From the NCBI RefSeq assembly GCF_001029285.1, contig NZ_LDZY01000002.1, positions 62,001 through 126,000 of the forward strand: a stretch of 64,000 bases of DNA. Direction: 5' to 3'. A program made the position numbers and the translations under genes. The notes under the pieces are model-generated. The model was not told where the DNA came from and did no database searches. It saw nothing but the letters and a program-made list of their open reading frames with translations. Of the stretch, positions 1 to 64,000 are shown in pieces. The DNA is from Desulfosporosinus acididurans. GTDB taxonomy: Bacteria; Bacillota; Desulfitobacteriia; Desulfitobacteriales; Desulfitobacteriaceae. Numbering within the stretch: the stretch's first letter is position 1; each line of letters begins with the position of its first letter.

Positions 1-119
1 GCTTGCTTAAGCTTCGCGGGCATAGGTAGTCTATAAGACACTTACTAACAGTGATAAAGTGTTTATCCCCTTGGACTGGTGATTTAAAGGCTACAACTTA
101 TAAGAATGACTATAGCAAT

Positions 120-160
120 AGGGGCTGTTGCAGATTCAATTTGCGCAGCCCCTTTAATCC
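120..160 (+). terminator. Rho-independent terminator
   Basis: The arms AGGGGCTG (120-127) and CAGCCCCT (146-153) form a hairpin followed by TTTAATCCTT. It probably ends a transcript entering from before the window. I see no supportable gene in bases 1-119. Confidence 0.6.
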
Positions 161-280
161 TTCAATGGAGATATTATTAAATTTTTCAAATAAGGTTTAA
201 AATAATACTTATAAGGCTTTGCTATTATATTTAAATTATTATAATTTAATGATAAAATAAAGATAAAAGGGGGAGTTAAG

Positions 281-457
281 ATGAGCGAAGAGAACAAAAT
301 GTGGCAATGTCAAATGCAAAGTTGTGGGTATATCTATAATCCGGAAAAGGGTTGTAAAAAAAGTAAAGTACCTGCGGGTGTGCCCTTCGAGGAACTGCCG
401 GATACCTGGAGATGTCCATTATGCGGAGCCAGTAAGAAGGCATTCAAACCTGTGTAA
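281..457 (+). CDS. Rubredoxin with a CX4C first knuckle
   Basis: This 58-residue protein is a one-iron electron carrier of the rubredoxin family, cytoplasmic, and likely a partner in oxygen or peroxide detoxification or NADH-linked electron transfer. The second iron knuckle CPLCGA (residues 45-50) and the core CGYIYNP, PAGVPFEELPDTW and C-terminal KKAF match the family. The first knuckle reads CQMQSCGY, so the first two cysteines (10 and 15) are separated by four residues rather than the usual two; a few rubredoxins (Desulfovibrio desulfuricans Rd-2 type) share this. The start ATG follows an AAAAGGGGGAG ribosome site. An AT-rich promoter region lies upstream and no operon partner is adjacent; the next gene is convergent. 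Confidence 0.93.
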   Translation: MSEENKMWQCQMQSCGYIYNPEKGCKKSKVPAGVPFEELPDTWRCPLCGASKKAFKPV

Positions 458-501
458 AGTTTAAGACTAGAACTCTCATTTTTCTTGAGTGGAGCTTTTC
501 A

Positions 502-2313
502 CTAAGAGGGTATTTCCTTTAGACTGGGATCCTTAAAACGCACAATAAATTTTGTGCCGGAAGGAGAAGTTATCACTTCAATTTTAGCATTATGTCTTTC
601 GGCAATATTAAAACACGTAGACAGGCCGATCCCTGTTCCGCCTTTTTTCGTTGTTTGAAAAGGAGTGCCCAAACGTTCTAGAATTTCCTGACTGATGCCA
701 GAGCCTTGGTCTTCTACCTCCAGAACAATACTATTTTTGTTTTGATAGGTCCTTAAGTTTAAAGTTCCCTTAGGGCTCATTGCTTCAAGGCCATTCCTTG
801 TGAGATTAAGGACGAGTTGTCTCATTTCGCGTTCATCTAACATGAGTTCAGGGACTTTCTCTGCCTCAAGGACGACAAGTTTATCTTGATTGGTTGCATC
901 AGCCATAATTAAAGGGTATAAAGAATCCACTAAGTTATTGAGTTTGACTGGTGTCCGCAATTTGGCATTAATTTTAGCAACAGATAAAAATTCATTAAGA
1001 ATGCCATTAGCCCGATCTAACTCGCTGATCATAAGATCAAAATAATCAGTGTTTTCCTGAGAAATGTTTTTGCTTTTTAAGAGTTGCAAAAAGCCGCGAA
1101 CGGTTGTCATGGGGTTTCTTACTTCATGGGCAATACTTGTTGCCAGCTCACCAACGAGGTTTAACCGATCTAAACGGCCTATTTCTTCTTCAGCAAGTTT
1201 GCGTTTGGTAATATCCAGGAGCTGCATTAGAAATAACTGAGTTCCGTCAAAATCCTCAAAAGGATGCTGATATACTTCATAAATAACATCTTTGATAATG
1301 CACTGCCATTGTAGGGGGCTGGAGGATTGGGTTTTCGATTCCATATTACAGTCCTTACAAGGACGATTTCTATTAAAAAGGAGTTCAAAACATTTTTTAT
1401 TACCAGGTTCGCCCTGAATCTCCTTAAACTTATGATTAGCAAAAACAACGTTTCCCTCAGAGGTACGCAGGTAAACTAAACCGGGGAGTCCGGCTAAAAT
1501 AGCGTGAAGACGTTTTTGCTCATCTGCCAGGGATTTCTCCAAGCACTTCTGATCGGAAATATCTCGAAAGTAGACAGAGAGGCCTTCCGGAGAAGGATAA
1601 ACGTTAACCCTAACCCAGCCGCATGAAAGCACTGAGAAAGCTTCAAAATAGATATGTTTTTGGGTAAGTTTGGCTTCTGTGAATTTCAGGAAGTACAGAT
1701 CATCTGATTCAGGGAATATATCCCAGTAATATTTCCCCAGAATTTTTTCCTTTTTTGACGATAAGAAAAGTTGGGCAGCAGAACCGTTGACATAAACAAA
1801 CTTCCATGAATTATCGAGAACATAAAAGTAATCGGATATATTGTGAAAGATGCTGTGGATTCTGATATCTGGTTTATCAGCAGCCTTATTGTTAGGAATT
1901 ATACCGTCAGCAGTCGGGCAAGCAATTGCATAAAAAACTTCCTCCGTAGGAATGGGGATCAGCATCCAGGAAAATTGCTGATAGGTGCCGTTAGAAAGAC
2001 AGTAGCGATTCGTTAAACCATGAATTCTCTTTCCTTTCATTACTTCTGTGATTGCTTGGATTGAAGACTTTTGGTCATCAGGATGAACATATTGTCGGAT
2101 GATCTCTGCCGCTGTTAGATTTTCTATGGTTTTTTGGGTAATTCCAAGAAGTGTTGGCAAAACTGGATTGCTGTACTGGGTCCGTCCATCTAAGGAATTG
2201 ATGATAAAGACATAATTGAAATTTAAGAAGACTTTTTTCAGCTTAAGAAGCTCCTTTAAGGAAACCTCTGGAATATTTGTATCCAAAGCTAACTCCTTTT
2301 CTGCATCTATCAT
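502..2313 (-). CDS. Soluble multi-PAS sensor histidine kinase
   Basis: This is a 603-residue cytoplasmic histidine kinase without membrane segments. About three PAS-like regions (residues 30-135, 150-255, 262-370) precede a HisKA domain with the phospho-acceptor His in IAHEVRNP (His396) and a HATPase domain with an N box near NLTRNGLEAM (503-512) and G boxes DQGSGIS and GGTGIGLS. The architecture resembles the soluble kinases (KinA/KinE type) that feed the Spo0A phosphorelay, but the target is inferred only. The third PAS region carries C308, C319 and C322 in a PCKDC context, which could make it redox- or metal-responsive. No response regulator is adjacent, so it is an orphan kinase. The ATG start is retained; its ribosome site is weak. 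Confidence 0.9.
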   Translation of the reverse strand: MIDAEKELALDTNIPEVSLKELLKLKKVFLNFNYVFIINSLDGRTQYSNPVLPTLLGITQKTIENLTAAEIIRQYVHPDDQKSSIQAITEVMKGKRIHGLTNRYCLSNGTYQQFSWMLIPIPTEEVFYAIACPTADGIIPNNKAADKPDIRIHSIFHNISDYFYVLDNSWKFVYVNGSAAQLFLSSKKEKILGKYYWDIFPESDDLYFLKFTEAKLTQKHIYFEAFSVLSCGWVRVNVYPSPEGLSVYFRDISDQKCLEKSLADEQKRLHAILAGLPGLVYLRTSEGNVVFANHKFKEIQGEPGNKKCFELLFNRNRPCKDCNMESKTQSSSPLQWQCIIKDVIYEVYQHPFEDFDGTQLFLMQLLDITKRKLAEEEIGRLDRLNLVGELATSIAHEVRNPMTTVRGFLQLLKSKNISQENTDYFDLMISELDRANGILNEFLSVAKINAKLRTPVKLNNLVDSLYPLIMADATNQDKLVVLEAEKVPELMLDEREMRQLVLNLTRNGLEAMSPKGTLNLRTYQNKNSIVLEVEDQGSGISQEILERLGTPFQTTKKGGTGIGLSTCFNIAERHNAKIEVITSPSGTKFIVRFKDPSLKEIPS

Positions 2314-2349
2314 ATCTAATGCCCTTATAACTCTAATACGTACTAATCA

Positions 2350-2374
2350 GTGAACTCGTTCAGCTAAAGCTGAA
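2350..2374 (+). repeat. Family A dispersed repeat, copy 1
   Basis: The 25-base unit starts GTGAACTCG and contains the small hairpin TTCAGCTAAAGCTGAA. Near-identical copies occur at 23011-23036 and 37887-37911 (reverse) and at 58993-59017, with a variant at 4420-4447. It lies between the orphan kinase promoter and the citrate synthase leader. Confidence 0.75.
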
Positions 2375-2610
2375 TAAATAGTAGTTCTACAAATTAGCCT
2401 TAATCCCTTTTTAATAACAATTATTTTATATATACAATAATATATACTAAGTATCAATTAATATATATCATTACTTAAGATATCACCGGGGCTGAAGGTT
2501 AGTATCAATACAGCTCTATTTTATATAATTGATTATAATCTATAGATGTGATATAATATATTCCAATAAATGTATCATCTAAATGTCCTAAATCGCTTAA
2601 TTCTTTTTAG

Positions 2611-2757
2611 AAGCGGGGGAACCATTTATCTGGGGTGAATCCTCCAAAGGAATTTTTTCCTGTGGGAGGTAGGGTTACTTTCGACCCGAATCCGTCAGCT
2701 AACTTCGTAAGCGTTGAAAGGAAAGAACGATAGGCTAGGCTCTTATTGCCCCGCCTT
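2611..2757 (+). ncRNA. Cyclic di-AMP riboswitch (ydaO/yuaA class)
   Basis: The region carries the hallmark ydaO blocks in order: GCGGGGGAACCA, GGGGTGAATC, a variable arm with GGGAGGTAGGGTTACTTTC, then ACCCGAATCCGTCAGCTAA, CTTCGTAAGCGTT and GAAAGGA. The closing stem GCGGGG (2613-2618) pairs with CCCCGC (2750-2755). Members of this class bind c-di-AMP and usually turn expression off by transcription termination, typically for osmotic, potassium or cell-wall genes. Here the regulated gene is a citrate synthase, 80 bases downstream of the aptamer. Confidence 0.92.
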
Positions 2758-2786
2758 ATTATTCTTTTACTTTTTCGACTTAGCTG

Positions 2787-2820
2787 ACCCCAGACATTGT
2801 GTCTGGGGTGTTTTATTTTA
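2787..2820 (+). terminator. Riboswitch-controlled terminator
   Basis: ACCCCAGACA (2787-2796) pairs perfectly with TGTCTGGGGT (2800-2809) around a three-base loop, followed by GTTTTATTTTA. It lies between the c-di-AMP aptamer and the citrate synthase start, so it is probably the expression platform. Confidence 0.85.
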
Positions 2821-2835
2821 TTTGAGGGAGGATAA

Positions 2836-4203
2836 ATGATGCCAAATTACGAACTAACCGAAGGGAAAACACTTGTCACTTTGAGCAAGACTGCCGAAAA
2901 GAACAGTTTGATAAATCCTGAATTATACAGCAAATACCAAGTCAAACGGGGGCTTAGGGATCTTGACGGAAGAGGTGTCCTTGTCGGTCTGACAGAAATT
3001 GGTGAAGTACACTCCTATATCCTGGACGAAGGTGAAATTATCCAAGTTCCAGGCCGATTACTTTATCGTGGCTATGATATTTCCGATTTGGTCAATGGAT
3101 TCACACGAGATGGCCGATTCGGCTTCGAAGAGACTGCCTTTTTATTGCTTTTTGGCCATCTTCCTGATCAGAAAGGTCTAGAGGATTTCAAACAAATTTT
3201 GGCTGGTTATCAGAAGCTGCCGGAAGATTTTGCCCGCGATTTTATTTTGAAGTCCTCCAGCAAAGACATTATGAATGCTCTTGCCAGAAGTGTCCTTGCC
3301 TTATATTCTTTTGACGATAACCCTGACGATCCTTCCATCAGCAATGTTTTAAAACAATGCTTGCTGCTGATAGCCTGTTTTCCATCCTTAGCGGTGTATG
3401 CTTATCACGCCTTATCCCATTACTATAGCAATCAAAGTCTCTTTATTCACAGCCCGCGTCCGGAGTTAAGCACAGCCGAGAACATTCTGACAATGCTGAG
3501 ACCGGACAGTAAGTACACCAAACTTGAAGCTGCGCTCCTGGATCTCGCTTTGGTGCTGCATGCTGAACATGGCGGGGGAAATAATTCGACCTTTGTTACT
3601 CATGTCGTAACTTCTACCGGCACAGATACTTATTCGGCGATGTCGGCAGCTATAGGTGCTCTTAAAGGGCCGCGGCATGGCGGAGCTAATATTAAAGTAA
3701 TTAAAATGTTTGAAGATATGAAGAATCAGCTCAAGGATTGGAATGATGATGAAGAAATTGAGCAATATCTAACTCGGATTTTAACAAAAGATGCCTTTGA
3801 CCGGTCTGGCTTGATCTATGGGATAGGCCACGCCGTTTACTCCATTTCAGATCCGAGAGCCGTTATTCTTAAGGATTATGCAGCCAAACTAGCTCAGGAA
3901 AAAGGACTGGATGATGAATTTAAACTCTACGCATCGGTAGAAAGGTTAGCTCCTCAAGTAATCGCTAAGTTTAATAGGATGTATAAAACAGTCAGTGCCA
4001 ATATCGATTTTTACTCCGGATTCGTTTATAAAATGCTTAATATCCCTGTTGAAATGTATACACCCATGTTTGCTATTGCTCGAATCGCAGGCTGGAGTGC
4101 CCATCGTATTGAGGAAATTGTTAATGCCGGAAAAATTATTAGGCCGGCTTATAAAAGTGTGGCGCGACGACAAAAGTACCTTGATTTGATTGAGAGAAAT
4201 TAG
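2836..4203 (+). CDS. Citrate synthase (citrate/2-methylcitrate synthase family)
   Basis: This 455-residue protein condenses acetyl-CoA with oxaloacetate to citrate, the entry step to the (probably incomplete) TCA cycle and glutamate synthesis. The catalytic regions are recognisable: LHAEHGGG (His245), GPRHGGAN (His281), GHAVYSISDPRA (331-342) and the active-site Asp in NIDFYSG (Asp391). Several positions differ from the common bacterial form: AEHGGG for ADHELN, GPR for GPL, and GHAVY for GHRVY. This places it in a divergent clostridial branch, and 2-methylcitrate synthase activity cannot be excluded. The start ATG is preceded by GAGGGAGG. It is transcribed behind a c-di-AMP riboswitch and terminator, and no other TCA gene is adjacent. 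Confidence 0.88.
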   Translation: MMPNYELTEGKTLVTLSKTAEKNSLINPELYSKYQVKRGLRDLDGRGVLVGLTEIGEVHSYILDEGEIIQVPGRLLYRGYDISDLVNGFTRDGRFGFEETAFLLLFGHLPDQKGLEDFKQILAGYQKLPEDFARDFILKSSSKDIMNALARSVLALYSFDDNPDDPSISNVLKQCLLLIACFPSLAVYAYHALSHYYSNQSLFIHSPRPELSTAENILTMLRPDSKYTKLEAALLDLALVLHAEHGGGNNSTFVTHVVTSTGTDTYSAMSAAIGALKGPRHGGANIKVIKMFEDMKNQLKDWNDDEEIEQYLTRILTKDAFDRSGLIYGIGHAVYSISDPRAVILKDYAAKLAQEKGLDDEFKLYASVERLAPQVIAKFNRMYKTVSANIDFYSGFVYKMLNIPVEMYTPMFAIARIAGWSAHRIEEIVNAGKIIRPAYKSVARRQKYLDLIERN

Positions 4204-4274
4204 TCCTTCTAAATTATAGAAGTCATTCTCATTATTCAGGACTAAATGAGCATTAAGCTTAAGGCAAGAGCTTT

Positions 4275-4304
4275 GGCAGCGGTGTAATCACCGGTGCCTT
4301 TTTT
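4275..4304 (+). terminator. Terminator after citrate synthase
   Basis: The hairpin GGCAGCGGTG-TAAT-CACCGGTGCC is followed by TTTTTTA. Confidence 0.75.
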
Positions 4305-4375
4305 ATGTGTAAAGGTTTTTTAGTCTAGGAGAAGTCTTTGAGAGTAAGTAAAAGAGAGGCAAGGTATGGGAAACG

Positions 4376-4606
4376 CTCCACTTGTAGGGGTGGGAGTTTT
4401 ACGATTGGATAAAACGGGAGTGAACTCGCTTACGCTAAAGCTGAACATCGGGGCTTCAGATACAATAATGTCCGGTGGACATTATTGCCGAGCCGCCTCT
4501 CTCAATAGGAATACTTAGCGGCGAAGGAGGACTCTACCCCACCTGAAGTTAACGAAGGATCAACGCCCACCACTTATAGAAGTGAGGGTCTTAAAAACTG
4601 GATAAA
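4376..4606 (+). repeat. Composite of dispersed repeats A and B
   Basis: This gene-free stretch holds a B-like unit (4376-4414, ending ACGATTGGATAAA), a variant A unit (4420-4447), a perfect 11-base inverted repeat CAATAATGTCC/GGACATTATTG (4463-4487), and a canonical B unit (4571-4606: CACTTATAGAAGTG, then GTCTTAAAAACTGGATAAA). The segment between A and B contains GGACTCTACCCCAC and ACGAAGGATC, parts of which recur at 44187 and 40346. It is therefore the longest copy of a composite element in the window. No ORF is visible, so it would be non-autonomous. Confidence 0.65.
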
Positions 4607-4684
4607 AAGGTATTCGCTGAAAAAGAGAGAATAGTATAGATTCAGCATCTTGACCTAAAGAGATCAGACAGGGGTGGAACGATA

Positions 4685-5554
4685 ATGGGAAAATTAAAAA
4701 TCCTTACAACCATGTTGATATTCGGTAGTATCGGGGTTTTTGTCCGCAATATTGCTTTGTCTTCCAGTGAGATCGCCTTTCTTAGAGGAATTATTGGCAG
4801 CGCCTTTTTGATTTTGGCAAGTATTCTTGTTAAACAAAGGCCATCCTTTAAGGCTATTAAACAAAATGGGTTACTTTTAGTCTTATCGGGCGCCGCCATC
4901 GGATGTAATTGGATTTTCTTGTTTCAAGCCTATAAATACACGACCATATCCAATGCAACCTTAAGTTATTATTTTGCTCCGATTTTTGTCATGATAATGG
5001 CTCCCTTTCTCCTTAAGGAACGATTAACGTTCACTAAGGTCGGATGCATTATTATTGCTATGGCCGGATTATTTCTAATTAACCTGGGAGGCAGCGATAC
5101 AGGCAGTGGGAGTAATCATTTTCTCGGTATAGCATATGGTCTTTCAGCAGCAGTACTCTATGCGGGTGTCATCATCATGAATAAATTTATAAAAAACCTA
5201 ACTGGGTTTGAAACTACCCTCGTGCAATTGATGGTATCAAGCCTGGTGCTCCTGCCTTATATTGTTTTGGGTGATACAGTAGATTTTTCTGGGTTAACCT
5301 TACGCTCAATGGTTTTCATCCTTATTCTAGGTATTCTTCATACAGGGATTGCTTACTTCTTATATTTCACAGCGATCAAAGAATTAAAAGGACAGACTAT
5401 CGCCGCATTAAGCTATATTGACCCCATCACGGCGGTGATCATCTCGGCTGTCTTTCTGGGAGAAAAAATGAGTCCTTTGCAAATCATGGGCGGTGTTTTG
5501 ATCCTAGGTTCTACCTTTTTAAGTGAGAGGTTGGATATAAGGTTGCAAAGCTAA
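4685..5554 (+). CDS. EamA/DMT-superfamily membrane transporter
   Basis: This 289-residue inner-membrane protein has two EamA repeats, roughly ten hydrophobic segments in total, and no soluble domain. The repeats start near residues 5 and 150 (SNHFLGIAYGLSAAVLYAGV), and each ends with a conserved helix near a glutamate-containing PLFLKE/FLGEKM-like motif (LLKERLTF about 112-119; FLGEKMSP about 260-267). Family members export amino acids or other small metabolites by drug/metabolite antiport; the substrate cannot be read from sequence. The start ATG follows CAGGGGTGG. It is a single-gene unit, and its stop codon lies inside a bidirectional terminator. Confidence 0.88.
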   Translation: MGKLKILTTMLIFGSIGVFVRNIALSSSEIAFLRGIIGSAFLILASILVKQRPSFKAIKQNGLLLVLSGAAIGCNWIFLFQAYKYTTISNATLSYYFAPIFVMIMAPFLLKERLTFTKVGCIIIAMAGLFLINLGGSDTGSGSNHFLGIAYGLSAAVLYAGVIIMNKFIKNLTGFETTLVQLMVSSLVLLPYIVLGDTVDFSGLTLRSMVFILILGILHTGIAYFLYFTAIKELKGQTIAALSYIDPITAVIISAVFLGEKMSPLQIMGGVLILGSTFLSERLDIRLQS

Positions 5555-5593
5555 AACAAAAGACCAGGACTTGAACCTGGCCTTTTGTTTTAG
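5551..5593. terminator. Bidirectional terminator
   Basis: CTAAAACAAAAG (5551-5562) pairs with CTTTTGTTTTAG (5582-5593), with an inner CCAGG/CCTGG stem. It separates two convergent genes and gives a T-run on both strands. Confidence 0.8.
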
Positions 5594-5626
5594 TGATCTT
5601 TTAAGTCTTTTCCAAGAAAAGAAGCA

Positions 5627-7123
5627 TTAATAATTGTTCTCTTTTAGGATTACATCATGGGCGCCGCCTTCAATAATACTTGTAGAAGAAACTAACGACA
5701 TACGGGCTGTTCGCTGTAATTCCTCAATGCTGATTGCTCCGCAGCTGCACATTGTTGATTTGATTTTGCTTAAAGTTCCCTCTAAATTATCTTGTAATCT
5801 GCCTGCATAAGGAACATAACTGTCGACTCCCTCTTCAAAATGGAGTTTATCTCCTTCACCTAGATCATACCTTTCCCAATTGCGGGCACGATTAGAGCCT
5901 TCGCCCCAATATTCTTTGACATAATTGTTGCCGAGTTTTACCTTCTTGGTAGGGCTTTCATCAAAACGAGCAAAATATCTTCCCATCATAACAAAGTCTG
6001 CTCCCATGGCCAAGGCTAAGACAATATGATAATCGTGAACAATTCCGCCGTCAGAACATATGGGGACATATATCCCTGTTTCTTTATAATAGTCATCGCG
6101 TGCTTTAGCGACTTCAATAACCGCAGTGGCCTGGCCTCTTCCGATGCCTTTTTGTTCTCGGGTAATGCAAATGGAGCCTCCGCCGATTCCAATTTTAACG
6201 AAGTCAGCTCCGGAGTTTACTAAATACATGAATCCCTCACGATCAACAACATTGCCGCCGCCAACCTTGACGCTTCCCTGATATTTATTCTTAATATAGG
6301 AAATGGTTCTCCCCTGCCACTCGCTAAACCCGTCGGAGGAATCAACACACAGAATGTCGGCGCCGGCTTTTACTAATTCGGGGACCCTCTCTTCATAATC
6401 TCTGGTATTAATTCCGGCTCCAACGACAAAGCGTTTTTCCGAATCCAGTAATTCATAAGGATTTTCTTTATGATCGTCGTAATCTTTTCGGAATACAAAA
6501 TAGAGCAGGTTTTGATTTTTGTCAATAATAGGCAGGTTGTTGAGTTTGTGTTCCCATATAATATCATTTGCCTCACTGAGACTAATTCCCTCTTGGCCTA
6601 CGATTAGTTTCGATAACGGGGTCATAAACTCGGAAACTTTCTTATCCAGAACATCCCGGCTAATCCGATAGTCCCGAGTCGTCACGAGTCCCATTAATCT
6701 TGTTGAGGAAGTGCCGTCTTCAGTAATGGCAATGGTCGAATGGCCCGTCTTCTTCTTAAGCTGGATAACATCTTTCAGTGTATGTTCAGGTGTAAGGTTG
6801 GCATCACTAACCACAAAACCGGCTTTAAATCGTTTGACTTTCTTAATCATTTCGACTTCTTCCTCTATCGACTGTGAACAATAAATAAAGGAAAGCCCCC
6901 CGCATCTTGCTAAAGCAATGGCTAAACTATCGTTAGAGACCGATTGCATGATTGCAGATACAAAGGGTATATTTAACTGCAGCGGGGATTTTTCGCCGCG
7001 CTTAAATTTAACCAAAGGTGTTTTGAGATTTACATTACTGGGAACACAATCTGTCCTTGTCAAATTTGGAACGAGCAAATATTCGCTAAACGTTCTTGAC
7101 GCATCTTCATAATAATAAGCCAA
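5627..7123 (-). CDS. guaB: IMP dehydrogenase (GuaB-type)
   Basis: This roughly 498-residue TIM-barrel enzyme converts IMP to XMP with NAD, the committed step of GMP synthesis. The catalytic loop [17 protein letters not shown] carries the nucleophilic cysteine. Other family marks are [14 protein letters not shown] near the N terminus, two CBS motifs in the inserted region ([10 protein letters not shown]; a second about 40 residues later), the [16 protein letters not shown] strand and [11 protein letters not shown] place the start at TTG 7123 (protein begins [15 protein letters not shown]), because CAGGGAG lies just upstream at normal distance and the homologous N terminus begins here. The longer frame up to 7198 would add an unrelated 25-residue extension. 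The enzyme looks intact and forms a single-gene unit. Confidence 0.88.
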
Positions 7124-7369
7124 TTTAAACACTCCCTGTTCTAAAGGTTTCAATCGAAGAATTTTTACTAGTCTATATGAAGAGTTAGGTCTTGTCAATG
7201 CTAAAACCCTTGAAGATATGATCTATTTTACCATCTTAAGATGTGAGGATGGTTGAGCAAATGTTAAAAGTGTTTGAAGAGCGTAGGTAGTGGGAGTATG
7301 TCACTAAATAGGCTTGCACAATACCCCCATGTGTGCTACTTTAGAAGAAAGGCATAAACTGAATATAAC

Positions 7370-7456
7370 GGGAGCTTAAGAAATTAGGCTGAGAGGGTGG
7401 TTAGAGTTACTGCCGACCGAACCTGATCTGGATAATGCCAGCGGAGGAAATGTGTT
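7370..7456 (+). ncRNA. TPP riboswitch (THI element)
   Basis: Conserved blocks are in the right order: GGGAGCTTAAG, GGCTGAGAGG, CCGACCGAACCTGATCTGG, ATAATGCCAGCGGAGGAA. Thiamine pyrophosphate binding should repress the thiamine-precursor uptake operon that follows. Confidence 0.96.
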
Positions 7457-7466
7457 GAGAAGAAGT

Positions 7467-7500
7467 AAACCGCGCATGTCATGTGCGGTTTTCGTATTTT
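7467..7500 (+). terminator. Expression-platform terminator of the TPP riboswitch
   Basis: AAACCGC (7467-7473) pairs with GCGGTTT (7485-7491) and is followed by TCGTATTTT. It sits directly after the aptamer. Confidence 0.85.
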
Positions 7501-7622
7501 CACCAGAAAATGGGCAGAATTTTCGGATGGGAAGTATCTTAGTTGATATGCCAAAAGAAATCTGTACTGGGAAGGTTTTAGTCTGATTGCTAAATGATAC
7601 TAATTAAAAGGAGTGGTCTGGA

Positions 7623-7916
7623 GTGGCTAAAATTATGATGGCATTTCAGGTGTTGCCAAAAGTTGAAGACGATCGGCTTTTTGAAGTTGTCGATGAAGCA
7701 ATCGCTGTTGTGGCTGCCAGTGGTGTGACCTATGAGGTTGGGCCGATGGAAACTACCATGGAGGGGGAACCCGATGAACTGTGGGCGATTATACGAAAGG
7801 CACAGGACGCTTGTATAAAAGCCGGGGCGGGGCGGGTTATGACGTATATTAAGATGGACTATAATCCTGGTAAAACGACCATCGAAGAAAAGATTAAAAA
7901 ATACCGGGAGAAGTAA
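7623..7916 (+). CDS. Thiamine-binding protein of the MTH1187/YkoF family
   Basis: This 97-residue protein belongs to the small ferredoxin-fold family that binds thiamine or its pyrimidine moiety. The family pattern is visible in FQVLPKV, GVTYEVGPMETTMEGE (about 38-53) and the C-terminal GRVMTYIKMDYNPGK strand. It is the first gene after the TPP riboswitch and is four bases from the permease gene, so it most likely serves as a cytoplasmic pyrimidine/thiamine binder for the importer. The start is GTG 7623 after AAGGAGTGGTCTGGA; an internal ATG (7635) is less likely. Confidence 0.9.
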   Translation: MAKIMMAFQVLPKVEDDRLFEVVDEAIAVVAASGVTYEVGPMETTMEGEPDELWAIIRKAQDACIKAGAGRVMTYIKMDYNPGKTTIEEKIKKYREK

Positions 7917-7920
7917 GGAA

Positions 7921-8703
7921 ATGCCATTCAAATCAGGGCGGTTCCAGAAAAAATGGCGTGATAGTATTCCGACAATCGTATTTCTAGTAATCTGTTTGGC
8001 CCTTTGGCAAATCATTGTCTCCTATTTCAAATTGCCTCTCTGGCTGATTCCATCTCCTATAGATGTACTGAAAGCCTTTTGGAATACTAGAGAGTTGCTT
8101 TGGGCACACACGTTGACAACACTTTTGGAAACAACTGCGGGGTTCGTTTTGGCAATAGCTTTAGGATTAGCGGCAGGGGTGGCAATGGTACTTTCGCCTC
8201 TGATTAAGCGTTTGTTTTATCCCTTGTTGATTGTGTCCCAAACAGTGCCTCTTATCGCGGTTGCCCCACTTTTGATTCTCTGGCTGGGATATGGCCTGCT
8301 GCCTAAAATTGTTACTGTTGTCTTAGTGTGTTTTTTTCCAATCGCCGTGAGTTTAATAGAGGGATTAGAGGTCAGTGATGATGACCTGCTTAATCTGCTT
8401 AAGAGTATGGGAGCAACACGCTGGCAAATCTTGTATATGATTCGCTGGCCTAATGCTTTACCATCATTTTTTGCGGGATTGAAGATAGCTGCAACCTATA
8501 GTGTTATGGGAGCAGTGATTGGTGAGTGGCTTGGAGCTAGTTCCGGTTTAGGAGTATATTTAACCCGTTCGTCTCATTCATTTCGAACAGATCAGGTATT
8601 TGCCGCAATTGTCGCTATTACGATATTAAGTCTATTTTACTTTGTCTTAATCGCGGGAATTCGACGGCTTGCTTTACCTTGGTTACATACTAAGGAAGAT
8701 TAG
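7921..8703 (+). CDS. thiX: ABC transporter permease, thiamine-precursor uptake
   Basis: This 260-residue integral membrane permease of the BPD_transp_1 type has about six hydrophobic segments. The EAA motif that contacts the ATPase is seen in LLKSMGATRWQILYMIRWPNALP (about 159-181). Together with the THI5-like binding protein and ATPase downstream it forms an importer for a hydroxymethylpyrimidine precursor such as formylaminopyrimidine. The assignment follows from the TPP riboswitch and gene order; the permease sequence alone would only say nitrate/sulfonate/taurine-type ABC permease. Confidence 0.85.
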   Translation: MPFKSGRFQKKWRDSIPTIVFLVICLALWQIIVSYFKLPLWLIPSPIDVLKAFWNTRELLWAHTLTTLLETTAGFVLAIALGLAAGVAMVLSPLIKRLFYPLLIVSQTVPLIAVAPLLILWLGYGLLPKIVTVVLVCFFPIAVSLIEGLEVSDDDLLNLLKSMGATRWQILYMIRWPNALPSFFAGLKIAATYSVMGAVIGEWLGASSGLGVYLTRSSHSFRTDQVFAAIVAITILSLFYFVLIAGIRRLALPWLHTKED

Positions 8704-8751
8704 AGAACATCCCCATGTTGGGAAAGAAGTTGCGGAAAAGGAGTAGGAATT

Positions 8752-9834
8752 ATGATTAAACCATTGTTTAAATCAGAAGTTGTCGGCGGACGAAAGAAAA
8801 TAAAGCATGTTAAAAAAGTATTAAGTGTAACGCTGGCTGCAAGCTTATGTGCCCTCCTTTTGTTAACCGGATGCAGCACAAGTACGCAGAAAGCAGCAGA
8901 ATCTGCGCAGACAAAGCCGGCAGCAAAGCCTGACAAAGTGACAATTATGTTGGACTGGACACCGAATACTAATCATACGGGCCTCTATGTGGCTAAAGAC
9001 AAAGGCTATTTTAGCAAGGAGGGCCTGGATGTCCAAATTGTTCCTCCTTCGAGTCAAGGAACGGTGGAACAGTTGGTGGCCACCGGCAAAGCTGATTTCG
9101 GGATAAGCGCTCAGGAACAAGTCACAGATGCCCGCGTCCAAGGGCTGCCCTTAGTTTCTATAGCCACAATCTTACAGCATAACACGTCGGGTTTTGCTTC
9201 CCTGAAGAGTAAGAATATCCAGACGGCGAAGGATTTTGAAGGCAAGACTTACGGCGGCTGGGGTCTGCCGTCGGAGACAGAGACCATTAAAGCCTTGATG
9301 GAAAAGGAACATGCGGATTTTAATAAGGTAAAAATAATAAATATTGGTGATGCTGATCCCATTGCCAGTATGTCAAAAGGTTCTATCGATCTGACCTGGA
9401 TTTTCTATGGCTGGGAAGGGATTCAGGCCGAACTGGCTGGTACGCCTCTAAACATGATGTGGATTAAAGATATTAATCCGGCTCTCGATGATTACACACC
9501 GGTTTTAGTTACAAGTGAAAAAATGATTAAGGAAAAACCCGATGTCGTTCGCCGCTTTACTCAAGCCGTCAGTGAAGGATACCAATATGCTATTAAAAAC
9601 CCCGATGATGCGGCAAATATCCTGATCAAAAATGCTCCGGAGGAAGACCAGAAGCTTATTAAGAAAAGCCAAGCTTGGATTAGCAAGCAATATCAGGCAG
9701 ATGCTTCGCAATGGGGTGTTCAGAAAGCCTCTGTCTGGCACAATTATGCTCAATGGATGTTCGAACACAAGCTTCTGGATAAAATGATCGATACGAACAA
9801 AGCGTTTACAAACGATTTCTTACCCAAGGCTTAG
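8752..9834 (+). CDS. thiY: THI5/NMT1-like lipoprotein, substrate-binding
   Basis: This 360-residue solute-binding protein is anchored by lipidation: a positively charged N region, a hydrophobic core and the lipobox LLTGC (Cys about 41). The mature part begins with a low-complexity linker rich in Ala, Lys and Pro, then KVTIMLDWTPNTNHTGLYVAKDKGYF, the hallmark of NMT1/THI5-like proteins that bind hydroxymethylpyrimidine precursors. GSIDLTWIFYGWEG resembles the ligand-site strand. The ATG start at 8752 follows AAAAGGAGTAGG; the N region before the signal core is longer than usual (about 20 residues). It delivers substrate to the permease/ATPase pair on either side. Confidence 0.88.
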   Translation: MIKPLFKSEVVGGRKKIKHVKKVLSVTLAASLCALLLLTGCSTSTQKAAESAQTKPAAKPDKVTIMLDWTPNTNHTGLYVAKDKGYFSKEGLDVQIVPPSSQGTVEQLVATGKADFGISAQEQVTDARVQGLPLVSIATILQHNTSGFASLKSKNIQTAKDFEGKTYGGWGLPSETETIKALMEKEHADFNKVKIINIGDADPIASMSKGSIDLTWIFYGWEGIQAELAGTPLNMMWIKDINPALDDYTPVLVTSEKMIKEKPDVVRRFTQAVSEGYQYAIKNPDDAANILIKNAPEEDQKLIKKSQAWISKQYQADASQWGVQKASVWHNYAQWMFEHKLLDKMIDTNKAFTNDFLPKA

Positions 9835-9837
9835 ATT

Positions 9838-10599
9838 ATGCTAATACTTAAAGATGTGTCGCTATCGTATCAGGACGGCGGGAAATCTGTTCTGGATGTT
9901 TTGAAAAACATTAACTTAGAGGTAGAAACGGGAAAATTCGTTTCTCTGATTGGTCCATCCGGTTGCGGAAAGAGTTCGATTTGTAATTTAATCGCCGGAG
10001 TTGAGGTGCCTGCTCAAGGTGATATTTTCTTAGAAGGCCGATCCATTAAGGGTGTCCCGGGTCAAGTGGGATATATGCCCCAAAAAGATTTACTATTGCC
10101 TTGGCGCACCTTGTTGGACAATGTTGCCTTAGGCAGCGATATTCGGCGTGAGGATAAACGTCAATCCAGGGAGAAAGCACGCCACTGGCTCGATCGTTTC
10201 GGCTTGGGTAAGTTTGCAGAGCATTACCCGCATCAATTATCCGGCGGAATGCGGCAAAGGGGGGCACTTCTAAGAACCTTCTTATTTGGACAGAACACCT
10301 TGATCTTGGACGAACCCTTTGGAGCACTGGACGCTTTGACCCGGCGAGAAATGCAGGAGTGGCTTCTTAATGTGTGGAGCCAGAGCCGCCCGACGGTTGT
10401 TTTTATTACCCATGATATTGAAGAAGCAATTCTTTTGTCAGATGAAGTTGTTGTATTAAGCCATAGCCCTGCTCGAATTTTAGATAAGATCCACGTTCCC
10501 TTCTCCAGGCCTCGTGAGCAGGACCTTCTCCTATCCGGTGGAGCAATTAACATAAAAAAACACTTGTTGGATTTGTTGAATGGAAAAAGGAATGTATAG
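9838..10599 (+). CDS. thiZ: ABC transporter ATPase, thiamine-precursor uptake
   Basis: This 253-residue ATP-binding subunit has a Walker A GPSGCGKSS (about 40-48), Q-loop MPQKD, signature LSGGMRQRGAL (about 134-144), Walker B TLILDEPFGALD and switch His in FITHD. It energises the importer formed with the permease and THI5-like protein. Only three bases separate it from the preceding stop, which supports translational coupling. Alone it resembles SsuB/TauB-type ATPases; the thiamine role rests on the operon. Confidence 0.88.
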   Translation: MLILKDVSLSYQDGGKSVLDVLKNINLEVETGKFVSLIGPSGCGKSSICNLIAGVEVPAQGDIFLEGRSIKGVPGQVGYMPQKDLLLPWRTLLDNVALGSDIRREDKRQSREKARHWLDRFGLGKFAEHYPHQLSGGMRQRGALLRTFLFGQNTLILDEPFGALDALTRREMQEWLLNVWSQSRPTVVFITHDIEEAILLSDEVVVLSHSPARILDKIHVPFSRPREQDLLLSGGAINIKKHLLDLLNGKRNV

Positions 10600-10653
10600 A
10601 ATTTATTATTCAGAGAATCCTATTTGTGAAATGTTAAAGGGGGTAAATTGGTT

Positions 10654-10764
10654 ATGGCTAAAAAAACAAACAACAAGTCGCGGAAGCCAGATAACACTGA
10701 GAAGATTCCCCTGCCCTTCGATTCTGATAAAATTGGAAAAGATGTCGCCAAAGACCGGGTTTAA
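10654..10764 (+). CDS. Small basic protein of unknown function
   Basis: This 36-codon ORF encodes a highly charged peptide beginning MAKKTNNKSRKPDN and ending GKDVAKDRV. It is preceded by AAAGGGGGT and followed immediately by a terminator that overlaps its stop codon; both are signs of a real small gene. I do not recognise the family. It follows the thiamine-uptake operon by 54 bases and might be cotranscribed. Confidence 0.5.
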   Translation: MAKKTNNKSRKPDNTEKIPLPFDSDKIGKDVAKDRV

Positions 10765-10780
10765 TCCCGGTCTCTTTTAA
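10753..10780 (+). terminator. Terminator overlapping the small ORF stop
   Basis: GACCGGG and CCCGGTC pair around TTTAAT and are followed by TCTTTTAA. Confidence 0.75.
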
Positions 10781-10868
10781 TATCAGGGATTATAAAATTA
10801 TGAGCAAAGGCAGTGAGGCAGCCCCTGGCCATGCTGAATGTTTCGCCGCGGTGTCAATGTTAGGTGTG

Positions 10869-10891
10869 GCAATCCAATCCAATCCAATCCT
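10869..10891. repeat. Short tandem AATCC repeat
   Basis: Four consecutive AATCC-type pentamers (ATCCAATCCAATCCAATCC) lie in the intergenic stretch 10781-11014. Nothing else recognisable lies there. Confidence 0.6.
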
Positions 10892-11014
10892 ATATCATTG
10901 AGACCGCTTTGTGTTATGATAAGGAAAAATAAGGGGATATTTTTAGTAAGGAAGATTAATCTGATTTAATTACCAGAATAACTTACTAGAAGTTATAAAG
11001 AAAGAGAGAGGACC

Positions 11015-11581
11015 ATGTTTGAATTAGTAAAGCAATATTCTCCCTATAATGAACAAGAAGCGAAGGATAAAGAGGTCTTTTTAGACTGTGCTGAAGTATT
11101 TGAAGATATTTTGACAAGGAACAATGAGGTGGCACATATTACCTGTTCAGCCTTTACGGTCAACAGTCGCAAAGATAAAGTGCTTATGGTCCATCATAAT
11201 ATTTATAACTCCTGGTCATGGATAGGAGGCCATGCTGACGGGGACGAAGATTTATTGGCTGTAGCAATAAAAGAACTGCGGGAAGAGACGGGCGTAAAGA
11301 CTATTCGTCCGCTTTCCAACGATATTTTCTCCTTGGATATATTGACTGTTTTAGGGCACATAAAACGCGGAATTTACGTATCCCCCCACTTGCATTTATC
11401 CGTTGCTTTCTTAATCGAAGCGGATGAAAAGGATTTGCTTAGGGTTAAGGAAGATGAAAACAGCGGCGTTAAATGGATTCCGTTAGCTGAAATCAACACC
11501 TATAGTACCGAACCTCATATGCATAAGGTCTATACGAAACTAATCGCTAAAATTAAGGATTTGTCGAATTCTCCTTCTTAA
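11015..11581 (+). CDS. Nudix hydrolase
   Basis: This 188-residue cytoplasmic Nudix-fold pyrophosphohydrolase has the Nudix box [24 protein letters not shown] (about 72-95), matching GX5EX7REUXEEXGU except that the first Glu position is displaced (ADGDED). Histidines in the strand before the box ([15 protein letters not shown]) resemble the ADP-ribose and isopentenyl-diphosphate isomerase-like subgroup. The substrate is unknown; housekeeping of a modified nucleotide or nucleotide sugar is plausible. It has its own ribosome site, AGAGAGAGG, and forms a single-gene unit. Confidence 0.85.
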
Positions 11582-11617
11582 TTTGTACAGAAAGCATTAA
11601 AGGATTGTTGCTTCGTT

Positions 11618-12015
11618 TTAAATTATTAGTTCCGCTGCTAAGGTTCCCCGTTTCCCTAGTGCGACTTTCTTTTGAGCCCGGGTTAAAGGCCGCCCTGATT
11701 TGACTAAAGCTGTCAAAACACCACACTGGGAGGTGTCACCAACGAGGATAAAGCCCTTAAGGACGTCCCCCTGCCAAATTAGCTTTTGGTAGATGGTTCT
11801 GCCATCAATGATTCTTTGCGATGATTCTTCTTCCCAACCTCCTGTTTCCATGGTTTTATTAAGCTTGGTAATACCGGCAGACATGACTGAGAGGCCGAAA
11901 AAGTCAACCGAATTTTGGCTCACAACGTTTTGCTGGTTGAATGGGCAACGGCGCAAGCCAGTTCACAGCTCTTACATCCGAGGCAAAGTTCGCTTCTGGC
12001 AAGAATATGTCTCAC
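11618..12015 (-). pseudogene. Deletion relic: CooF-type ferredoxin start fused to FAD oxidoreductase tail
   Basis: On the minus strand a strong AGGAGG precedes GTG 12015, which opens a 31-codon frame (stop 11920-11922). It includes CLGCKSCELACAVAHS, the first cluster motif of CooF/HycB-type ferredoxins. Immediately after, in another frame (to 11618), comes NSVDFFGLSVMSAGITK, then YQKLIWQGDVLKGFILVGDTSQCGVLTAL. This is the C-terminal region of NAD/FAD-dependent oxidoreductases that often follow cooF. The middle of both genes is missing; the junction lies near 11910-11925. The most economical reading is one internal deletion joining two neighbouring genes of a former CooF-linked operon. The individual family calls are strong from motifs; the ancestral operon is inferred. 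Confidence 0.75.
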
Positions 12016-12127
12016 ATTTATTCCTCCTAAATACTCCTATGTAATTCTTACGATAGAACCTTACATTTTATGGCATTTTTGCAATAAGTTAACCATATTC
12101 TTTGTTACCAGTGGATAAATTAAGCAA

Positions 12128-12153
12128 GCCCCTCAGCTTATAAGCCGAGGGGC
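12128..12153 (-). terminator. Terminator of the DUF2680-like gene
   Basis: GCCCCTC (12128-12134) and GAGGGGC (12147-12153) with an inner GCTTATAAGC form a stable hairpin. On the minus strand it is followed by TTGCTTAATTT. Confidence 0.6.
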
Positions 12154-12187
12154 TGTTCCAGTTGATAATCTGTAAGGTTACTTAAGA

Positions 12188-12511
12188 CTAACTGTTACTT
12201 GGAGAAGGGCCTGGTTTACTAAAGCCATGACCGTGTTTCTTTCCGAAGCCGGAATATTGTCCTTTAGCAAAATCCTCTTCAACCTGCTTTTGACGCTCTT
12301 CAATGAAGGTTTTGATTTTGGCTGCTTTTTCCTGATCAAGGAGTCCAGCTTCCAATTGTTTATCCACCATTTGCTTTTTCAGCGTGAACATTTGCTGGTT
12401 TAAGGCTTTAAGCTCATCAAGTTTCGCAGGATCCGGAGCAGCTAAGCAGGTTCCGGCACCTAAAGCCAGAAAAGCTACGGTTAATGAAGCCACTGCAAAC
12501 TTTTTTAACAA
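12188..12511 (-). CDS. Secreted DUF2680-like (YckD-type) protein
   Basis: This small protein of about 107 residues is exported by an N-terminal signal (LKKFAVASLTVAFLALGAGTCLA, cleavage near ALA/AP). The mature chain is charged and predicted helical: LNQQMFTLKKQMVDKQLEAGLLDQEKAAKIKTFIEERQ matches the DUF2680 pattern. The tail is Gly/His/Pro-rich (GKKHGHGF), which may bind metal. The start is TTG 12511, because AAGGAGGAG lies six bases upstream; the longer frame to 12547 lacks a site. Function is unknown. Confidence 0.75.
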   Translation of the reverse strand: MLKKFAVASLTVAFLALGAGTCLAAPDPAKLDELKALNQQMFTLKKQMVDKQLEAGLLDQEKAAKIKTFIEERQKQVEEDFAKGQYSGFGKKHGHGFSKPGPSPSNS

Positions 12512-12812
12512 TTTGCACTCCTCCTTGTAGTTATTTAACTGGAACATTGTTTAGAATGCCCAATATTGGAGGAGAAAATTTTAAGAAAATGTCAAGAATT
12601 TGTGAAAACCAACGTACCCTTCAGCGCGATAGCACTTGTTATGGAATAGCAATTTCGTCACTGAAGTCCCGATGGGGATTCAATGAGGGTGCCAACAAGT
12701 TTTGCTGCAGCCCTGAGTTTACTCACTTTAAAATCTATGAATAGAACCGAACGTCAATTCAAAGACTAGATTTCAAACGACAACCCGTTTCAATTATTTG
12801 GAGGTGCTTACC

Positions 12813-12992
12813 GTGCGAGAATGGAAGGATTTAACGAAAGACGAAAAAGAGATTATATCAGCTATGCGAATGCAAGGAATTACTCCTGAAGACTTAATTC
12901 AAAGAATGCGAAATTCCGGCAGAATGGATGAACATGCCCTTGAAGAATTAAGAAAAGCCCTTGAAGATGTTAGACCGTTTCTTGTACATTAG
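12813..12992 (+). CDS. Small helical protein of unknown function
   Basis: This 59-residue acidic/basic helical protein starts MREWKDLTKDEKEI and contains a repeated pattern of E/R-rich helices (AMRMQGITPEDLIQRMRNSG). I place the start at GTG 12813, seven bases after GGAGGT. I do not recognise a family. A short helical fold of this kind could be a protein-binding adaptor, but no function can be assigned. Confidence 0.55.
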   Translation: MREWKDLTKDEKEIISAMRMQGITPEDLIQRMRNSGRMDEHALEELRKALEDVRPFLVH

Positions 12993-13088
12993 GACAAGAT
13001 CAAATAGTCTAGTCTCCAATCACTAAAATCAGTACTTAGCAAAGTGTAGATTAAGGAATCTAAAATTATCTTTAGCGAAAAATAAAAA

Positions 13089-13124
13089 GAGTTGCAGCAA
13101 ACAATTTGTCATTTGCCGCAACTC
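13089..13124 (-). terminator. Terminator of the etf-lactate dehydrogenase operon
   Basis: GAGTTGC(A)GCAAA pairs with TTTGC(C)GCAACTC and is followed on the minus strand by TTTTTATTTTT. Confidence 0.85.
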
Positions 13125-13142
13125 ATCAATCATATTACAATC

Positions 13143-14543
13143 TTATTCGCATACTTTACCGGGATTAAGAATATTTTTAGGGTCAAAGGCTAATTTGATA
13201 TTTTTCATGAGCTCTACAAATTCAGGTTCATATTGGTCGAACATATATTGCTTTTTGGCATAGCCAATGCCATGCTCTCCAGATACCAGTCCATGAAGTT
13301 CCTGAGATTTTCGATACATTGCGTCAAAAACTTCCGCAAGTTTCTTTGGCCAAGCCTCATCAGAAAGGTTATCCTTTAACACATAGACATGCAGGTTGCC
13401 ATCACCGGCATGACCAAAGCTTCTAATTCTAACCTCAAATTCTTCCTGCAGGAGATGGGTGTATTTAATAAACTCGGCAACTTTATTACGCGGAACAACA
13501 ACATCACATTCGTCCATGTCAGTGGTTGAAGCTTTCACTGCCTCTAGGAATGCGCCTCGAGCAGACCAGACAGCTTCTTTTCGCTCGTCGGTATCAATAA
13601 TAAAGGCATCCAGAGCGCCTTCCTCGAGACAAATATTCGCCACTTTCTCGTAGTCCTTTTCTAATTCTTCGATGCTATTGCCATCAAAAGTCAGCAAGAG
13701 ATAGGCATCGGAAGAGTTGTCAGGGAACTTTTTGCCCAGAAATTCCTCGGCTGCAAGAATAACTTCCCTCTGCATAAACTCTATGGCCGTAGGAACACTT
13801 TTGGACTTAATAATCTTTGGAACAGTACTAATGGCTTTATCAAGATCAGGAAAGGGTATTAAGAGAGAAATTGCTTTTTTCGGCAGCGGGATTAACTTCA
13901 AGGTTGCTTTGGTCACAATGCCCAGTGTTCCTTCTGATCCACATATTAAATCTTTTATGCTGTAACCGGATGAGTTTTTGACAACTTTTCCGCCGACATT
14001 AATAACGCTGCCGTTAGGCAGGACAATCTCCAGACCGCGAATATAGTCCCTGGTTACACCATATTTAACGGCTCTCATGCCGCCGGCATTAGTATTAATG
14101 TTTCCCCCAATGGTAGCTGACTTTTCACCAGGATCCGGCGGGTAAAACAAATCATGATCTTCAACATATTTGCTGATTTCCATTAAGAGTACTCCGGGTT
14201 CTAAGGTGAGGGTTAAGTTTTCTTCATCCAGTTCCAGGATCTTGTTCATGCCGGACATGTTCAGCATGATCCCTCCGAAGATAGGAACTGAAGCCCCAAC
14301 AAGACCTGTTCCCGAACCGCGTGCTACAACAGGAATATTGTTATCATAGGCATAGCGCATAATTTTAGAGACTTCATCGGTGGTCAAAACGTTGACTAAA
14401 GCCTCCGGAAGTTTACTAATGCCTCCTAATTCATCATGGCTGAAATCATCACTAATTGCTTCACCCGTGAAAACTCGTTCTTCACCTAGTAACGAGACTA
14501 AAAATTCTCTATCATGAGCATCCAGCGTTTTATAGTTATTCAT
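13143..14543 (-). CDS. FAD-linked lactate/glycolate dehydrogenase (GlcD/LctD type)
   Basis: This 466-residue flavoprotein of the vanillyl-alcohol-oxidase fold oxidises a 2-hydroxy acid, most likely lactate. The FAD pyrophosphate segment [17 protein letters not shown] (about 73-89), [17 protein letters not shown] (about 146-162) and [11 protein letters not shown] near the C terminus (about 431-441) are family hallmarks, as is [12 protein letters not shown]. It is encoded downstream of etfB-etfA, the arrangement of electron-confurcating lactate dehydrogenase (LctBCD of Acetobacterium woodii), where Etf couples lactate oxidation to NAD reduction at the cost of ferredoxin. Glycolate or another hydroxy acid remains possible. 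The ATG start is followed by MNNYKTLD, with GGAGGTATTTTC upstream. Confidence 0.86.
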
Positions 14544-14739
14544 GAAAATACCTCCGCGTTTTTACTTTCCGAAAGTACAACAACTCCTGCTCATGCCGGT
14601 AAGCGGACGGGCTTATCGGCACCTTGCAGCTCATTACGTATATTTCTTCAAGAGTGGATTGCCTGAATATCTCTGAAGTCAGGGATGGCGAGAAAAGGCG
14701 GTCCGTATAGTTTTTTCTTGAGTTTACTGGCTTTATTTC

Positions 14740-15948
14740 TTAGCGCGCACAAGCCAGAGTCTCGGATCTTTTTAAATTTTCAATGAGTTGAGGAACAATC
14801 TCATAGATATCTCCAATGATTCCATAATGAGCAATATTGAAAATTGAGGCTTGTGGGTCTTTGTTGATAGCGAAAATTTGGTCTGAACCGTTCATGCCGG
14901 CAGTAAACTGGACAGCACCAGAAATTCCGAGGGTAATGATCAGCTTGGGTTTGACAGTTCGTCCAGATAAGCCGATTTGACGTTTGGCATTTAACCAACC
15001 TGCTTCAACTAAGGGGCGCGTGCCTGCAATTTGGGCGCCTAATAATTGAGCCAACTCTTCAATCATCTTCAAATCTTTTTCGGATTTGAGGGCTCGTCCG
15101 ACAGCGATAATTACCTCAGCATCAGAGATGTTTTCTTCAATCTCTTTGCGTGTTACCTTTAAAACGTTAATTCCAGACGCTAATTTTGCCGGATCTAAAT
15201 CACAAAGCGTAACCTTACCGCTGGGCTCATCTTGCTTTTCCGGAGCAGTCATAACCTTATAGCGAACCGTTGCCATTTGAGGTCTTGTATTAGGGCAAAT
15301 AATCTGAGCCATAATGTTGCCTCCAAAAGCGGGCCTGATCTGCACCAGATCAGTATTTTCCTTCATTTCCAGGGTTGTGCAATCAGCGGTTAATCCGGTT
15401 CGAAATCTTGCCGCTACTCTGGGAGCCAGAGAACGCCCGATAGTAGTTGCGCCGACGAGCAAAGACGATGGTTTTACTTTTTGAATAAAGTCTGCAAAGG
15501 CTGCGGTATAAGGTTCAATACGAAAATGTTTTAATTCTTCATAATCATAGACAAATACTTCGTCGACACCATAATGAAGCAGTTCTTGAGCTTTATCTTT
15601 AATGTTACAACCGATAAAAATGCAATAAACGGGAAAATTGACAACAGAGGCAAGTTCCCTGGCCTTACCGATTAGTTCCAGGGTTACAGGATGAATTTCT
15701 CCTTCGATATGATCAACGTAGACTGCAATACCCTTCCATAAACTTTTATCGACGGAAGGTACAGCATCTTCGATAAATTCCATAACCCCTTTGGGACCTT
15801 TTTTGACGCATAACTTACACATTTTACATCCGGCTGTGACTTCAAGGGTCCCGTTGTTAGCTTCAAGAGCTCCAAAAGGGCAAATAGCCACTAATTCTTG
15901 AATTTTGGATTCGTCCAGATTTTCTTGATGGCAAATTAATTTACTCAT
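14740..15948 (-). CDS. etfA: Electron transfer flavoprotein alpha subunit with N-terminal ferredoxin domain
   Basis: This 402-residue EtfA homologue has an added N-terminal Fe-S segment of about 60 residues. The segment has CPFGAL and CKMCKLC, enough for one [4Fe-4S] cluster rather than two. The Etf core follows, with the FAD-binding RTGLTADCTTLEM (about 190-202) and GLSGRTVKPKLIITLGISGAVQFTAGM region. Ferredoxin-extended EtfA is typical of confurcating lactate dehydrogenase complexes (LctC). It is translated right after etfB (12-base gap) with AGGGGGGAAGATTT upstream. Confidence 0.9.
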   Translation of the reverse strand: MSKLICHQENLDESKIQELVAICPFGALEANNGTLEVTAGCKMCKLCVKKGPKGVMEFIEDAVPSVDKSLWKGIAVYVDHIEGEIHPVTLELIGKARELASVVNFPVYCIFIGCNIKDKAQELLHYGVDEVFVYDYEELKHFRIEPYTAAFADFIQKVKPSSLLVGATTIGRSLAPRVAARFRTGLTADCTTLEMKENTDLVQIRPAFGGNIMAQIICPNTRPQMATVRYKVMTAPEKQDEPSGKVTLCDLDPAKLASGINVLKVTRKEIEENISDAEVIIAVGRALKSEKDLKMIEELAQLLGAQIAGTRPLVEAGWLNAKRQIGLSGRTVKPKLIITLGISGAVQFTAGMNGSDQIFAINKDPQASIFNIAHYGIIGDIYEIVPQLIENLKRSETLACAR

Positions 15949-15960
15949 AAATCTTCCCCC

Positions 15961-16749
15961 CTAAACAAACTTAAACTGTCTAAGTTTATTGACAATTTGA
16001 GAGCTTAACTCTTCTGGAGTGCCTGTCCAGGTTTCTCTGTCAGTGTTAGCGGACGGCGGGAATATGCGTTCTACTTGAGTGGGAGAACCTGCGAGTCCAT
16101 ACCTATGCTCATTTTGATCTTCAAAATCCTTAAAGGAGATAATTTTAATTTCCCTGTCCTTCGTGCTTAATTTTCTCTTATAGGAAGGAAGTCTGGGCTG
16201 AAAAATATCCTTTTCTACAGTTAAGAGGCAAGGGAAGTTAATTTCGGCAACTTCTATGGTATTAGCCATATCCATTTCGACAAGGATGGAAGTATCGTTG
16301 ACTTCAATAATATTTAAGACATTAGCTATATGGGGGATGCCCAAGTATTCAGCCATCTCCGGGCCAACTTGGGCTGTATCTCCATCCGTTGTCTGCTTGC
16401 CGCAAAGTATGAGATCGAAGCTGCCAAGCTGGCGAACTCCTTGAGAAATTGTATAAGAGGTGGCCAAAACATCGGCTCCCGCAAATTTCCGGTCTGAAAC
16501 TAAAGCCCCTTCGTCAACGCCCATCATATAAGCTTCTCTGATAACGTCTTTAGCCTGTGGCGGTCCCATGCTAATGACTTTAATAGTTCCGCCATGTTGT
16601 TCTTTAAGTCTTAAGGCAGTTTCAAGGGCGAATAGATCATAAGGATTCATTTTGGAGTCAACGCCGTCGCGTTTCAAGACACCTGTAATTGGGTCTACGT
16701 CAATTTTTGAGGTTCCTGGAACTTGCTTAATACATACGAGAATTTCCAT
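15961..16749 (-). CDS. etfB: Electron transfer flavoprotein beta subunit
   Basis: This 262-residue EtfB subunit heterodimerises with EtfA and holds a flavin or AMP. Recognisable segments are [23 protein letters not shown] at the N terminus, the [16 protein letters not shown] helix and the signature [25 protein letters not shown] (about 157-181). It is the first gene of the operon, which has a well-formed promoter and palindromic operator about 90 bases upstream. It delivers electrons between the hydroxy-acid dehydrogenase, ferredoxin and NAD in the confurcating complex (family knowledge; direction not readable). Confidence 0.92.
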
Positions 16750-16835
16750 GAGTAAAACCTCCCTGTTGATTTAAGATGGGTTTAAAAGAGATTGAATAAT
16801 GAAAAGAAGGAATAAAGTTTGTGAAATTTAGTATG

Positions 16836-16856
16836 TGGTCAGACCATCAGACCGAC
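16836..16856 (-). promoter_or_regulatory. Candidate GntR/FadR-type operator
   Basis: TGGTCAGACCA (16836-16846) is a perfect palindrome, matching the TGGTNNNACCA form bound by FadR/LldR-subfamily GntR regulators. It is followed by a second half site TCAGACC. It lies just downstream of the etfB promoter -10, where a repressor would block transcription. No GntR gene is in the window. Confidence 0.6.
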
Positions 16857-16863
16857 TGATTTT

Positions 16864-16892
16864 AATATAGCATAAGATTCATAGTTGTTCAA
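16864..16892 (-). promoter_or_regulatory. Sigma-A type promoter of etfB-etfA-glcD
   Basis: Reading the minus strand, TTGAAC (16892-16887) and TATATT (16869-16864) are separated by 17 bases. This is a good housekeeping promoter immediately upstream of the palindromic operator. Confidence 0.65.
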
Positions 16893-17059
16893 AATCTATT
16901 TATTCACAAGCTCTTGTGAAATATTTATTATAAATAACAGCTAAATTAATACCAAGGGGAGATTTGAATTAATTTGAATGATTTTGAGCTTCAGAGTTCT
17001 CAATTGCCATTCTGATAATTGGAAAAGAGGGAGTTTTTGTATAAAAAAATAAACGGCCA

Positions 17060-17190
17060 TTTCCCCTTTATTAAAGGTAAGACTGTTTCTCGGCTTTTGC
17101 GTCGTCCCAATTTAGCCACCCATTTAGAGCGGTTCGTTGTAAGGGGAGCATGATGAGTTTGCAGCACATGATGCTCTTTCTTTTTTTGTT
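17060..17190 (+). other. Structured leader-like region ending in a terminator
   Basis: TCCCCTT (17062-17068) can pair with AAGGGGA (17141-17147) to close a roughly 86-base domain containing a CCTTTATTAAAGG hairpin and a GGCT/AGCC stem. The 3' arm overlaps the start of a second hairpin, GAGCAT (17146-17151)/ATGCTC (17171-17176), followed by TTTCTTTTTTTG. Mutually exclusive stems of this kind are typical of a riboswitch or attenuator, or the piece may be a small RNA with its terminator. I could not match it to a known class. The rest of 16900-17426 holds no gene. Confidence 0.4.
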
Positions 17191-17426
17191 ATATCTCTAA
17201 TCATAATAGTCATGCAAGAAAAATGAATTGATCAGTTGATTAAGTAATAGTGCAAGCGTATTTAACAGATCCTATGATATAATTTTCCAAAAGGATTTCT
17301 GGTATATCTACTGATATTGGCATGAACAGTTAATAATTTGTTAATAAATCGTTTAGAGAAATTCAAGGGCAAACTGCTAAAATAAAGTTACGGAAGCTTC
17401 TGGAAAACGGATAAGGAGTTGGATCC

Positions 17427-18671
17427 ATGAAATTAACCAAGAAAACGACCATGGTTTTGAGCTTTACCCTGGGGGCAATGCTGCTTGCCACGACGGCCAT
17501 AGCCGATATAGCAGCCAAGAGCGGATATGATCAATTGAAAGATGCCCTTAAATTTACGGCTGCTCAATGCAGTGATAACCTTAAGAGTTTTACAATGGAT
17601 ATATCTTATGATGTAAAAGATAATGGGAAAACATTATCTTTTATGAATCAAACCGAGAAGTGCGATAGGACAAAGACTGCCAGAGAAGAGACGACATCCG
17701 AACAAACTATCAACGGAAATAATTACAGTCGTCAAACCTATTTCGATAAGGCAACGTATATTAGGTTGTCTAATGATGATCCCACCTACTATGTTACGGA
17801 ATATACTCAAGAGCGAAAAGATATGGCCTTTTCCAATCCTTTCAAAGAAAATAATGCTGATGATGCTGAAAAAATAGCAGATGCTATTGTCGGAAATCTT
17901 AAGGATAATGTTGTGGTTACGGAGAACCCGGACGGAAGCAAAGTCCTTTCCGGCTCACTCACAGAAGTGCAAATTCCTTCGTTGATCAATGCACTCGCCT
18001 CCTTTGAAATGAAACAACAGTTTAATGGACAACAAGACAACAATTTACCCCATCTCAGCAAGGATGTTTTTGTCAAAACTATTGACGGGACGGCAAAGAT
18101 TAATAAAGATGGTGTAATGGAGAGTATTTTGGGGTCAGCTGTTGTCTCCGGGAAGGATGAGCAGGGAACCGTTCATGCTATAACGATAGAGGTTTTAGCG
18201 AAGCTGACCAACATAAACTCCACGGTAGTAACCAAACCTGATCTGAGTGGAAAGAAAGTTGTTAAAAATGTTATTAAAAATGAAAATTCCGGGCCTGAAA
18301 TATCGAACCCTCAAGAGTTTATGGGTAAGTTTAAAAATGACATTCTAATCACGAAAGACGGTAAGTTTGTTAAAGTCGGGGAACGAATTATTGAGATTAC
18401 ACAAATTGATCAAACATCGGCGACCGGACGATATTATGAGGTGTATAAAACGGGATTTGATCAATATGCTACTACGAAACGAGATTTTAGTTTTACGGCC
18501 ACGAAGTCGAAGGATAAAAATTCTCCAGAATATAAGTTTAGAACAGATGCAGGAATAAATGAGGCTTTCTTCCTCGACGAACATGCCGGGAAAATATATT
18601 TAAATGAAAGCACTACATTCTCTGAGGGCGGTATTATCTTCGATTCCACCTTCAGCCCGGACTTGGAATAG
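17427..18671 (+). CDS. Secreted protein of unknown function, linked to an ABC-2/two-component locus
   Basis: This 414-residue exported protein has a Sec signal (MKLTKKTTMVLSFTLGAMLLATTAIA, cleavage after about residue 26) and no lipobox or membrane anchor. The mature region is a beta-rich, repeated Lys/Asp/Thr pattern, e.g. SFTMDISYDVKDNGKTLSF, then KVLSGSLTEVQIPSLINAL and a duplicated later region. I do not recognise a named family. It is followed 82 bases later by an ABC transporter, kinase and regulator on the same strand, so it may be a substrate-sensing or envelope-stress component of that locus. GATAAGGAGTTGGATCC precedes its ATG. Confidence 0.7.
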   Translation: MKLTKKTTMVLSFTLGAMLLATTAIADIAAKSGYDQLKDALKFTAAQCSDNLKSFTMDISYDVKDNGKTLSFMNQTEKCDRTKTAREETTSEQTINGNNYSRQTYFDKATYIRLSNDDPTYYVTEYTQERKDMAFSNPFKENNADDAEKIADAIVGNLKDNVVVTENPDGSKVLSGSLTEVQIPSLINALASFEMKQQFNGQQDNNLPHLSKDVFVKTIDGTAKINKDGVMESILGSAVVSGKDEQGTVHAITIEVLAKLTNINSTVVTKPDLSGKKVVKNVIKNENSGPEISNPQEFMGKFKNDILITKDGKFVKVGERIIEITQIDQTSATGRYYEVYKTGFDQYATTKRDFSFTATKSKDKNSPEYKFRTDAGINEAFFLDEHAGKIYLNESTTFSEGGIIFDSTFSPDLE

Positions 18672-18753
18672 CCCATTTGCCCTAATATACAGCGGAAAAC
18701 AGTTATGACTGCCGGTTAACCCGGCAGTCCTCTTACCATTGAAGGAGGCAGGT

Positions 18754-19494
18754 ATGGAACCGATTATAGAGATCAAGAATTTAACAAAACAATATGAAAA
18801 TGGGCGGGGAATTAAGAATATTAACTTAGAAATCTCTGAAGGAGATATTTTTGGCTTCTTGGGGCCGAACGGTGCCGGAAAAACCACCGCCATGAAACTT
18901 ATGACAGGACTTATTCACCCTGATTATGGTGATGTAAAAATCTTCGGACACAGCATAACGGAAGACTATGAACGAGCGATGGCTAAGGTTGGCTGTCTGA
19001 TCGAAATCGCTGAAGCTTATGCTTATCTTAGTGCTTTTGATAACTTGAAACAGCTGGCAAGATTTTACCCGGATGTGGATTATCAACGCATTGATGAAGT
19101 TCTGGAACTAACGGGTATGTCTAAATATAAACATGAAAAACCGAAGAAATTCTCCTTAGGAATGAAGCAGCGACTTGGTTTAGCGGCAGCTATTTTATCC
19201 CGGCCTAAAGTCGTTATTCTGGATGAACCTTTAAATGGTCTTGACGTCGAGGGAATGATCGATATCCGTAAGCTGATTCAGAAATTAGCTGATGAAGAAA
19301 AGACCACATTTTTTATCTCCAGTCATCTGATTCATGATGTCGAGTTGACGTGTAATCGTATTGGGGTGATTTATAATGGTGAAATACTTAATGTCGAGAG
19401 CACTAAGACAATTTTGAGAAACTATGCGACACTTGAGAACTATTTTGTAAGTGAGGTAGAACGAAATGGCCGTCTTTCAAGCAGCGTTGGTTAA
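18754..19494 (+). CDS. ABC-2 transporter ATP-binding subunit
   Basis: This 246-residue ATPase has Walker A GPNGAGKTT (about 37-45), signature FSLGMKQRLGLA (about 129-140), Walker B VVILDEPLNGLD and switch His in SSHLIHD. It resembles the ATPases of bacitracin/lantibiotic-type (BcrA-like) exporters. The start is ATG 18754, since AAGGAGG lies just before it. It overlaps the permease gene by 29 bases, so the two are translationally coupled. Confidence 0.88.
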   Translation: MEPIIEIKNLTKQYENGRGIKNINLEISEGDIFGFLGPNGAGKTTAMKLMTGLIHPDYGDVKIFGHSITEDYERAMAKVGCLIEIAEAYAYLSAFDNLKQLARFYPDVDYQRIDEVLELTGMSKYKHEKPKKFSLGMKQRLGLAAAILSRPKVVILDEPLNGLDVEGMIDIRKLIQKLADEEKTTFFISSHLIHDVELTCNRIGVIYNGEILNVESTKTILRNYATLENYFVSEVERNGRLSSSVG

Positions 19495-20218
19495 TGAACT
19501 AGAGAAACTTTATAAAAAGAAAAAGGCTTTGGCCGCCCTTTTGCTTTCTCTGGCTGTTATTGTTATAGGTCAAATTATTATTGTAGGGGTAAGGAGCGGC
19601 TTTGGGCTCAGAACGGCAGGCAGTATGGAATTTCCCATGCTTGTATTGTCAGTTGTTGTCAACACTATCTTGCCCCTGTTTACTGCGTTAGTAACTATTG
19701 ATAGTTTCTCAGGAGAGTTTGCTCACAATAATATGCGCATAACCTTAACCCGGCCCGTGAGCCGTTTAAAAATCTTCGCTGCTAAAATTACCGCTATCAG
19801 TATATTCATTTTAGCAACTCTGCTCTTGCTGCTATTTTTTTCGATCATGGCGGGTTTTATTTTCAATACCAATTCAGCAACTCTGGATTCCTTTGTTAGA
19901 ACTGTATTCTCTTATATCGTTAGCTTGTTTCCTATGGTTGTTTTGGCTTTAGGAATTGTTCTCTTGACAAATTTACTTAAGAGTGGAATTTCTGTTTTCT
20001 TTGTATCAATTTTAATCTTTTTAGGCTTAAAAGTATTGGGAGTGTTCTTTTCACAATACTCAAGTATCTTGATGACTACGCAACTGGACTGGTATAATTT
20101 ATTTCTTATGAAATCCTTTCCCTTAGCAAAAATTATGCGACAGTTCTTGATTATGCTGGGGTCAAGCATTATGTTATTTACAGCGGGATTCTATTTATTT
20201 GATAAAAAGGAATTATAG
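19466..20218 (+). CDS. ABC-2 type permease
   Basis: This 250-residue membrane protein has about six hydrophobic segments and the ABC-2 motif in DSFSGEFAHNNMRITLTRPVSRLKIFAAK (residues about 78-106). It is the membrane partner of the ATPase encoded immediately upstream. Such pairs beside a sensor kinase and regulator often give resistance to cell-envelope-active peptides, but the substrate is unknown here. Confidence 0.85.
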   Translation: MAVFQAALVNELEKLYKKKKALAALLLSLAVIVIGQIIIVGVRSGFGLRTAGSMEFPMLVLSVVVNTILPLFTALVTIDSFSGEFAHNNMRITLTRPVSRLKIFAAKITAISIFILATLLLLLFFSIMAGFIFNTNSATLDSFVRTVFSYIVSLFPMVVLALGIVLLTNLLKSGISVFFVSILIFLGLKVLGVFFSQYSSILMTTQLDWYNLFLMKSFPLAKIMRQFLIMLGSSIMLFTAGFYLFDKKEL

Positions 20219-20229
20219 GGTGACGATTA

Positions 20230-21654
20230 ATGGACCTCAAAAAACGCATGATTTTAGCCAACGCTTCAACAGTCATCATTCCAACGGTGATTACTGTTTT
20301 TATTGCCGTGGCTTTTCTTTTTATTTACGGCAAGCTTTCCGGCGATGATCTATCCTTCAAAAATTATCAACGTTTGTCGGAAATTAAGTTTGAGCTTTTA
20401 AATACCGAAACCAATGTTCTTCAACAAACTCCAGAACTCATCGAAGACGGGGGGGTTCAAAAACATCTACAAGAACGGCTGGCAGAGATTCATGGGCAGC
20501 TTGTGGTTATAAAAGATGAAAAGGTAATCTTTTCTTCCCTCAATCTAAGTAAAATCGATATGGAAAAGGCTTTGGATGCAGGGAATATGAAGAGAACAGA
20601 ACCCGTTGTGATTGGAGACAATACCTATACCGTTCAATCGATAAGCCTGCAGTTCAAGGATGGTACGAAGGGAAACGTTTTGTTGTTAGCACCTTTAGAT
20701 CAAGCGGCAATAAACTTTACGAGATTTATAATCATCATTGGAGTAACCTTTGTGCTTGTCTTTATGTTAACGAATAGTCTTGTATCATATCATTTTTCGC
20801 GCACAATTCTTAAACCGCTTCGTAATTTACAAAGTGCCGCTGCGGAAATTAGCCGAGGAAATCTCGATCAGGCCATTGTTGAAGAAGGGGATCAAGAAAT
20901 TCAGGCCTTATGCCGCGACCTTGAAGTTATGCGCCTCAGACTAAAGGATTCTGTTCATACGCAACTGAAGTATGAGGATAATCGAAAAATGTTAATTTCA
21001 AGTATATCTCACGATTTAAAGACCCCTGTAACCTCTATCAAAGGATATATTGAAGGAATTTTAGACGGGATTGCCAATACACCCGAGAAAAGGGAACGTT
21101 ATCTCAAAACAATCTCTTTGAAGGCTCATCAAGTTGACCAAATGATTGATGATTTACTTCTTTATGCTAAACTAGATTTAAACCAAATTCCTTTTGATTT
21201 TGAAAAAACGGATATTGAGGATTATCTTAAACTCTGCCTGCTTGAAAGTGAGCCGGAATTGGAAAGGAGTCAGATCAAGGTTTCTTTGCGAAATGATCTG
21301 CGCCAAAAGCAATTTGTTTTTCTAGATCGTGCGAGAATGAAACGAGTCATCGTGAATATTCTTGATAATTCTCGTAAATATATGAACAAAGATCAAGGCG
21401 AAATCGAAATTCTTCTCAGAGATACGCCGACCAGCATTATTATTGAACTGCGGGATAATGGTTCGGGTATCAGCGAAGGGGATTTGCCCTATATTTTTGA
21501 CCGATTCTATAGATCTGACAGGGCTCGAAGTAAAGGAAGCGGTCTGGGATTGGCAATAGCTAAGCAAATTATTGAGGGCCATGAAGGGAGAATTTGGGCT
21601 ACTAGTCAGGGGGAGGAGGGAACGAGTATTATGATTTCCTTAAGTAAATCATAA
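20230..21654 (+). CDS. Membrane sensor histidine kinase
   Basis: This 474-residue kinase has two membrane segments (about 14-34 and 164-186) enclosing an extracellular sensor of about 130 residues. A HAMP domain (about 190-240), HisKA with phospho-acceptor His in SSISHDLKTP (His261) and a HATPase domain (DNSRKYM N box; DNGSGIS; GSGLGLAIAKQI) follow. It is sixteen bases upstream of an OmpR-type regulator and downstream of the ABC-2 pair, so it probably senses an envelope signal and induces the exporter. Confidence 0.92.
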   Translation: MDLKKRMILANASTVIIPTVITVFIAVAFLFIYGKLSGDDLSFKNYQRLSEIKFELLNTETNVLQQTPELIEDGGVQKHLQERLAEIHGQLVVIKDEKVIFSSLNLSKIDMEKALDAGNMKRTEPVVIGDNTYTVQSISLQFKDGTKGNVLLLAPLDQAAINFTRFIIIIGVTFVLVFMLTNSLVSYHFSRTILKPLRNLQSAAAEISRGNLDQAIVEEGDQEIQALCRDLEVMRLRLKDSVHTQLKYEDNRKMLISSISHDLKTPVTSIKGYIEGILDGIANTPEKRERYLKTISLKAHQVDQMIDDLLLYAKLDLNQIPFDFEKTDIEDYLKLCLLESEPELERSQIKVSLRNDLRQKQFVFLDRARMKRVIVNILDNSRKYMNKDQGEIEILLRDTPTSIIIELRDNGSGISEGDLPYIFDRFYRSDRARSKGSGLGLAIAKQIIEGHEGRIWATSQGEEGTSIMISLSKS

Positions 21655-21669
21655 TACTAAGAAGGTTAA

Positions 21670-22371
21670 ATGAAGAAAAAGATTTTGATAATTGAAGATG
21701 ATTTGAGTATCGCAGAATTGCAAAGAGACTATCTTGAAGTTGCCGGTTTTGAGGTTCTTGTGTGCGCAGACGGCTCAGAGGGTTTAAGAATCTTTCAGGA
21801 AAACGATATTGATTTGTTGATTTTGGATATCATGCTTCCGGGAATGGATGGCTTGGAAATTTTAAAGAGCATGAAAGTGGATAAAGATATTCCCGTTCTT
21901 TTAGTCTCTGCCAAAAAGGAAGAAATCGATAAGATTAAAGGCCTCAGCCTGGGTGCCGATGATTATATTACCAAACCCTTCAGTCCCGGCGAATTAGTCG
22001 CTAGAGTAAAAGCTCATCTGGAGAATTATGAACGATTAAAACAGAGATTCCGAGACAGTGTCAAAAAGGGGAAAACGTTGACGATTCGTGGGCTGAAGAT
22101 CGATCAAGAATCCCATAGAGTTTTTGTGCTCGGCCGGGAAGTATGCTTAGCTCAGAAAGAATTTAGTTTACTTTTATATCTGGCCCAAAATCCCAATCGT
22201 GTGTTCGGACGCGAAGAGTTATTTGAGCGTGTTTGGGGTTTAGAAGCCTTAGGGGACTCATCGACAGTAACGGTACATATTGCAAGAGTGCGGGAGAAAA
22301 TCGAAAGCGATCCCTCCAATCCTCAATACATAGAAACTGTATGGGGTGCAGGCTATCGCTTTAGGGTCTGA
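21670..22371 (+). CDS. OmpR/PhoB-family response regulator
   Basis: This 233-residue regulator has an N-terminal receiver domain (acidic pocket EDD at 9-11; phospho-acceptor Asp in LLILDIMLPGMDG; Lys in ITKPFSPGE) and a C-terminal winged helix (GREVCLAQKEFSLLLYLAQNPNRVFGREELFERVWG; TVTVHIARVREKI). It is cotranscribed with the upstream kinase and presumably controls the linked ABC-2 operon. Confidence 0.93.
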   Translation: MKKKILIIEDDLSIAELQRDYLEVAGFEVLVCADGSEGLRIFQENDIDLLILDIMLPGMDGLEILKSMKVDKDIPVLLVSAKKEEIDKIKGLSLGADDYITKPFSPGELVARVKAHLENYERLKQRFRDSVKKGKTLTIRGLKIDQESHRVFVLGREVCLAQKEFSLLLYLAQNPNRVFGREELFERVWGLEALGDSSTVTVHIARVREKIESDPSNPQYIETVWGAGYRFRV

Positions 22372-22456
22372 ATACAATACATAGTTCCATCCGACCAAGT
22401 GAATACTATAAGTCAGGTAGGTGCGCCTATACGTATACATAGGAAGGTGGTTCTCC

Positions 22457-22924
22457 ATGATCAGTCAAAAAGAACGGATGATGCTTCAAGATCAAAAAAG
22501 CCATGAAGAAATGTGTGTTCAAAAATACACGAAATATGCTAATGAGGCTCAAGATCAACAACTCAAACAGTTATTCAATGACCATGCTTCTCATGAAAAA
22601 CAACATTTTAACACTCTCAACCAAATTTTAAACGGCCAAACGCCAACCATAAGCGGTCAAGGCCAAGGTCAGCAGACCGGAGGGCAGAATCAAGCAGCGC
22701 AAACAAATCCTGCCGGACAAACTGTAAATCCTAATGATGTCGCCTTGACCAAAGATATGCTTGTAACAGAGAAGTATATCTCGGGCGCCTATGATACGGT
22801 TATCTTCGAGTGCCAAGATCATAATATTCGCCAGGCCCTAAATCATATCCAAAAGGAAGAGCAGCAGCATGGCGAAGACTTATTTAATTACCTTAGCAGC
22901 AGAGGAGCCTATCCTATTCAGTAA
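22457..22924 (+). CDS. CotF-like spore coat / ferritin-fold protein
   Basis: This 155-residue protein has two helical halves with EEMCVQKYTKYANEAQDQQLKQLFNDHASHEKQHFNTLN and a mirror EKYISGAYDTVIFECQDHNIRQALNHIQKEEQQHGEDLF. They are joined by a Gln/Gly-rich linker (residues about 56-88). The EExxC...HEKQH pattern is that of CotF-family coat proteins, which have a ferritin-like fold. The start is ATG 22457, after AGGAAGGTGG; a longer upstream reading frame lacks support. It follows the response regulator by 85 bases and may be separately regulated during sporulation. Confidence 0.8.
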   Translation: MISQKERMMLQDQKSHEEMCVQKYTKYANEAQDQQLKQLFNDHASHEKQHFNTLNQILNGQTPTISGQGQGQQTGGQNQAAQTNPAGQTVNPNDVALTKDMLVTEKYISGAYDTVIFECQDHNIRQALNHIQKEEQQHGEDLFNYLSSRGAYPIQ

Positions 22925-22958
22925 CCTAGTCTATGAATGCAATAAGGCTTTTCATCCA

Positions 22959-23002
22959 GCCTTCTGAGAGATTGTATATAACAATTTATCAGAAGGCTTT
23001 TT
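22959..23002 (+). terminator. Terminator after the CotF-like gene
   Basis: GCCTTCTGA (22959-22967) pairs with TCAGAAGGC (22989-22997), followed by TTTTTAT. Confidence 0.8.
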
Positions 23003-23010
23003 ATCCGATG

Positions 23011-23036
23011 TTCAGCTTTTGCTGAAACGAGTTCAC
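23011..23036 (-). repeat. Family A dispersed repeat, copy 2
   Basis: This is a reverse-oriented copy of the A unit: TTCAGCTTTTGCTGAA followed by ACGAGTTCAC. Confidence 0.75.
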
Positions 23037-23077
23037 TTACTCACTTTCTAGAGAACAGCATGTCAGTTAGAATCGTA

Positions 23078-23138
23078 ATTATTGACATATGTTTTTAATG
23101 ATGTATAATTAAGCTTGAAAAAGGCATATGTCAATAAT
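23078..23138 (+). promoter_or_regulatory. Promoter flanked by a 14-base inverted CATATG operator pair
   Basis: TTGACA (23082-23087) and TATAAT (23104-23109), 16 bases apart, form a strong promoter. ATTATTGACATATG (23078-23091) overlaps the -35, and its exact inverse CATATGTCAATAAT (23125-23138) lies downstream of the -10. This leaves two sites whose CATATG cores are 33 bases apart. The same layout recurs at 27835-27888. It drives the DUF134/MinD operon. Confidence 0.75.
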
Positions 23139-23322
23139 CTGAAAGGAGACTATCCGTGATGGAGGTTAATGGGTCGTAGTGCATAATCAAAGGGGCATAG
23201 TTTTTCGGCGAAATTGTTTCTATATCTGGCAAGGGGATGACATAATCGTAAAATAATGATATAAGATAAAGAAGCAGGAGAACGCTTCTGTTCCTTACGT
23301 CACAAGCAGAGGAGAACGAATT

Positions 23323-23688
23323 ATGCCAAGACCAAGAAAATGGAGAAAAGTATGTTGTTTGCCGGAAAGTAACCAATTTGGGCCGCTTAACGTTCCTATT
23401 AATCAAGAACATTTTCTGACTATGACTGTTGATGAGTATGAAACGATACGGTTGATTGATTTGGAAGGATTTACTCAGGAAGAGTCTGCAGACCAAATGA
23501 AGATAGCACGTACAACAGTTCAGCGTATTTATAATGATGCTCGGAAAAAGCTTGCAGAGTCGTTAGTCAAAGGGAAAGTGCTAAGGATTGAAGGCGGAGA
23601 TTATCAACTTTGTGACGGCCTTGAACCGTACTGTGGTTGTGGCGGCTGTCAGAAGCATCGATGTAACCGAGCTTTTCAGGAAAAATAA
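23323..23688 (+). CDS. DUF134-family DNA-binding protein
   Basis: This 121-residue protein has a sigma-70 region 4-like helix-turn-helix ([38 protein letters not shown], about 47-84). A Cys-rich C terminus ([18 protein letters not shown]) could bind zinc or an Fe-S cluster. DUF134 proteins accompany MTH1175/MinD genes in many anaerobes and are assumed to be their regulators. As first gene of the operon it is the best candidate to read the flanking inverted CATATG sites. RBS AGAGGAG precedes the ATG. Confidence 0.85.
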
Positions 23689-23760
23689 AATTGATCAAGA
23701 AACTAGTGTATGCCATTTTCAACAAAATATTCTAAATGCGCAATTTGGGAGGATTCTTTT

Positions 23761-24129
23761 ATGAAAGTTGCAATTCCGGTTAATGACAAGTCAATGGAAG
23801 CAAGTGTAAGTGAATCCTTTGGACGGACACCCTATTATTTGATTTATGATACCGAGTCAAAGGAAAGTGTATTTCTTGATAATAGTGCAATTGCCAGTCA
23901 AGGCGGTGCAGGGATAAAGGCTGCACAAATTGTTGTGGATAATAGGGTGAACGCTCTGATTACTCCACGATGTGGTGAAAATGCAGCAGAAATTATTCAA
24001 GCAGCTAATATTAAACTATTTAAAACGATTAACGACTCAATTAAGGATAATCTTACAGCTTTCGTTGAAGGAAAGTTAGCTTTATTAGAAGAGATTCATG
24101 CTGGATTTCATGGCCATGGAGGAACCTAA
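23761..24129 (+). CDS. MTH1175/NifX-like (dinitrogenase iron-molybdenum cofactor family) protein
   Basis: This 122-residue protein of the NifB/NifX/VnfX fold binds small metal clusters. Family features are MKVAIPVNDKSMEASVSESFGRTPYYLIYD at the start and VNALITPRCGENAAEII, a core with one conserved Cys. In the Desulfovibrio Orp complex a relative binds a Mo-Cu cluster. The start is ATG 23761 after TGGGAGG. It sits between the DUF134 gene and the two MinD ATPase genes; gene order and short spacing (one base to the next gene) support one operon. Confidence 0.85.
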   Translation: MKVAIPVNDKSMEASVSESFGRTPYYLIYDTESKESVFLDNSAIASQGGAGIKAAQIVVDNRVNALITPRCGENAAEIIQAANIKLFKTINDSIKDNLTAFVEGKLALLEEIHAGFHGHGGT

Positions 24130-24130
24130 G

Positions 24131-24988
24131 ATGAAGATCGCTGTGCTCAGCGGCAAAGGCGGCACAGGCAAAACACTGGTATCCGTTAATTTGGCAGCTT
24201 CTGCTATAGATTCCTGTTATATCGACTGCGATGTTGAAGAGCCTAACGGGCATCTTTTTTTTAACCCCAAGGATATAAAAACGGAGAACGTTTCTGTCAA
24301 AATTCCTAGTGTGGATAATAAACTCTGCAGCGGATGTCGGAAATGTATCGATTTTTGCAGGTTTAACGCCTTAGCCTATATCAAGAATAATTTGCTTATA
24401 TTTGACGACGTTTGTCATTTCTGCGGCGGATGTGTGCTCTTCTGCCCGGAAAAGGCTCTGTCGGAGAAAGATTATGCTGTTGGCGAGGTTCAAAGAGGTG
24501 TTTCCGGGAATGTTGAAGTCATTACAGGAATATTACATACTGGGAAAGAATCGGGCGTTCCGATTATAAAGACACTTTTAGAGAATCTCCAGGGGAATAA
24601 GAAATTCACAGTTATTGATTGTCCTCCCGGCAGCGCCTGCACAGTTATGGAAAGTATTAAGGACGCGGACTATTGCCTACTGGTGGCTGAACCTACGTTA
24701 TTTGGGGTTCACAATCTAAATATGGTTCATGAGCTGGTGACTTTGTTTGGTAAGCCACACGGTGTGGTCCTCAATAAGTGCCAGGAAGGAGACAATCCGG
24801 CGGAAGAATTTTGCTTGGAAAAAGGTATCAATATCATAGGCAAGATCCCTTTTGAAAATGAGTTGGGAACCCTAAATGCGCAAGGGCATATTGCCGTTAG
24901 AAAAAATGAAACGTATCGGGAATTCTTCTCTTCGATGCTTCAAATAGTGTCTAAGGGGGTGCAAAATGAAGCAACTACTCATCCTTAG
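24131..24988 (+). CDS. MinD-family ATPase with 2[4Fe-4S] insert (first of pair)
   Basis: This 285-residue P-loop ATPase has a deviant Walker A GKGGTGKT (residues 9-16) and an inserted ferredoxin module of two [4Fe-4S] clusters: CSGCRKCIDFC (about 64-74) and CHFCGGCVLFC (about 97-107). It continues with the VIDCPPGSAC switch region and LLVAEPTLFG. Pairs of such ATPases act with MTH1175-type proteins in the Orp complex of sulfate reducers, where a role in cell division or metal-cluster transfer is suspected. It overlaps the next gene by 23 bases. Confidence 0.88.
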   Translation: MKIAVLSGKGGTGKTLVSVNLAASAIDSCYIDCDVEEPNGHLFFNPKDIKTENVSVKIPSVDNKLCSGCRKCIDFCRFNALAYIKNNLLIFDDVCHFCGGCVLFCPEKALSEKDYAVGEVQRGVSGNVEVITGILHTGKESGVPIIKTLLENLQGNKKFTVIDCPPGSACTVMESIKDADYCLLVAEPTLFGVHNLNMVHELVTLFGKPHGVVLNKCQEGDNPAEEFCLEKGINIIGKIPFENELGTLNAQGHIAVRKNETYREFFSSMLQIVSKGVQNEATTHP

Positions 24989-25820
24989 CGGCAAAGGCGG
25001 TACCGGTAAAACAACGGTTGCCAGCGCCTTTATTAAGCTATCTGAAGCCAGGGCTTTTGCAGATTGTGACGTCGATGCTCCCAATTTGCATTTGATTTTA
25101 CATCAATCTTCGGAAGCCAGACGAGCCAACTTCTACGGTATGTCCAAAGCAGCGATTGATCCGGAATTATGTGTGCAATGTGGTTTGTGTCAGCAGTATT
25201 GTCATTTCGAGGCAATTCAGGCAGGTAGTCCTTATAACGTTGATAGCTTCGCCTGCGAAGGATGTGGTGTCTGTGAAGCGATCTGCCCTGTAAAGGCTAT
25301 ATCCTATCAACCTTCTGTAGCAGGCGAACTTATGCTTTATTCTGGTGATAGAGTGTTTTCCACTGCGCGGCTGAAAATGGGAAGCGGTAATTCGGGGATG
25401 CTGGTAACCGAAGTAAAAAGGTATATGAAGTATACAGCAATTAACGCCGACCTGGCGATCATTGATGGATCACCGGGGATTGGCTGTCCAGTGATCGCCT
25501 CGTTGAACGGTGTTGATATGGTACTGATTGTGGCAGAACCCTCTATCTCAGGCATTAGTGATATGGAACGAATCATTAAAACTGCTGAGAAATTTCAAAC
25601 GCGAATCGCAATTTGTATTAATAAATTTGATGTAAGTCAAGAGAATACAGAAAAAATTGAATCGTTTTGCCAAAGACTTAGACTTCCTATCGTAGGAAAA
25701 ATACCCTTTGATCCTGCCGCTGTCAAAGCAATCAATGAGGGGAAGAGTATTGTCGAGATGGATTGCGCTTCTGGGCGTGCCGTCAAGGATATTTTTGCTC
25801 AGACAGTAAGTTTGCTGTAA
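24966..25820 (+). CDS. MinD-family ATPase with 2[4Fe-4S] insert (second of pair)
   Basis: This 284-residue paralogue of the preceding ATPase has Walker A GKGGTGKTT (residues 9-17), ferredoxin motifs CVQCGLCQQYC (about 64-74) and CEGCGVCEAICP (about 98-109), then IIDGSPGIGCPV and LIVAEPSISGI. The overlap with the upstream gene and ribosome site GGGGGTGCAAA indicate translational coupling. The two probably form a heterodimer (inference from paired occurrence). It is the last gene of the operon, before a terminator. Confidence 0.88.
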   Translation: MKQLLILSGKGGTGKTTVASAFIKLSEARAFADCDVDAPNLHLILHQSSEARRANFYGMSKAAIDPELCVQCGLCQQYCHFEAIQAGSPYNVDSFACEGCGVCEAICPVKAISYQPSVAGELMLYSGDRVFSTARLKMGSGNSGMLVTEVKRYMKYTAINADLAIIDGSPGIGCPVIASLNGVDMVLIVAEPSISGISDMERIIKTAEKFQTRIAICINKFDVSQENTEKIESFCQRLRLPIVGKIPFDPAAVKAINEGKSIVEMDCASGRAVKDIFAQTVSLL

Positions 25821-25911
25821 AAGCTTAATCTAAAAAGGGCATAGTCTTGATCTTTTGCTTCACATATGGTACACGCTAGGTATGCGGCTAACATACAATT
25901 CAATAGGATTA

Positions 25912-25958
25912 AAACGCCTTCTGGAGTCGATTCGAGTAATCTGCTCCAGAAGGCGTTT
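25912..25958. terminator. Bidirectional terminator between convergent units
   Basis: AAACGCCTTCTGGAG (25912-25926) and CTCCAGAAGGCGTTT (25944-25958) form a perfect 15-base stem. Confidence 0.85.
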
Positions 25959-26000
25959 GTTTAAATAGTCCCTTAAATAGTCCGCCGGAAAACGTTGAAA

Positions 26001-27617
26001 TTATTCTTCTAAAAACTCCATAAACGGCTTTTTCATACTCACAAGAGCATTGACCATTAATTCTACTAAACCGCCATACTGAACATTGAACTTTGCCGTT
26101 GCTTCATAAAACTCCAGAATATCTCTAATTGCTCCTTTGCAGTTAGAACAAGGAGCGCATACATATTTAGGCTGATTGGAGTTCGCCATTGTATCCTGAA
26201 AGGCTCCAAGGATCTGATTAAACTTCATGCGCGAGCTTACTTTATTTCTCCATTCGCTGAAGTTGACGGAATTTGTAATGGCAAAGCCGCCGCCCCCGCC
26301 GCAACAATAATTATTTACTCCGTGAGGTGTCATTTCTCTAAACTGAGGGCAAATCTCCTTCAGGACATTGCGCTGTGGCTCAACAATTCCCATGCCCCGA
26401 ACATAATTACAGGGGTCATGAAGGGTCACCGGGAAATTATTTCTGCTAGGGTCCAACTTTAAACGTTTGTCCTTCACCATATTCCAAAGCAGAGGCAGGC
26501 AGCTTTCCACCGGAATCTTGTCATCACCGTAAGTCATGCGATCGCCTACAATCATGGAAGCTTTATGAGCATGACCACATTCCGCAATAACAATTCGATT
26601 GACTCCCAGTTCTTTGGCAACTTTCATTTGCAGCAAGGCAAGCTTCTTGGCCTGAAAATCATCATACCATATACCGTAGTTTACATTATCATAGCCCGCA
26701 ATTTCGCTGCTAAGTGTCCAGTCTATACCCGCTTCTTCAAAAAGAATGGCAAAAGCAATAGGGTTTTCAGGCCAAGCCATATATTCACCAGCATTGTGGA
26801 TGAGAAGAATATCGGCACCTTTTTTGTCAATGGGGAATTTGATTTTATAACCATACTTTTCCTCGATATCCTCTTCCATAAATTCGATGGTATCTAAAAA
26901 AGCAGGCTTGGTAATTCCTGTCGATGAGCCTGTTTTAAGCTGCAGGACAGTACCTTTAGTGTGGAGAGGCAGAGGTGCAATGCCCATTTCTTGGCTGAAG
27001 ATTTTACGAATCTCTTTGGTAAGAATAGAATTGTCTAAACCCAGGGGACAGGTTTGGGCACAACGGCGGCAAAGATTGCAGCGATAAGCTAATTCGCCGA
27101 GCCGGGCTATGGTTTCCCAGTTCACATCGATATCTGCGCCGACAAAACCTCCTAACAATTTCCCGCTTTTGGTAAAATATTTTTTTACGATTTTTCTTAG
27201 GACTTCGGAACGGAAAATTGGACGATATAGTTCATTTTTCCCTGATGCTTCGTAGATATGACATGCTGAGGAACAGGTATCACACTTGGCACAATATTCA
27301 AAGGACAATAAGAAGGGTTGAAGCGCCCCATTGTTACCATCCGAAAAACTTTTCTCTAAGCCGTTGAGAAACGTCTGAACGAATTTGTCCTCTTCTTCTT
27401 TAGTTTTTGGGCGTGTTAAGGTGTCAATTCCTACGTAGCCATCCAAAGAAGTACAGAATTTTTCTCTCCAGGCAGGTTTAGGATCCGTAAGCGGAGGTTC
27501 CATCCCCGGTTGATCATAAGGCGGCAGTAAAGGCATGAGCTGTCGGGGATTCACTCTGACTAGTTGTTCATCCGATCGTCCCATATCCTTGGGGCGTAAA
27601 TTTTTGTGATCTATCAT
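26001..27617 (-). CDS. DsrK/HdrD-like Fe-S heterodisulfide reductase-family protein
   Basis: This 538-residue cytoplasmic or membrane-associated Fe-S protein has two N-terminal [4Fe-4S] motifs: CAKCDTCSSACHIYE (about 112-126) and CNLCRRCAQTCPLG (about 180-193). It also has a C-terminal CCG domain with HDPCNYVRGMG, NYCCGGGGGFA and CAPCSNC. A first CCG-like repeat (LLIHNAGEYMAWPEN) has lost its cysteines, as in DsrK/HmcF. DsrK accepts electrons from the membrane quinone pool for sulfite reduction, but no DsrM or other Dsr gene is adjacent, so the partner is unknown. Its promoter shares the paired CATATG sites of the Orp-like operon. The ATG start at 27617 is kept. Confidence 0.82.
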   Translation of the reverse strand: MIDHKNLRPKDMGRSDEQLVRVNPRQLMPLLPPYDQPGMEPPLTDPKPAWREKFCTSLDGYVGIDTLTRPKTKEEEDKFVQTFLNGLEKSFSDGNNGALQPFLLSFEYCAKCDTCSSACHIYEASGKNELYRPIFRSEVLRKIVKKYFTKSGKLLGGFVGADIDVNWETIARLGELAYRCNLCRRCAQTCPLGLDNSILTKEIRKIFSQEMGIAPLPLHTKGTVLQLKTGSSTGITKPAFLDTIEFMEEDIEEKYGYKIKFPIDKKGADILLIHNAGEYMAWPENPIAFAILFEEAGIDWTLSSEIAGYDNVNYGIWYDDFQAKKLALLQMKVAKELGVNRIVIAECGHAHKASMIVGDRMTYGDDKIPVESCLPLLWNMVKDKRLKLDPSRNNFPVTLHDPCNYVRGMGIVEPQRNVLKEICPQFREMTPHGVNNYCCGGGGGFAITNSVNFSEWRNKVSSRMKFNQILGAFQDTMANSNQPKYVCAPCSNCKGAIRDILEFYEATAKFNVQYGGLVELMVNALVSMKKPFMEFLEE

Positions 27618-27834
27618 ACTTGACTCTCCTCTTCCACAACGTTAACATTCAAAAACTCATGGTGAGGTTCTCGATGTCTTTTAGAATAATTTAGTTGGAC
27701 TATGTAATCATTAAAAACTAATGTGTATGTGAATTAAGTGATAAAGTAAAAATGATAATGATATAGACAATAAATTAATAAGGCAACAGCTAACAAAAGA
27801 TAAAATAAAGTGAAGCTTAGACCTCCTTTTTAGT

Positions 27835-27888
27835 TATTGTCATATGTTCTTTTGAGGTTAATTATACTAAATATTGGGCATATGTCAA
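27835..27888 (-). promoter_or_regulatory. Promoter with paired CATATG operators upstream of the DsrK-like gene
   Basis: On the minus strand TTGACA (27888-27883) and TATAAT (27866-27861) are separated by 16 bases. CATATGTCAA (27879-27888) overlaps the -35, and TATTGTCATATG (27835-27846) lies downstream of the -10. The CATATG cores are 32 bases apart. Architecture and site sequence match 23078-23138 almost exactly. About 220 bases of leader follow before the start codon. Confidence 0.72.
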
Positions 27889-27958
27889 TTAGCCTGTTCT
27901 ATTTATCCCCATTTTAAAAAGTCGATAATTCTAGAAGCCAGAAGAAAAATGCAAAAAG

Positions 27959-27993
27959 AAAAAGACATGCAATTAATGTCTGCATGTCTTTTT
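27959..27993 (-). terminator. Terminator after the azoreductase gene
   Basis: AAAAAGACATGCA (27959-27971) pairs with TGCATGTCTTTTT (27981-27993), giving T-runs on both strands. Confidence 0.8.
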
Positions 27994-28058
27994 GATTAAG
28001 ATAAATGAATAATAAAGGGTATCCACAAATAGACGTCCTTAAAATGTCCAGCACGTAT

Positions 28059-28661
28059 TTAGAAATTTGCTGCGAGGTTTCGTGCCGCTTGGTGGCTTTG
28101 GTCGATGGCTTTTCGTAAATCATCGCCTTGTAATACATTTGCATTTTCGAGGAACAGGGATTCTACTTGATTTATGCCAAAAAAGCCAAGAATAGTTCTG
28201 ACATATTTATCACTGAGATCGAATTCTTTAGCAGCTCCTTCGCTATAGACACCGCCTCGAGAGCTGATATGAACTGCTTTACGAGGCTTATCAGCAAGGA
28301 GCCCGATTGGCCCCTCTGCCGTGTATTTAAAGGAAACACCAACGTAAGAAACATAATCGAAATAAGCCTTTAAGATAGCTGGGATCCCAAGGTTCCACAT
28401 GGGTGCAGCTATTACGTATTTATCAGCAGAGGCAAACTGATTGGCATAGTCAAGCGCCCTATTTTTCTCGCCGCTGAACATTTTTGCCAGAGTATCAGCA
28501 TCCAAAGGTTTAATGTCTTCTTTGTAAAGATCTATGATGACGATTTCGGATTCTGGATTTTTCGTTTGATACTCCTGCACAAAGACATTTGCCAGAGTAA
28601 GAGTATTGGATTGCGAATCAGCTTTAGGATTGGCTTTAACATAGAGTAACTTTTGGGTCAT
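28059..28661 (-). CDS. azoR: FMN-dependent NADH-azoreductase
   Basis: This 200-residue flavodoxin-fold quinone/azo reductase transfers two electrons from NADH to quinones or azo bonds through FMN. The FMN phosphate region KANPKADSQSNTL (about 9-21), APMWNLGIPAILKAYFDYV (about 95-113, active-site Phe/Trp region) and SSRGGVYSEGAAKEFD are AzoR hallmarks. It is a single gene with GAAAGAAGGCGG upstream of the ATG. Confidence 0.92.
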   Translation of the reverse strand: MTQKLLYVKANPKADSQSNTLTLANVFVQEYQTKNPESEIVIIDLYKEDIKPLDADTLAKMFSGEKNRALDYANQFASADKYVIAAPMWNLGIPAILKAYFDYVSYVGVSFKYTAEGPIGLLADKPRKAVHISSRGGVYSEGAAKEFDLSDKYVRTILGFFGINQVESLFLENANVLQGDDLRKAIDQSHQAARNLAANF

Positions 28662-28767
28662 AGATTGAACCGCCTTCTTTCCTGGAATTGCTGAATGTTT
28701 GCTTTGATAAAACCATTATTGATAAAATGCTCAAAAAAACATCCCCATATACAGGAAGATAGTTATA

Positions 28768-30516
28768 TTACGTCGGCATTAATTCCAGACCTTCAAACTG
28801 CATATTATAGTAATGAGCGTAAATTCCGTTCTTTTCAATTAACTTCCTATGACTGCCCCTTTCTTGAATACCTTCATCGGTAACGACGATAATCTCGTCT
28901 GAATTTTTTATGGTACTTAATCTGTGAGCAATCACAATAGTAGTTCTATTAATTGATAGCTTTTCCAGCGATTTTTGAATATAGAGTTCACTTTCATTGT
29001 CGAGTGCCGAGGTAGCTTCATCTAGGATCAAGATCGGCGGGTTTTTTAAAAACACCCGAGCAATAGAAAGTCTTTGCTTTTGGCCGCCCGAGAGCCTGAC
29101 GCCGCGTTCTCCGACATAAGTGTCATAGCCTTCTTCAAGTGACATGATAAACTCATGAATATTGGCGTTTTTCGCTGCCTCTATTATTTCAGCATCCGTT
29201 GCATCCATTTTTCCGTAAGCAATGTTCTTTTTAATGGAGCCGTCAAATAAATAGACATCCTGCTGCACAATGCCAATAGCATTTCTTAAAGATTTTAGAG
29301 TAATATCTCTAATGTCCTTTCCGTCGATCGTTATAGAACCTGAGGTTACATCATAAAACCTCGGCAAAAGTGAACATAAGGTTGTCTTGCCGCCACCGGA
29401 AGGCCCCACTAGAGCAACCGTTTTACCTGCTTTTATTGACAGGCTGACATGATTTAAAACATTATAGTCATCATTATAGCGGAAGGATACGTCTTTATAT
29501 TCAATATCCCCAAAGACCTTGGTAAGAGGCTTAGCCGCTGGTTTATCAGAGATGTCCGGCTGGGTTTCCAATACTTCGACAAAACGTTTAAAACCTGCGT
29601 ATCCTTTTTGAAACTGTTCAGTGAAGTTTATTAAGACATCAATAGGGTTAATAAAAATGTTAATGTAAAGAACATAGATCGCCAGATCCGTGATTTTGAG
29701 CGATCCTCGGGCGATAAATAAGCCGCCTGAGACAATGACGACGACGTAGAGTAATCCTTCAAAAAAAGAATCCCAAGCAAAAAATTTGCCCATAGTTTTG
29801 TAGGTTCTTATTTTGGAAACTAAGTACCCCTGATTACTTTGGCGAAATTTTTCGCGTTCTACGTCTTCATTAGCGAAGGATTTAACGACTCTGATCCCCG
29901 AAAGGCTGTCCTGGACGCTGGAATTAACGGTGGCAATTTTCACACGGTTATCTGTAAAGATAGGAGCCATTTTTATATTGTTATGGACGGTGTAGAGCAC
30001 CATAATTATCGTCACAATTAATAAAATCAGTGTCATTTTGCTGTTGATCAGCATTAAGAGGATAAAGGAACCAAGGATTTTCAGAGCGGAGATAAAGAGG
30101 TTCTCCGGACCATGGTGCGCTAATTCAGAAATATCGAATAGGTCCGAGACAAGTTTAGACATCATTTCACCGGTATTATTTTTATCATAATAGGAGAAGG
30201 ATAGACGCTGATAATGATCGAAGAGATCGTTCCTCATCGCGTTCTCCATCCTTGCTCCCATGACATGTCCCCAGGAAATGATGAAATACTGACAGAAATA
30301 TTTGATAACATACATCGCTACTAAGGCTATACCGATAAAAGGTAAGGCATGTAGAATCGCAGGTGCATCCTGAGTAAAGAGAGTTTTAGTCAGGTAATTG
30401 AGTATTTGCGGAAAAGCCAGGTCAATGACCGATACAATGAGTGCGCAGAATAAATCAGTAAACAGAAGGAATTTATGAGGCTTATAATAGCCGATGAATT
30501 GTTTGAAGATATCCAT
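28768..30516 (-). CDS. ABC exporter (fused permease-ATPase, MsbA/LmrA type)
   Basis: This half-transporter of about 582 residues has a six-helix membrane domain (about 10-310) fused to an ATPase. The ATPase has Walker A GPSGGGKTT, Q-loop IVQQDVYLFDGS, signature VRLSGGQKQRLS, Walker B PILILDEATSALDNESE and switch His in VIAHRLSTIK. It likely homodimerises and exports a lipid, drug or peptide. The start is placed at ATG 30516 (MDIFKQFIGYYKPHK). An in-frame TTG 24 bases upstream is less typical, although a GAGGAG precedes the ATG at a longer-than-usual distance. It is transcribed away from the bacillithiol pair. Confidence 0.9.
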   Translation of the reverse strand: MDIFKQFIGYYKPHKFLLFTDLFCALIVSVIDLAFPQILNYLTKTLFTQDAPAILHALPFIGIALVAMYVIKYFCQYFIISWGHVMGARMENAMRNDLFDHYQRLSFSYYDKNNTGEMMSKLVSDLFDISELAHHGPENLFISALKILGSFILLMLINSKMTLILLIVTIIMVLYTVHNNIKMAPIFTDNRVKIATVNSSVQDSLSGIRVVKSFANEDVEREKFRQSNQGYLVSKIRTYKTMGKFFAWDSFFEGLLYVVVIVSGGLFIARGSLKITDLAIYVLYINIFINPIDVLINFTEQFQKGYAGFKRFVEVLETQPDISDKPAAKPLTKVFGDIEYKDVSFRYNDDYNVLNHVSLSIKAGKTVALVGPSGGGKTTLCSLLPRFYDVTSGSITIDGKDIRDITLKSLRNAIGIVQQDVYLFDGSIKKNIAYGKMDATDAEIIEAAKNANIHEFIMSLEEGYDTYVGERGVRLSGGQKQRLSIARVFLKNPPILILDEATSALDNESELYIQKSLEKLSINRTTIVIAHRLSTIKNSDEIIVVTDEGIQERGSHRKLIEKNGIYAHYYNMQFEGLELMPT

Positions 30517-30614
30517 AAATGCGACAGGTTCTCCTCTCAAGGTATAGGTATTTCACTGTAATCTACAGAAGAGACTCAGTCGTTGCTGCACGGCTGAGTC
30601 CTTTGAAGGCGTTT

Positions 30615-31283
30615 TCAAAAACACCGATAGGTCCAAAAAGATTCTCGTTGGAGCATGTGACTATAAGCGTTTTTCGTCGGTTCGTTAACTTCTGTCTTGT
30701 TATCACGGGGAAACATCACTTGGGATTGCGAGCGGTGCGCCAGGATGGCAGCGCATTTGACATCAGCAACTGCTGAAATATCGTTGACTATATCTGGCGG
30801 ACCAATCACGTCTTGACAGTTTCGGGCAAAAGCATGGGCATAGATGGTAGGGCGATCTTGCGTAGAAAGACGAGATACAGCCTTGATGGTCAATTCCCCC
30901 AGGGCATTGTGATCCGGATGTACTGCATATCCGGGATAATGAGTAAGCACCAGAGATGGCTGAACTTCCCGGAGAATCTGTTCAATTCGGTTGACGATAG
31001 GTTCAGGGTCCTCAAACTCAATGGTTTTATCGCGTAAGCCAAGCTTGATTAAATGTTGAATCCCAATAGCTTTGCAAGCTTTCTCCAACTCTGCTTCCCG
31101 AATTTTAGACAATGTCTCTCGGTTAGCGAAAAAAGGGTTTCCCATGTTTCGCCCCATTTGCCCTAAGGTTCCGCATATATATGTGATCGGAATTCCTGAT
31201 TTGGCAAAGAGTGCTAAAGTTCCGCCGCATCCAAAGGTTTCATCGTCTGGATGAGGAAAAACTACTAGAATGTGTTGGCCCAA
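30615..31283 (-). CDS. bshB2: N-acetylglucosaminyl-malate deacetylase BshB2 (bacillithiol biosynthesis)
   Basis: This 222-residue LmbE/PIG-L zinc deacetylase removes the acetyl group from GlcNAc-malate in bacillithiol synthesis. The metal motif HPDDE (residues 11-15) and the second metal His in HPDHNALGELT (about 122-132) are present. The following gene upstream on the same strand is YojF, as in Bacillus yojF-bshB2. The bacillithiol role is thus favoured over other LmbE functions; a generic deacetylase or mycothiol-conjugate amidase remains possible. Confidence 0.86.
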   Translation of the reverse strand: MGQHILVVFPHPDDETFGCGGTLALFAKSGIPITYICGTLGQMGRNMGNPFFANRETLSKIREAELEKACKAIGIQHLIKLGLRDKTIEFEDPEPIVNRIEQILREVQPSLVLTHYPGYAVHPDHNALGELTIKAVSRLSTQDRPTIYAHAFARNCQDVIGPPDIVNDISAVADVKCAAILAHRSQSQVMFPRDNKTEVNEPTKNAYSHMLQRESFWTYRCF

Positions 31284-31367
31284 AGAATGTTCCTCCCATG
31301 TTAATTTACTAATTAATTACAGCATCGAAGGTTCTACCCCCAAAAACAATTTGTATACTTTTGAAAG

Positions 31368-31718
31368 TTACAACTCAAAGGGCTCCATACTGAGTTCCAG
31401 AGCTACAGCCAGCCGCCCCTCTTCATCATGACCGGCGAGCAAAAGTTTTCCTTCTTGTCCCAGATCAAAATCGGTCAGCCCTTCGGCGTAAACCCAGCCG
31501 TCTTGCATCTTCAGTCCCACCCGATAGGGTCCTTCACCCGTGATGGTTCCCCGGATAAAAGAAATACGGCCATTGCGGATGTAGGCCCCTACTGTCATCT
31601 TGCTCTCTTGTCTATGTGCGGCATAGGCCCCATTGGTTGTCTCAAGGTGGAGATAAACCTCCCGATTGAGAAAACGGTCCAGCGCCGGTTGTACTATTGA
31701 CCTATCGATTGGGTGCAT
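31368..31718 (-). CDS. yojF: YojF-like protein (DUF1806)
   Basis: This protein of about 116 residues with a small beta-rich fold is paired with BshB2 in bacilli and clostridia. Conserved text includes VYLHLETTNGAYAAH and ISFIRGTITGEGPYRVGLKMQDGWVYAEGLTDF. Function is not established. The start is placed at ATG 31718 (MHPIDRSIVQPAL), preceded by AAGGTGG. It is likely cotranscribed with bshB2. Confidence 0.82.
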   Translation of the reverse strand: MHPIDRSIVQPALDRFLNREVYLHLETTNGAYAAHRQESKMTVGAYIRNGRISFIRGTITGEGPYRVGLKMQDGWVYAEGLTDFDLGQEGKLLLAGHDEEGRLAVALELSMEPFEL

Positions 31719-31920
31719 GACTATCAACCACCTTAACTAAGGATCATTCTCGACTATTTTATATTATATAAAGTCTAACTTTCAGTTGCTTGCTTTCCTC
31801 TATCATAACTGTTGCTAACCTGCCGCTGGCCGTGGATGGCCGAGTGTCATGTTTTTTTTCATTATATACTGTTTGCCGAAGAATGAATAGTTTGGCCTCA
31901 CTGTTTACAGAAACGTAGCC

Positions 31921-32287
31921 AAAAGCCCACGGTTTTAATCGTGGGATGAAGGCGGCTTCGTAATTTCATGTACATGTAAATGTCTTAGCACTATGATAAA
32001 CTAGTATTAGTTTGATCTTTGAAAACTGGATAGAGTAAGAGGTTCTGATAGCTAATGCGTCTATCAGGTAAAACTCTATGTGTCGTCAAGAAAAAAGACG
32101 TTAAAACGATCGTTTTCAAAGAAACTGTGGTAGCTGGTAACAGGCTATCAGCCTAGAGTACCATTGTGTACTGCTCTAGGATGGGCTAATGGCATAGCCC
32201 TGAACTTGGGGTCATACTCCGATAGCAGAAATGTACTTCGGTTTAATCACCCAAGAATCCCATCGGCTTTAGCCGTGGGAGTGTCAA
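31921..32287 (+). mobile_element. ORF-less IS200/IS605- or HEARO-like structured RNA element
   Basis: The element is bounded by hairpins CCCACG/CGTGGG (31926-31945) and TCCCATCGGCT/AGCCGTGGGA (32258-32280), followed by GTGTCAA. These resemble the subterminal hairpins and 3' end of IS605-family omega-RNA elements. The interior is densely folded: CTTTGAAAAC (32017-32026)/GTTTTCAAAG (32112-32121), CTGATAG/CTATCAG, CCTAGAG (32152-32158)/CTCTAGG (32174-32180), GGGCTA/TAGCCC (32183-32200) and CTTGGG (32205-32210)/CCCAAG (32250-32255). No TnpA, TnpB or IscB frame is present. It abuts and truncates the arginine-deiminase-like gene. The exact class is inferred from memory of these families; the folding is seen directly. 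Confidence 0.7.
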
Positions 32288-33216
32288 AAGGTGGTTCTCC
32301 ATAGCCTTAAAGTCAGACAGCGAAGGCTGCCGCCGCCGGCTAAAAGAGCAGCGGGATGAAATTCATGGATTTGAACACCGCGTTCCTTCAACAACTTCTT
32401 TGTCTTAATAGTTAAAGCCAGATCATAGTGAATTAGTTTTTTAGGCTCTAAAGGGACAAAGCTGCAGCCCCAATTTCTTTGTTCTTCATCACTGATTGGT
32501 ATCAGTTCTATAGACTTTCCCACTAAGTAGGTCTTAAAGTTAATTTCTTTTCTCGTTTGCCTATTAATTAAGTAAGCATGAAGAAATGCCGGGGGAAAAT
32601 ACAGCGCCAAGTCTTCACTTATTCTGTTAAAAATCATATCTGCATGCATATACCGGCGGGCTTGTGGTGCCTCAATATAAATGACTTCCGCAAAAATCGT
32701 CAGGGCTTTGCTGAAAAAACCCTCAATAGTATTGGGGCTTGATCGTTCGGTATTTACGATCATTAAGGTTGAGGGAGATAGTATTAAACAACCTTCAAAC
32801 TGTTCCTGAGTTTTAAATTCATGAAAGATAGGTATACCAATATTTGTAAGGACTTCTTTAACGACCAGCTCTTCACCGGCCCTGGTACCGGGACACATTT
32901 CCGATAAAATGGCACCTTTGCTCGTGATGACAGCGGTATCGTGGAGATAGGGCAAATTGGGGAGCCTTGCCAACAAGTCTTTAGTTTGTCGGGCATAATC
33001 TCTCACAAGCAGGACTTCGACACCGTGTTCACGCAGCATCTGAGCATATTGTTCATGTTCTCTCAGGTATTGATCAACGTTGGGAACAAAATTGAACAAA
33101 TGATACTTGTAATTCTCTTCAGAAACTGCAGAGAGGGATTCGATGGGGTTATGGAGTAAGACTTTTCTCAACCGGCCAAGTTCTTCGGTTCCAAACATCG
33201 TTTTCGACTCGCTCAT
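32284..33216 (-). CDS. Arginine-deiminase/DDAH-superfamily protein
   Basis: This 310-residue guanidino-group-modifying enzyme has motifs LHDTAVI (about 91-97), FEGCLILS (about 139-146), MHADMIF (about 189-195, His-X-Asp of the catalytic triad) and GGGSLRCLTL (about 294-303, nucleophilic Cys). The usual FEGGD carboxylate has become FEGCL, so substrate-guanidinium binding may differ from authentic arginine deiminase. The stop codon (32284-32286) lies inside the neighbouring mobile element, which supplies it. The protein ends about ten residues after the catalytic Cys, so the loss at the C terminus appears small. Whether activity persists is unknown. Confidence 0.78.
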   Translation of the reverse strand: MSESKTMFGTEELGRLRKVLLHNPIESLSAVSEENYKYHLFNFVPNVDQYLREHEQYAQMLREHGVEVLLVRDYARQTKDLLARLPNLPYLHDTAVITSKGAILSEMCPGTRAGEELVVKEVLTNIGIPIFHEFKTQEQFEGCLILSPSTLMIVNTERSSPNTIEGFFSKALTIFAEVIYIEAPQARRYMHADMIFNRISEDLALYFPPAFLHAYLINRQTRKEINFKTYLVGKSIELIPISDEEQRNWGCSFVPLEPKKLIHYDLALTIKTKKLLKERGVQIHEFHPAALLAGGGSLRCLTLRLWRTTF

Positions 33217-33330
33217 TCTTCACACCCTAATTTGCAGTATTTGTTAATCTCTATTATTTACCACCGTCCAATTTAGATACTTGGGAGCGTGGCGAATCTG
33301 ATTTTGGAAGCAATTTACCAGGGTGATACC

Positions 33331-33420
33331 ATGAAAATCTTGCAGGAAATATTAGAAAAACGCAGAATTGACAGAGGTCCCACCTATGCCTTTGTGGTAA
33401 TAGGAGCGAAAGGATAAGTC
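33331..33420 (+). CDS. Possible 29-residue peptide or remnant
   Basis: A short frame starts [19 protein letters not shown] and ends at 33420, one base before the kinase gene start. AGGGTG precedes its ATG. The frame is open upstream to about 33289 and could be a remnant tail of a lost gene. I do not recognise it. Tight coupling to the kinase start could make it a leader peptide. Confidence 0.25.
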
Positions 33421-33421
33421 T

Positions 33422-36160
33422 ATGTTAAAAAAGCCAATCAGATTAAACATTACTCAAAAGTTCGCCGTTTTTTTAGTATTGTCCTGTGTACTTCCTTTGG
33501 CTCTTTTAGGCAGGATGTCTTATGTGAAAACGAAAGCGGCTATGACAAACGAAATGACCATGTCTGCGCAAAACTTGATGACCGAGAAACAGCGCAGCTT
33601 GGATGTTCTGACAGATAATATTGAAGGGTTGTTCGCTAACATATCAAGCATTGACTTTATCAAGAGAGTGTTGGCGAAGGATGAAAAAAAGGTCTCTGAG
33701 CAGGAGAGACAAAGGACACAAATCATGATAAATTCTATTCTTGGCAGTTTCACCAATCTTAAAGGTCTCGTTTCGATTGATCTTTTTTCGTTAAACGGCC
33801 AGCATTATCATGCCGGGGATATTTTGGGCGGACAAAAAATTAATCAAAAGGCCTTGGCCGCTTTATATCAAAAGGTCTTGAACTCTAAAACCCCGATTCT
33901 TTGGCAGGGCATTGAAGATAATATTAACCTTCAATCAAGCTCTAAAAAGGTTATTGTTATCGGGACAATTCTTAAAACGATTGATCCAAATTCTCTCAAA
34001 GAAAAGCCCGTTGGTTTGCTTGTGTTGAATTATAATATTGATGTTTTCTACAAACATTTTACGAGCACTTATAATGATACGGAGTATTTGATTCTGGATA
34101 AGGAAAACAGGATCGTTTACAGCTCAAATAAGTCTGAACTCGGCAGTAAGATGAACGGCGATCTATTGCGAAGCGTTAATGCTGGTTCCGGAAGTTTTAA
34201 AACATATTTCGATGGCGATGATAAGGTGGTCCTTTATGAAAAATCAAAGAGGAACTCCTGGATCCTTCTGTCACTGATCTCGGAACAAAGCATTATTAAC
34301 AAAATAAAAGATACAAGTTTGGGAATGCTTTTCGGCATTTCTATAATTCTTGTATTCCTTTCTGCTTTCCTTATTGGCAGGATATTTGTCAGTCGCATTA
34401 AGAAAGTAACGAATTATTTTAAGGAAATCCAAGAAGGCAGCATTGATTTTAAAACTCGCTTACCTGTTACATTAGGCGACGAAATGGGAGAATTGTATAG
34501 ATGGTTTAATGTATTTTTGGAAAGTCTCGAACAAAAACAAAAGACGGAAGAAGAATTGGTCAAGGCCAAGGAAGTTGCTGAAGCAGCGAACAGAGCTAAA
34601 AGTCAGTTTCTAGCCAATATGTCCCACGAAATAAGGACTCCTATGAATGGGATTATTGGTTATATTGAGCTCCTCTCCGCCATGCCTTTGGAAAGAGAAC
34701 AGGCAAGTTATATAGCTGAGGTTAAAGCGTCAACGGACGCGCTTCTTGTGCTGGTTAATGATATTTTGGATTACTCGAAGATCGAAGCCGGTAAAATGTT
34801 GATTGACAACATTCCCTTTAACTTGCACAGACTAATCGAAGACGCCGTTTCTTTATTTTCGCCGAAAGCCCATGGTAAAGGAATTGAAATTCTATCCTTT
34901 ATTGCGGCAGGAGTTCCCAGTCAAGTTCAAGGAGATCCGGCCAGATTGCGGCAAGTCATGAATAATATTATCGGTAATGCTGTTAAATTTACTGACCAGG
35001 GCGAAGTGACTCTCAAAGCAAGAGCGCTCAAGGAAGATGACGATAAGGTCCTTTTGCAAATTGATGTTCAGGATACCGGCATAGGCATTTCTGAGGAGGA
35101 TATGCAGCGGTTATTCCAAGTATTCACTCAGGCTGATGCTTCCACAACAAGAAAGTACGAAGGAACCGGGCTTGGGCTTGCTATATCCCGTAGGATCATG
35201 GACCTTATGGGTGGGAGCATTTCAGTAGATAGTCAGATCAACAAAGGCAGCACCTTTACCATAACTCTCGAGATGAAAAAAAGTAAAATCATCATTGGGA
35301 ATGAAAAGCACCAACTTCTGTACACCAGCTTAAAGGGATTAAAGATCATGATTGTTGATGACAATGAGAGCAATAGAATGATCTTTAGGGAATACTTGAA
35401 AGAATTCGGTTGTGAGATCATAAGTGTTACAAATGGTAGAGAGGGTCTTGAGTTTCTTCAGGGGCTGGATGATGAGAATTTATTACCTCAGTTTATTCTT
35501 GTTGATTATATGATGCCCGGAATGAATGGCCTTGAATTTGGCCAACAGGTGATGGAAGATAAAAAGTTCAGCCATATCAAGCTGATTTTACTTAATTCTG
35601 CTGTTCTGCAAGGTGAAGCAAGATTAACCAAGACAATGGGCTTTTATGGCTATATTTCCAAGCCTGTCCGAAAGCTGGAGCTGCTTGATGCAATTTCTGG
35701 TTTTGCCTTTCCAAAAGCTGCCGCAGCGAAGGAGGAGCAAGTTAGGCCCTATACTATCATGGAAGACCGGCAACAAGCTTCAGATATTTCCATCCTGCTT
35801 GTCGAGGATAAGGTGATCAATCAACGGTTGGAAATGATTATGCTGAATAAGCTTGGCTTTTCTGCAGATTTAGCAAGCAATGGGAAGCAGGCTGTAGAAC
35901 TATGTGATACTAAAACATACAATATCATTCTTATGGATTGTCAAATGCCTGTAATGGATGGCTACGAAGCAACGGGTAAAATAAGAAAATTGAGTTTATT
36001 CAACAAGAACTCTCCTGTTATTGCAATGACCGCCCATGCTATGGGAGGCGATCGAGATAAATGCCTTGCAGCAGGAATGAATGATTATATCAGTAAACCA
36101 ATTACTCTAGTTATGCTCAAGGAGAAAATTAACAAGTATTTACAAGCCGAAGATAATTGA
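33422..36160 (+). CDS. Hybrid sensor histidine kinase (extracellular sensor, HAMP, two receivers)
   Basis: This 912-residue membrane kinase has TM1 about 13-31, an extracellular sensor of about 265 residues, TM2 about 302-322 and a HAMP region to about 375. HisKA follows with the phospho-acceptor in [13 protein letters not shown] (His402), then HATPase ([30 protein letters not shown]). Two receiver domains complete it, with phosphorylatable Asp in [10 protein letters not shown] and [10 protein letters not shown]. It has no own Hpt; the separate Hpt gene at 36937-37305 probably supplies that step. ATG 33422 follows GCGAAAGGATAAG. Confidence 0.92.
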
Positions 36161-36196
36161 ATTACTCCTTTTTGTTCAACTTTAGGATTACATAGA

Positions 36197-36223
36197 CGTG
36201 GGGGTCTTAAAAGCCGGATAAAT
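36197..36223 (+). repeat. Family B dispersed repeat, copy supplying a stop codon
   Basis: This partial B unit, CGTGGGGGTCTTAAAA followed by GCCGGATAAA, overlaps the last codons of the convergent NarL-type regulator gene. The TTA at 36207-36209 is that gene's stop. Confidence 0.7.
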
Positions 36224-36869
36224 TTTTGAGAGCGAATACTGCGAGTTGTGTTCTATCCTTAAGGTGAAGTTTAGAGATTATCGTGGTAATTATATTTTTA
36301 ACGGTCCCTTCAGCAATGAACAGGGAGGCGCTTATTTCTTTGTTATCTTTTCCCTCAACAATCATTTGGACAATATCTAATTCTCGATCTGTTAGCTTTA
36401 TATCAATTCCCTCAATGGTTACTTGGTTGTGTCGTAGCATATTGGTTTCTCCTGAAGAGCCGGCGAATGTTTCGGGTTTAAAAACATCCTTGTGAATAAT
36501 TTGCAGGCCAAGATATGTACTTTTTATCGAAAGAATTAATTCTTCAGTTCCAACTGTTTTGAGAATATAACCGTCTGCCCCATTCATTATAGCTTGTGAA
36601 ACATCGTTTTCGTCGTCAGAGGCAGTAACTATTAGAACTTTTATGCTGGGATATTTAGATTTGATTAATTTAGTTGCTTCGGTTCCATTGTATAAAGGCA
36701 TCGAGATGTCCATAAGTACAACATCCGGTTTAAGTTTAGCACATAATTCGATGGCCTCTTTGCCATTAGCAGCACATGCTACAACCTGCATCTCGCTATT
36801 TTTTTCGATAATCGTTTTGAAGCTTTCCCTTAAGAGCTTTTGATCATCTGCTATTAAAACTTTCAACAT
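36207..36869 (-). CDS. NarL/LuxR-family response regulator
   Basis: This 220-residue regulator has a receiver domain (DDQ acidic pocket; Asp in VVLMDISMPLYNG; Lys in YILKTVG) and a LuxR-type helix-turn-helix (LTDRELDIVQMIVEGKDNKEISASLFIAEGTVKNIITTIISKL). The start is ATG 36869 (MLKVLIADDQK) after AGAGGTAAT. It lies downstream of the Hpt gene on the minus strand, convergent with the hybrid kinase, and is the likely output of that phosphorelay. Its stop codon falls inside a B-type dispersed repeat. Confidence 0.9.
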   Translation of the reverse strand: MLKVLIADDQKLLRESFKTIIEKNSEMQVVACAANGKEAIELCAKLKPDVVLMDISMPLYNGTEATKLIKSKYPSIKVLIVTASDDENDVSQAIMNGADGYILKTVGTEELILSIKSTYLGLQIIHKDVFKPETFAGSSGETNMLRHNQVTIEGIDIKLTDRELDIVQMIVEGKDNKEISASLFIAEGTVKNIITTIISKLHLKDRTQLAVFALKNLSGF

Positions 36870-36936
36870 TATTACCTCTTTATATGTATCAAGATAATCA
36901 ATTTTTCCAAATTGAAATAGGTTAGCCATAGAATTA

Positions 36937-37305
36937 TTATCTGATATCGATACCGTGATACGCAAAGAAAGCTGTTATTTCCTGAACAGCATTTTCATAA
37001 ATGATAAAAAGATCATTTAATTGGGATTGCAGAGATAGAATATCGCAGCTGTTCTTTAAGGTCTTACTTATTTTGCAAGTTTGTTCATATAGGTCTAAAA
37101 TCTTAAAGTTTGCTGATATTCCCTTGATGTTATGGTTAATCCGTTGAAGTTCCTCAACGTTATTGCTTATTAAAACGTTTTCTGCTTTAGACAATTCGTC
37201 TTTGATTTCTTTAATAAACTCAGAGAAAAGCTCGGCTGTATCTTTTAAAGGAAGTCCGAGCTCATCTGAAAAACCTTTAAGATCGTACCTACAGGGGGAG
37301 TTCAT
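36937..37305 (-). CDS. Histidine phosphotransfer (Hpt) protein
   Basis: This 122-residue helical protein has the Hpt signature INHNIKGISANFKI (about 70-83), in which the His of NHNIKG is the phosphate carrier. It fits a shuttle between the hybrid kinase receivers at 33422-36160 and the NarL regulator encoded 67 bases further on. The start is ATG 37305 with AAGGAGTG upstream; an in-frame upstream extension is unsupported. Confidence 0.82.
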   Translation of the reverse strand: MNSPCRYDLKGFSDELGLPLKDTAELFSEFIKEIKDELSKAENVLISNNVEELQRINHNIKGISANFKILDLYEQTCKISKTLKNSCDILSLQSQLNDLFIIYENAVQEITAFFAYHGIDIR

Positions 37306-37610
37306 AAAGGCACTCCTTTTAATCGATTTAATTTTAGTATACCTCAATATACGACAATGTGTAATATAATTTTTCTTTAACCCTACAAAATTGTGCTTTT
37401 GGCATACTGTTTTTGTGCTATTAGTCACTTCTCAAGATCCATAAATTTAAGTATGCTTAAAGGGCCAGTACTCTGAGATGAAATCAGAATTTACGGCCTT
37501 CTTACTTCTTAAGCGGCTTAAAACAAGTTCAGGTTCAATAAATTATTTTAAGTTAGTTCTATTTGACTGTTTACTTAGCATTTAGTTTAAGTAAACTAAG
37601 GAGGATAAGA

Positions 37611-37832
37611 ATGGAGATTCAGGCAGAGGATCTAAAAAATTTAATTGAAGAAGGCTCAAAGCTTTTAGAAATGGGCTGCAAAGTTCAAGACTGCAGATGC
37701 ATCTATTGGTTTCTGCGAGGGAAATCAACGCTGGATCAACTTGGCTTAGAATCGGAACTATTAGATAGATTCAGATACAGTAAAGAGCTCGAAGAAAGGG
37801 TTAATATCTTACAGTCAGTTTCGGGTTTATAA
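37611..37832 (+). CDS. Small conserved-looking protein of unknown function
   Basis: This 73-residue acidic protein is preceded by AAGGAGGATAAGA at the ideal distance. It contains a CKVQDCRCIYWFLRGKS segment with three cysteines in CXXXXCXC spacing, followed by an acidic helix. A palindrome AGTTTAAGTAAACT lies upstream, and a terminator hairpin follows, so it looks like an independently expressed gene. I cannot name the family; the clustered cysteines suggest metal binding. Confidence 0.6.
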   Translation: MEIQAEDLKNLIEEGSKLLEMGCKVQDCRCIYWFLRGKSTLDQLGLESELLDRFRYSKELEERVNILQSVSGL

Positions 37833-37834
37833 AT

Positions 37835-37880
37835 CCCCCTCTTGACATTAAGCAGAAATTTGTGAGTGGAGGGGGCCTTT
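37835..37880 (+). terminator. Terminator of the small Cys-containing gene
   Basis: CCCCCTC (37835-37841) and GAGGGGG (37869-37875) form the stem, followed by CCTTTGTT. Confidence 0.65.
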
Positions 37881-37886
37881 GTTAAC

Positions 37887-37911
37887 TTCAGCCTTAGCTG
37901 AACGAGTTCAC
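37887..37911 (-). repeat. Family A dispersed repeat supplying a stop codon
   Basis: TTCAGCCTTAGCTGAA followed by CGAGTTCAC is an A unit in reverse. The TTA at 37894-37896 is the stop codon of the YyaC-like gene, so its last residues are encoded by the repeat. Confidence 0.75.
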
Positions 37912-38475
37912 GTTTGTATGTGCTCCAGAGCAGACTGGTATTGCCCGCCAAATTAAATGGGTAATATCAGCAGCGAGTTTCATAACCGTATGTAGACGGG
38001 TTCCTTGCAAAACTTGAAATTCAAAAAAACCTCCGACATTCACAACCCCCAAAATAGAAATATCACCTACTAAGGGCAAATTTTTGTGTACTGCAGAACC
38101 AGGGGTTAAGGGAAAATCAGCGAGGGTGATCATGCCAATATCTTCAGTCTTACCGAGGCAGGCATCAATAGCAATAACTATATCGGGCCGCTGAATCGCC
38201 AGAACGTTATTGATTTCTGAAATTAAATTTTGCGCGTGCAGGGGTTCGGCTAATGTCCCTAATACTGTATACCCTAAACGCTTTAAATTTGTGCCGACCA
38301 GTGGTCCCAGACAATCACCCGTTGCTCGGTCCGTACCTATACAGGCGAAGAGAACCTTTTTCCCAAAGGAAAGTTCATTTAACGTGGAGATGAATGACTG
38401 TCTTTCGCCAAAATTATAGACAAGGGAATTAACTGAGACAAATGTTTTTCTTGAAAGCTCTGGAATTATTTCCAC
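37894..38475 (-). CDS. yyaC: YyaC-family (DUF1256) spore protease homologue
   Basis: This 193-residue protein related to the germination protease GPR has the conserved core IGTDRATGDCLGPLVGT, DIVIAIDACLGKTEDIG and GDISILGVVNVGGFFEF. YyaC is a sporulation-associated putative protease/hydrolase. The C-terminal tail beyond HLIWRAIPVC (about 12 residues) departs from the family and ends inside a type-A dispersed repeat that supplies the stop. GGGGGAGGTGGA precedes the ATG. It is probably expressed in the sporulating cell (inference from family). Confidence 0.88.
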   Translation of the reverse strand: MEIIPELSRKTFVSVNSLVYNFGERQSFISTLNELSFGKKVLFACIGTDRATGDCLGPLVGTNLKRLGYTVLGTLAEPLHAQNLISEINNVLAIQRPDIVIAIDACLGKTEDIGMITLADFPLTPGSAVHKNLPLVGDISILGVVNVGGFFEFQVLQGTRLHTVMKLAADITHLIWRAIPVCSGAHTNVNSFS

Positions 38476-38622
38476 CTCCCCCGAATTTAATACCTAATCT
38501 ATCCCGTTTATTTTCAGCGATATGACATAACAGTAATAAAAAAGGGAGCACATAAAGCCCTTATTAATCATTGTATAGTTAAGAATAAAATATATTCCTG
38601 GAGAAAAGAAAATTGGCAAACG

Positions 38623-38680
38623 AAGAAAAAATGTGGGGATGGCTTATTGTTCACAGCAGTAATGCCTGTCCCCACGTTTT
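38623..38680. terminator. Orphan hairpin with flanking T/A runs
   Basis: GTGGGGA (38633-38639) pairs with TCCCCAC (38669-38675), with an inner GGC/GCC. On the minus strand it is followed by ATTTTTTCTTC; on the plus strand by GTTTTGTT. It lies in a 280-base gap between divergent genes and has no gene upstream of it on either strand, so it may end a small RNA or act as an attenuator of the YyaC gene. Confidence 0.5.
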
Positions 38681-38755
38681 GTTATCCCAAATACTTCTAT
38701 GTAACTATAAAAAGGTGTAAAGTAAGTAGTATAAAAGATGATGCAAGGAGACAAT

Positions 38756-39496
38756 ATGGATAGAATTGCAATAATATCGGATATTCATGGTAATATGCCT
38801 GCTTTAGAAGCGGTTTTGGCTGATATCAAGAACAAGAATATTCGGATCATTTACTGCCTGGGTGATTTAGCAGGGAAGGGACCTAACCCGGCAGAAGCAG
38901 TCGATACTATTAGGGAAAACTGCGAAGTCGTCATTAAAGGCAACTGGGATCATTTTTTAACTGAACAAAAAGGGCAGGAAGTATTAACCTGGCATCAGAG
39001 CAGGCTGGGAGCAGAACGTTTAAAGTATCTGAGAGACTTGCCGATGTACAAAGAATTTTATATTAGCGGTAAGCTCCTAAGGCTCTGTCATGCTTCCCCT
39101 AATGATCTTTTTCATAGAGTTTACCTTTCTACGAAGCGCCGGGAACGACTAAAACTATTTGAAGCCACTCCTACCCTTGATATCGAAGCAGATGTGGTTG
39201 GATATGGAGATATTCATGGTGCTCACGTCGATTATTTCGCAGGAAAGACAATTTTTAATGTTGGAAGTGTGGGTAATCCTCTTGATATAACCCAAGCTTC
39301 TTATGGCATAATTGAAGGAATATTAAATAGCAAACATCCATCCTCATTTACTATAGCTCTTGTAAGAGTACCGTATGATATCGATCTGGCTGTTAACCAG
39401 GCCGGATTAACCGACATGCCTGAGAAACAGGAATACATTAAGGAATTAAAGACAGGGATTTATCGCGGTCTAACCAAACATAAGAAAGAAGGATAA
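38756..39496 (+). CDS. Metallophosphoesterase (YfcE/calcineurin-like)
   Basis: This 246-residue two-metal phosphoesterase has [15 protein letters not shown] (residues 6-20), [13 protein letters not shown] (about 36-48), IKGNWDHF (metal Asn/Asp/His), CHASPND and GDIHGAHV. Substrates of this subgroup range from phosphodiesters to protein phosphates and cannot be assigned. The start is ATG 38756 after AAGGAGACAAT; an upstream in-frame ATG would lie before the ribosome site. It is two bases from the nfo start, so the two are coupled. Confidence 0.86.
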
Positions 39497-39498
39497 CT

Positions 39499-40332
39499 AT
39501 GCTGAACATTGGCTGCCATCTTTCAATTTCCAAAGGATTTAAGGCGATTGGAAATGAGGCACTTAAAATCAACGCTAATACCTTTCAATTTTTCACCCGT
39601 AATCCAAGAGGGAGCAAAGCCAAAGAAATTGATCCCAGAGATGTTGAGGGATTACTTAAGATAATCCTGGAAAGTCAATTTGCGCCAATTTTGGCTCACG
39701 CTCCTTACACTCTTAATGCCTGCTCGCCGGAAGGAAGAGTGAGAGAATTTGCGTCAGAAGTAATGGCTGACGATCTGATGCGAATGGAATATATACCGGG
39801 CAACCTGTACAATTTTCATCCGGGCAGCCATGGAGGACAAGGTAGTGACATTGGTATTCAACAAATAATTGACCAACTTAATAATCTCCTAAAGCCAGAG
39901 CAGACAACTACAGTACTGCTAGAAACCATGGCGGGCAAAGGCACAGAGATGGGCCGAACTTTTGAGGAGATCAAGCAGATTTTAGAGGGTGTAACCCTCT
40001 CTGAAAAAATGGGTGTTTGCTTAGATACTTGTCATGTTTATGATGCCGGGTACGATATTGTCAATGACCTTGACGGTGTGCTTACTTCCTTTGACAAAGT
40101 TATCGGTTTGGAGAGACTGTATGCCATTCATCTTAATGATAGTATGAATCCAAAGAGCAGCCATAAAGATCGCCATGCCAAAATTGGTGAAGGGTCGATT
40201 GGTCTGGAAGCCATAACTCGAGTTATCAATCATCCCCAACTCCGTCATCTGCCCTTTTTCCTTGAAACACCAAACGATACAGACGGTTACGCTCAAGAGA
40301 TAGCCCTATTGAGAGATCTTTATAAGGAATAA
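39499..40332 (+). CDS. nfo: Endonuclease IV (AP endonuclease)
   Basis: This 277-residue TIM-barrel DNA-repair enzyme cuts 5' to abasic sites using three zinc ions. Family signatures are [12 protein letters not shown] at the start, [53 protein letters not shown] (zinc ligands) and [25 protein letters not shown]. It is cotranscribed with the metallophosphoesterase gene and may be sporulation- or oxidative-stress-linked; no dedicated control site is seen. Confidence 0.95.
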
Positions 40333-40357
40333 TATTAGAGAGTTTACGAAGGATCCA

Positions 40358-40379
40358 CCCCCACTTATAGAAGTGGGGG
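40358..40379 (+). repeat. Family B dispersed repeat hairpin
   Basis: CCCCCACTT-ATAG-AAGTGGGGG is a perfect nine-base stem, followed by CCTTAAAAAC. It is one of the cleanest B copies, preceded by ACGAAGGATCC as in the composite element at 4376-4606. Confidence 0.75.
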
Positions 40380-40383
40380 CCTT

Positions 40384-40448
40384 AAAAACAAGATCAAACA
40401 TGCCCACGACGAAGATGCTTTGTCGTGGGCATGTTTGATCTTGTTTTT
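40384..40448. terminator. Perfect 27-base inverted repeat, bidirectional terminator
   Basis: AAAAACAAGATCAAACATGC plus CCACGAC (40384-40410) is the exact inverse of 40422-40448, with an 11-base loop. It separates convergent genes and reaches into the stop codon of the lipoprotein gene (40447-40449). Confidence 0.85.
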
Positions 40449-40839
40449 ATTTAGGACCCGAAATCATTAATAAAACGTCTTTATTCGTTTGGCGCGGCAG
40501 TAAGGCGATGGTATGATTGTTTTTCTGGGCAACGAGGCTTGCGGGCTTTTTGTCTTTCGTATAACTCCAGCTTAGAGTCCAGCCATCGTTTTTGAGGATA
40601 TCCCCATATCCCGTTAATACTTTATCGACGGTTGTATTTTTAATTAAATACCTGGCGGTTTGACTCTGATCGATTTGGGTTAAGCCCTGATACTGCATAT
40701 TGTTATAAGCCGGAAAATATGAGAATTCTTTCATATAGGTAACCGTATTTTGAGAAGTGTCAGATGGCGTTTTTGAATTACAGGCGGTTAATCCAACCAC
40801 CAGAAGAAAAAGAAGAATAAACGTTGCTATTTTTTTCAT
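40447..40839 (-). CDS. Lipoprotein of unknown function
   Basis: This 130-residue exported lipoprotein has a signal MKKIATFILLFLLVVGLTAC with lipobox LTAC (Cys20). The mature part (about 110 residues) has one small beta-rich domain, e.g. VTYMKEFSYFPAYNNMQYQGLTQIDQSQTARYLIKN and PASLVAQKNNHTIALLPRQ. It has no recognised family. The start codon is adjacent to a GAGG site. It stands alone, convergent with nfo and divergent from the ParM-like operon, with which it shares an intergenic region. Confidence 0.72.
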   Translation of the reverse strand: MKKIATFILLFLLVVGLTACNSKTPSDTSQNTVTYMKEFSYFPAYNNMQYQGLTQIDQSQTARYLIKNTTVDKVLTGYGDILKNDGWTLSWSYTKDKKPASLVAQKNNHTIALLPRQTNKDVLLMISGPK

Positions 40840-41015
40840 CCTCAGTCACCTCAATAACTATTTTTTTCAATACTATTTTAATACATTCTTTAATGATTAC
40901 AAAATTAAATACATGCATTTTTACAAGCGTCAAAAATTCATATATAATGGTAAGTATTAGTAGTTTGGCAAAGATTATGTGGATTTTAATAGAATCTTGG
41001 CGAGGAGGAACGAGT

Positions 41016-42125
41016 GTGCTTGACAGTGATATTCTCATAGCCGGAGCTGATCCGGGATTTGGAGCAATTAAACTGGACACCCGCGATACGAAGATCTTAT
41101 TTCCTGCGGTAATCTGTAAAGGCAATGAACGGATTTTCTCAACCTTAGGGAACATTATAATGGATAAGGGTTCAGACATTGAAACCCAAGTCTCTTCGCT
41201 TGATGTAATTGTTAAGAATAATTCAACAGGTGTAGAAAACCATTATTTTATGGGGAGTTTGGCGGAAAGCTTAAACCCTAATGAAGCTCACTATTGTTGG
41301 GATGAAGATAAATCTTCTGATGAGGAGGCTACTTCATTATTAGTAGTTGCTTTAGCCCTAGCTCAACAAAATCCAAAGGTTAATGTCTATCTGGGGACAG
41401 GTGTACCGGTAAAATACTATTCGAGCTTGAAGGAAAAGTATGAAGCTGAGTTAAAGGGATCCTTTTCTGTAAAGTTCCTCTCCGGTCCTTTAGAAGGAAC
41501 AACACGTCATCTAAATATTCTTCGCTCACGAGTGCTCCCGCAGAGTTATGGTGTGTTTATAAAAGAAACTCTCGATGAATACGGACTTCCGACGAATGAG
41601 AAGCTTTTTAACGGCTATGTTGTTGTCATCGATGTCGGTTTTCGAACAACGGATATCGCAACTTTTTATGACGGCGTTATGCTTGATCCTCCAAACTCTT
41701 TCAGTATTGAGAAAGGCTTGAAATGGGCGTACACTGGTGTGGCGGAAAAGCTTAAAGAAATGACAAGTTCTCACGCCAATCCTATTGAGACGGATGATAA
41801 AGAACTGGATAAAATATTTCGTGTTAATCAAGGACAATATCCATGGAATAATGGCTCCTTAAATCTTAATCCAATTATGCAAACTATGTTAGCTCAACTG
41901 GGAGCAGATATTACCCGAGAAGTGAAGAAGACCCTAAAACCAATGCTTGGCAAAATACACACGGTTCTCGTAGCCGGAAATGTTGGCGAAAAGGTATTTG
42001 CACATATTCAAATAGAAAATAAAACCTTAATTGAAAATCCACAGTTTGGGAATGCTGCGGGATTTAGAATAATGGCTTCGACCTTAATCAACTCATTAAC
42101 TAAGAAGGAAAATTCTACAGTATGA
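41016..42125 (+). CDS. ParM/StbA-like actin-family protein
   Basis: This 369-residue ATPase of the actin/Hsp70 fold has phosphate 1 AGADPGFGAIKL (about 9-20), phosphate 2 VVVIDVGFRTTDIATF (about 202-217) and adenosine motif VLVAGNVGEKVF (about 318-329). It is closest in layout to ParM/StbA/Alp7-type segregation filaments. I set the start at GTG 41016 because AGGAGGAACGAGT precedes it; the longer frame from 40824 has no site and overlaps the divergent lipoprotein gene. The stop overlaps the next gene by four bases (ATGA), so the pair is coupled. Confidence 0.85.
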   Translation: MLDSDILIAGADPGFGAIKLDTRDTKILFPAVICKGNERIFSTLGNIIMDKGSDIETQVSSLDVIVKNNSTGVENHYFMGSLAESLNPNEAHYCWDEDKSSDEEATSLLVVALALAQQNPKVNVYLGTGVPVKYYSSLKEKYEAELKGSFSVKFLSGPLEGTTRHLNILRSRVLPQSYGVFIKETLDEYGLPTNEKLFNGYVVVIDVGFRTTDIATFYDGVMLDPPNSFSIEKGLKWAYTGVAEKLKEMTSSHANPIETDDKELDKIFRVNQGQYPWNNGSLNLNPIMQTMLAQLGADITREVKKTLKPMLGKIHTVLVAGNVGEKVFAHIQIENKTLIENPQFGNAAGFRIMASTLINSLTKKENSTV

Positions 42126-42577
42126 TAACGCCTTTACCGTCCTCTATTCTACTGAATTTTAATGAGGCTGACACGGAACTTTGGCAGGATTTGCAACAAA
42201 TTGAGCCGGATTTGCGAAATGATTTCATTAAAGAGGCCTTGTGCATGATGTTCAAATGTTGTCACGCTGCGAAGAGATTTCTGCCACAGTCGGCCATGAT
42301 GAGAAGCGGCGATGTTCTGCAACGTTCCGAGAGCCATGGTATTCATGAGCATTACGACTCCAAAGGGATTGAGGAAGATTATTCTCAGGTAGATTCCCAA
42401 GTGGATTCCTTTTCTCTGGAGGCGTTGTTTACTGAAGGGACGGTTCTTAGCAGAAGTGAAAACCAATCTAAATCATCACTGGGATATCAGCATCTTATGA
42501 ACAATGTTATCGGACTTGAGGATGATGAAGAGGTACTAAAGGTATTGCAAGACCTTTCCAATCATAAGACTAAATAA
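42122..42577 (+). CDS. Putative ParR-like adaptor of the actin-like operon
   Basis: This 151-residue acidic protein's N-terminal third (LNFNEADTELWQDLQQIEPDLRNDFIKEALCMMFK) looks like a small strand-helix-helix fold of the kind in ribbon-helix-helix adaptors. The remainder is Ser/Asp/Glu/Gln-rich and probably disordered. It directly follows the ParM homologue with an ATGA overlap, the position of ParR/StbB. The functional call is inferred from position only; I found no diagnostic motif. Confidence 0.45.
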   Translation: MITPLPSSILLNFNEADTELWQDLQQIEPDLRNDFIKEALCMMFKCCHAAKRFLPQSAMMRSGDVLQRSESHGIHEHYDSKGIEEDYSQVDSQVDSFSLEALFTEGTVLSRSENQSKSSLGYQHLMNNVIGLEDDEEVLKVLQDLSNHKTK

Positions 42578-42633
42578 CTTCCAACAGGGCTTATAGGTTA
42601 AAAGTAGTCAGTCAATATGTTTTCTGGTCATGG

Positions 42634-42681
42634 CAAAGGGCGAGTATACTGTTTAAATTAAGCAGTGTTCCTGCCCTTTTG
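42634..42681 (+). terminator. Terminator of the ParM-like operon
   Basis: GCAAAGGGC(G) pairs with the CTGCCCTTTTG on the far side of an ACTG/CAGT inner stem, followed by TTTTGTG. The remaining intergenic DNA to 42884 holds nothing else recognisable. Confidence 0.6.
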
Positions 42682-42884
42682 TGTGATTAGCGGAATGATG
42701 CGGATAGCGAAGTGATCTTCGAATCAAGTAGGGCGCATGAAATTTGAGACAAATCTTAAATAATAGTTGTCCCTCTATAAAATTATTTATTGATTTCTCA
42801 AAAAAAGAGGTTTTTCTGATTAATTCGTGAATATATTGTATAAAGTATAAAGTTTTTTAGGTTCAACGAAAGAGGTGCACCCAC

Positions 42885-44054
42885 TTGCGTTCGCTCAGAC
42901 ATAAACTGTCAATCTTGCAGCTGGTTTCACTTATTATTTTGGCAGCGAGCTTAGTCATGATTTTTGGCTGGTATATGAAGGACCGTTTAACAGTTGATAG
43001 TTCTTCAAAAGCTCAATCAGATTTGACAATATGTAAGGAATTTATTGACTTGAAATATCCTGGTTCATGGGTCGTAAGAGACGGTGAGCTGTATAAAGGG
43101 ACTACCAAAATGAGTCTCAACAGCGATATTGTAGATCATATCTCCCAGATAACGGGGGATACTGTCACAGTCTTCTTAGGAGATACACGATCGGCGACTA
43201 CACTTCGCAGTTCCAATGGTGAACGAGCCATTGGAACTAAGGCTTCAGATAATGTAGTTACGACAGTTCTTAAAAATGGTCAGGTGTATCTTGGGAATGC
43301 TGATGTCATTGGCCAGCCGTACCAATCAGCTTATGCTCCCTTACGAGCGGAAAACGGCGTAATTATTGGGATGCTCTATGTTGGGATTTCTCAAGCTTCA
43401 GAGCAGGAATCTCTTAAAAGATCCTTGGTAACACTGGGGGGGATAGGACTGGCCTTAACGGCCTTAATAGCGCTCTTCGCTGGACTTTTTCTTCGTAAAC
43501 TAATTCACTCTTCTTTCCCGGAGGACATAGGCAGGCCGCTGCAGGAAGCTGCCGCTGGGCAAAATCCATCCAGTTCTCCTGGTGCTGCGGAGATAGAGAA
43601 ACTTGAAGATGCTCTTATCCAGATGGCTGAGCAAATTCAAACCTTAACAGGTGAAATCAATAAGTCAACAGCTACCATTCATGAAAGCAGCCCGCCAAAA
43701 GGGAGCCTCAATACTATGCTTGAGCAACTCAAAGATTTTGAACCAAGTAATGAATTTCCCTCAACAGAAACTATCTCTCAAGAGTATGAACCATTATTTG
43801 GACTGGATACTCCATGGAACAGTGGAGCAGATGCCTTGCCCAAAGGGCTGAATAAAGCAACTCTTAACCAGATCGTTCACTATCTGGAAAAAAATCGTCG
43901 GCCGATTTCTACAGAAGAAGTAGCAGAAGGGGTTAAGCTGACTCGAGTTACCGTACGTCGTTACCTCGAATTTTTAGAACAGTGTGGAGCTTTAAGATCT
44001 GAACAGAAATGCGGGACGGTCGGACGACCTGTGAAAATTTTCATCCCTCTTTAA
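42885..44054 (+). CDS. Membrane-bound Cache sensor fused to a CitB-type HTH (one-component regulator)
   Basis: In this 389-residue protein TM1 (about 10-31) is followed by an extracellular single-Cache-like domain (about 40-170: GDTVTVFLGDTRSATTLR; GTKASDNVVTTVLKNGQVYLGNADVIGQPYQSAYAPL), as in DcuS/CitA-like sensors. TM2 (about 181-205), a coiled linker and a C-terminal helix-turn-helix (about 319-385: LNKATLNQIVHYLEKNRRPISTEEVAEGVKLTRVTVRRYLEFLEQCGAL) complete it. That HTH is the type found in CitB/DctR response regulators. There is no kinase and no receiver: a two-component system collapsed into one polypeptide. TTG 42885 is supported by AAGAGGTG. It lies directly upstream of the hydrogenase cluster, which it may regulate. 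Confidence 0.78.
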   Translation: MRSLRHKLSILQLVSLIILAASLVMIFGWYMKDRLTVDSSSKAQSDLTICKEFIDLKYPGSWVVRDGELYKGTTKMSLNSDIVDHISQITGDTVTVFLGDTRSATTLRSSNGERAIGTKASDNVVTTVLKNGQVYLGNADVIGQPYQSAYAPLRAENGVIIGMLYVGISQASEQESLKRSLVTLGGIGLALTALIALFAGLFLRKLIHSSFPEDIGRPLQEAAAGQNPSSSPGAAEIEKLEDALIQMAEQIQTLTGEINKSTATIHESSPPKGSLNTMLEQLKDFEPSNEFPSTETISQEYEPLFGLDTPWNSGADALPKGLNKATLNQIVHYLEKNRRPISTEEVAEGVKLTRVTVRRYLEFLEQCGALRSEQKCGTVGRPVKIFIPL

Positions 44055-44129
44055 AAATAGAGCACAAAATCATTGCGGAGAATTTAGGGAGGTATTGACT
44101 CAAAGGAGCTGGTTATTTTATTATGAAAT

Positions 44130-44160
44130 AAAAGACGAGTTTATTTTTACTCGTCTTTTT
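44130..44160 (+). terminator. Terminator after the Cache-HTH gene
   Basis: AAAAGACGAGT (44130-44140) pairs with ACTCGTCTTTTT (44149-44160). Confidence 0.85.
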
Positions 44161-44194
44161 ATTTGTGGATTGAACTGAACATTGGGACTCTACC

Positions 44195-44226
44195 CTCACT
44201 TGTAGAAGTTGGGGTCTTAAAAACTG
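44195..44226 (+). repeat. Family B dispersed repeat
   Basis: CTCACTTGTAGAAGTTGGGG followed by TCTTAAAAACTG is a B unit; it is preceded by ACATTGGGACTCTACC, as in the composite element at 4376-4606. The region 44227-44487 contains only an AT-rich promoter zone (TTGACT near 44248 and TTTAAT) and a weak TTTTAA/TTAACAA Rex-like site near 44291-44308. Confidence 0.65.
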
Positions 44227-44487
44227 TATGAATTATATAAGTCTTATTGACTTTAATAATTAAGCTCACTTTAATAAAGCATTTTAATTATTTTAATTAT
44301 GTTAACAAACAAGACAATTCAAACTAATCACGCTAAACTATGTATACAGCGGAACTTTTCAGTAATTTCAATCTATTGAGTGGTTGCTCGAAGGGCGAAA
44401 AACAAGTAACTAAAAAGTGATTAGGGGAGGAAGATGAAGGACAGCACTACTTTGTTTTGAAATAAATTTAAGAGGAGGAGGATTTTA

Positions 44488-44976
44488 ATGTGCAACAGCG
44501 ATTCGCCAAATGAGTTCGCGCAAAAGTTAGATAATTATATTGACAGCTTGCCTAATAAAAAGGAAAATTTGATTGCAATTCTACATTATGCTCAGGAAAT
44601 ATATGGCTGGTTACCAGATAACGTTCAGTGGCATATTGCTCAAAAGCTCGACATACCCTCGGCCAAGGTTTACGGAGTGGTGAGCTTTTATTCATATTTC
44701 ACTATGAAACCTCGAGGAGAACATGTTGTTAACGTATGTATGGGCACAGCCTGCTTCGTACGTGGAGCTGAAAAATTAAAAAATGAACTAGAAAATCAAT
44801 TAAAGATTAAAGCCGGCGAAACTACTCCCGATAATCTCTTTACGTTAGAGACTTTGCGCTGCGTTGGAGCCTGCGGCCTTGCCCCTGTCATGATCGTTGA
44901 TGGAGAAGTCCATGGAAAAATGCATGAGCCCCAAGAAATCAACGAGGTTCTGGCGAAGTATCGTCCGGAAGGATAA
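44488..44976 (+). CDS. hymA: Hydrogenase subunit HymA (NuoE-like [2Fe-2S] protein)
   Basis: This 162-residue thioredoxin-like ferredoxin carries one [2Fe-2S] cluster; its ligands are in CMGTACFVRGAE (about 91-102) and CVGACGLAPVM (about 131-141). It is the NuoE-type subunit of the NAD(P)-reducing or electron-bifurcating [FeFe]-hydrogenase HymABC, and passes electrons toward the flavin of HymB. RBS AGAGGAGGAGG. First gene of an operon-like run on the plus strand ending with hydE. Confidence 0.93.
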   Translation: MCNSDSPNEFAQKLDNYIDSLPNKKENLIAILHYAQEIYGWLPDNVQWHIAQKLDIPSAKVYGVVSFYSYFTMKPRGEHVVNVCMGTACFVRGAEKLKNELENQLKIKAGETTPDNLFTLETLRCVGACGLAPVMIVDGEVHGKMHEPQEINEVLAKYRPEG

Positions 44977-45039
44977 ATAAATATATGCTGACAAAGTAGA
45001 TGGATGTGTGAGAAGCGTCATCGAAGGAAGGGAAACCAA

Positions 45040-46926
45040 ATGAAACTTAAAGATACCGAAGAATTAAATGTTTTGAAAGCTCAAAGTCTCAAGCTTATTG
45101 AAGCCCGCCTAGCCAAAGAAGGGGTGGATACTAAAAATGCCGCCGGTTTAGTCAGACATATATTGGTCTGTGGGGGACCGGGGTGTCATTCCTCAGGCAG
45201 TCCGCGAATTGCTGAAGTTTTAGAAGAAGAACTTGATCGTGCAGGATTAGCGGATCAAATAAAGGTTTTTGAACCCGGTTGTTTTGGATTCTGTGAAAAA
45301 GGTCCTATGATCCAGATTCATCCTGATAATGTTACGTATTGTGAAGTTTCTCCTGAGGATGTCTCTACTATTGTGCAAGAACACTTAATTGAAGGGAAGC
45401 AAGTAGAACGCCTTCTATTTATGGATCCCAACACAAAAGAACGTTTTGCTGCGAACATTCCCTTTTATAATAACCAACTGCGCATTGCCTTGCGCAACGT
45501 TGGCTACATTGCGCCGGAAAATATTCTGGAATATATTGCTGCAGATGGTTATCAAGCATTAGCCAAAGTTCTTTTTCACATGACTCCTCTGGAAGTTATC
45601 GATACTCTTAAAGTCAGCGGGCTGCGAGGGCGCGGCGGGGCTGGATTCCCAACAGGTGTGAAGTGGGAATTCACTCGCAGGAGCGAAGCAGATCAACGCT
45701 ATATTATCTGCAACGCCGATGAAGGTGATCCGGGTGCTTTTATGGATCGCTCAGTTTTGGAAGGGGACCCTCATAGTGTTCTTGAGGCAATGCTTATTGC
45801 AGGTGCAGCGATTGGATCTTCACAGGGATATATTTATGTTCGGGCAGAATACCCTGCCGCTATCCATCGTTTGAAAATCGCTATTGAACAAGCACGTGAG
45901 TACGGCTTGCTTGGCAAACAGATTTTGGGCAGCGATTTTGACTTTGACATTGAACTTAAATACGGAGCCGGTGCTTTTGTCTGCGGTGAAGAAACGGCAC
46001 TTATTCATTCTATTGAGGGATCAAGGGGAGAACCTACAGTCAAACCTCCATTCCCTGCCCAAAAGGGACTGTGGGGTAAGCCTACTTGTGTCAACAATGT
46101 GGAAACGTTAGCTAATATTCCGCCCATTATTTTGAGGGGTGCGGAATGGTTCGCTAAAATCGGGACTGAAAAAAGCAAAGGAACAAAAGTATTTGCTCTG
46201 GCCGGAAAAGTAAATAATGTTGGCTTAGTGGAAGTTCCTATGGGAACAACCCTGCGCGAAATTATTTTTGGCATTGGCGGGGGGATTAAACGCCATAAAA
46301 CGTTTAAAGCAGCTCAAACCGGAGGCCCTTCCGGCGGATGTATTCCGACAAAATATTTGGACTCTCCCATAGATTATGAATCATTAATGGCCATTGGATC
46401 CATGATGGGTTCCGGCGGACTTATTGTTTTAGATGAAGATGACTGCATGGTGGAAATTGCCAAGTTTTTCCTGGAATTTACCATGGATGAATCCTGCGGA
46501 CGCTGCACAGCTTGCCGTGTGGGAACAAAACGACTGCACGAAATTTTACAAAAAATTACCGAAGGCCGCGGCACCCTGGAGGATCTGGAAAACTTAGAAA
46601 AACTGTGCAATATCATCAAGGATACTGCCCTTTGCGGCTTGGGGCAAAGTGCTCCAAACCCAATTCTTTCAACCCTGAAATATTTCCGGGATGAATATAT
46701 TGCTCATATTGTTGATAAAACCTGCCCGGCGGGCGTATGTAAGAGTTTGTTAAAATACGAAATCACCGAGAAATGCGTTGGCTGCGGCCGTTGTGCCAAA
46801 CAATGTCCCACGCGCGCCATTAGCGGTTCACCGAAAAAACGTCATGTTATTGACCAAGAACGTTGCCTAAAGTGTGGGGCCTGTATGGAACAATGCCGAG
46901 TCGATGGCGCCATTATTCGTCACTAA
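45040..46926 (+). CDS. hymB: Hydrogenase subunit HymB (NuoF-like diaphorase)
   Basis: This subunit of about 628 residues has an N-terminal thioredoxin-like [2Fe-2S] region (CGGPGCHSSGS, CFGFCEKGPMI) and the NuoF NAD/FMN core GLRGRGGAGFPTGVKWEF. A [4Fe-4S] binding segment SCGRCTACRVGT (C of CGRC) and a C-terminal 2[4Fe-4S] ferredoxin (CVGCGRCAKQCP, CLKCGACMEQC) follow. It oxidises or reduces NAD(P)H for the bifurcating hydrogenase. The start is ATG 45040 (MKLKDTEELN) with AAGGAAGGGAAACCAA upstream; the frame from 45004 is not needed. Confidence 0.94.
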   Translation: MKLKDTEELNVLKAQSLKLIEARLAKEGVDTKNAAGLVRHILVCGGPGCHSSGSPRIAEVLEEELDRAGLADQIKVFEPGCFGFCEKGPMIQIHPDNVTYCEVSPEDVSTIVQEHLIEGKQVERLLFMDPNTKERFAANIPFYNNQLRIALRNVGYIAPENILEYIAADGYQALAKVLFHMTPLEVIDTLKVSGLRGRGGAGFPTGVKWEFTRRSEADQRYIICNADEGDPGAFMDRSVLEGDPHSVLEAMLIAGAAIGSSQGYIYVRAEYPAAIHRLKIAIEQAREYGLLGKQILGSDFDFDIELKYGAGAFVCGEETALIHSIEGSRGEPTVKPPFPAQKGLWGKPTCVNNVETLANIPPIILRGAEWFAKIGTEKSKGTKVFALAGKVNNVGLVEVPMGTTLREIIFGIGGGIKRHKTFKAAQTGGPSGGCIPTKYLDSPIDYESLMAIGSMMGSGGLIVLDEDDCMVEIAKFFLEFTMDESCGRCTACRVGTKRLHEILQKITEGRGTLEDLENLEKLCNIIKDTALCGLGQSAPNPILSTLKYFRDEYIAHIVDKTCPAGVCKSLLKYEITEKCVGCGRCAKQCPTRAISGSPKKRHVIDQERCLKCGACMEQCRVDGAIIRH

Positions 46927-46948
46927 GGCCCGTAAAGGAGGACTCCCT

Positions 46949-48691
46949 GTGGATATACATCTAACTATTAATGATATACCCCTAACCGTTCCCGAAGGAA
47001 CGACGATTTTAGAAGCAGCACGAACCATAAATATAGATATTCCGACATTATGTCATATGAAACTCCACGAAATGCATTATAATAATAACATAGCTTCTTG
47101 CCGAGTCTGTGTTGTGGAGATTGAAGGCCGACGCAATTTAGCCTCTTCTTGTTCAACTCCTGTGATGGAGGGAATGGTCGTAAAAACTGACTCCTTGCGG
47201 GCTATTCAGGCTCGAAGAGCCATGGTTGAGCTGCTGCTTTCGGACCATCCAAAGTCTTGTTTAACCTGTGCCAAGAACATGGATTGTGATCTGAGAAAAC
47301 TGGCTGCAGAATTAGGTGTGCGTGCCATCAGCTATGAAGGGGTAGAATCCGAGTTTGAAATTGATCAATCCAGTTCATCAATTGTTCGTGATCCAAATAA
47401 ATGTATTCGCTGCCGCCGCTGTGAAACAATGTGTAATGAAGTTCAGACCGTTGGAGTATACTCGGCAATGGGGCGTGGCTTCGAGACAGTGATCAAAACT
47501 GCGTTTGATTTACCCCTCAGCCAAACGGCCTGTACGTTCTGCGGACAGTGTTTGGCGGTCTGTCCGACTGGTGCTCTGACTGAAGTAGACCAAGTGGATA
47601 AAGTTTGGAAAGCTCTCAACGATCCTAATCAATTTGTGGTTGTTCAAACTGCACCGGCTGTACGGGTTGCTCTGGGAGAGGAATTTGGTATGGAACCGGG
47701 GTCGATTGTTACAGGCAAAATGGTAGCTTCCCTGAGACGCCTTGGATTTAATCGAGTTTTCGATACGGATTTCGCGGCAGACTTGACGATTATGGAAGAA
47801 GCCAGCGAACTTGTACACCGAATACAACATGGCGGCCGTTTACCATTGCTGACAAGCTGCTGCCCTGCCTGGGTTAAATTCTTTGAACATCAATTCCCTG
47901 ATCTCTTAGACATCCCTTCAACGTGTAAATCTCCGCATCAAATGATGGGAAGTTTGATTAAGAGCTATTATGCTAAAACGTTAGGTATTGATCCCAAATC
48001 CATCACGGTTGTTTCCGTAATGCCCTGTGTCGCTAAAAAATATGAAGCGGCTCGTCCGGAACTAGCTCAAAGTGCCGAAACTGCTGATGTAGACATCGTC
48101 ATCACAACTCGTGAACTTGCTCGCATGGTTCGCGAAGCCAGCATCCATTTTGATCATCTTAAGGATGAAGAGTTTGATCACCCGTTAGGGGAATCAACAG
48201 GTGCAGCCATTATTTTTGGAACAACAGGCGGAGTTCTGGAAGCGGCCCTGAGAACAGCCTATGAAATGCTGACAGGAGAGGCTCTGGAAAAAGTAGAGTT
48301 TGAAGCCCTCAGAGGTATGAATGGAATTAAGGAAGCCGTTATCCCTATCGCAGGAAAAGACTATCGAATCGCTGTTATTCATGGTCTGGGCAATGCTCGC
48401 ACTGTGCTGGAGAAAATACGGGCCGGTGAAAGCGATTATGATGTAATTGAGATCATGGCTTGTCCGGGAGGATGTATCGGCGGCGGCGGTCAGCCCTATC
48501 ATCATGGCAATATGGAAATTCTTAAATCCCGTGCAGCTGCTATTTACCGCGAAGACCGTGCCAAACCATTGCGTAAATCTCACGAAAACCTGGCAATAGT
48601 CGCTTTGTATAAGGATTACTTAGGCGAACCCTATGGAGAGAGAGCTCACAAATTACTGCATACCAGTTATACGGCACGCAGAAAAATTTAA
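46949..48691 (+). CDS. hymC: [FeFe]-hydrogenase catalytic subunit HymC
   Basis: This 580-residue hydrogenase has an N-terminal [2Fe-2S] domain (C35, C51, C54, C68) and a His-ligated [4Fe-4S] cluster (H100, C104, C107, C113). Two ferredoxin clusters (CIRCRRCETMC; CTFCGQCLAVCP) and the H-cluster domain with motifs TSCCPAW (302-308), MPCVAKKYE (358-366) and EIMACPGGCIGGGGQP (501-516) follow. All H-cluster cysteines are intact. Motif L1 has Ala in place of the common Gly (TSCCPGW), which is seen in group A multimeric hydrogenases. GTG 46949 follows AAAGGAGGACTCCCT. Confidence 0.96.
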   Translation: MDIHLTINDIPLTVPEGTTILEAARTINIDIPTLCHMKLHEMHYNNNIASCRVCVVEIEGRRNLASSCSTPVMEGMVVKTDSLRAIQARRAMVELLLSDHPKSCLTCAKNMDCDLRKLAAELGVRAISYEGVESEFEIDQSSSSIVRDPNKCIRCRRCETMCNEVQTVGVYSAMGRGFETVIKTAFDLPLSQTACTFCGQCLAVCPTGALTEVDQVDKVWKALNDPNQFVVVQTAPAVRVALGEEFGMEPGSIVTGKMVASLRRLGFNRVFDTDFAADLTIMEEASELVHRIQHGGRLPLLTSCCPAWVKFFEHQFPDLLDIPSTCKSPHQMMGSLIKSYYAKTLGIDPKSITVVSVMPCVAKKYEAARPELAQSAETADVDIVITTRELARMVREASIHFDHLKDEEFDHPLGESTGAAIIFGTTGGVLEAALRTAYEMLTGEALEKVEFEALRGMNGIKEAVIPIAGKDYRIAVIHGLGNARTVLEKIRAGESDYDVIEIMACPGGCIGGGGQPYHHGNMEILKSRAAAIYREDRAKPLRKSHENLAIVALYKDYLGEPYGERAHKLLHTSYTARRKI

Positions 48692-48860
48692 TGGTTGTCT
48701 CCGATCATAGCCATGTCTACCCCATAGAACTGAGACTAATTTCATATTAATCATCGACTGTGTTGGGAGTTTCCCGTCATGGTGGATTCATTAGAACAAT
48801 GATCTAATTGCGAAGATAAATCTGAGCAAGAGGAGAAGGGTGAAATTAAAGCTAATGTTA

Positions 48861-48896
48861 GAAAGCCTTCTTACTTTTGTGGGAGGCTTTCTTTAT
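48861..48896 (+). terminator. Hairpin/attenuator between hydrogenase and maturation genes
   Basis: GAAAGCCT (48861-48868) pairs with AGGCTTTC (48884-48891), followed by TTTATTT. It separates the structural genes from the TM1266/hydG set. It lies only 20 bases before the next gene, so it may attenuate rather than fully terminate. Confidence 0.6.
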
Positions 48897-48913
48897 TTGG
48901 AGGAATTGAAAGC

Positions 48914-49168
48914 ATGGATAGTAGAATCGGAGTGGTAGGGATCGTTATTGAAGAATTTGAAAGCGCAAATCTGGTCAACGAGACGCTGCATGAGTTGGCG
49001 AGCATAATTGTTGGGAGAATGGGGATTCCACGCAAGGAGAGAGGAATAGCGATTATTTCGCTGATTGTTGAAGGCACTACTGATGAAATCAGTGCTCTCA
49101 CAGGAAGACTTGGAAAAATAAAAGGAGTTAACGTCAAATCAGCTTTAACTAAAAAGACGGGGGAGTAA
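48914..49168 (+). CDS. TM1266-family iron-only hydrogenase system regulator
   Basis: This 84-residue ACT/NikR-C-like protein contains IGVVGIVIEEFESANLVNETLHEL and ISLIVEGTTDEISALTGRLGKIKGVNVK. The family is found almost only beside hydE/hydF/hydG and is annotated as an iron-only hydrogenase system regulator. Its ligand is unknown. It is five bases from the hydG start. Confidence 0.9.
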   Translation: MDSRIGVVGIVIEEFESANLVNETLHELASIIVGRMGIPRKERGIAIISLIVEGTTDEISALTGRLGKIKGVNVKSALTKKTGE

Positions 49169-49173
49169 AGACT

Positions 49174-50592
49174 ATGTATAATTGTAAGTCAAAAATTGCA
49201 ACAGAGTTTATAGATGACAGTGAAATTCTGGCCACCCTTGCCTATGCGCAGGAAAACAAAAGAAATCGTGAACTGATTGATGCTCTGATAGAACGTGCCA
49301 GAGACTGCAAGGGCTTAACTCATCGCGAGGCTGCCGTTCTGCTGGAATGCGATCTGGAAGATGAGAATGAAAAAATGTTTAAACTCGCCAAAGAGATTAA
49401 GCAAAAGCTTTATGGCAACCGTATTGTCATGTTTGCTCCGCTCTATCTTTCAAACTACTGTGTAAACGGCTGTGTGTATTGCCCTTACCACCATAAAAAT
49501 AAAAATATATCTCGTAAAAAACTATCGCAGGAGGATATTGAGCGAGAGGTTATCGCTTTACAGGATATGGGACACAAGCGCTTAGCTTTAGAAACAGGAG
49601 AAGATCCTGTGAACAATCCCATTGAATATGTTTTGGAGAGTATCAAGACTATTTATAGTATTAAGCATAAAAACGGAGCTATTCGTCGAGTCAATGTTAA
49701 TATTGCTGCAACAACCGTGGAAAACTATCGTAAGCTGAAAGAAGCAGGCATCGGTACGTATATTCTATTCCAGGAAACCTATAACAAAAAAAGTTATGAG
49801 GAACTGCATCCCACCGGACCAAAGCACGACTACGCCTATCATACTGAAGCAATGGATCGTGCCATGGAGGGCGGTATTGATGATGTGGGAATCGGAGTTT
49901 TGTTCGGCTTAAATATGTATCGTTATGACTTTGTTGGTCTACTCATGCATGCTGAGCATTTAGAGGCAGCAATGGGCGTGGGTCCGCATACTATCAGCGT
50001 TCCGCGCATCCGTCCTGCCGATGATATCGATCCTGAAAACTTTTCCAATGCCATCTCAGATGATATTTTTGCAAAGATTGTAGCCGTAATTCGTATTGCC
50101 ACCCCTTATACGGGAATGATTATTTCCACCCGTGAATCGCAAGCAACCCGTGAGCGTGTACTGGGCTTGGGCATATCCCAGATAAGCGGAGGCTCAAGCA
50201 CCAGTGTTGGCGGATATGTTGAACCGGAAACAGAGGATGATAATTCAGCACAATTTGAAGTTAATGATACCCGTACCTTGGATCAGATTTTAAACTGGCT
50301 CCTGGGAATGGGGTATATCCCCAGCTTCTGTACGGCGTGTTATCGTGAAGGGCGTACAGGGGATCGGTTTATGAAACTTGTTAAGTCCGGGCAGATTGCC
50401 AACTGCTGTCAGCCCAATGCTTTAATGACTCTCAAAGAATATCTGGAGGATTATGCTTCGCCGGATACCAAGAAAAAGGGTGAGGCAGTCATTGAAAAAG
50501 AAATTCCCAATATACCTAATGAAAAGGTTCGGGCAATTGCTTCAACGCATTTGAACGAAATTAAGGATGGAAAGCGAGATTTTCGCTTCTAA
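49174..50592 (+). CDS. hydG: [FeFe]-hydrogenase maturase HydG (radical SAM tyrosine lyase)
   Basis: This 472-residue maturase splits tyrosine to form the CO and cyanide ligands of the H cluster. The radical SAM cluster is CVNGCVYC (Cys96, 100, 103); the C-terminal auxiliary cluster motif is CTACYREGRTGDRF plus CCQPNALMTLKEYLEDYA. Both are complete. It is translated 17 bases before aspA. Ordered with TM1266 and hydF, it belongs to the maturation operon. Confidence 0.96.
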   Translation: MYNCKSKIATEFIDDSEILATLAYAQENKRNRELIDALIERARDCKGLTHREAAVLLECDLEDENEKMFKLAKEIKQKLYGNRIVMFAPLYLSNYCVNGCVYCPYHHKNKNISRKKLSQEDIEREVIALQDMGHKRLALETGEDPVNNPIEYVLESIKTIYSIKHKNGAIRRVNVNIAATTVENYRKLKEAGIGTYILFQETYNKKSYEELHPTGPKHDYAYHTEAMDRAMEGGIDDVGIGVLFGLNMYRYDFVGLLMHAEHLEAAMGVGPHTISVPRIRPADDIDPENFSNAISDDIFAKIVAVIRIATPYTGMIISTRESQATRERVLGLGISQISGGSSTSVGGYVEPETEDDNSAQFEVNDTRTLDQILNWLLGMGYIPSFCTACYREGRTGDRFMKLVKSGQIANCCQPNALMTLKEYLEDYASPDTKKKGEAVIEKEIPNIPNEKVRAIASTHLNEIKDGKRDFRF

Positions 50593-50609
50593 CTCCTGGA
50601 GGATGTAAA

Positions 50610-52016
50610 GTGAACGTTAGAATAGAAAAGGACAATATCGGTGAACGGGAAATTCCAGAATCAAGTTATTACGGAGTTAATACGAAACGGGCTCTTGAAA
50701 ACTTTGATTTAGGGACGAGAAGTGTTAATCGAAAGCTGATTTATGAAATAGCCTTAATTAAAAAAGCAGCAGCAATGGTTAATCATCGTTTAAAGAAATT
50801 GACGAAGGACAAGGCACAAGCTATCATTAAAGCCTGCGAAGAAATCATTGAGGGTAAATTTGATCAGGAATTTGTCGTCAATGCTTTGCAAGGGGGAGCG
50901 GGAACCTCCACGAATATGAATGTCAATGAGGTCGCCGCTAACAGAGCCATTGAGATTCTTGGCGGAAAAAAAGGAGATTATTATCTTATCCACCCCTTAA
51001 ACGATGTAAATATGTCTCAATCGACTAATGACGTTTACCCTACTGCCTTGCGAATTGCAGCCATACGTCTGCTGCGAAGGTTAAGCTATTCTCTGGCGGA
51101 TCTGCAGGAAGCACTCCAGAAGAGGGAAAACGAATTTAGTGATGTCCTTAAACTTGGCCGGACAGAGCTGATGGATGCTCTGCCAATGATGTTGGGGCAG
51201 GAATTCGGTGCCTATGCCAAGGGCATCGAAAGGGACCGCTGGAGAGTTTACAAAGGCGAAGAGCGGCTTAGGCAAATTAACTTGGGTGGTACCGCTATTG
51301 GCACTGGCATGAATGCTTCGCATGACTATATTTTTATGATCACGGATACTATTCAGGAACTGACAGGACTGGGCTTAGCCCGGTCCGACTATCCGATAGA
51401 CATAACCCAAAATAATGATGTTTTTGTTGAAGTATCCGGCCTTTTAAAAGCTTGCAGTACAAATTTGCTGAAAATTTCCAATGACCTGCGTCTAATGGCT
51501 TCCGGACCTAAAGGGGGCTTGGGAGAAATAGAACTTCCTCAAAGGCAAGCGGGTTCGACCATAATGCCCGGCAAAGTAAACCCTGTCATTGCGGAAATGA
51601 TTGGTCAAGTGGCCATGAAGGTTATGGCGAATGATTATGCGATTACTTTAGCGGCTTCTTCCGGACAGTTGGAACTTAATTCTTTTATGCCCTTGATCGC
51701 AGAAAGCTTATTGGAATCCCTTGAATTGCTGAATCAGGGAGTTATTATCTTCCGGGAAAAATGTATCGAGGGAATTCAGGCTCAAAAAGAAAAATGCCGA
51801 GCCAATCTTGAAAGGTCAACAGCATTAGCTGCGGCTCTTGTCCATCATATCGGCTATGATCGGGCTTCTGAACTTGCGGGAAAAGCCTTAAGGGAAAATA
51901 AAGCTATAGGCGACGTCTTAAAAGAAGAAACAACCTTATCGGACTCCCGGATTGCTGAAATTCTTAATCCTTGGGAAGTAACGAAACCGGGTATACCGGG
52001 AGGACTGGAAAAATGA
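50610..52016 (+). CDS. aspA: Aspartate ammonia-lyase in the hydrogenase maturation operon
   Basis: This 468-residue fumarase/aspartase-superfamily enzyme releases ammonia from L-aspartate to give fumarate. Signature GSTIMPGKVNPVIAEM (about 319-334) and the GGAGTSTNMNVNEVAANRA and STNDVYPTALR segments are present. Its position, between hydG and hydF with 17- and 18-base gaps, suggests a role tied to maturation rather than general aspartate catabolism. Ammonia for the azadithiolate bridge of the H cluster is the obvious hypothesis. GTG 50610 follows CTCCTGGAGG. Confidence 0.9.
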   Translation: MNVRIEKDNIGEREIPESSYYGVNTKRALENFDLGTRSVNRKLIYEIALIKKAAAMVNHRLKKLTKDKAQAIIKACEEIIEGKFDQEFVVNALQGGAGTSTNMNVNEVAANRAIEILGGKKGDYYLIHPLNDVNMSQSTNDVYPTALRIAAIRLLRRLSYSLADLQEALQKRENEFSDVLKLGRTELMDALPMMLGQEFGAYAKGIERDRWRVYKGEERLRQINLGGTAIGTGMNASHDYIFMITDTIQELTGLGLARSDYPIDITQNNDVFVEVSGLLKACSTNLLKISNDLRLMASGPKGGLGEIELPQRQAGSTIMPGKVNPVIAEMIGQVAMKVMANDYAITLAASSGQLELNSFMPLIAESLLESLELLNQGVIIFREKCIEGIQAQKEKCRANLERSTALAAALVHHIGYDRASELAGKALRENKAIGDVLKEETTLSDSRIAEILNPWEVTKPGIPGGLEK

Positions 52017-52034
52017 TTTGCCGGAGGAATTTTA

Positions 52035-53279
52035 ATGAGCTTAAATGATGCACCAAGAGGGGTGAGACTTCACCTGGCGCTTTTTGGTAAAAGGAATGCT
52101 GGAAAATCCAGCGTGATCAATGCCCTGACTGGACAGGAGACGGCTATCGTTTCCGAGGTAAAAGGAACTACAACAGACCCTGTTTTCAAAGCGATGGAAA
52201 TCTTACCTATAGGGCCTTGTGTGATCATTGATACTGCCGGTTTTGACGATGTAGGAGAATTAGGAGAGTTAAGGATCAAAAAGACCCTGGAGGTTCTTGA
52301 TAAGACAGATGTTGCCCTGCTGATCATAGACATTAATCTTGGAATCAGTGACGATGACAATTTAATTCTAAAAACGTTAAGAGATAAGAAAAAGCCGGTC
52401 ATTGTTGTCTTAAACAAGATGGATACTCTGGACAATTCAGAGGCGGGGAAAAAAGCGTCTCAACTGCAGGAAACTTTAAATACTCCGGTAGTAGCCCTAT
52501 CTGCTCTCACGAAACAAGGAATCAAAGAGTTAAAAAGCGCAATTACCTCGGTTATTCCGGAGAACGAGGATACTTTCAAAATTGTCGGAGACTTGATTAA
52601 TCCTGGCGATTTTGTTGTGCTGGTTACTCCTATCGATAAAGCTGCTCCCAAAGGACGTCTGATTCTGCCTCAACAGCAGACGATCCGCGATGTCTTGGAG
52701 AGCGACGCCATGGCGATTGTGACCAAGGAATATGAGCTGAGAGAAACCTTAAGCAATCTGGCTAAAAAACCCAAACTTGTTATTACGGATTCCCAAGTGT
52801 TCTTAAAGGTTGCTGCAGATACACCTAAGGATATCTTAATGACCTCCTTCTCAATTCTGTTTGCCCGGCAAAAAGGAGATCTCACCGAATTTATCCGAGG
52901 AGCGAAGGCCATTGACCGCCTCCAGGATGGAGACAAAGTATTAATTGCCGAGGGTTGTACCCATCACCGCCAATCCGATGATATCGGCAGTGTGAAGATA
53001 CCCAGGTGGATACGTCAAAGAACAGGGAAACAGATAGAGTTTGAATTCACATCCGGAGTAACCTTTACCGAGGATGTCAAGAAATATGCCCTGATCGTTC
53101 ACTGTGGAGCCTGTATGATGAACCGGACCGGCATGCTCAGCAGAATAGCGAGTGCTAAAGCTCTCGGTGTACCTATTGTCAACTATGGAATTTTGATTGC
53201 TTATGTACAGGGATTGATGAGCAGAGCTCTTGAACCGTTCCCCTTAGCCAAGATGGTTTTGGAAGAAGAGTTCGGTTAA
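52035..53279 (+). CDS. hydF: [FeFe]-hydrogenase maturation GTPase HydF
   Basis: This 414-residue GTPase and scaffold for the 2Fe precursor has a P-loop GKRNAGKSS (about 18-26), DTAGF, and NKMD (about 136-139). The C-terminal domain has the cluster ligands CTHH and, about 45 residues later, HCGACM, matching the CXH-X44-53-HCXXC motif of HydF. The GTPase core and the cluster-binding domain are both intact. Confidence 0.95.
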   Translation: MSLNDAPRGVRLHLALFGKRNAGKSSVINALTGQETAIVSEVKGTTTDPVFKAMEILPIGPCVIIDTAGFDDVGELGELRIKKTLEVLDKTDVALLIIDINLGISDDDNLILKTLRDKKKPVIVVLNKMDTLDNSEAGKKASQLQETLNTPVVALSALTKQGIKELKSAITSVIPENEDTFKIVGDLINPGDFVVLVTPIDKAAPKGRLILPQQQTIRDVLESDAMAIVTKEYELRETLSNLAKKPKLVITDSQVFLKVAADTPKDILMTSFSILFARQKGDLTEFIRGAKAIDRLQDGDKVLIAEGCTHHRQSDDIGSVKIPRWIRQRTGKQIEFEFTSGVTFTEDVKKYALIVHCGACMMNRTGMLSRIASAKALGVPIVNYGILIAYVQGLMSRALEPFPLAKMVLEEEFG

Positions 53280-53347
53280 TAGTTACAATTTGGCAATTTG
53301 AGAGATTCAAGCAGAAAAAATGCTGCCCATGATGGAGGAAATGAGTA

Positions 53348-54409
53348 GTGACTATGCATAATTTAATTGAGAAAGCCTATCAGACTAACGATCTCTCAAA
53401 AGAGGAAATAATTGCACTCATAGAGACTATCAAACCTGAGGAAAGGGAAATTCTCTATAAACGTGCCCTTAAGACAAAACAAAAGTATTATGGAAACAAA
53501 GTTTATTTGCGAGGGCTGATTGAATTTTCTAACATTTGCCGTCAAGATTGCTTATATTGCGGTCTTCGAGCTTCCAACACCAAAGTGGAACGATATCGGC
53601 TGACACCGGGGGAAATATTGGCTTGCTGTGATAAAGGCTATGAATTAGGTTATCGGACCTTTGTTTTGCAAAGCGGTGAAGATCTTTGGTACACAGTTGA
53701 GATACTTAGTGAGCTGATTCGTCAGATTAAGAAACGCTATGACCAAGAGGTGGCCGTCACCTTATCCATCGGCGAGCGGGGAGCGGAAACGTATCAGAGT
53801 CTTTTTGCTTCCGGAGCTGATCGTTTTTTGATGCGCCATGAAACTGCCACGGAGGAATTGTATGAATCACTGCATCCGACAATGAGTTTTACCAATCGCA
53901 GGGCTTGTTTAAATGCTTTAAAAGAGATCGGGTATCAAGTGGGAGCAGGGTTTATGGTTGGACTTCCCGGACAGACTCCAGCAGATTTGGCAGAAGATCT
54001 TCATTATTTAAAAGAACTTCATCCCGACATGATTGGAATCGGACCTTTCATTCCCCACAGCGAGACGCCTCTGGGAAAAGAGAAGGGTGGAACGGTAGAC
54101 GATACTTTAGTGATGGTGGCTTTGGCACGACTGCTTGTTCCGGACAGCCTTATACCGGCCACAACAGCCTTGGGCACGCTCCATCCCCTTGGAAGGGAGA
54201 TGGCCTTACAAGCGGGCGCCAATGTTGTTATGCCTATCATTACCCCGACATCGGTAAGGAAACAGTACGCACTTTATGAAAATAAGATCTGCGGCGATGA
54301 TCATCCAGAGGATTGCCGTTATTGTATTGAGCGAAGAATTCAGGCGGTGGGGCAAGAAGTAGATTTAGGTAAAGGTGATAGTTGGAAGTTTATAGTTGGA
54401 AGTTTATAG
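53348..54409 (+). CDS. hydE: [FeFe]-hydrogenase maturase HydE (radical SAM)
   Basis: This 353-residue radical SAM enzyme with CRQDCLYC (Cys64, 68, 71) followed by GLR acts on an HydG-made cysteine-Fe complex to build the dinuclear cluster. C-terminal ICGDDHPEDCRYCIERR holds further cysteines. GTG 53348 follows ATGGAGGAAATGAGTA; ATG 53354 is an alternative. The operon ends here, just before a B-type repeat. Confidence 0.94.
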   Translation: MTMHNLIEKAYQTNDLSKEEIIALIETIKPEEREILYKRALKTKQKYYGNKVYLRGLIEFSNICRQDCLYCGLRASNTKVERYRLTPGEILACCDKGYELGYRTFVLQSGEDLWYTVEILSELIRQIKKRYDQEVAVTLSIGERGAETYQSLFASGADRFLMRHETATEELYESLHPTMSFTNRRACLNALKEIGYQVGAGFMVGLPGQTPADLAEDLHYLKELHPDMIGIGPFIPHSETPLGKEKGGTVDDTLVMVALARLLVPDSLIPATTALGTLHPLGREMALQAGANVVMPIITPTSVRKQYALYENKICGDDHPEDCRYCIERRIQAVGQEVDLGKGDSWKFIVGSL

Positions 54410-54461
54410 TAACTGCGCCAAAATTAATTGATTGCTTTCACCCAATTTATCCAATCGTAAG

Positions 54462-54486
54462 ACTCCCACTTCTTGTAAGTGGGAGT
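54462..54486 (-). repeat. Family B dispersed repeat hairpin (reverse)
   Basis: ACTCCCACTT-CTTGT-AAGTGGGAGT is a perfect ten-base stem, followed in its own direction by CTTACGATTGGATAAATT. It lies just after hydE. Confidence 0.75.
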
Positions 54487-54495
54487 GGGTCCCCG

Positions 54496-54554
54496 TTAGA
54501 AAAAGGCCGTTGCTTACGAACTATTTTAGTTCGTTTTGCAGCGGCCCTTTTTTG
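54496..54554 (-). terminator. Terminator overlapping the kinase gene end
   Basis: On the minus strand GGGCCGCTGC, ACGAAC and their complements fold around the stop codon (54521-54523) and are followed by CGGCCTTTTTCTA. The final residues KKGPLQNELK are encoded by the terminator stem. Confidence 0.75.
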
Positions 54555-56062
54555 GCCAAGTTTATATTGTTTTTCTCTTTCATAGTATGATCAGCCTTCT
54601 GGTCAGCCGGAAGGACAATGGAAATCCTTGTTCCGATATCTTGTCTGCTTAAAACTTCTATGTGTCCGCCATGACGTTCGGTGATCCACTTAGCAATCGA
54701 TAAGCCCAGCCCTGTTCCGCCGGTTGCCCGGGCACGGGATTCGTCGGTTCGAAAGAAGCGGTCAAAGATTTTGGAGACTGCTTCAGGGGCAATACCTATT
54801 CCTTCATCTTGAACGGTCAGACGGGCCAGATTATCTGAATTGGAAATTAAAATCGTAATTTTTTTACCCGTGGGAGTATATTTCATAGCATTATCTATCA
54901 GTATCCTCAGAGCTTGTTTAATAAGGCTTTTATCCCCATTAATGAAAACAGTCATAATTTTTGAATCATAAACATGTCCTTCATCAATCATCTGCGTCTC
55001 CCTCAGTACTTCTTCGGCCAGAGCAGATACTTCAAAGGATTCTAATTGTAGAGCCATAGTGTTGTTGTCCCCTCGAGCCAAAAACAAAAGCTGTTCTACC
55101 AAGCCCTTCATATTCGCAGTTTCATCTTTGATAGCATCGATAGATTCCTGTAATGTCTTTTCATCGTTTTTTCCCCATCGATCCAGCAGATTGACATACC
55201 CTTGAATAACCGAAATAGGTGTCCTTAATTCATGGGAAGCATCTGAGACAAATCGTATTTGGGAACGATAGGATTCATTGATCCTGTCCAGCATTCCATT
55301 GATGGCTGCTGCGAGGGTTTTAAGTTCGCTTTGCGTATCTCCCACAGAGATTCTGGTGTCGAGATGAGTAGCATTAATATCGTCTAATTTGCCGGCCAGA
55401 ACTTCCAACTGTTCCGGAGAGAAAACGCCTTCTGTACTCAAGTTTCGGGCTGTTTGAGCCAATTCCTGAATTGGGCGAAAGGTATTACGGATTATTCTTG
55501 CACCTGTAAAAATGCTGCGCAGCAGCATCAAAAGCTCAAAGGTTATAACAATGGCAAACATTATAACAAGGATCTGAAGTGTCTTTTGCAGGTGGAAAGA
55601 TATTCGATAAGGCTGATCACCGGTTTCAATAGTCACATTATAAGTAATACCAAAAAACCGTCCCCATTCATTTAAGCCTTTGGAATTCGGCAGGTCAATA
55701 CTCCGAATCCCTGAGGCGGTTTGTTTTGAGAAGTAGGTCTTTAAAGGCGGGGGGATTTGGATACCTTTAGGTTCCCCCGTTGGGGTGGTTATACTGCATT
55801 CATTGATGGCAAGCCATTGCTCCGCCTCCGGAGCAGGTAAACCTGATTCGGTGATTAGTTGTGCTGCTGATGTCACAGTTTGTTCGGAGCGTATAAATAA
55901 GCCTGCAGCTGCCAGCAAACATAAAAACAAATCCAGAACAAGGAAAATTCCCAACATACGAAAAAACAAGGTTATGTTGAGCTTCCAGACGATAGAAAAA
56001 CGTATTCTGCTGCTAATACTACTGGAAGAATTCGGGGACTCATTTAGGGATTTATTTTTCAT
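54521..56062 (-). CDS. Membrane sensor histidine kinase
   Basis: This 513-residue kinase has TM1 about 33-57, an extracellular loop of about 105 residues, TM2 about 163-182 and a HAMP-like linker. A HisKA domain has its phospho-acceptor in ASHELRTP (His277), followed by HATPase (RILIDNAMKYT; DEGIGIA; GGTGLGLSIAKWI). It resembles the ArlS/CssS-type kinases for envelope stress. Its start overlaps the regulator by 11 bases. Confidence 0.9.
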   Translation of the reverse strand: MKNKSLNESPNSSSSISSRIRFSIVWKLNITLFFRMLGIFLVLDLFLCLLAAAGLFIRSEQTVTSAAQLITESGLPAPEAEQWLAINECSITTPTGEPKGIQIPPPLKTYFSKQTASGIRSIDLPNSKGLNEWGRFFGITYNVTIETGDQPYRISFHLQKTLQILVIMFAIVITFELLMLLRSIFTGARIIRNTFRPIQELAQTARNLSTEGVFSPEQLEVLAGKLDDINATHLDTRISVGDTQSELKTLAAAINGMLDRINESYRSQIRFVSDASHELRTPISVIQGYVNLLDRWGKNDEKTLQESIDAIKDETANMKGLVEQLLFLARGDNNTMALQLESFEVSALAEEVLRETQMIDEGHVYDSKIMTVFINGDKSLIKQALRILIDNAMKYTPTGKKITILISNSDNLARLTVQDEGIGIAPEAVSKIFDRFFRTDESRARATGGTGLGLSIAKWITERHGGHIEVLSRQDIGTRISIVLPADQKADHTMKEKNNINLAKKGPLQNELK

Positions 56063-56729
56063 CCTTAATCACATATCCCACGCCCCTTACAGTATGAATC
56101 AGCTTGACATTGAAGACCTCATCAATTTTACCGCGCAGGAAACGCACGTATACATCAACAGCGTTAGTTTCCCCTGTAAAATCAAAGCCCCAGACATTCT
56201 CCAGCAGCGCTTCCCGTGAGACGACCATGCCCTTATTTTTGAGCAGATAGTGCAGAAGATCAAATTCCCGTTTTGTCAGGTCGATAGGTTTCCCCTCCAT
56301 TGTAACCTTATGACGGCCGATATCCAGCAACAGGCCGGAGGCGGACAATACTTCGGCGTTTTCGATCGTTGTTTTGCGCAGGGCGGTACGGATTCGGGCC
56401 AAAAGCTCCTCAATAGCAAAGGGTTTCGTGATATAATCGCTCGCTCCGCTGTCAAGTCCGAAAACTTTATCCATCACGCTGTCCCGAGCTGTCAGCATAA
56501 TGATAGGAACGGAGGAGGTTCGGCGAAGTCTGCGCAGGACCTCCATACCGCTTAATTTGGGCAGCATAACATCTAACAAAACAAGGTCGAACTCGCCTGT
56601 TTCGGCGAGTTCAAGCCCCGTTCTGCCATCGAAGGCCTTTGTTGTGATATAGCCCTCATAACCAAGTTCAAGTTCGATAAAGCGGGCAATTTTTTCTTCA
56701 TCCTCGATAATCAATATTTTAGAACTCAT
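56052..56729 (-). CDS. OmpR-family response regulator
   Basis: This 225-residue regulator has a receiver (IEDEE pocket; Asp in LVLLDVMLPKLSG; Lys in YITKPFAIEE) and a winged helix (TKREFDLLHYLLKNKGMVVSREALLENVWGFDF; VDVYVRFLRGKIDE). It is encoded between the DUF4342 gene and the kinase, which overlaps its end. It probably controls the operon and envelope genes. Confidence 0.93.
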   Translation of the reverse strand: MSSKILIIEDEEKIARFIELELGYEGYITTKAFDGRTGLELAETGEFDLVLLDVMLPKLSGMEVLRRLRRTSSVPIIMLTARDSVMDKVFGLDSGASDYITKPFAIEELLARIRTALRKTTIENAEVLSASGLLLDIGRHKVTMEGKPIDLTKREFDLLHYLLKNKGMVVSREALLENVWGFDFTGETNAVDVYVRFLRGKIDEVFNVKLIHTVRGVGYVIKDEK

Positions 56730-56762
56730 GAAACCTCACGTCATTTCTCCAATTTTCCAGGC

Positions 56763-57323
56763 CTAGATATTAATAGATTTCTTGAGATTTTCAGCAGCAT
56801 CGGCCGCGCTATCCATTGCCCTATTGACAGTATTATTGCCTAAGTCAGGCCCATTGAAGCGATAGTGTAAACCAAAGAAAAGCCCGATGACAAGAAGGGG
56901 AATAGTAACCCAGAAAGCGAAGATCAAGAGCAAGCCGAGTACCGTAACCGGGAAAGAGCCTTTGACTTCTTCTCCCTTAAGCACTTCAAAGGAATTGGAA
57001 TTTCCCTTGCGAATAATTTTCAGGCAAAATTCCCCGATTTTTTTTATAACGGAGAAAATGGTTTTTCCGTTGTGACAATGATGATGTTGGTGATAATGCT
57101 GTTTTCCCCAACAATTGTCTTGATAAGTCTCGGCATTGGGGTCAATTGTTTTTTCACTGCTGTAATAACCGCCTCCTGTTGGGGCAGAAACCTTTCCCTG
57201 TTTTTCTAAATAGATAATGGCATCCAGCAAATCTCCATTTGCTGCATCGAGGGCAGCTTTGGCTTCTTCATAACTGATATTTGCCATCGTACATAATTTT
57301 TCGACTTGTTCCAGGGTTGTCAT
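56763..57323 (-). CDS. UBA/DUF4342-type membrane protein
   Basis: This 186-residue protein's N-terminal 45 residues (MTTLEQVEKLCTMANISYEEAKAALDAANGDLLDAIIYLEKQ) form a UBA/TS-N-like three-helix bundle. A His-rich loop (HYHQHHHCH, about 76-84), a basic segment and one or two hydrophobic helices (about 127-152) follow. It matches DUF4342 proteins that accompany envelope-stress two-component systems. It is the first gene of the operon with the regulator and kinase, 33 bases upstream. The His cluster suggests metal binding. Confidence 0.75.
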   Translation of the reverse strand: MTTLEQVEKLCTMANISYEEAKAALDAANGDLLDAIIYLEKQGKVSAPTGGGYYSSEKTIDPNAETYQDNCWGKQHYHQHHHCHNGKTIFSVIKKIGEFCLKIIRKGNSNSFEVLKGEEVKGSFPVTVLGLLLIFAFWVTIPLLVIGLFFGLHYRFNGPDLGNNTVNRAMDSAADAAENLKKSINI

Positions 57324-57673
57324 TTTAAGAATTCCTCCTTGTTTTCTGTTAGAATACCTCTTCGCAGAATTTCAATGTATGTCGCGGTGCCGCGACTGAC
57401 TATGTTTGTATTCTAACCTTGAAAACTTCAAGGATAATTTGATAAAAATTAAAATTCCATTAAAAAATTAATGTAACGGATTTGCAGATGTCTAAAAATT
57501 CGCTGCCAAGATTTTTTATATAAATACTATCAACGAAGCCCATTTTGTCAATAGCTCACTAAAGTATTTGTCTCTTTTTGCCGCCTTGGGAATTGTAACG
57601 ATTGGTTCTAAACGAGCGTAACCTACTGTGCAGAAATCTTTTGCTTTAATCAAAGAGAAAGGAGGGTTGAAAG

Positions 57674-58501
57674 ATGAATGGAATTGATTGCGCTACAAGG
57701 CTAAATTTAATCAATGTTCAAAATTTAAAAATAGCGGGAATATTAGCGGTCGGACGATACCTTGGCTACAAACAAGGCTGGGCAAAATCATTGACTCCTG
57801 ATGAAGTTAGATTAATTCAAGCGGCCGGGTTAGCCATCTTTCTTATTTGGGAGTCCAATCCAATTAGGAAAAGTTATTTCAGCTATGCTCAAGGAGCGGC
57901 TGATGCCAAAAAGGCTGTTATGGAGGCTGAGTTCCTAAATGTTCCCAATGGAACGGCAATTTATTTTGCAGTTGATTATGATGCTCAGGCCGGAGATATG
58001 ATTACTATCCAAGACTATTTCAATGGAGTGAAGGATGGATTAGGCGGACAGTTTTTAACGGGGGTCTATGGATCTTATGCAGTTATGAAGGCAATTCAGG
58101 CAGATAAATATTTCCAAACCTATGCCTGGTCAAATGGCCAAAAAGCACCAAATCATATTTATCAATATAATAACAATATCTATTTGGCAAGTGTGTTTGT
58201 CGATCAAGATTATGTAAATGAAGACGCAGGCTTATGGAAGAGGAGTGACAATATGAGCTTAGATATAGCGGTCTTATTATATACAAAGGAAGATTTTTGG
58301 GCAGGAAATGACGTAGCTGTTAAAAATGGAAATTGTGCCTTATTTGTGAGGCCGAGCGATCATTCTGTCCCTAAGGCTGCTATGAGCGCAGCAACACTAA
58401 TTGTGGTCGGCGGACCTACGACGGGACATCCCAAAGAAGTACTTCTGAGCGGCAATGACAAGTATGATACAGTTGCAGCGGTGAAAAAATATTTAGGTTA
58501 A
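57674..58501 (+). CDS. DUF1906 glycoside-hydrolase-like protein with cell-wall-binding tail
   Basis: In this 275-residue protein, residues about 1-190 form a TIM-barrel-like DUF1906 (Rv2525c-type) domain: NGIDCATRLN, ILAVGRYLGY, IFLIWESNP, IYFAVDYDAQ, GVYGSYAVMK and VDQDYVNEDAG. The last 70 residues resemble a cell-wall-binding repeat (LIVVGGPTTGHPKEVLLSGNDKYDTVAAVKKYL). There is no clear signal peptide, so it may be released by another route or act in the spore or mother cell. AAAGGAGGG precedes the ATG. Confidence 0.8.
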   Translation: MNGIDCATRLNLINVQNLKIAGILAVGRYLGYKQGWAKSLTPDEVRLIQAAGLAIFLIWESNPIRKSYFSYAQGAADAKKAVMEAEFLNVPNGTAIYFAVDYDAQAGDMITIQDYFNGVKDGLGGQFLTGVYGSYAVMKAIQADKYFQTYAWSNGQKAPNHIYQYNNNIYLASVFVDQDYVNEDAGLWKRSDNMSLDIAVLLYTKEDFWAGNDVAVKNGNCALFVRPSDHSVPKAAMSAATLIVVGGPTTGHPKEVLLSGNDKYDTVAAVKKYLG

Positions 58502-58992
58502 GATCAGATTGTTTTAACTGGGGGGTAGAGTTCACTGAGAATTCATGACGATTTTAAATTTAAACTATTCGTTACAGTACGTTTATGAAACGATAACTTT
58601 CAGGGTTTATTATAAGGATACAACACACGTCATTTTAACCCCTCTATCCTGAGGGGGCTTTTTTTGCCTATTAACCTCCCATGATGTTAATACGGTACCA
58701 TCGGCAGAATGAAATTAGCAATGAGTTTTCTCTCTTGTGGGTGAAGCTCATAACTCCTGAAATCTCTGGATTTTTCAGAGAAGAGTAGAGAATGTTTTTT
58801 AGGTTTAACATATTTTTTAATTAAAGTTCATGGAACTATAACAAAAATAATCTATGATAAAGGCAAGAGCTTAAGGTTTAAAACCGAAGCAAGTAAAAGA
58901 TTGTTATCCGCTGAGCGGTTAACATATTCTCACTTTTCTTCCGTCGTCCTTCCTTTACTCCCCTCTCTATGAGGGGCTTTTTTTTGCCCATA
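58502..58992 (+). other. Gene-free region with two near-identical terminators
   Basis: No ORF is visible. Two hairpins share the same core: CCCCTC/GAGGGG with GGCTTTTTTT at 58639-58665 and GGCTTTTTTTT at 58960-58985. The second is preceded by a hairpin TGTTATCCGCT/AGCGGTTAACA. Each could end a short transcript, so this may encode one or two small RNAs. Confidence 0.5.
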
Positions 58993-59048
58993 GTGAACTC
59001 GTTCAGCTAAAGCTGAATATCGGGGTGGGGGTCTTAAAAACCGGATAA
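58993..59048 (+). repeat. Composite A+B dispersed repeat
   Basis: An intact A unit (58993-59017) is followed at once by CGGGGTGGGGGTCTTAAAAA CCGGATAAAG, the 3' half of a B unit. This is the shortest A-to-B junction seen, and shows that A and B belong to one element. Confidence 0.75.
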
Positions 59049-59155
59049 AGTTTATTGATAGATGGCTTGCCTGAATCCTTGCTAATATTATCCTTGCGAA
59101 ATGAAAGTATTAAGAGGGTCATACTAAGCAATAAGAAAAAATCGCTTTGATTATA

Positions 59156-59232
59156 TTGACACGCATAAAAAATATACCTACAATATATAATATCATTATA
59201 TATATAACATTTATATATATAATGATATTATA
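59156..59232 (+). promoter_or_regulatory. PadR promoter with a 21-base perfect inverted repeat
   Basis: TTGACA (59156-59161) and TACAAT (59179-59184) are 17 bases apart. Right after the -10, 59186-59206 is the exact inverse of 59212-59232 (five-base loop ACATT; arm begins TATAATATCATTATAT). Such a site next to a PadR gene is a likely autorepressor operator. Confidence 0.8.
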
Positions 59233-59266
59233 CTTGCATAAAACTACGGGGTAAGGTGAGCAATTT

Positions 59267-59836
59267 ATGGCAACTGTTAATAAGACTAAATATGCACTTC
59301 TAGGAGTTTTAAACGTAATGCCTTGTTCGGGATATGACATTAAAAAGTTTTGTGATTCTTCTATATCCCATTTTTGGAATGAAAATTATGCGCGGATATA
59401 TCCCGTACTTAAGGAGATGGAGAAAGAAGGACTGGTAGTTAAGGAAACGGAACATACAGAAGGAAGGCCTTCGAAGAACGTTTATTCAATTACTGAAGCA
59501 GGTAAACATGAATTGGCTGCCTGGCTTTTGGAACCGGTTCAAAGCGTTATGGGGAGAAACGAGTTGTTGCTGAAATTATTCTTTTCTTCTGAAGTGCCTC
59601 TGGAAAATATCATTGAGAAGCTTGAGAAAGAAAAGGTAAAGCATGAGAAACTTGTCGCTGACTATTTGCAGATGGAAGCTTTTCTGAAAGCAGATGAGCA
59701 GGTTAAAAACAGTAAAAATTTTCCACTTTGGCTCGCAACCCTTAGTTGTGGAAGATATAATTCTGAGGCAAGGATTAAATGGTGCCAGGAGACAATAAGA
59801 TCCTTGACAAATGGCTTCGCTAAGGAAGGAGATTGA
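59267..59836 (+). CDS. PadR-family transcriptional regulator
   Basis: This 189-residue PadR regulator has a winged helix (YALLGVLNVMPCSGYDIKKFCDSSISHFWNENYARIYPVLKEMEKEGLVVKETEHTEGRPSKNVYSITEAGK, about 8-85) and a C-terminal dimerisation part with a coiled-coil (KLEKEKVKHEKLVADYLQME). PadR proteins are usually repressors released by small molecules. It is first in an operon with a membrane protein and two flavodoxin-like proteins. Confidence 0.93.
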   Translation: MATVNKTKYALLGVLNVMPCSGYDIKKFCDSSISHFWNENYARIYPVLKEMEKEGLVVKETEHTEGRPSKNVYSITEAGKHELAAWLLEPVQSVMGRNELLLKLFFSSEVPLENIIEKLEKEKVKHEKLVADYLQMEAFLKADEQVKNSKNFPLWLATLSCGRYNSEARIKWCQETIRSLTNGFAKEGD

Positions 59837-59838
59837 AC

Positions 59839-60486
59839 ATGAATACCCTTAAATCTAAGGAAGTACAATCTAATCAGGCAGTAACACAAAAATTACTGTC
59901 TGAGAACTTTTTTAATCTGGAATTCTTTCTAAGTGTTGTAATTCCCATTATCTTATTTTCTGCTTTTGATCATTTTGACAGGACTCTTACGGGAACAATC
60001 ACTGCCGGAGTTTGGTCTTTAGGCGTCCTTTTGCTTCAATTCTGCTTCCGACGGAACGTGAATATCTATGGGGCTATTGGCGCAGGTTGTGCTGCGATTG
60101 GTCTTATTGGGACTGTTCTGTCAAATGATCCCATCTATTATCTTGTTTCGCCGATTATCATAGATTTAATTCTCGCTGCGATCTTTTTTGGTTCTGTTAT
60201 ATTAGGGAAACCCTTGATTCGGATTTTAGCCGAGTATTCTCTAAAGCAAGGCTTTTCAGAGGAAATACGCAAACAGCCGAAGTTTAAATCGGCCTGGATC
60301 ATATTAACGATTGCCTGGGGAGTGCTGAGCATAACTCAGGCCCTATTGAGAGTCGTCCTGCTATACACGGTGTCTAAAAATGTTTATTACGCTATAAGTA
60401 CCGCTTATGGAAATATTTCCACTCCATTGCTGCTTATTATTTCTTTTTGGTTTCCGGGATGGTATTGGAAAAGAAGCAACACATAG
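59839..60486 (+). CDS. VC0807-like membrane protein
   Basis: This protein of about 215 residues has six or so hydrophobic segments (e.g. FFLSVVIPIILFSAF, AAIGLIGTVLS, IILTIAWGVLSITQALL) and matches the VC0807 family of uncharacterised membrane proteins. The start is ATG 59839 with AAGGAGATTGAAC upstream, overlapping nothing but three bases from the padR stop. It is probably the PadR target together with the flavodoxins. Confidence 0.75.
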   Translation: MNTLKSKEVQSNQAVTQKLLSENFFNLEFFLSVVIPIILFSAFDHFDRTLTGTITAGVWSLGVLLLQFCFRRNVNIYGAIGAGCAAIGLIGTVLSNDPIYYLVSPIIIDLILAAIFFGSVILGKPLIRILAEYSLKQGFSEEIRKQPKFKSAWIILTIAWGVLSITQALLRVVLLYTVSKNVYYAISTAYGNISTPLLLIISFWFPGWYWKRSNT

Positions 60487-60520
60487 AAAAACGTTATAAG
60501 ATTAAAGGAGGGTATAGGCT

Positions 60521-61063
60521 GTGAAAGTGCTGATACTCAATGGAAACCCAAAAGCAGAGAACGAGAGCTTCGAGGATTACATTCAAAAATTGGTCCTTGA
60601 GCTAAAGAAGAATGGTCATAATACCACTGTGTTAAATCTGAAGGAAATGGAAATAAACCGTTGTATTGGTTGTTATTCTTGTTGGCTCAAAACCCCTGGT
60701 AGATGTATTTTTAACGATGATGGCCCCACAATATTAAGGGAATATTTGAAAGCCGATTTTGTTTTATTTGCTTCGCCTATTATTATGGGCTTTATCAGCA
60801 GTTTGCTCAAAAGTGTACAAGAACGATGCTTACCTTTGGTGCTTCCGTTTTTGTATGTTAAGAACGATAGAATGCAGCATATATCCAGGTATGAGAAGTA
60901 TCCGGCAATCGCCTTGCTCCTTGACCATTCGGAAGATTATGATCAGATCAGCGCCAAAATCATAGAAAAGGTCTTCCGGAGCAGCAACAGTCGTAAGTTT
61001 CTTTTTACGAAAACTATGAACAATGGTCCTGAGGAGGTCGCTTATGCAATTAACAGTATTTAA
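60521..61063 (+). CDS. NAD(P)H-dependent FMN reductase (flavodoxin-fold)
   Basis: This 180-residue flavodoxin-like protein has the N-terminal phosphate loop LNGNPKAENESFEDYI, CIGCYSCWLKTPGRC and the APxIMG-like stretch FASPIIMGFISSLLKS. It belongs to the iron-sulfur-flavoprotein/FMN reductase superfamily. GTG 60521 follows AAAGGAGGGTATAGGCT. Its 3' end overlaps the next gene. Confidence 0.85.
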   Translation: MKVLILNGNPKAENESFEDYIQKLVLELKKNGHNTTVLNLKEMEINRCIGCYSCWLKTPGRCIFNDDGPTILREYLKADFVLFASPIIMGFISSLLKSVQERCLPLVLPFLYVKNDRMQHISRYEKYPAIALLLDHSEDYDQISAKIIEKVFRSSNSRKFLFTKTMNNGPEEVAYAINSI

Positions 61064-61712
61064 CGGATCACCAAAGCTTGGGAAAAGCAATACGGAGCTG
61101 ATGGTGAATGGGTTTCTTGGAGGTTTTGAGAAGACACCGGGTAATGGGTCCAGGGTGTTTAAACTTAATCAATTAAAATCTGTGCAGGAAGCTATAAGCA
61201 TAATTGAAGACTCGGAGGATATACTGTTGGCGTTTCCTTTGTATTCTTATTCCATGCCGGCAGGGGTTAAGGAATTGATCGAGGAACTTGAACCTTTATG
61301 TGGAAAGTGCGGTAATAAGAAGATAGGATTTTTAGTACAATTTGGTTTTAGAGAGGCCATACACGCACGGGCATTGGAGAAATATCTCGAGAAGGTAACT
61401 ACTCTCTTAAATGGGGAATACTTAGGAACTATTATTAAAGGCGGGTGTGACGGACTGGCGAAGGAATTAAATTCTTCCCACACTAAAAAAGTGCTGAATG
61501 GGATCTCTGACATCGGCAGGGTCTTTGGAGAAACAGGCAAGTTCAGTCGAGATCTTCTGGATCAATATTCCAAGCCTGAGACTCAGACGATGCTTTCGAG
61601 AATGATAATGAAATCCTTTGTCAAGCTTGCCAATAAATATTACTGGGGAGCAGAGCTTAAGAACAATGGTGTATTTGAAGAAAGCTATGCCCAGCCTTAT
61701 AAATCTGACTGA
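61044..61712 (+). CDS. Flavodoxin-fold NADPH-dependent reductase-like protein
   Basis: This 222-residue protein has a flavodoxin phosphate loop FNGSPKLGKSNTELMV and a FPLYSYSMPAGVKELIEEL loop. It is a more divergent member of the same superfamily as its neighbour. The start is ATG 61044 after GAGGAGGTCGCTT; the 20-base overlap with the upstream gene indicates coupling. Both flavodoxins are likely induced together when PadR is released. Confidence 0.78.
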   Translation: MQLTVFNGSPKLGKSNTELMVNGFLGGFEKTPGNGSRVFKLNQLKSVQEAISIIEDSEDILLAFPLYSYSMPAGVKELIEELEPLCGKCGNKKIGFLVQFGFREAIHARALEKYLEKVTTLLNGEYLGTIIKGGCDGLAKELNSSHTKKVLNGISDIGRVFGETGKFSRDLLDQYSKPETQTMLSRMIMKSFVKLANKYYWGAELKNNGVFEESYAQPYKSD

Positions 61713-61753
61713 TCAAAATTTCTCTCTCTGGTTGCTTTCCCTTTAAAACAAAC

Positions 61754-61808
61754 AAATACGCTGAAATTCAGATCATTTAAATGTTATGATATGAATTTCA
61801 GCGTATTT
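61754..61808 (+). terminator. Terminator of the PadR operon
   Basis: AAATACGCTGAAATTCA (61754-61770) and its exact inverse at 61792-61808 form a 17-base stem. Confidence 0.85.
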
Positions 61809-61882
61809 TTATAATTCTATATCTATTCTTGGAATAGATGAGCCGTTATCTATAAATTTGAAAGAGGCTGTTGCAAAATGCA

Positions 61883-62134
61883 CTAACTGTTAAGCAATTT
61901 AGACTTTACCCAGCTCAAAAGGTTACTAGCGGTATCACATACCCCGATAGCTCCAAAGCCAATTAATAACCCTTCGAGGAGATGTTCCTTTATAGTACCA
62001 CTTAAAAACAAAAAACTGCTGATAAAGCCCAAAGGGATCGCAAAGAGATGTGCTGTTTTTGGGCTAACCCCATATTTCTCAAGGGTTTCTACGATACTAT
62101 AAACAATGACTATAAGGACACTGAGGTCTAACAT
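61883..62134 (-). CDS. Small membrane protein (holin-like)
   Basis: This protein of about 83 residues has two to three hydrophobic helices (LDLSVLIVIVYSIVETL, TAHLFAIPLGFISSFLFLSG, GLLIGFGAIGVCDTAS). It resembles small phage-type holins by size and topology but lacks a diagnostic motif. The start ATG 62134 is preceded by AGGGTG. Function is unknown. Confidence 0.5.
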   Translation of the reverse strand: MLDLSVLIVIVYSIVETLEKYGVSPKTAHLFAIPLGFISSFLFLSGTIKEHLLEGLLIGFGAIGVCDTASNLLSWVKSKLLNS

Positions 62135-62204
62135 TATCCTCACCCTATCAGAGAATATATCTAGTCCATCATATGCTCCGACAGGTAAAAGTGTGGACTA
62201 CTTT

Positions 62205-63449
62205 TTAAACATGAACTGTCTGTTTTCTGGGAGTAAGATTCGCCTTTAGCTGCCGGTGTTTGGAAGTAATGTGGTTCAGGTAAAGCGACAACAGGAAAGC
62301 GCAGCTTACGAAACCTAAGATTAGACTAATCACGCCTCCCCAGCCAAATGCTTGCCAGAATGTACCGCCGACGGTTCCGCCCGTACTTGAACCTGCATAA
62401 TAGAAAAAGAGATAAAGCGATGAGGCTTGAGCTTTGTCACGAATGGCTTGGTGGCCAACCCAGCTGCTGGCGATAGAATGACTACCAAAAAAACCGAAGG
62501 TTAGGGAAGCAATCCCGAGAATTTTAATAGCCAGTGATGTCTGTAAGGTGAGACAAGCTCCTAAAGCCATAAGCAGTAATCCAAGCCAAAGCATTTTGTT
62601 TCGGCCGTGCAGATCTGCCTGACGGCCCATCCAAGTAGAACTAAACGTACCAACAATATATAAGATGAAAATAAAGCCAACGATTGTTTGACTTAAGGAA
62701 TAGGGCCGAGCCATTAATTGAAAGCCGATGTAATTATAAAGTGTTACAAAACTTCCTAAAATGAAAAAGGCAATTCCGTATAAACAAAGAAGGCTGGGAT
62801 CTTTGAGATGGTTAATCATGGATTTTGTCAGCATCTTAATTTCTAGTGGGCGCTTTTGAAAATGTTCTGATGGCGGCAAGAGATAGCAGAAAAGCAAACT
62901 GGCCAGAACGCTTAAAATCCCAACGGCACCAAGAGCCACTCGCCAATTGAAGAGATCAGTCAGAATGCCAATAATAATCCGGCCGCTCATCCCACCGACT
63001 GAGATTCCGCTGACATAGAGTCCCATGGCAATTCCTAAGTCCCCGCGTTCAATCTCTTCGCTGAGATAAGCCATGGCTACAGCGGGCAATCCAGCCAGAA
63101 CAATTCCCTGTAGAACGCGAAAGAGAAGAAGCACATGATAATTTGGCACGAAAGCTGTGAACATGGCTAAAACCGAAGCCGAAACCAGAGAAAAAATCAT
63201 CAGCGGCTTACGCCCTTTGACTTCTGACAAGGATCCGACAAAAAGCATACTAATGGCCAGAGCCATGGTTGTTAAAGAAAGGGATAAACTTGCTGCTGCC
63301 GGGGAGATATGAAATTCCCGTGAAAACACTGGCAGTAGTGGTTGTGTACTGTACATAATGGCAAAGGTGTTAAAACCACCGAAAAACATGGCTAAGGTTG
63401 TTCGGCGAAAGGTTTTCGTTCCTTTCTTAATATAAGGTTTTTCATTCAT
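62205..63449 (-). CDS. MFS transporter (YnfM-like)
   Basis: This 414-residue major-facilitator protein has about twelve membrane helices. The motif GSLSEVKGRKPLMI between TM2 and TM3 (about 77-90) matches the MFS signature, and GRQADLHGRNKML is the mirrored motif in the second half. Family members of this type export drugs or sugars. It is divergent from a LysR gene that shares its promoter region and is probably its regulator. Confidence 0.9.
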   Translation of the reverse strand: MNEKPYIKKGTKTFRRTTLAMFFGGFNTFAIMYSTQPLLPVFSREFHISPAAASLSLSLTTMALAISMLFVGSLSEVKGRKPLMIFSLVSASVLAMFTAFVPNYHVLLLFRVLQGIVLAGLPAVAMAYLSEEIERGDLGIAMGLYVSGISVGGMSGRIIIGILTDLFNWRVALGAVGILSVLASLLFCYLLPPSEHFQKRPLEIKMLTKSMINHLKDPSLLCLYGIAFFILGSFVTLYNYIGFQLMARPYSLSQTIVGFIFILYIVGTFSSTWMGRQADLHGRNKMLWLGLLLMALGACLTLQTSLAIKILGIASLTFGFFGSHSIASSWVGHQAIRDKAQASSLYLFFYYAGSSTGGTVGGTFWQAFGWGGVISLILGFVSCAFLLSLYLNHITSKHRQLKANLTPRKQTVHV

Positions 63450-63491
63450 GAACGTTCACCTCAATAATTATTTCGCTTATTATCCTACACC

Positions 63492-63535
63492 TTGACACCT
63501 TATTACGTCTAATTTATAATTTGCATCAAATTGAT
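63492..63535 (+). promoter_or_regulatory. LysR promoter with palindromic site
   Basis: TTGACA (63492-63497) and TATAAT (63515-63520) are 17 bases apart and drive the LysR gene. ATCAAATTGAT (63525-63535) is a perfect short palindrome of the T-N11-A LysR type, placed to let the regulator bind between it and the divergent MFS gene. Confidence 0.65.
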
Positions 63536-63593
63536 AACTGTAGGTAATGAATAGTAAGACGGTAATTTATATGATTCTGGAGAGGCAATTTTC

Positions 63594-64000
63594 ATGGAAT
63601 GGACACAATTTCAATACTTTCAAGTTGTAGCTCAACTACAGCATTTTACAAAATCAGCAGAGGCTCTGAATATTTCCCAGCCGGCGTTGAGCCGCTCGAT
63701 TGCCAGACTTGAAGAGGAACTGGGTGTTCCATTGTTTGAACGTCAGGGGCGCACAGTAGTTCTGAATAGCTATGGCAGAATCTTCCTTAATCGGGTAAAC
63801 CGCGCTATTCTGGAAATCACATTAGGACAGCAAGAAATTGAGGATTTGATCGATCCTTTTCAAGGCAGTGTTTCTCTGGGATTTATCCATTCTCAGGGTT
63901 CGAATCTTGTCCCGGACTTACTGGGAGCCTTTCGCAAAAACTTTCCAGAGGTCCGATTCATGCTTTACCAAAATTTAACGAGTCAAATCTTAGATCAATT
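63594..64000 (+). CDS. LysR-family transcriptional regulator (partial)
   Basis: The first 135 codons of a LysR regulator run off the window end. The N-terminal winged helix (MEWTQFQYFQVVAQLQHFTKSAEALNISQPALSRSIARLEEELGVPLFERQGRTVVL) is canonical. The effector domain begins GSVSLGFIHSQGSNLVPDLLGAF. GGAGAGG lies upstream. It likely controls the divergent MFS exporter. Confidence 0.95.
   Translation, partial: MEWTQFQYFQVVAQLQHFTKSAEALNISQPALSRSIARLEEELGVPLFERQGRTVVLNSYGRIFLNRVNRAILEITLGQQEIEDLIDPFQGSVSLGFIHSQGSNLVPDLLGAFRKNFPEVRFMLYQNLTSQILDQ

Follow-up and report, generated by a model that had tools for sequence, protein, structure and literature searches.

The orp operons of Desulfovibrio vulgaris, which encode the orange protein complex, are under the control of sigma-54 and IHF (PMC3897727). 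The thioferrate storage protein IssA belongs to the orange protein/NifX family and its nanoparticles were reported to be sulfur-responsive; the passages considered do not describe the IssA/NifX-type fold as the sensor portion of any transcription factor (PMC5524996). DUF134 proteins are listed among proteins 'without any known function' (PMC7565180). In the literature listings covered, we found no such operator or regulator as described below and no DUF134 function named.

Here we analyze a stretch of 64,000 nucleotides from Desulfosporosinus acididurans, referred to as the window. As in the Desulfovibrio orp operons, genes for a NifX/ORP-like protein and for P-loop (MinD-like) ATPases occur together in an anaerobe. 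Unlike those operons, the locus displays perfect sigma-70 promoters and a candidate regulator, DUF134, with paired CATATG operators, and a simple consensus scan for sigma-54-like sites (TGGCAC-N5-TTGCW-like, with up to 2 mismatches) yielded none in 22900-28100.

Results

Two promoter modules, at 23078-23138 and, on the other strand, at 27835-27888, lie where the first-pass annotation had placed them when the sequence is read again. The features of this region are as follows.

23082-23091, + strand: operator site 1 of module 1, TTGACATATG, which contains TTGACA as the -35 of the DUF134 operon (sequence and promoter scan)
23104-23109, + strand: -10 hexamer TATAAT of module 1, 16-bp spacer (sequence and promoter scan)
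23125-23134, - strand: operator site 2 of module 1, read as CATATGTCAA on the + strand, inverted TTGACATATG
23323-23688, + strand: DUF134 protein of 121 aa, predicted regulator (PF02001, 75.2 bits over the curated Pfam cut-off of 27)
23761-24129, + strand: NifX/MTH1175-like protein with a Nitro_FeMo-Co domain (PF02579, 75.0 bits)
24131-24988, + strand: MinD-like P-loop ATPase with an inserted 4Fe-4S ferredoxin domain (CbiA and Fer4); the open reading frame runs from 24098 and the start at 24131 is inferred
24966-25820, + strand: second MinD-like P-loop ATPase with an inserted ferredoxin domain (CbiA and Fer4)
26001-27617, - strand: DsrK2, a DsrK-like Fe-S/CCG protein of 538 aa, second copy (NF045796, 390.2 bits)
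27837-27846, + strand: operator site 2 of module 2, CATATGACAA on the - strand and TTGTCATATG on the + strand (sequence)
27861-27866, - strand (27866-27861): -10 hexamer TATAAT of the DsrK2 promoter, module 2, 16-bp spacer (promoter scan)
27879-27888, - strand (27888-27879): operator site 1 of module 2, TTGACATATG, which contains TTGACA as the -35 of DsrK2 (sequence and promoter scan)

In both modules the -35 hexamer TTGACA lies inside an operator site and is followed after a 16-bp spacer by the -10 hexamer TATAAT, as the annotation had described. It had also called the modules identical, but the second site of module 2 is TTGTCATATG on the other strand and carries one mismatch. The distances of 33 and 32 bases are right for the gaps between CATATG cores; they do not hold from centre to centre, where 39 and 38 bp were counted, about 3.7 and 3.6 helical turns instead of the three suggested. 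Site 2 of module 1 sits between the -10 hexamer and the first ribosome-binding-site-like AAAGGAG. The only 12/12 matches to a sigma-70 promoter in 22900-28100 are those of the two modules, and no Rfam family exceeded its gathering score in that interval. CATATG by itself occurs no more often than expected in the window (10 observed versus 15 expected). A further site, TTCACATATG at 25859-25868, has neither a partner site nor a promoter match and was taken as chance.

In the 4.64-Mb genome, the exact paired module (inverted TTGnCATATG sites around a sigma-70 promoter, gap of 25-40) occurs four times and is absent when the sequence is read backwards, in line with the earlier claim that its repetition exceeds chance. 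Allowing up to 3 mismatches with gaps of 28-34 led to the same four modules and no other, with none in the control. All four precede DUF134/NifX-like genes or the second DsrK; the regulon in this genome also includes two further NifX-like units. Single TTGACATATG sites inspected in context, covering part of the genome list, revealed no paired module, and two of the six PF02579 genes (C6 and C33) lack such a module in the flank examined. Unpaired CATATG sites are present at the C33 gene.

DsrK2 scores below the curated NF045796 cut-off of 400 bits, as does the DsrK at C1:218260 (395.8 bits), which lies beside DsrM-like and DsrA genes and to which DsrK2 is 80% identical. Unlike in a DsrMK pair, no dsrM adjoins DsrK2; an azoreductase-like gene lies on one side and the orp-like operon on the other. 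A close DsrK2 orthologue is found behind a module in 10 genomes of the same genus, the present one included.

When related genomes were searched and neighbours tabulated, as the annotation had proposed, the module proved widely recurrent, mostly beside DUF134, NifX-like, MinD-like or DsrK-like genes. Within the family, 26 of 45 genomes contain it, all of them among the 37 with DUF134. In the phylum sample, two thirds of the genomes (232 of 348; 227 over the cut-off) encode DUF134, and the module was found in 36, every one of which is DUF134-bearing, and in none of the 116 without DUF134 (hypergeometric 1.7e-7, a value that ignores kinship and rests on genome lists matched by eye; reversed control 1 of 348). 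A gene-blind scan of the collection gave, among the matches listed, 123 unique modules at named loci, 109 with a target-type ORF (DUF134, NifX-like, MinD-like or DsrK-like) within 3.5 kb downstream and 14 with none; among these matches the downstream ORFs comprised DUF134 in 90 cases, NifX-like in 81, MinD-like in 62 and DsrK-like in 6. Modules precede DUF134 genes in several phyla.

Starting from the protein instead, upstream regions of 142 DUF134 ORFs, chosen by protein match alone and with one gene counted twice, contain a pair within 3 mismatches of 18 in 21 cases (reversed control 0) and none in 121. The exact module is likewise absent from 196 of the 232 DUF134-bearing phylum genomes, and the family-wide operator would therefore be looser or different. 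Among the 142 ORFs, kinship ignored, DUF134 subfamilies go with variants of the arms around a common CATATG core: the strict TTGnCATATGnCA arm accompanies 5 of 17 ARTT/ARST and 0 of 88 SRPT proteins, and the TTGRGCATATGCYCAA arm 11 of 17 SRAT and 0 of 125 other proteins, the 11 coming from one genus. This code is not strict, as 2 ARTT proteins have a TTCA-type arm and 73 of the 88 SRPT proteins have none of the arms tested.

In a scan of 45 of the 77 candidate neighbour ORFs, DtxR-family genes occurred in a few operons (3 of the 45 ORFs). The neighbour families, in the best 25 of 36, were NifU_N (6), Lactamase_B (4), Chromate_transp (4) and Fe_dep_repress (3), others being found at most twice. 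A 148-aa gene in L004, which might be DsrE-like, gave no Pfam match.

The window DUF134 protein matched Sigma70_ECF with 25.2 bits (cut-off 21.1) and Sigma70_r4 with 23.9 bits, just below the cut-off of 24.1, and thus contains a region 4-like helix-turn-helix. These matches are confined to the region 4 part, residues 29-81, and other sigma regions (region 2, RNA polymerase core binding) were not matched. By sequence, no convincing solved relative was found (best E 0.022). The fold list for its structural model is filled for the most part by structures of sigma region 4, several of which include -35 DNA, at Z values of 6-7.5, which are below 8 and in the range that the comparison tool calls common. 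The predicted fold resembles region 4 with -35 DNA of Thermus sigma-A (1ku7; Z 6.2, rmsd 3.0, 61 residues aligned) and of E. coli sigma-E (2h27; Z 6.8, rmsd 4.6, 62 aligned). As modeled, DUF134 is probably a -35-reading domain of the sigma region 4 fold that reads the TTGACA-containing operators, and a TTGACA contact is possibly common to both. Unlike sigma factors, DUF134 is a predicted repressor and its target would be a palindromised -35 with a CATATG core.

In some gut bacteria, DUF134 is fused to a NifX/orange-protein domain; both DUF134 and PF02579 exceeded their cut-offs in 5 of 6 long DUF134 proteins scanned. In the fused regulator, the C-terminal half is predicted to adopt the orange protein/MTH1175/NafY/NifX fold, with structure matches to ORP (2wfb, Z 16.7) and MTH1175 (1eo1, Z 12.8), and likely is the sensor. 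A tie between fusion and shorter spacing was considered and rejected: the raw spacings differ strikingly (27-31 for fused records, 32/33 in 40 of 70 unfused ones), but an 83-domain tree requires only 2 fusion changes, giving 1-2 independent pairs and hence no statistical support.

Discussion

The single regulon that the annotation had drawn, linking the DUF134/NifX-like/MinD operon to the DsrK-like gene, is supported, and its choice of DUF134 as the best candidate regulator gains from the exclusive co-occurrence (36 of 36 module-bearing genomes in the phylum sample, 26 of 26 in the family), the position at the head of its own operon in several phyla, the subfamily-linked motif variants and a fold of the -35-binding type. 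From the modules, their recurrence and neighbours, the co-occurrence and the fusions, all read from sequence, together with predicted folds, we infer binding, dimerisation, repression and a signal. Each module would be a sigma-70-type promoter between two operator sites of the DUF134 protein. Site 1 would have the -35 hexamer built in (consensus GTTATTGACATATG, centre at about -27) and site 2 would be its inverted copy just past the start point (centre at about +12). The protein, a putative stand-alone sigma region 4-like domain, would act as a dimer that recognises TTGACA together with the CATATG core and, when on both sites, would exclude RNA polymerase; repression is proposed because the operators overlap the promoter. 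Encoded by the first gene of the main operon, DUF134 would thus repress its own operon, with the NifX/orange-protein-like protein and the two ferredoxin-bearing MinD-like ATPases, as well as further NifX-like units and the second DsrK. As the signal, the most likely candidate is a metal-sulfur species (iron-sulfur or other) that the NifX-like partner handles; where fused to DUF134, this partner may form a one-component sensor. We consider this explanation as a whole, repression by DUF134 of its own operon, of the NifX-like units and of DsrK2 via paired operators, to be likely.

Another transcription factor, encoded elsewhere, might read the modules, with DUF134 a mere frequent passenger of these operons. 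DUF134 and NifX-like genes adjoin anyway, which makes proximity by itself a weak argument, and the DtxR-like genes among the module neighbours (3 of the 45 scanned) make a second regulator conceivable. However, such a factor would have to account for the lack of modules in all 116 DUF134-less genomes, for modules before DUF134 genes in several phyla, for a DUF134 paralog of the same genus with a CATATG-core variant of its own and for DUF134-NifX fusions directly 3' of modules, and we regard it as improbable. Still less credit is given to the view that the inverted repeats mainly form a bidirectional promoter, with one -35 per strand and a shared -10, and no operator. The weaker strand does show a -10 of at least 5/6 in 40 of 155 modules, versus about 8% per strand in shuffles, and in L019, L037 and L168 a single module separates divergent targets. 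Yet CATATG, which to our knowledge belongs to no standard promoter element, forms the unchanging core of the variants linked to DUF134, one single-site variant included, and the paired sites track DUF134 across genomes.

The two sites might be bound cooperatively, by DUF134 or another protein, or the two promoters might be linked by a DNA loop. In favour, each promoter has a pair of inverted sites whose outer arms are strong (GTTATTGACATATG...CATATGTCAATAAC), and in 7 genomes of the same genus both modules share one divergent intergenic region, placed back to back. Against this stands the spacing, which does not keep to the helical phase on which the annotation had based looping and cooperativity: centre-to-centre distances span 31-46 bp, peak at 38/39 and at 33 and fit no single phase, most being 38/39, with 36 at another module of the window's genome and 33 in most fused-type records. 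The -35/-10 spacer is steadier (29 of the 33 family modules that were aligned have 16), whereas the distance from the -10 to site 2 varies from 11 to 16, and the modules are 4.8 kb apart in G000 and G024 but less than 0.3 kb apart elsewhere. Cooperative binding or looping thus appears unlikely.

More broadly, and with somewhat less than even confidence, DUF134 proteins may be widespread metal-sulfur-cluster-responsive repressors made of a freed sigma region 4 domain reading a palindromised -35. Their sensor would be a partner of the orange-protein/NifX fold, which most bacteria have as a free protein and others as a fusion. On this reading, fused genes also retain a ribosome site and an internal start from which the free sensor could be made, so that one gene would yield both a repressor and an unlinked ligand carrier.

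The regulon is apparently large and undescribed. A defined operator and regulon give UPF0251/DUF134, a family for which we found no function described, a testable job, and the equally obscure NifX/MTH1175/MinD operons likewise become directly testable. A metal-sulfur regulator would thereby be tied to a duplicated copy of DsrK, which transfers electrons in sulfate reduction.

Two promoters framed by inverted CATATG sites

Two sigma-70-type promoters of the window, here called modules, each lie between two inverted sites with a CATATG core.

Module 1, 23082-23134, + strand: TTGACATATG, -35/-10 spacer of 16 bp, -10 TATAAT, second CATATG site inverted (DUF134/NifX-like/MinD-like operon)
Module 2, 27888-27837, - strand: TTGACATATG, -35/-10 spacer of 16 bp, -10 TATAAT, second CATATG site inverted (DsrK2 gene)

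The positions and the architecture given in the first-pass annotation (-35 inside the site, spacer of 16, TATAAT, inverted CATATG) were confirmed in the sequence, and a promoter scan of 22900-28100 found 12-of-12 sigma-70 matches only at modules 1 and 2. The modules had also been called identical, but they differ, since module 2 has TTGTCATATG as its second site, and the claimed 33 and 32 bases between cores are correct as gap lengths but not as centre-to-centre distances, which are 39 and 38 bp. If the start is set 7 bases past the -10, module 1 has its sites centred at about -27 and +12, so that either site, when occupied, would be expected to block polymerase. A gene for a Coat_F/ferritin-like protein (22421-22924) is located immediately upstream of module 1 on the same strand.

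CATATG by itself was not enriched within the window. The 4.64-Mb genome contains four instances of the pair TTGNCATATG-N25-40-CATATGNCAA, against none in the reversed control (the same pattern read backwards), and a whole-genome search for further pairs with up to 3 mismatches and a gap of 28-34 returned none beyond those four. All four modules have a 16-bp spacer and the -10 TATAAT. The remaining two (contigs C8 and C17) precede NifX-like (PF02579) genes, on C17 with a DUF5320 gene in between. Immediately 3' of three of the four modules (window 23135-23322 and 27618-27836; locus L003:1551-1934) there is a ribosome-site-like sequence, and the small DUF5320-type gene common in relatives is absent or decayed-looking there; by pattern match, such a gene is among the first two genes at 38 of 116 listed modules from named genomes. 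A DUF134 paralog on contig C5 (C5:33632, in L327, G000:C5:31001-36000) has one TTGAGCATATGCCCAA shortly 5' of its start and a PF02579 gene downstream.

Recurrence in relatives

In the search of relatives and the table of neighbours proposed in the first-pass annotation, the module was found in 26 of 45 family genomes (reversed control 0/45), and among the matches listed 109 of 123 unique modules are followed within 3.5 kb by a target-type ORF on either strand (DUF134 90, NifX-like 81, MinD-like 62, DsrK-like 6). These labels come from profiles made from the window proteins, with examples verified by Pfam; at several of the other 14 listed modules the locus stops nearby. A scan of named genomes gave at least 119 stretches with a module, mostly Bacillota among the matches listed, which also place a DUF134 gene behind the module in records titled Synergistota, Thermotogota, Spirochaetota, Elusimicrobiota, Actinomycetota and Campylobacterota, several of these being metagenome bins. 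In Acetobacterium fimetarium (L070:177-1406) a cation efflux transporter carrying PF02579 at its C-terminus (26.5 bits vs cut-off 26.3) immediately follows the module. DtxR-type (iron-dependent repressor) genes adjoin modules at L138:1210-1602 (Pfam) and, judged by sequence appearance alone, at L094:4988-5380 and L113:6531-6779.

In the alignment of modules the outer arms are long (GTTATTGACATATG and CATATGTCAATAAC) and the inner arms weaker, the latter completed in some modules to the palindrome TTGACATATGTCAA. Where direction could be determined, the spacer is 16 in 29/33 aligned family modules and 40/53 unfused modules of the ARTT subfamily type; site 2 lies at a variable distance from the -10. 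The better strand carries a -10 matching at least 5/6 positions in 132/155 modules, whereas shuffled inner sequence does so at about 8% per strand, thus about 16% once the better strand is chosen. Over all modules, a good -10 on the weaker strand is also commoner than in shuffles. Single symmetrical modules lie between two divergent target genes at L019:1501-1552, L037:1501-1552 and L168:3762-3812.

The DsrK2 gene

DsrK2 (26001-27617, - strand) is 80% identical to a copy on contig C1 that adjoins DsrM-like and DsrA genes, and is therefore a lone duplicate. DsrK2 or an 87-96%-identical orthologue stands behind a module in ten genomes (G000, G010, G012, G013, G015, G017, G018, G024, G027, G035), all of one genus, the count covering the same-genus genomes examined. 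A back-to-back module pair separates DsrK2 from the DUF134 operon in seven of the ten, G027 has a single module common to both, and in G000 (the window's genome) and G024 the modules are 4.8 kb apart. The same arrangement occurs in the Desulfosporosinus records L106 and L148 (D. hippei), whose module sequences equal those of G018 and G010, so that these records are probably of the same species as those genomes; the window's genus is accordingly most likely Desulfosporosinus. In other genomes of the genus the module precedes a different HmcF/TmcB/DsrK-like protein of 409-411 aa.

DUF134 as candidate reader of the module

Comparison by eye of the phylum lists showed that all 36 genomes with a module (of 348) are among the 232 with DUF134, and that none of the 116 DUF134-less genomes has one; the one reversed-control match (1/348) fell in a genome without DUF134. 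Likewise, all 26 module genomes of the family are among its 37 with DUF134. We then considered 142 DUF134 ORFs, selected by protein match alone (38 search loci, 80 regions among the phylum matches listed, 20 chosen family regions); the set contains some near-copies, and one gene is counted under both L174 and L222. Allowing up to 3/18 mismatches, 21/142 carry a pair in the 500 bp upstream and 121/142 do not (reversed control 0). With CATATG as the fixed core, arm sequences varied by subfamily: strict TTGnCATATGnCA in 4/15 ARTT and 1/2 ARST; TTGACATAnGTTCA in 15/88 SRPT, 2/15 ARTT and 1/4 unclassed; and TTGRGCATATGCYCAA in 11/17 SRAT, all 11 from one genus. The arm-variant search gave a single reversed-control match overall; these counts, like those for the 142 ORFs and for co-occurrence with DUF134, ignore kinship.

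In Selenomonas, Anaerovibrio, Butyrivibrio, other Lachnospiraceae and one Coriobacteriaceae record, the first gene behind the module encodes DUF134 and PF02579 as a single chain. Both domains exceed the Pfam cut-off in L064, L074, L109, L134 and L155; in Poseidonibacter (L086) PF02579 is slightly below it (25.4 vs 26.3). All 17 fused ORFs examined (L064:2210-2938 and 16 others, some near-copies) contain a ribosome-site-like purine stretch (AAAGG/AAGGG) shortly 5' of the in-frame ATG that opens the PF02579 half, so fused genes might also yield a separate, free PF02579 product. Fusion and short spacing are associated in raw counts, but not as independent events.

AlphaFold2 models were obtained for the window DUF134 (pLDDT 80) and one fused protein (pLDDT 76), the PF02579 half of which resembles orange protein (Z 16.7), MTH1175 (12.8) and NifX (11.6). 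Modelled DUF134 residues ~15-85 match sigma region 4, including the -35-DNA-bound structures 2h27, 1ku7 and 6jhe, with Z of 6-7.6, a range flagged as common by the fold-comparison tool; Pfam agrees (Sigma70_ECF, 25.2 bits vs cut-off 21.1). The most economical picture from these predicted folds would be a domain related to -35 readers that recognizes an operator with built-in TTGACA.

A proposed repressor model

The best supported reading is that DUF134 acts as a repressor relieved by a metal-sulfur signal on its NifX-like partner, although it is weakened by the 196 of 232 DUF134 genomes of the phylum in which the exact module is absent, and by DtxR-type genes in a few operons (3/45 neighbour ORFs scanned). 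Gene content is similar to that of Desulfovibrio orp operons; however, these have sigma-54 promoters and IHF (PMC3897727), whereas the window modules are sigma-70-type, and no sigma-54-like site was found in 22900-28100. The modules with their recurrence and neighbours, the co-occurrence with DUF134 and the fusions are read from sequence, and the folds are predictions; for DUF134 we infer DNA binding, dimer formation, repression and response to a signal. Through paired operators within the promoter, it would repress the operon that encodes it, along with a small regulon, until a metal-sulfur signal on the NifX-like protein lifts repression. A repressor blocking a promoter is a known principle; what is new here is the operator together with its regulon and the role assigned to DUF134.
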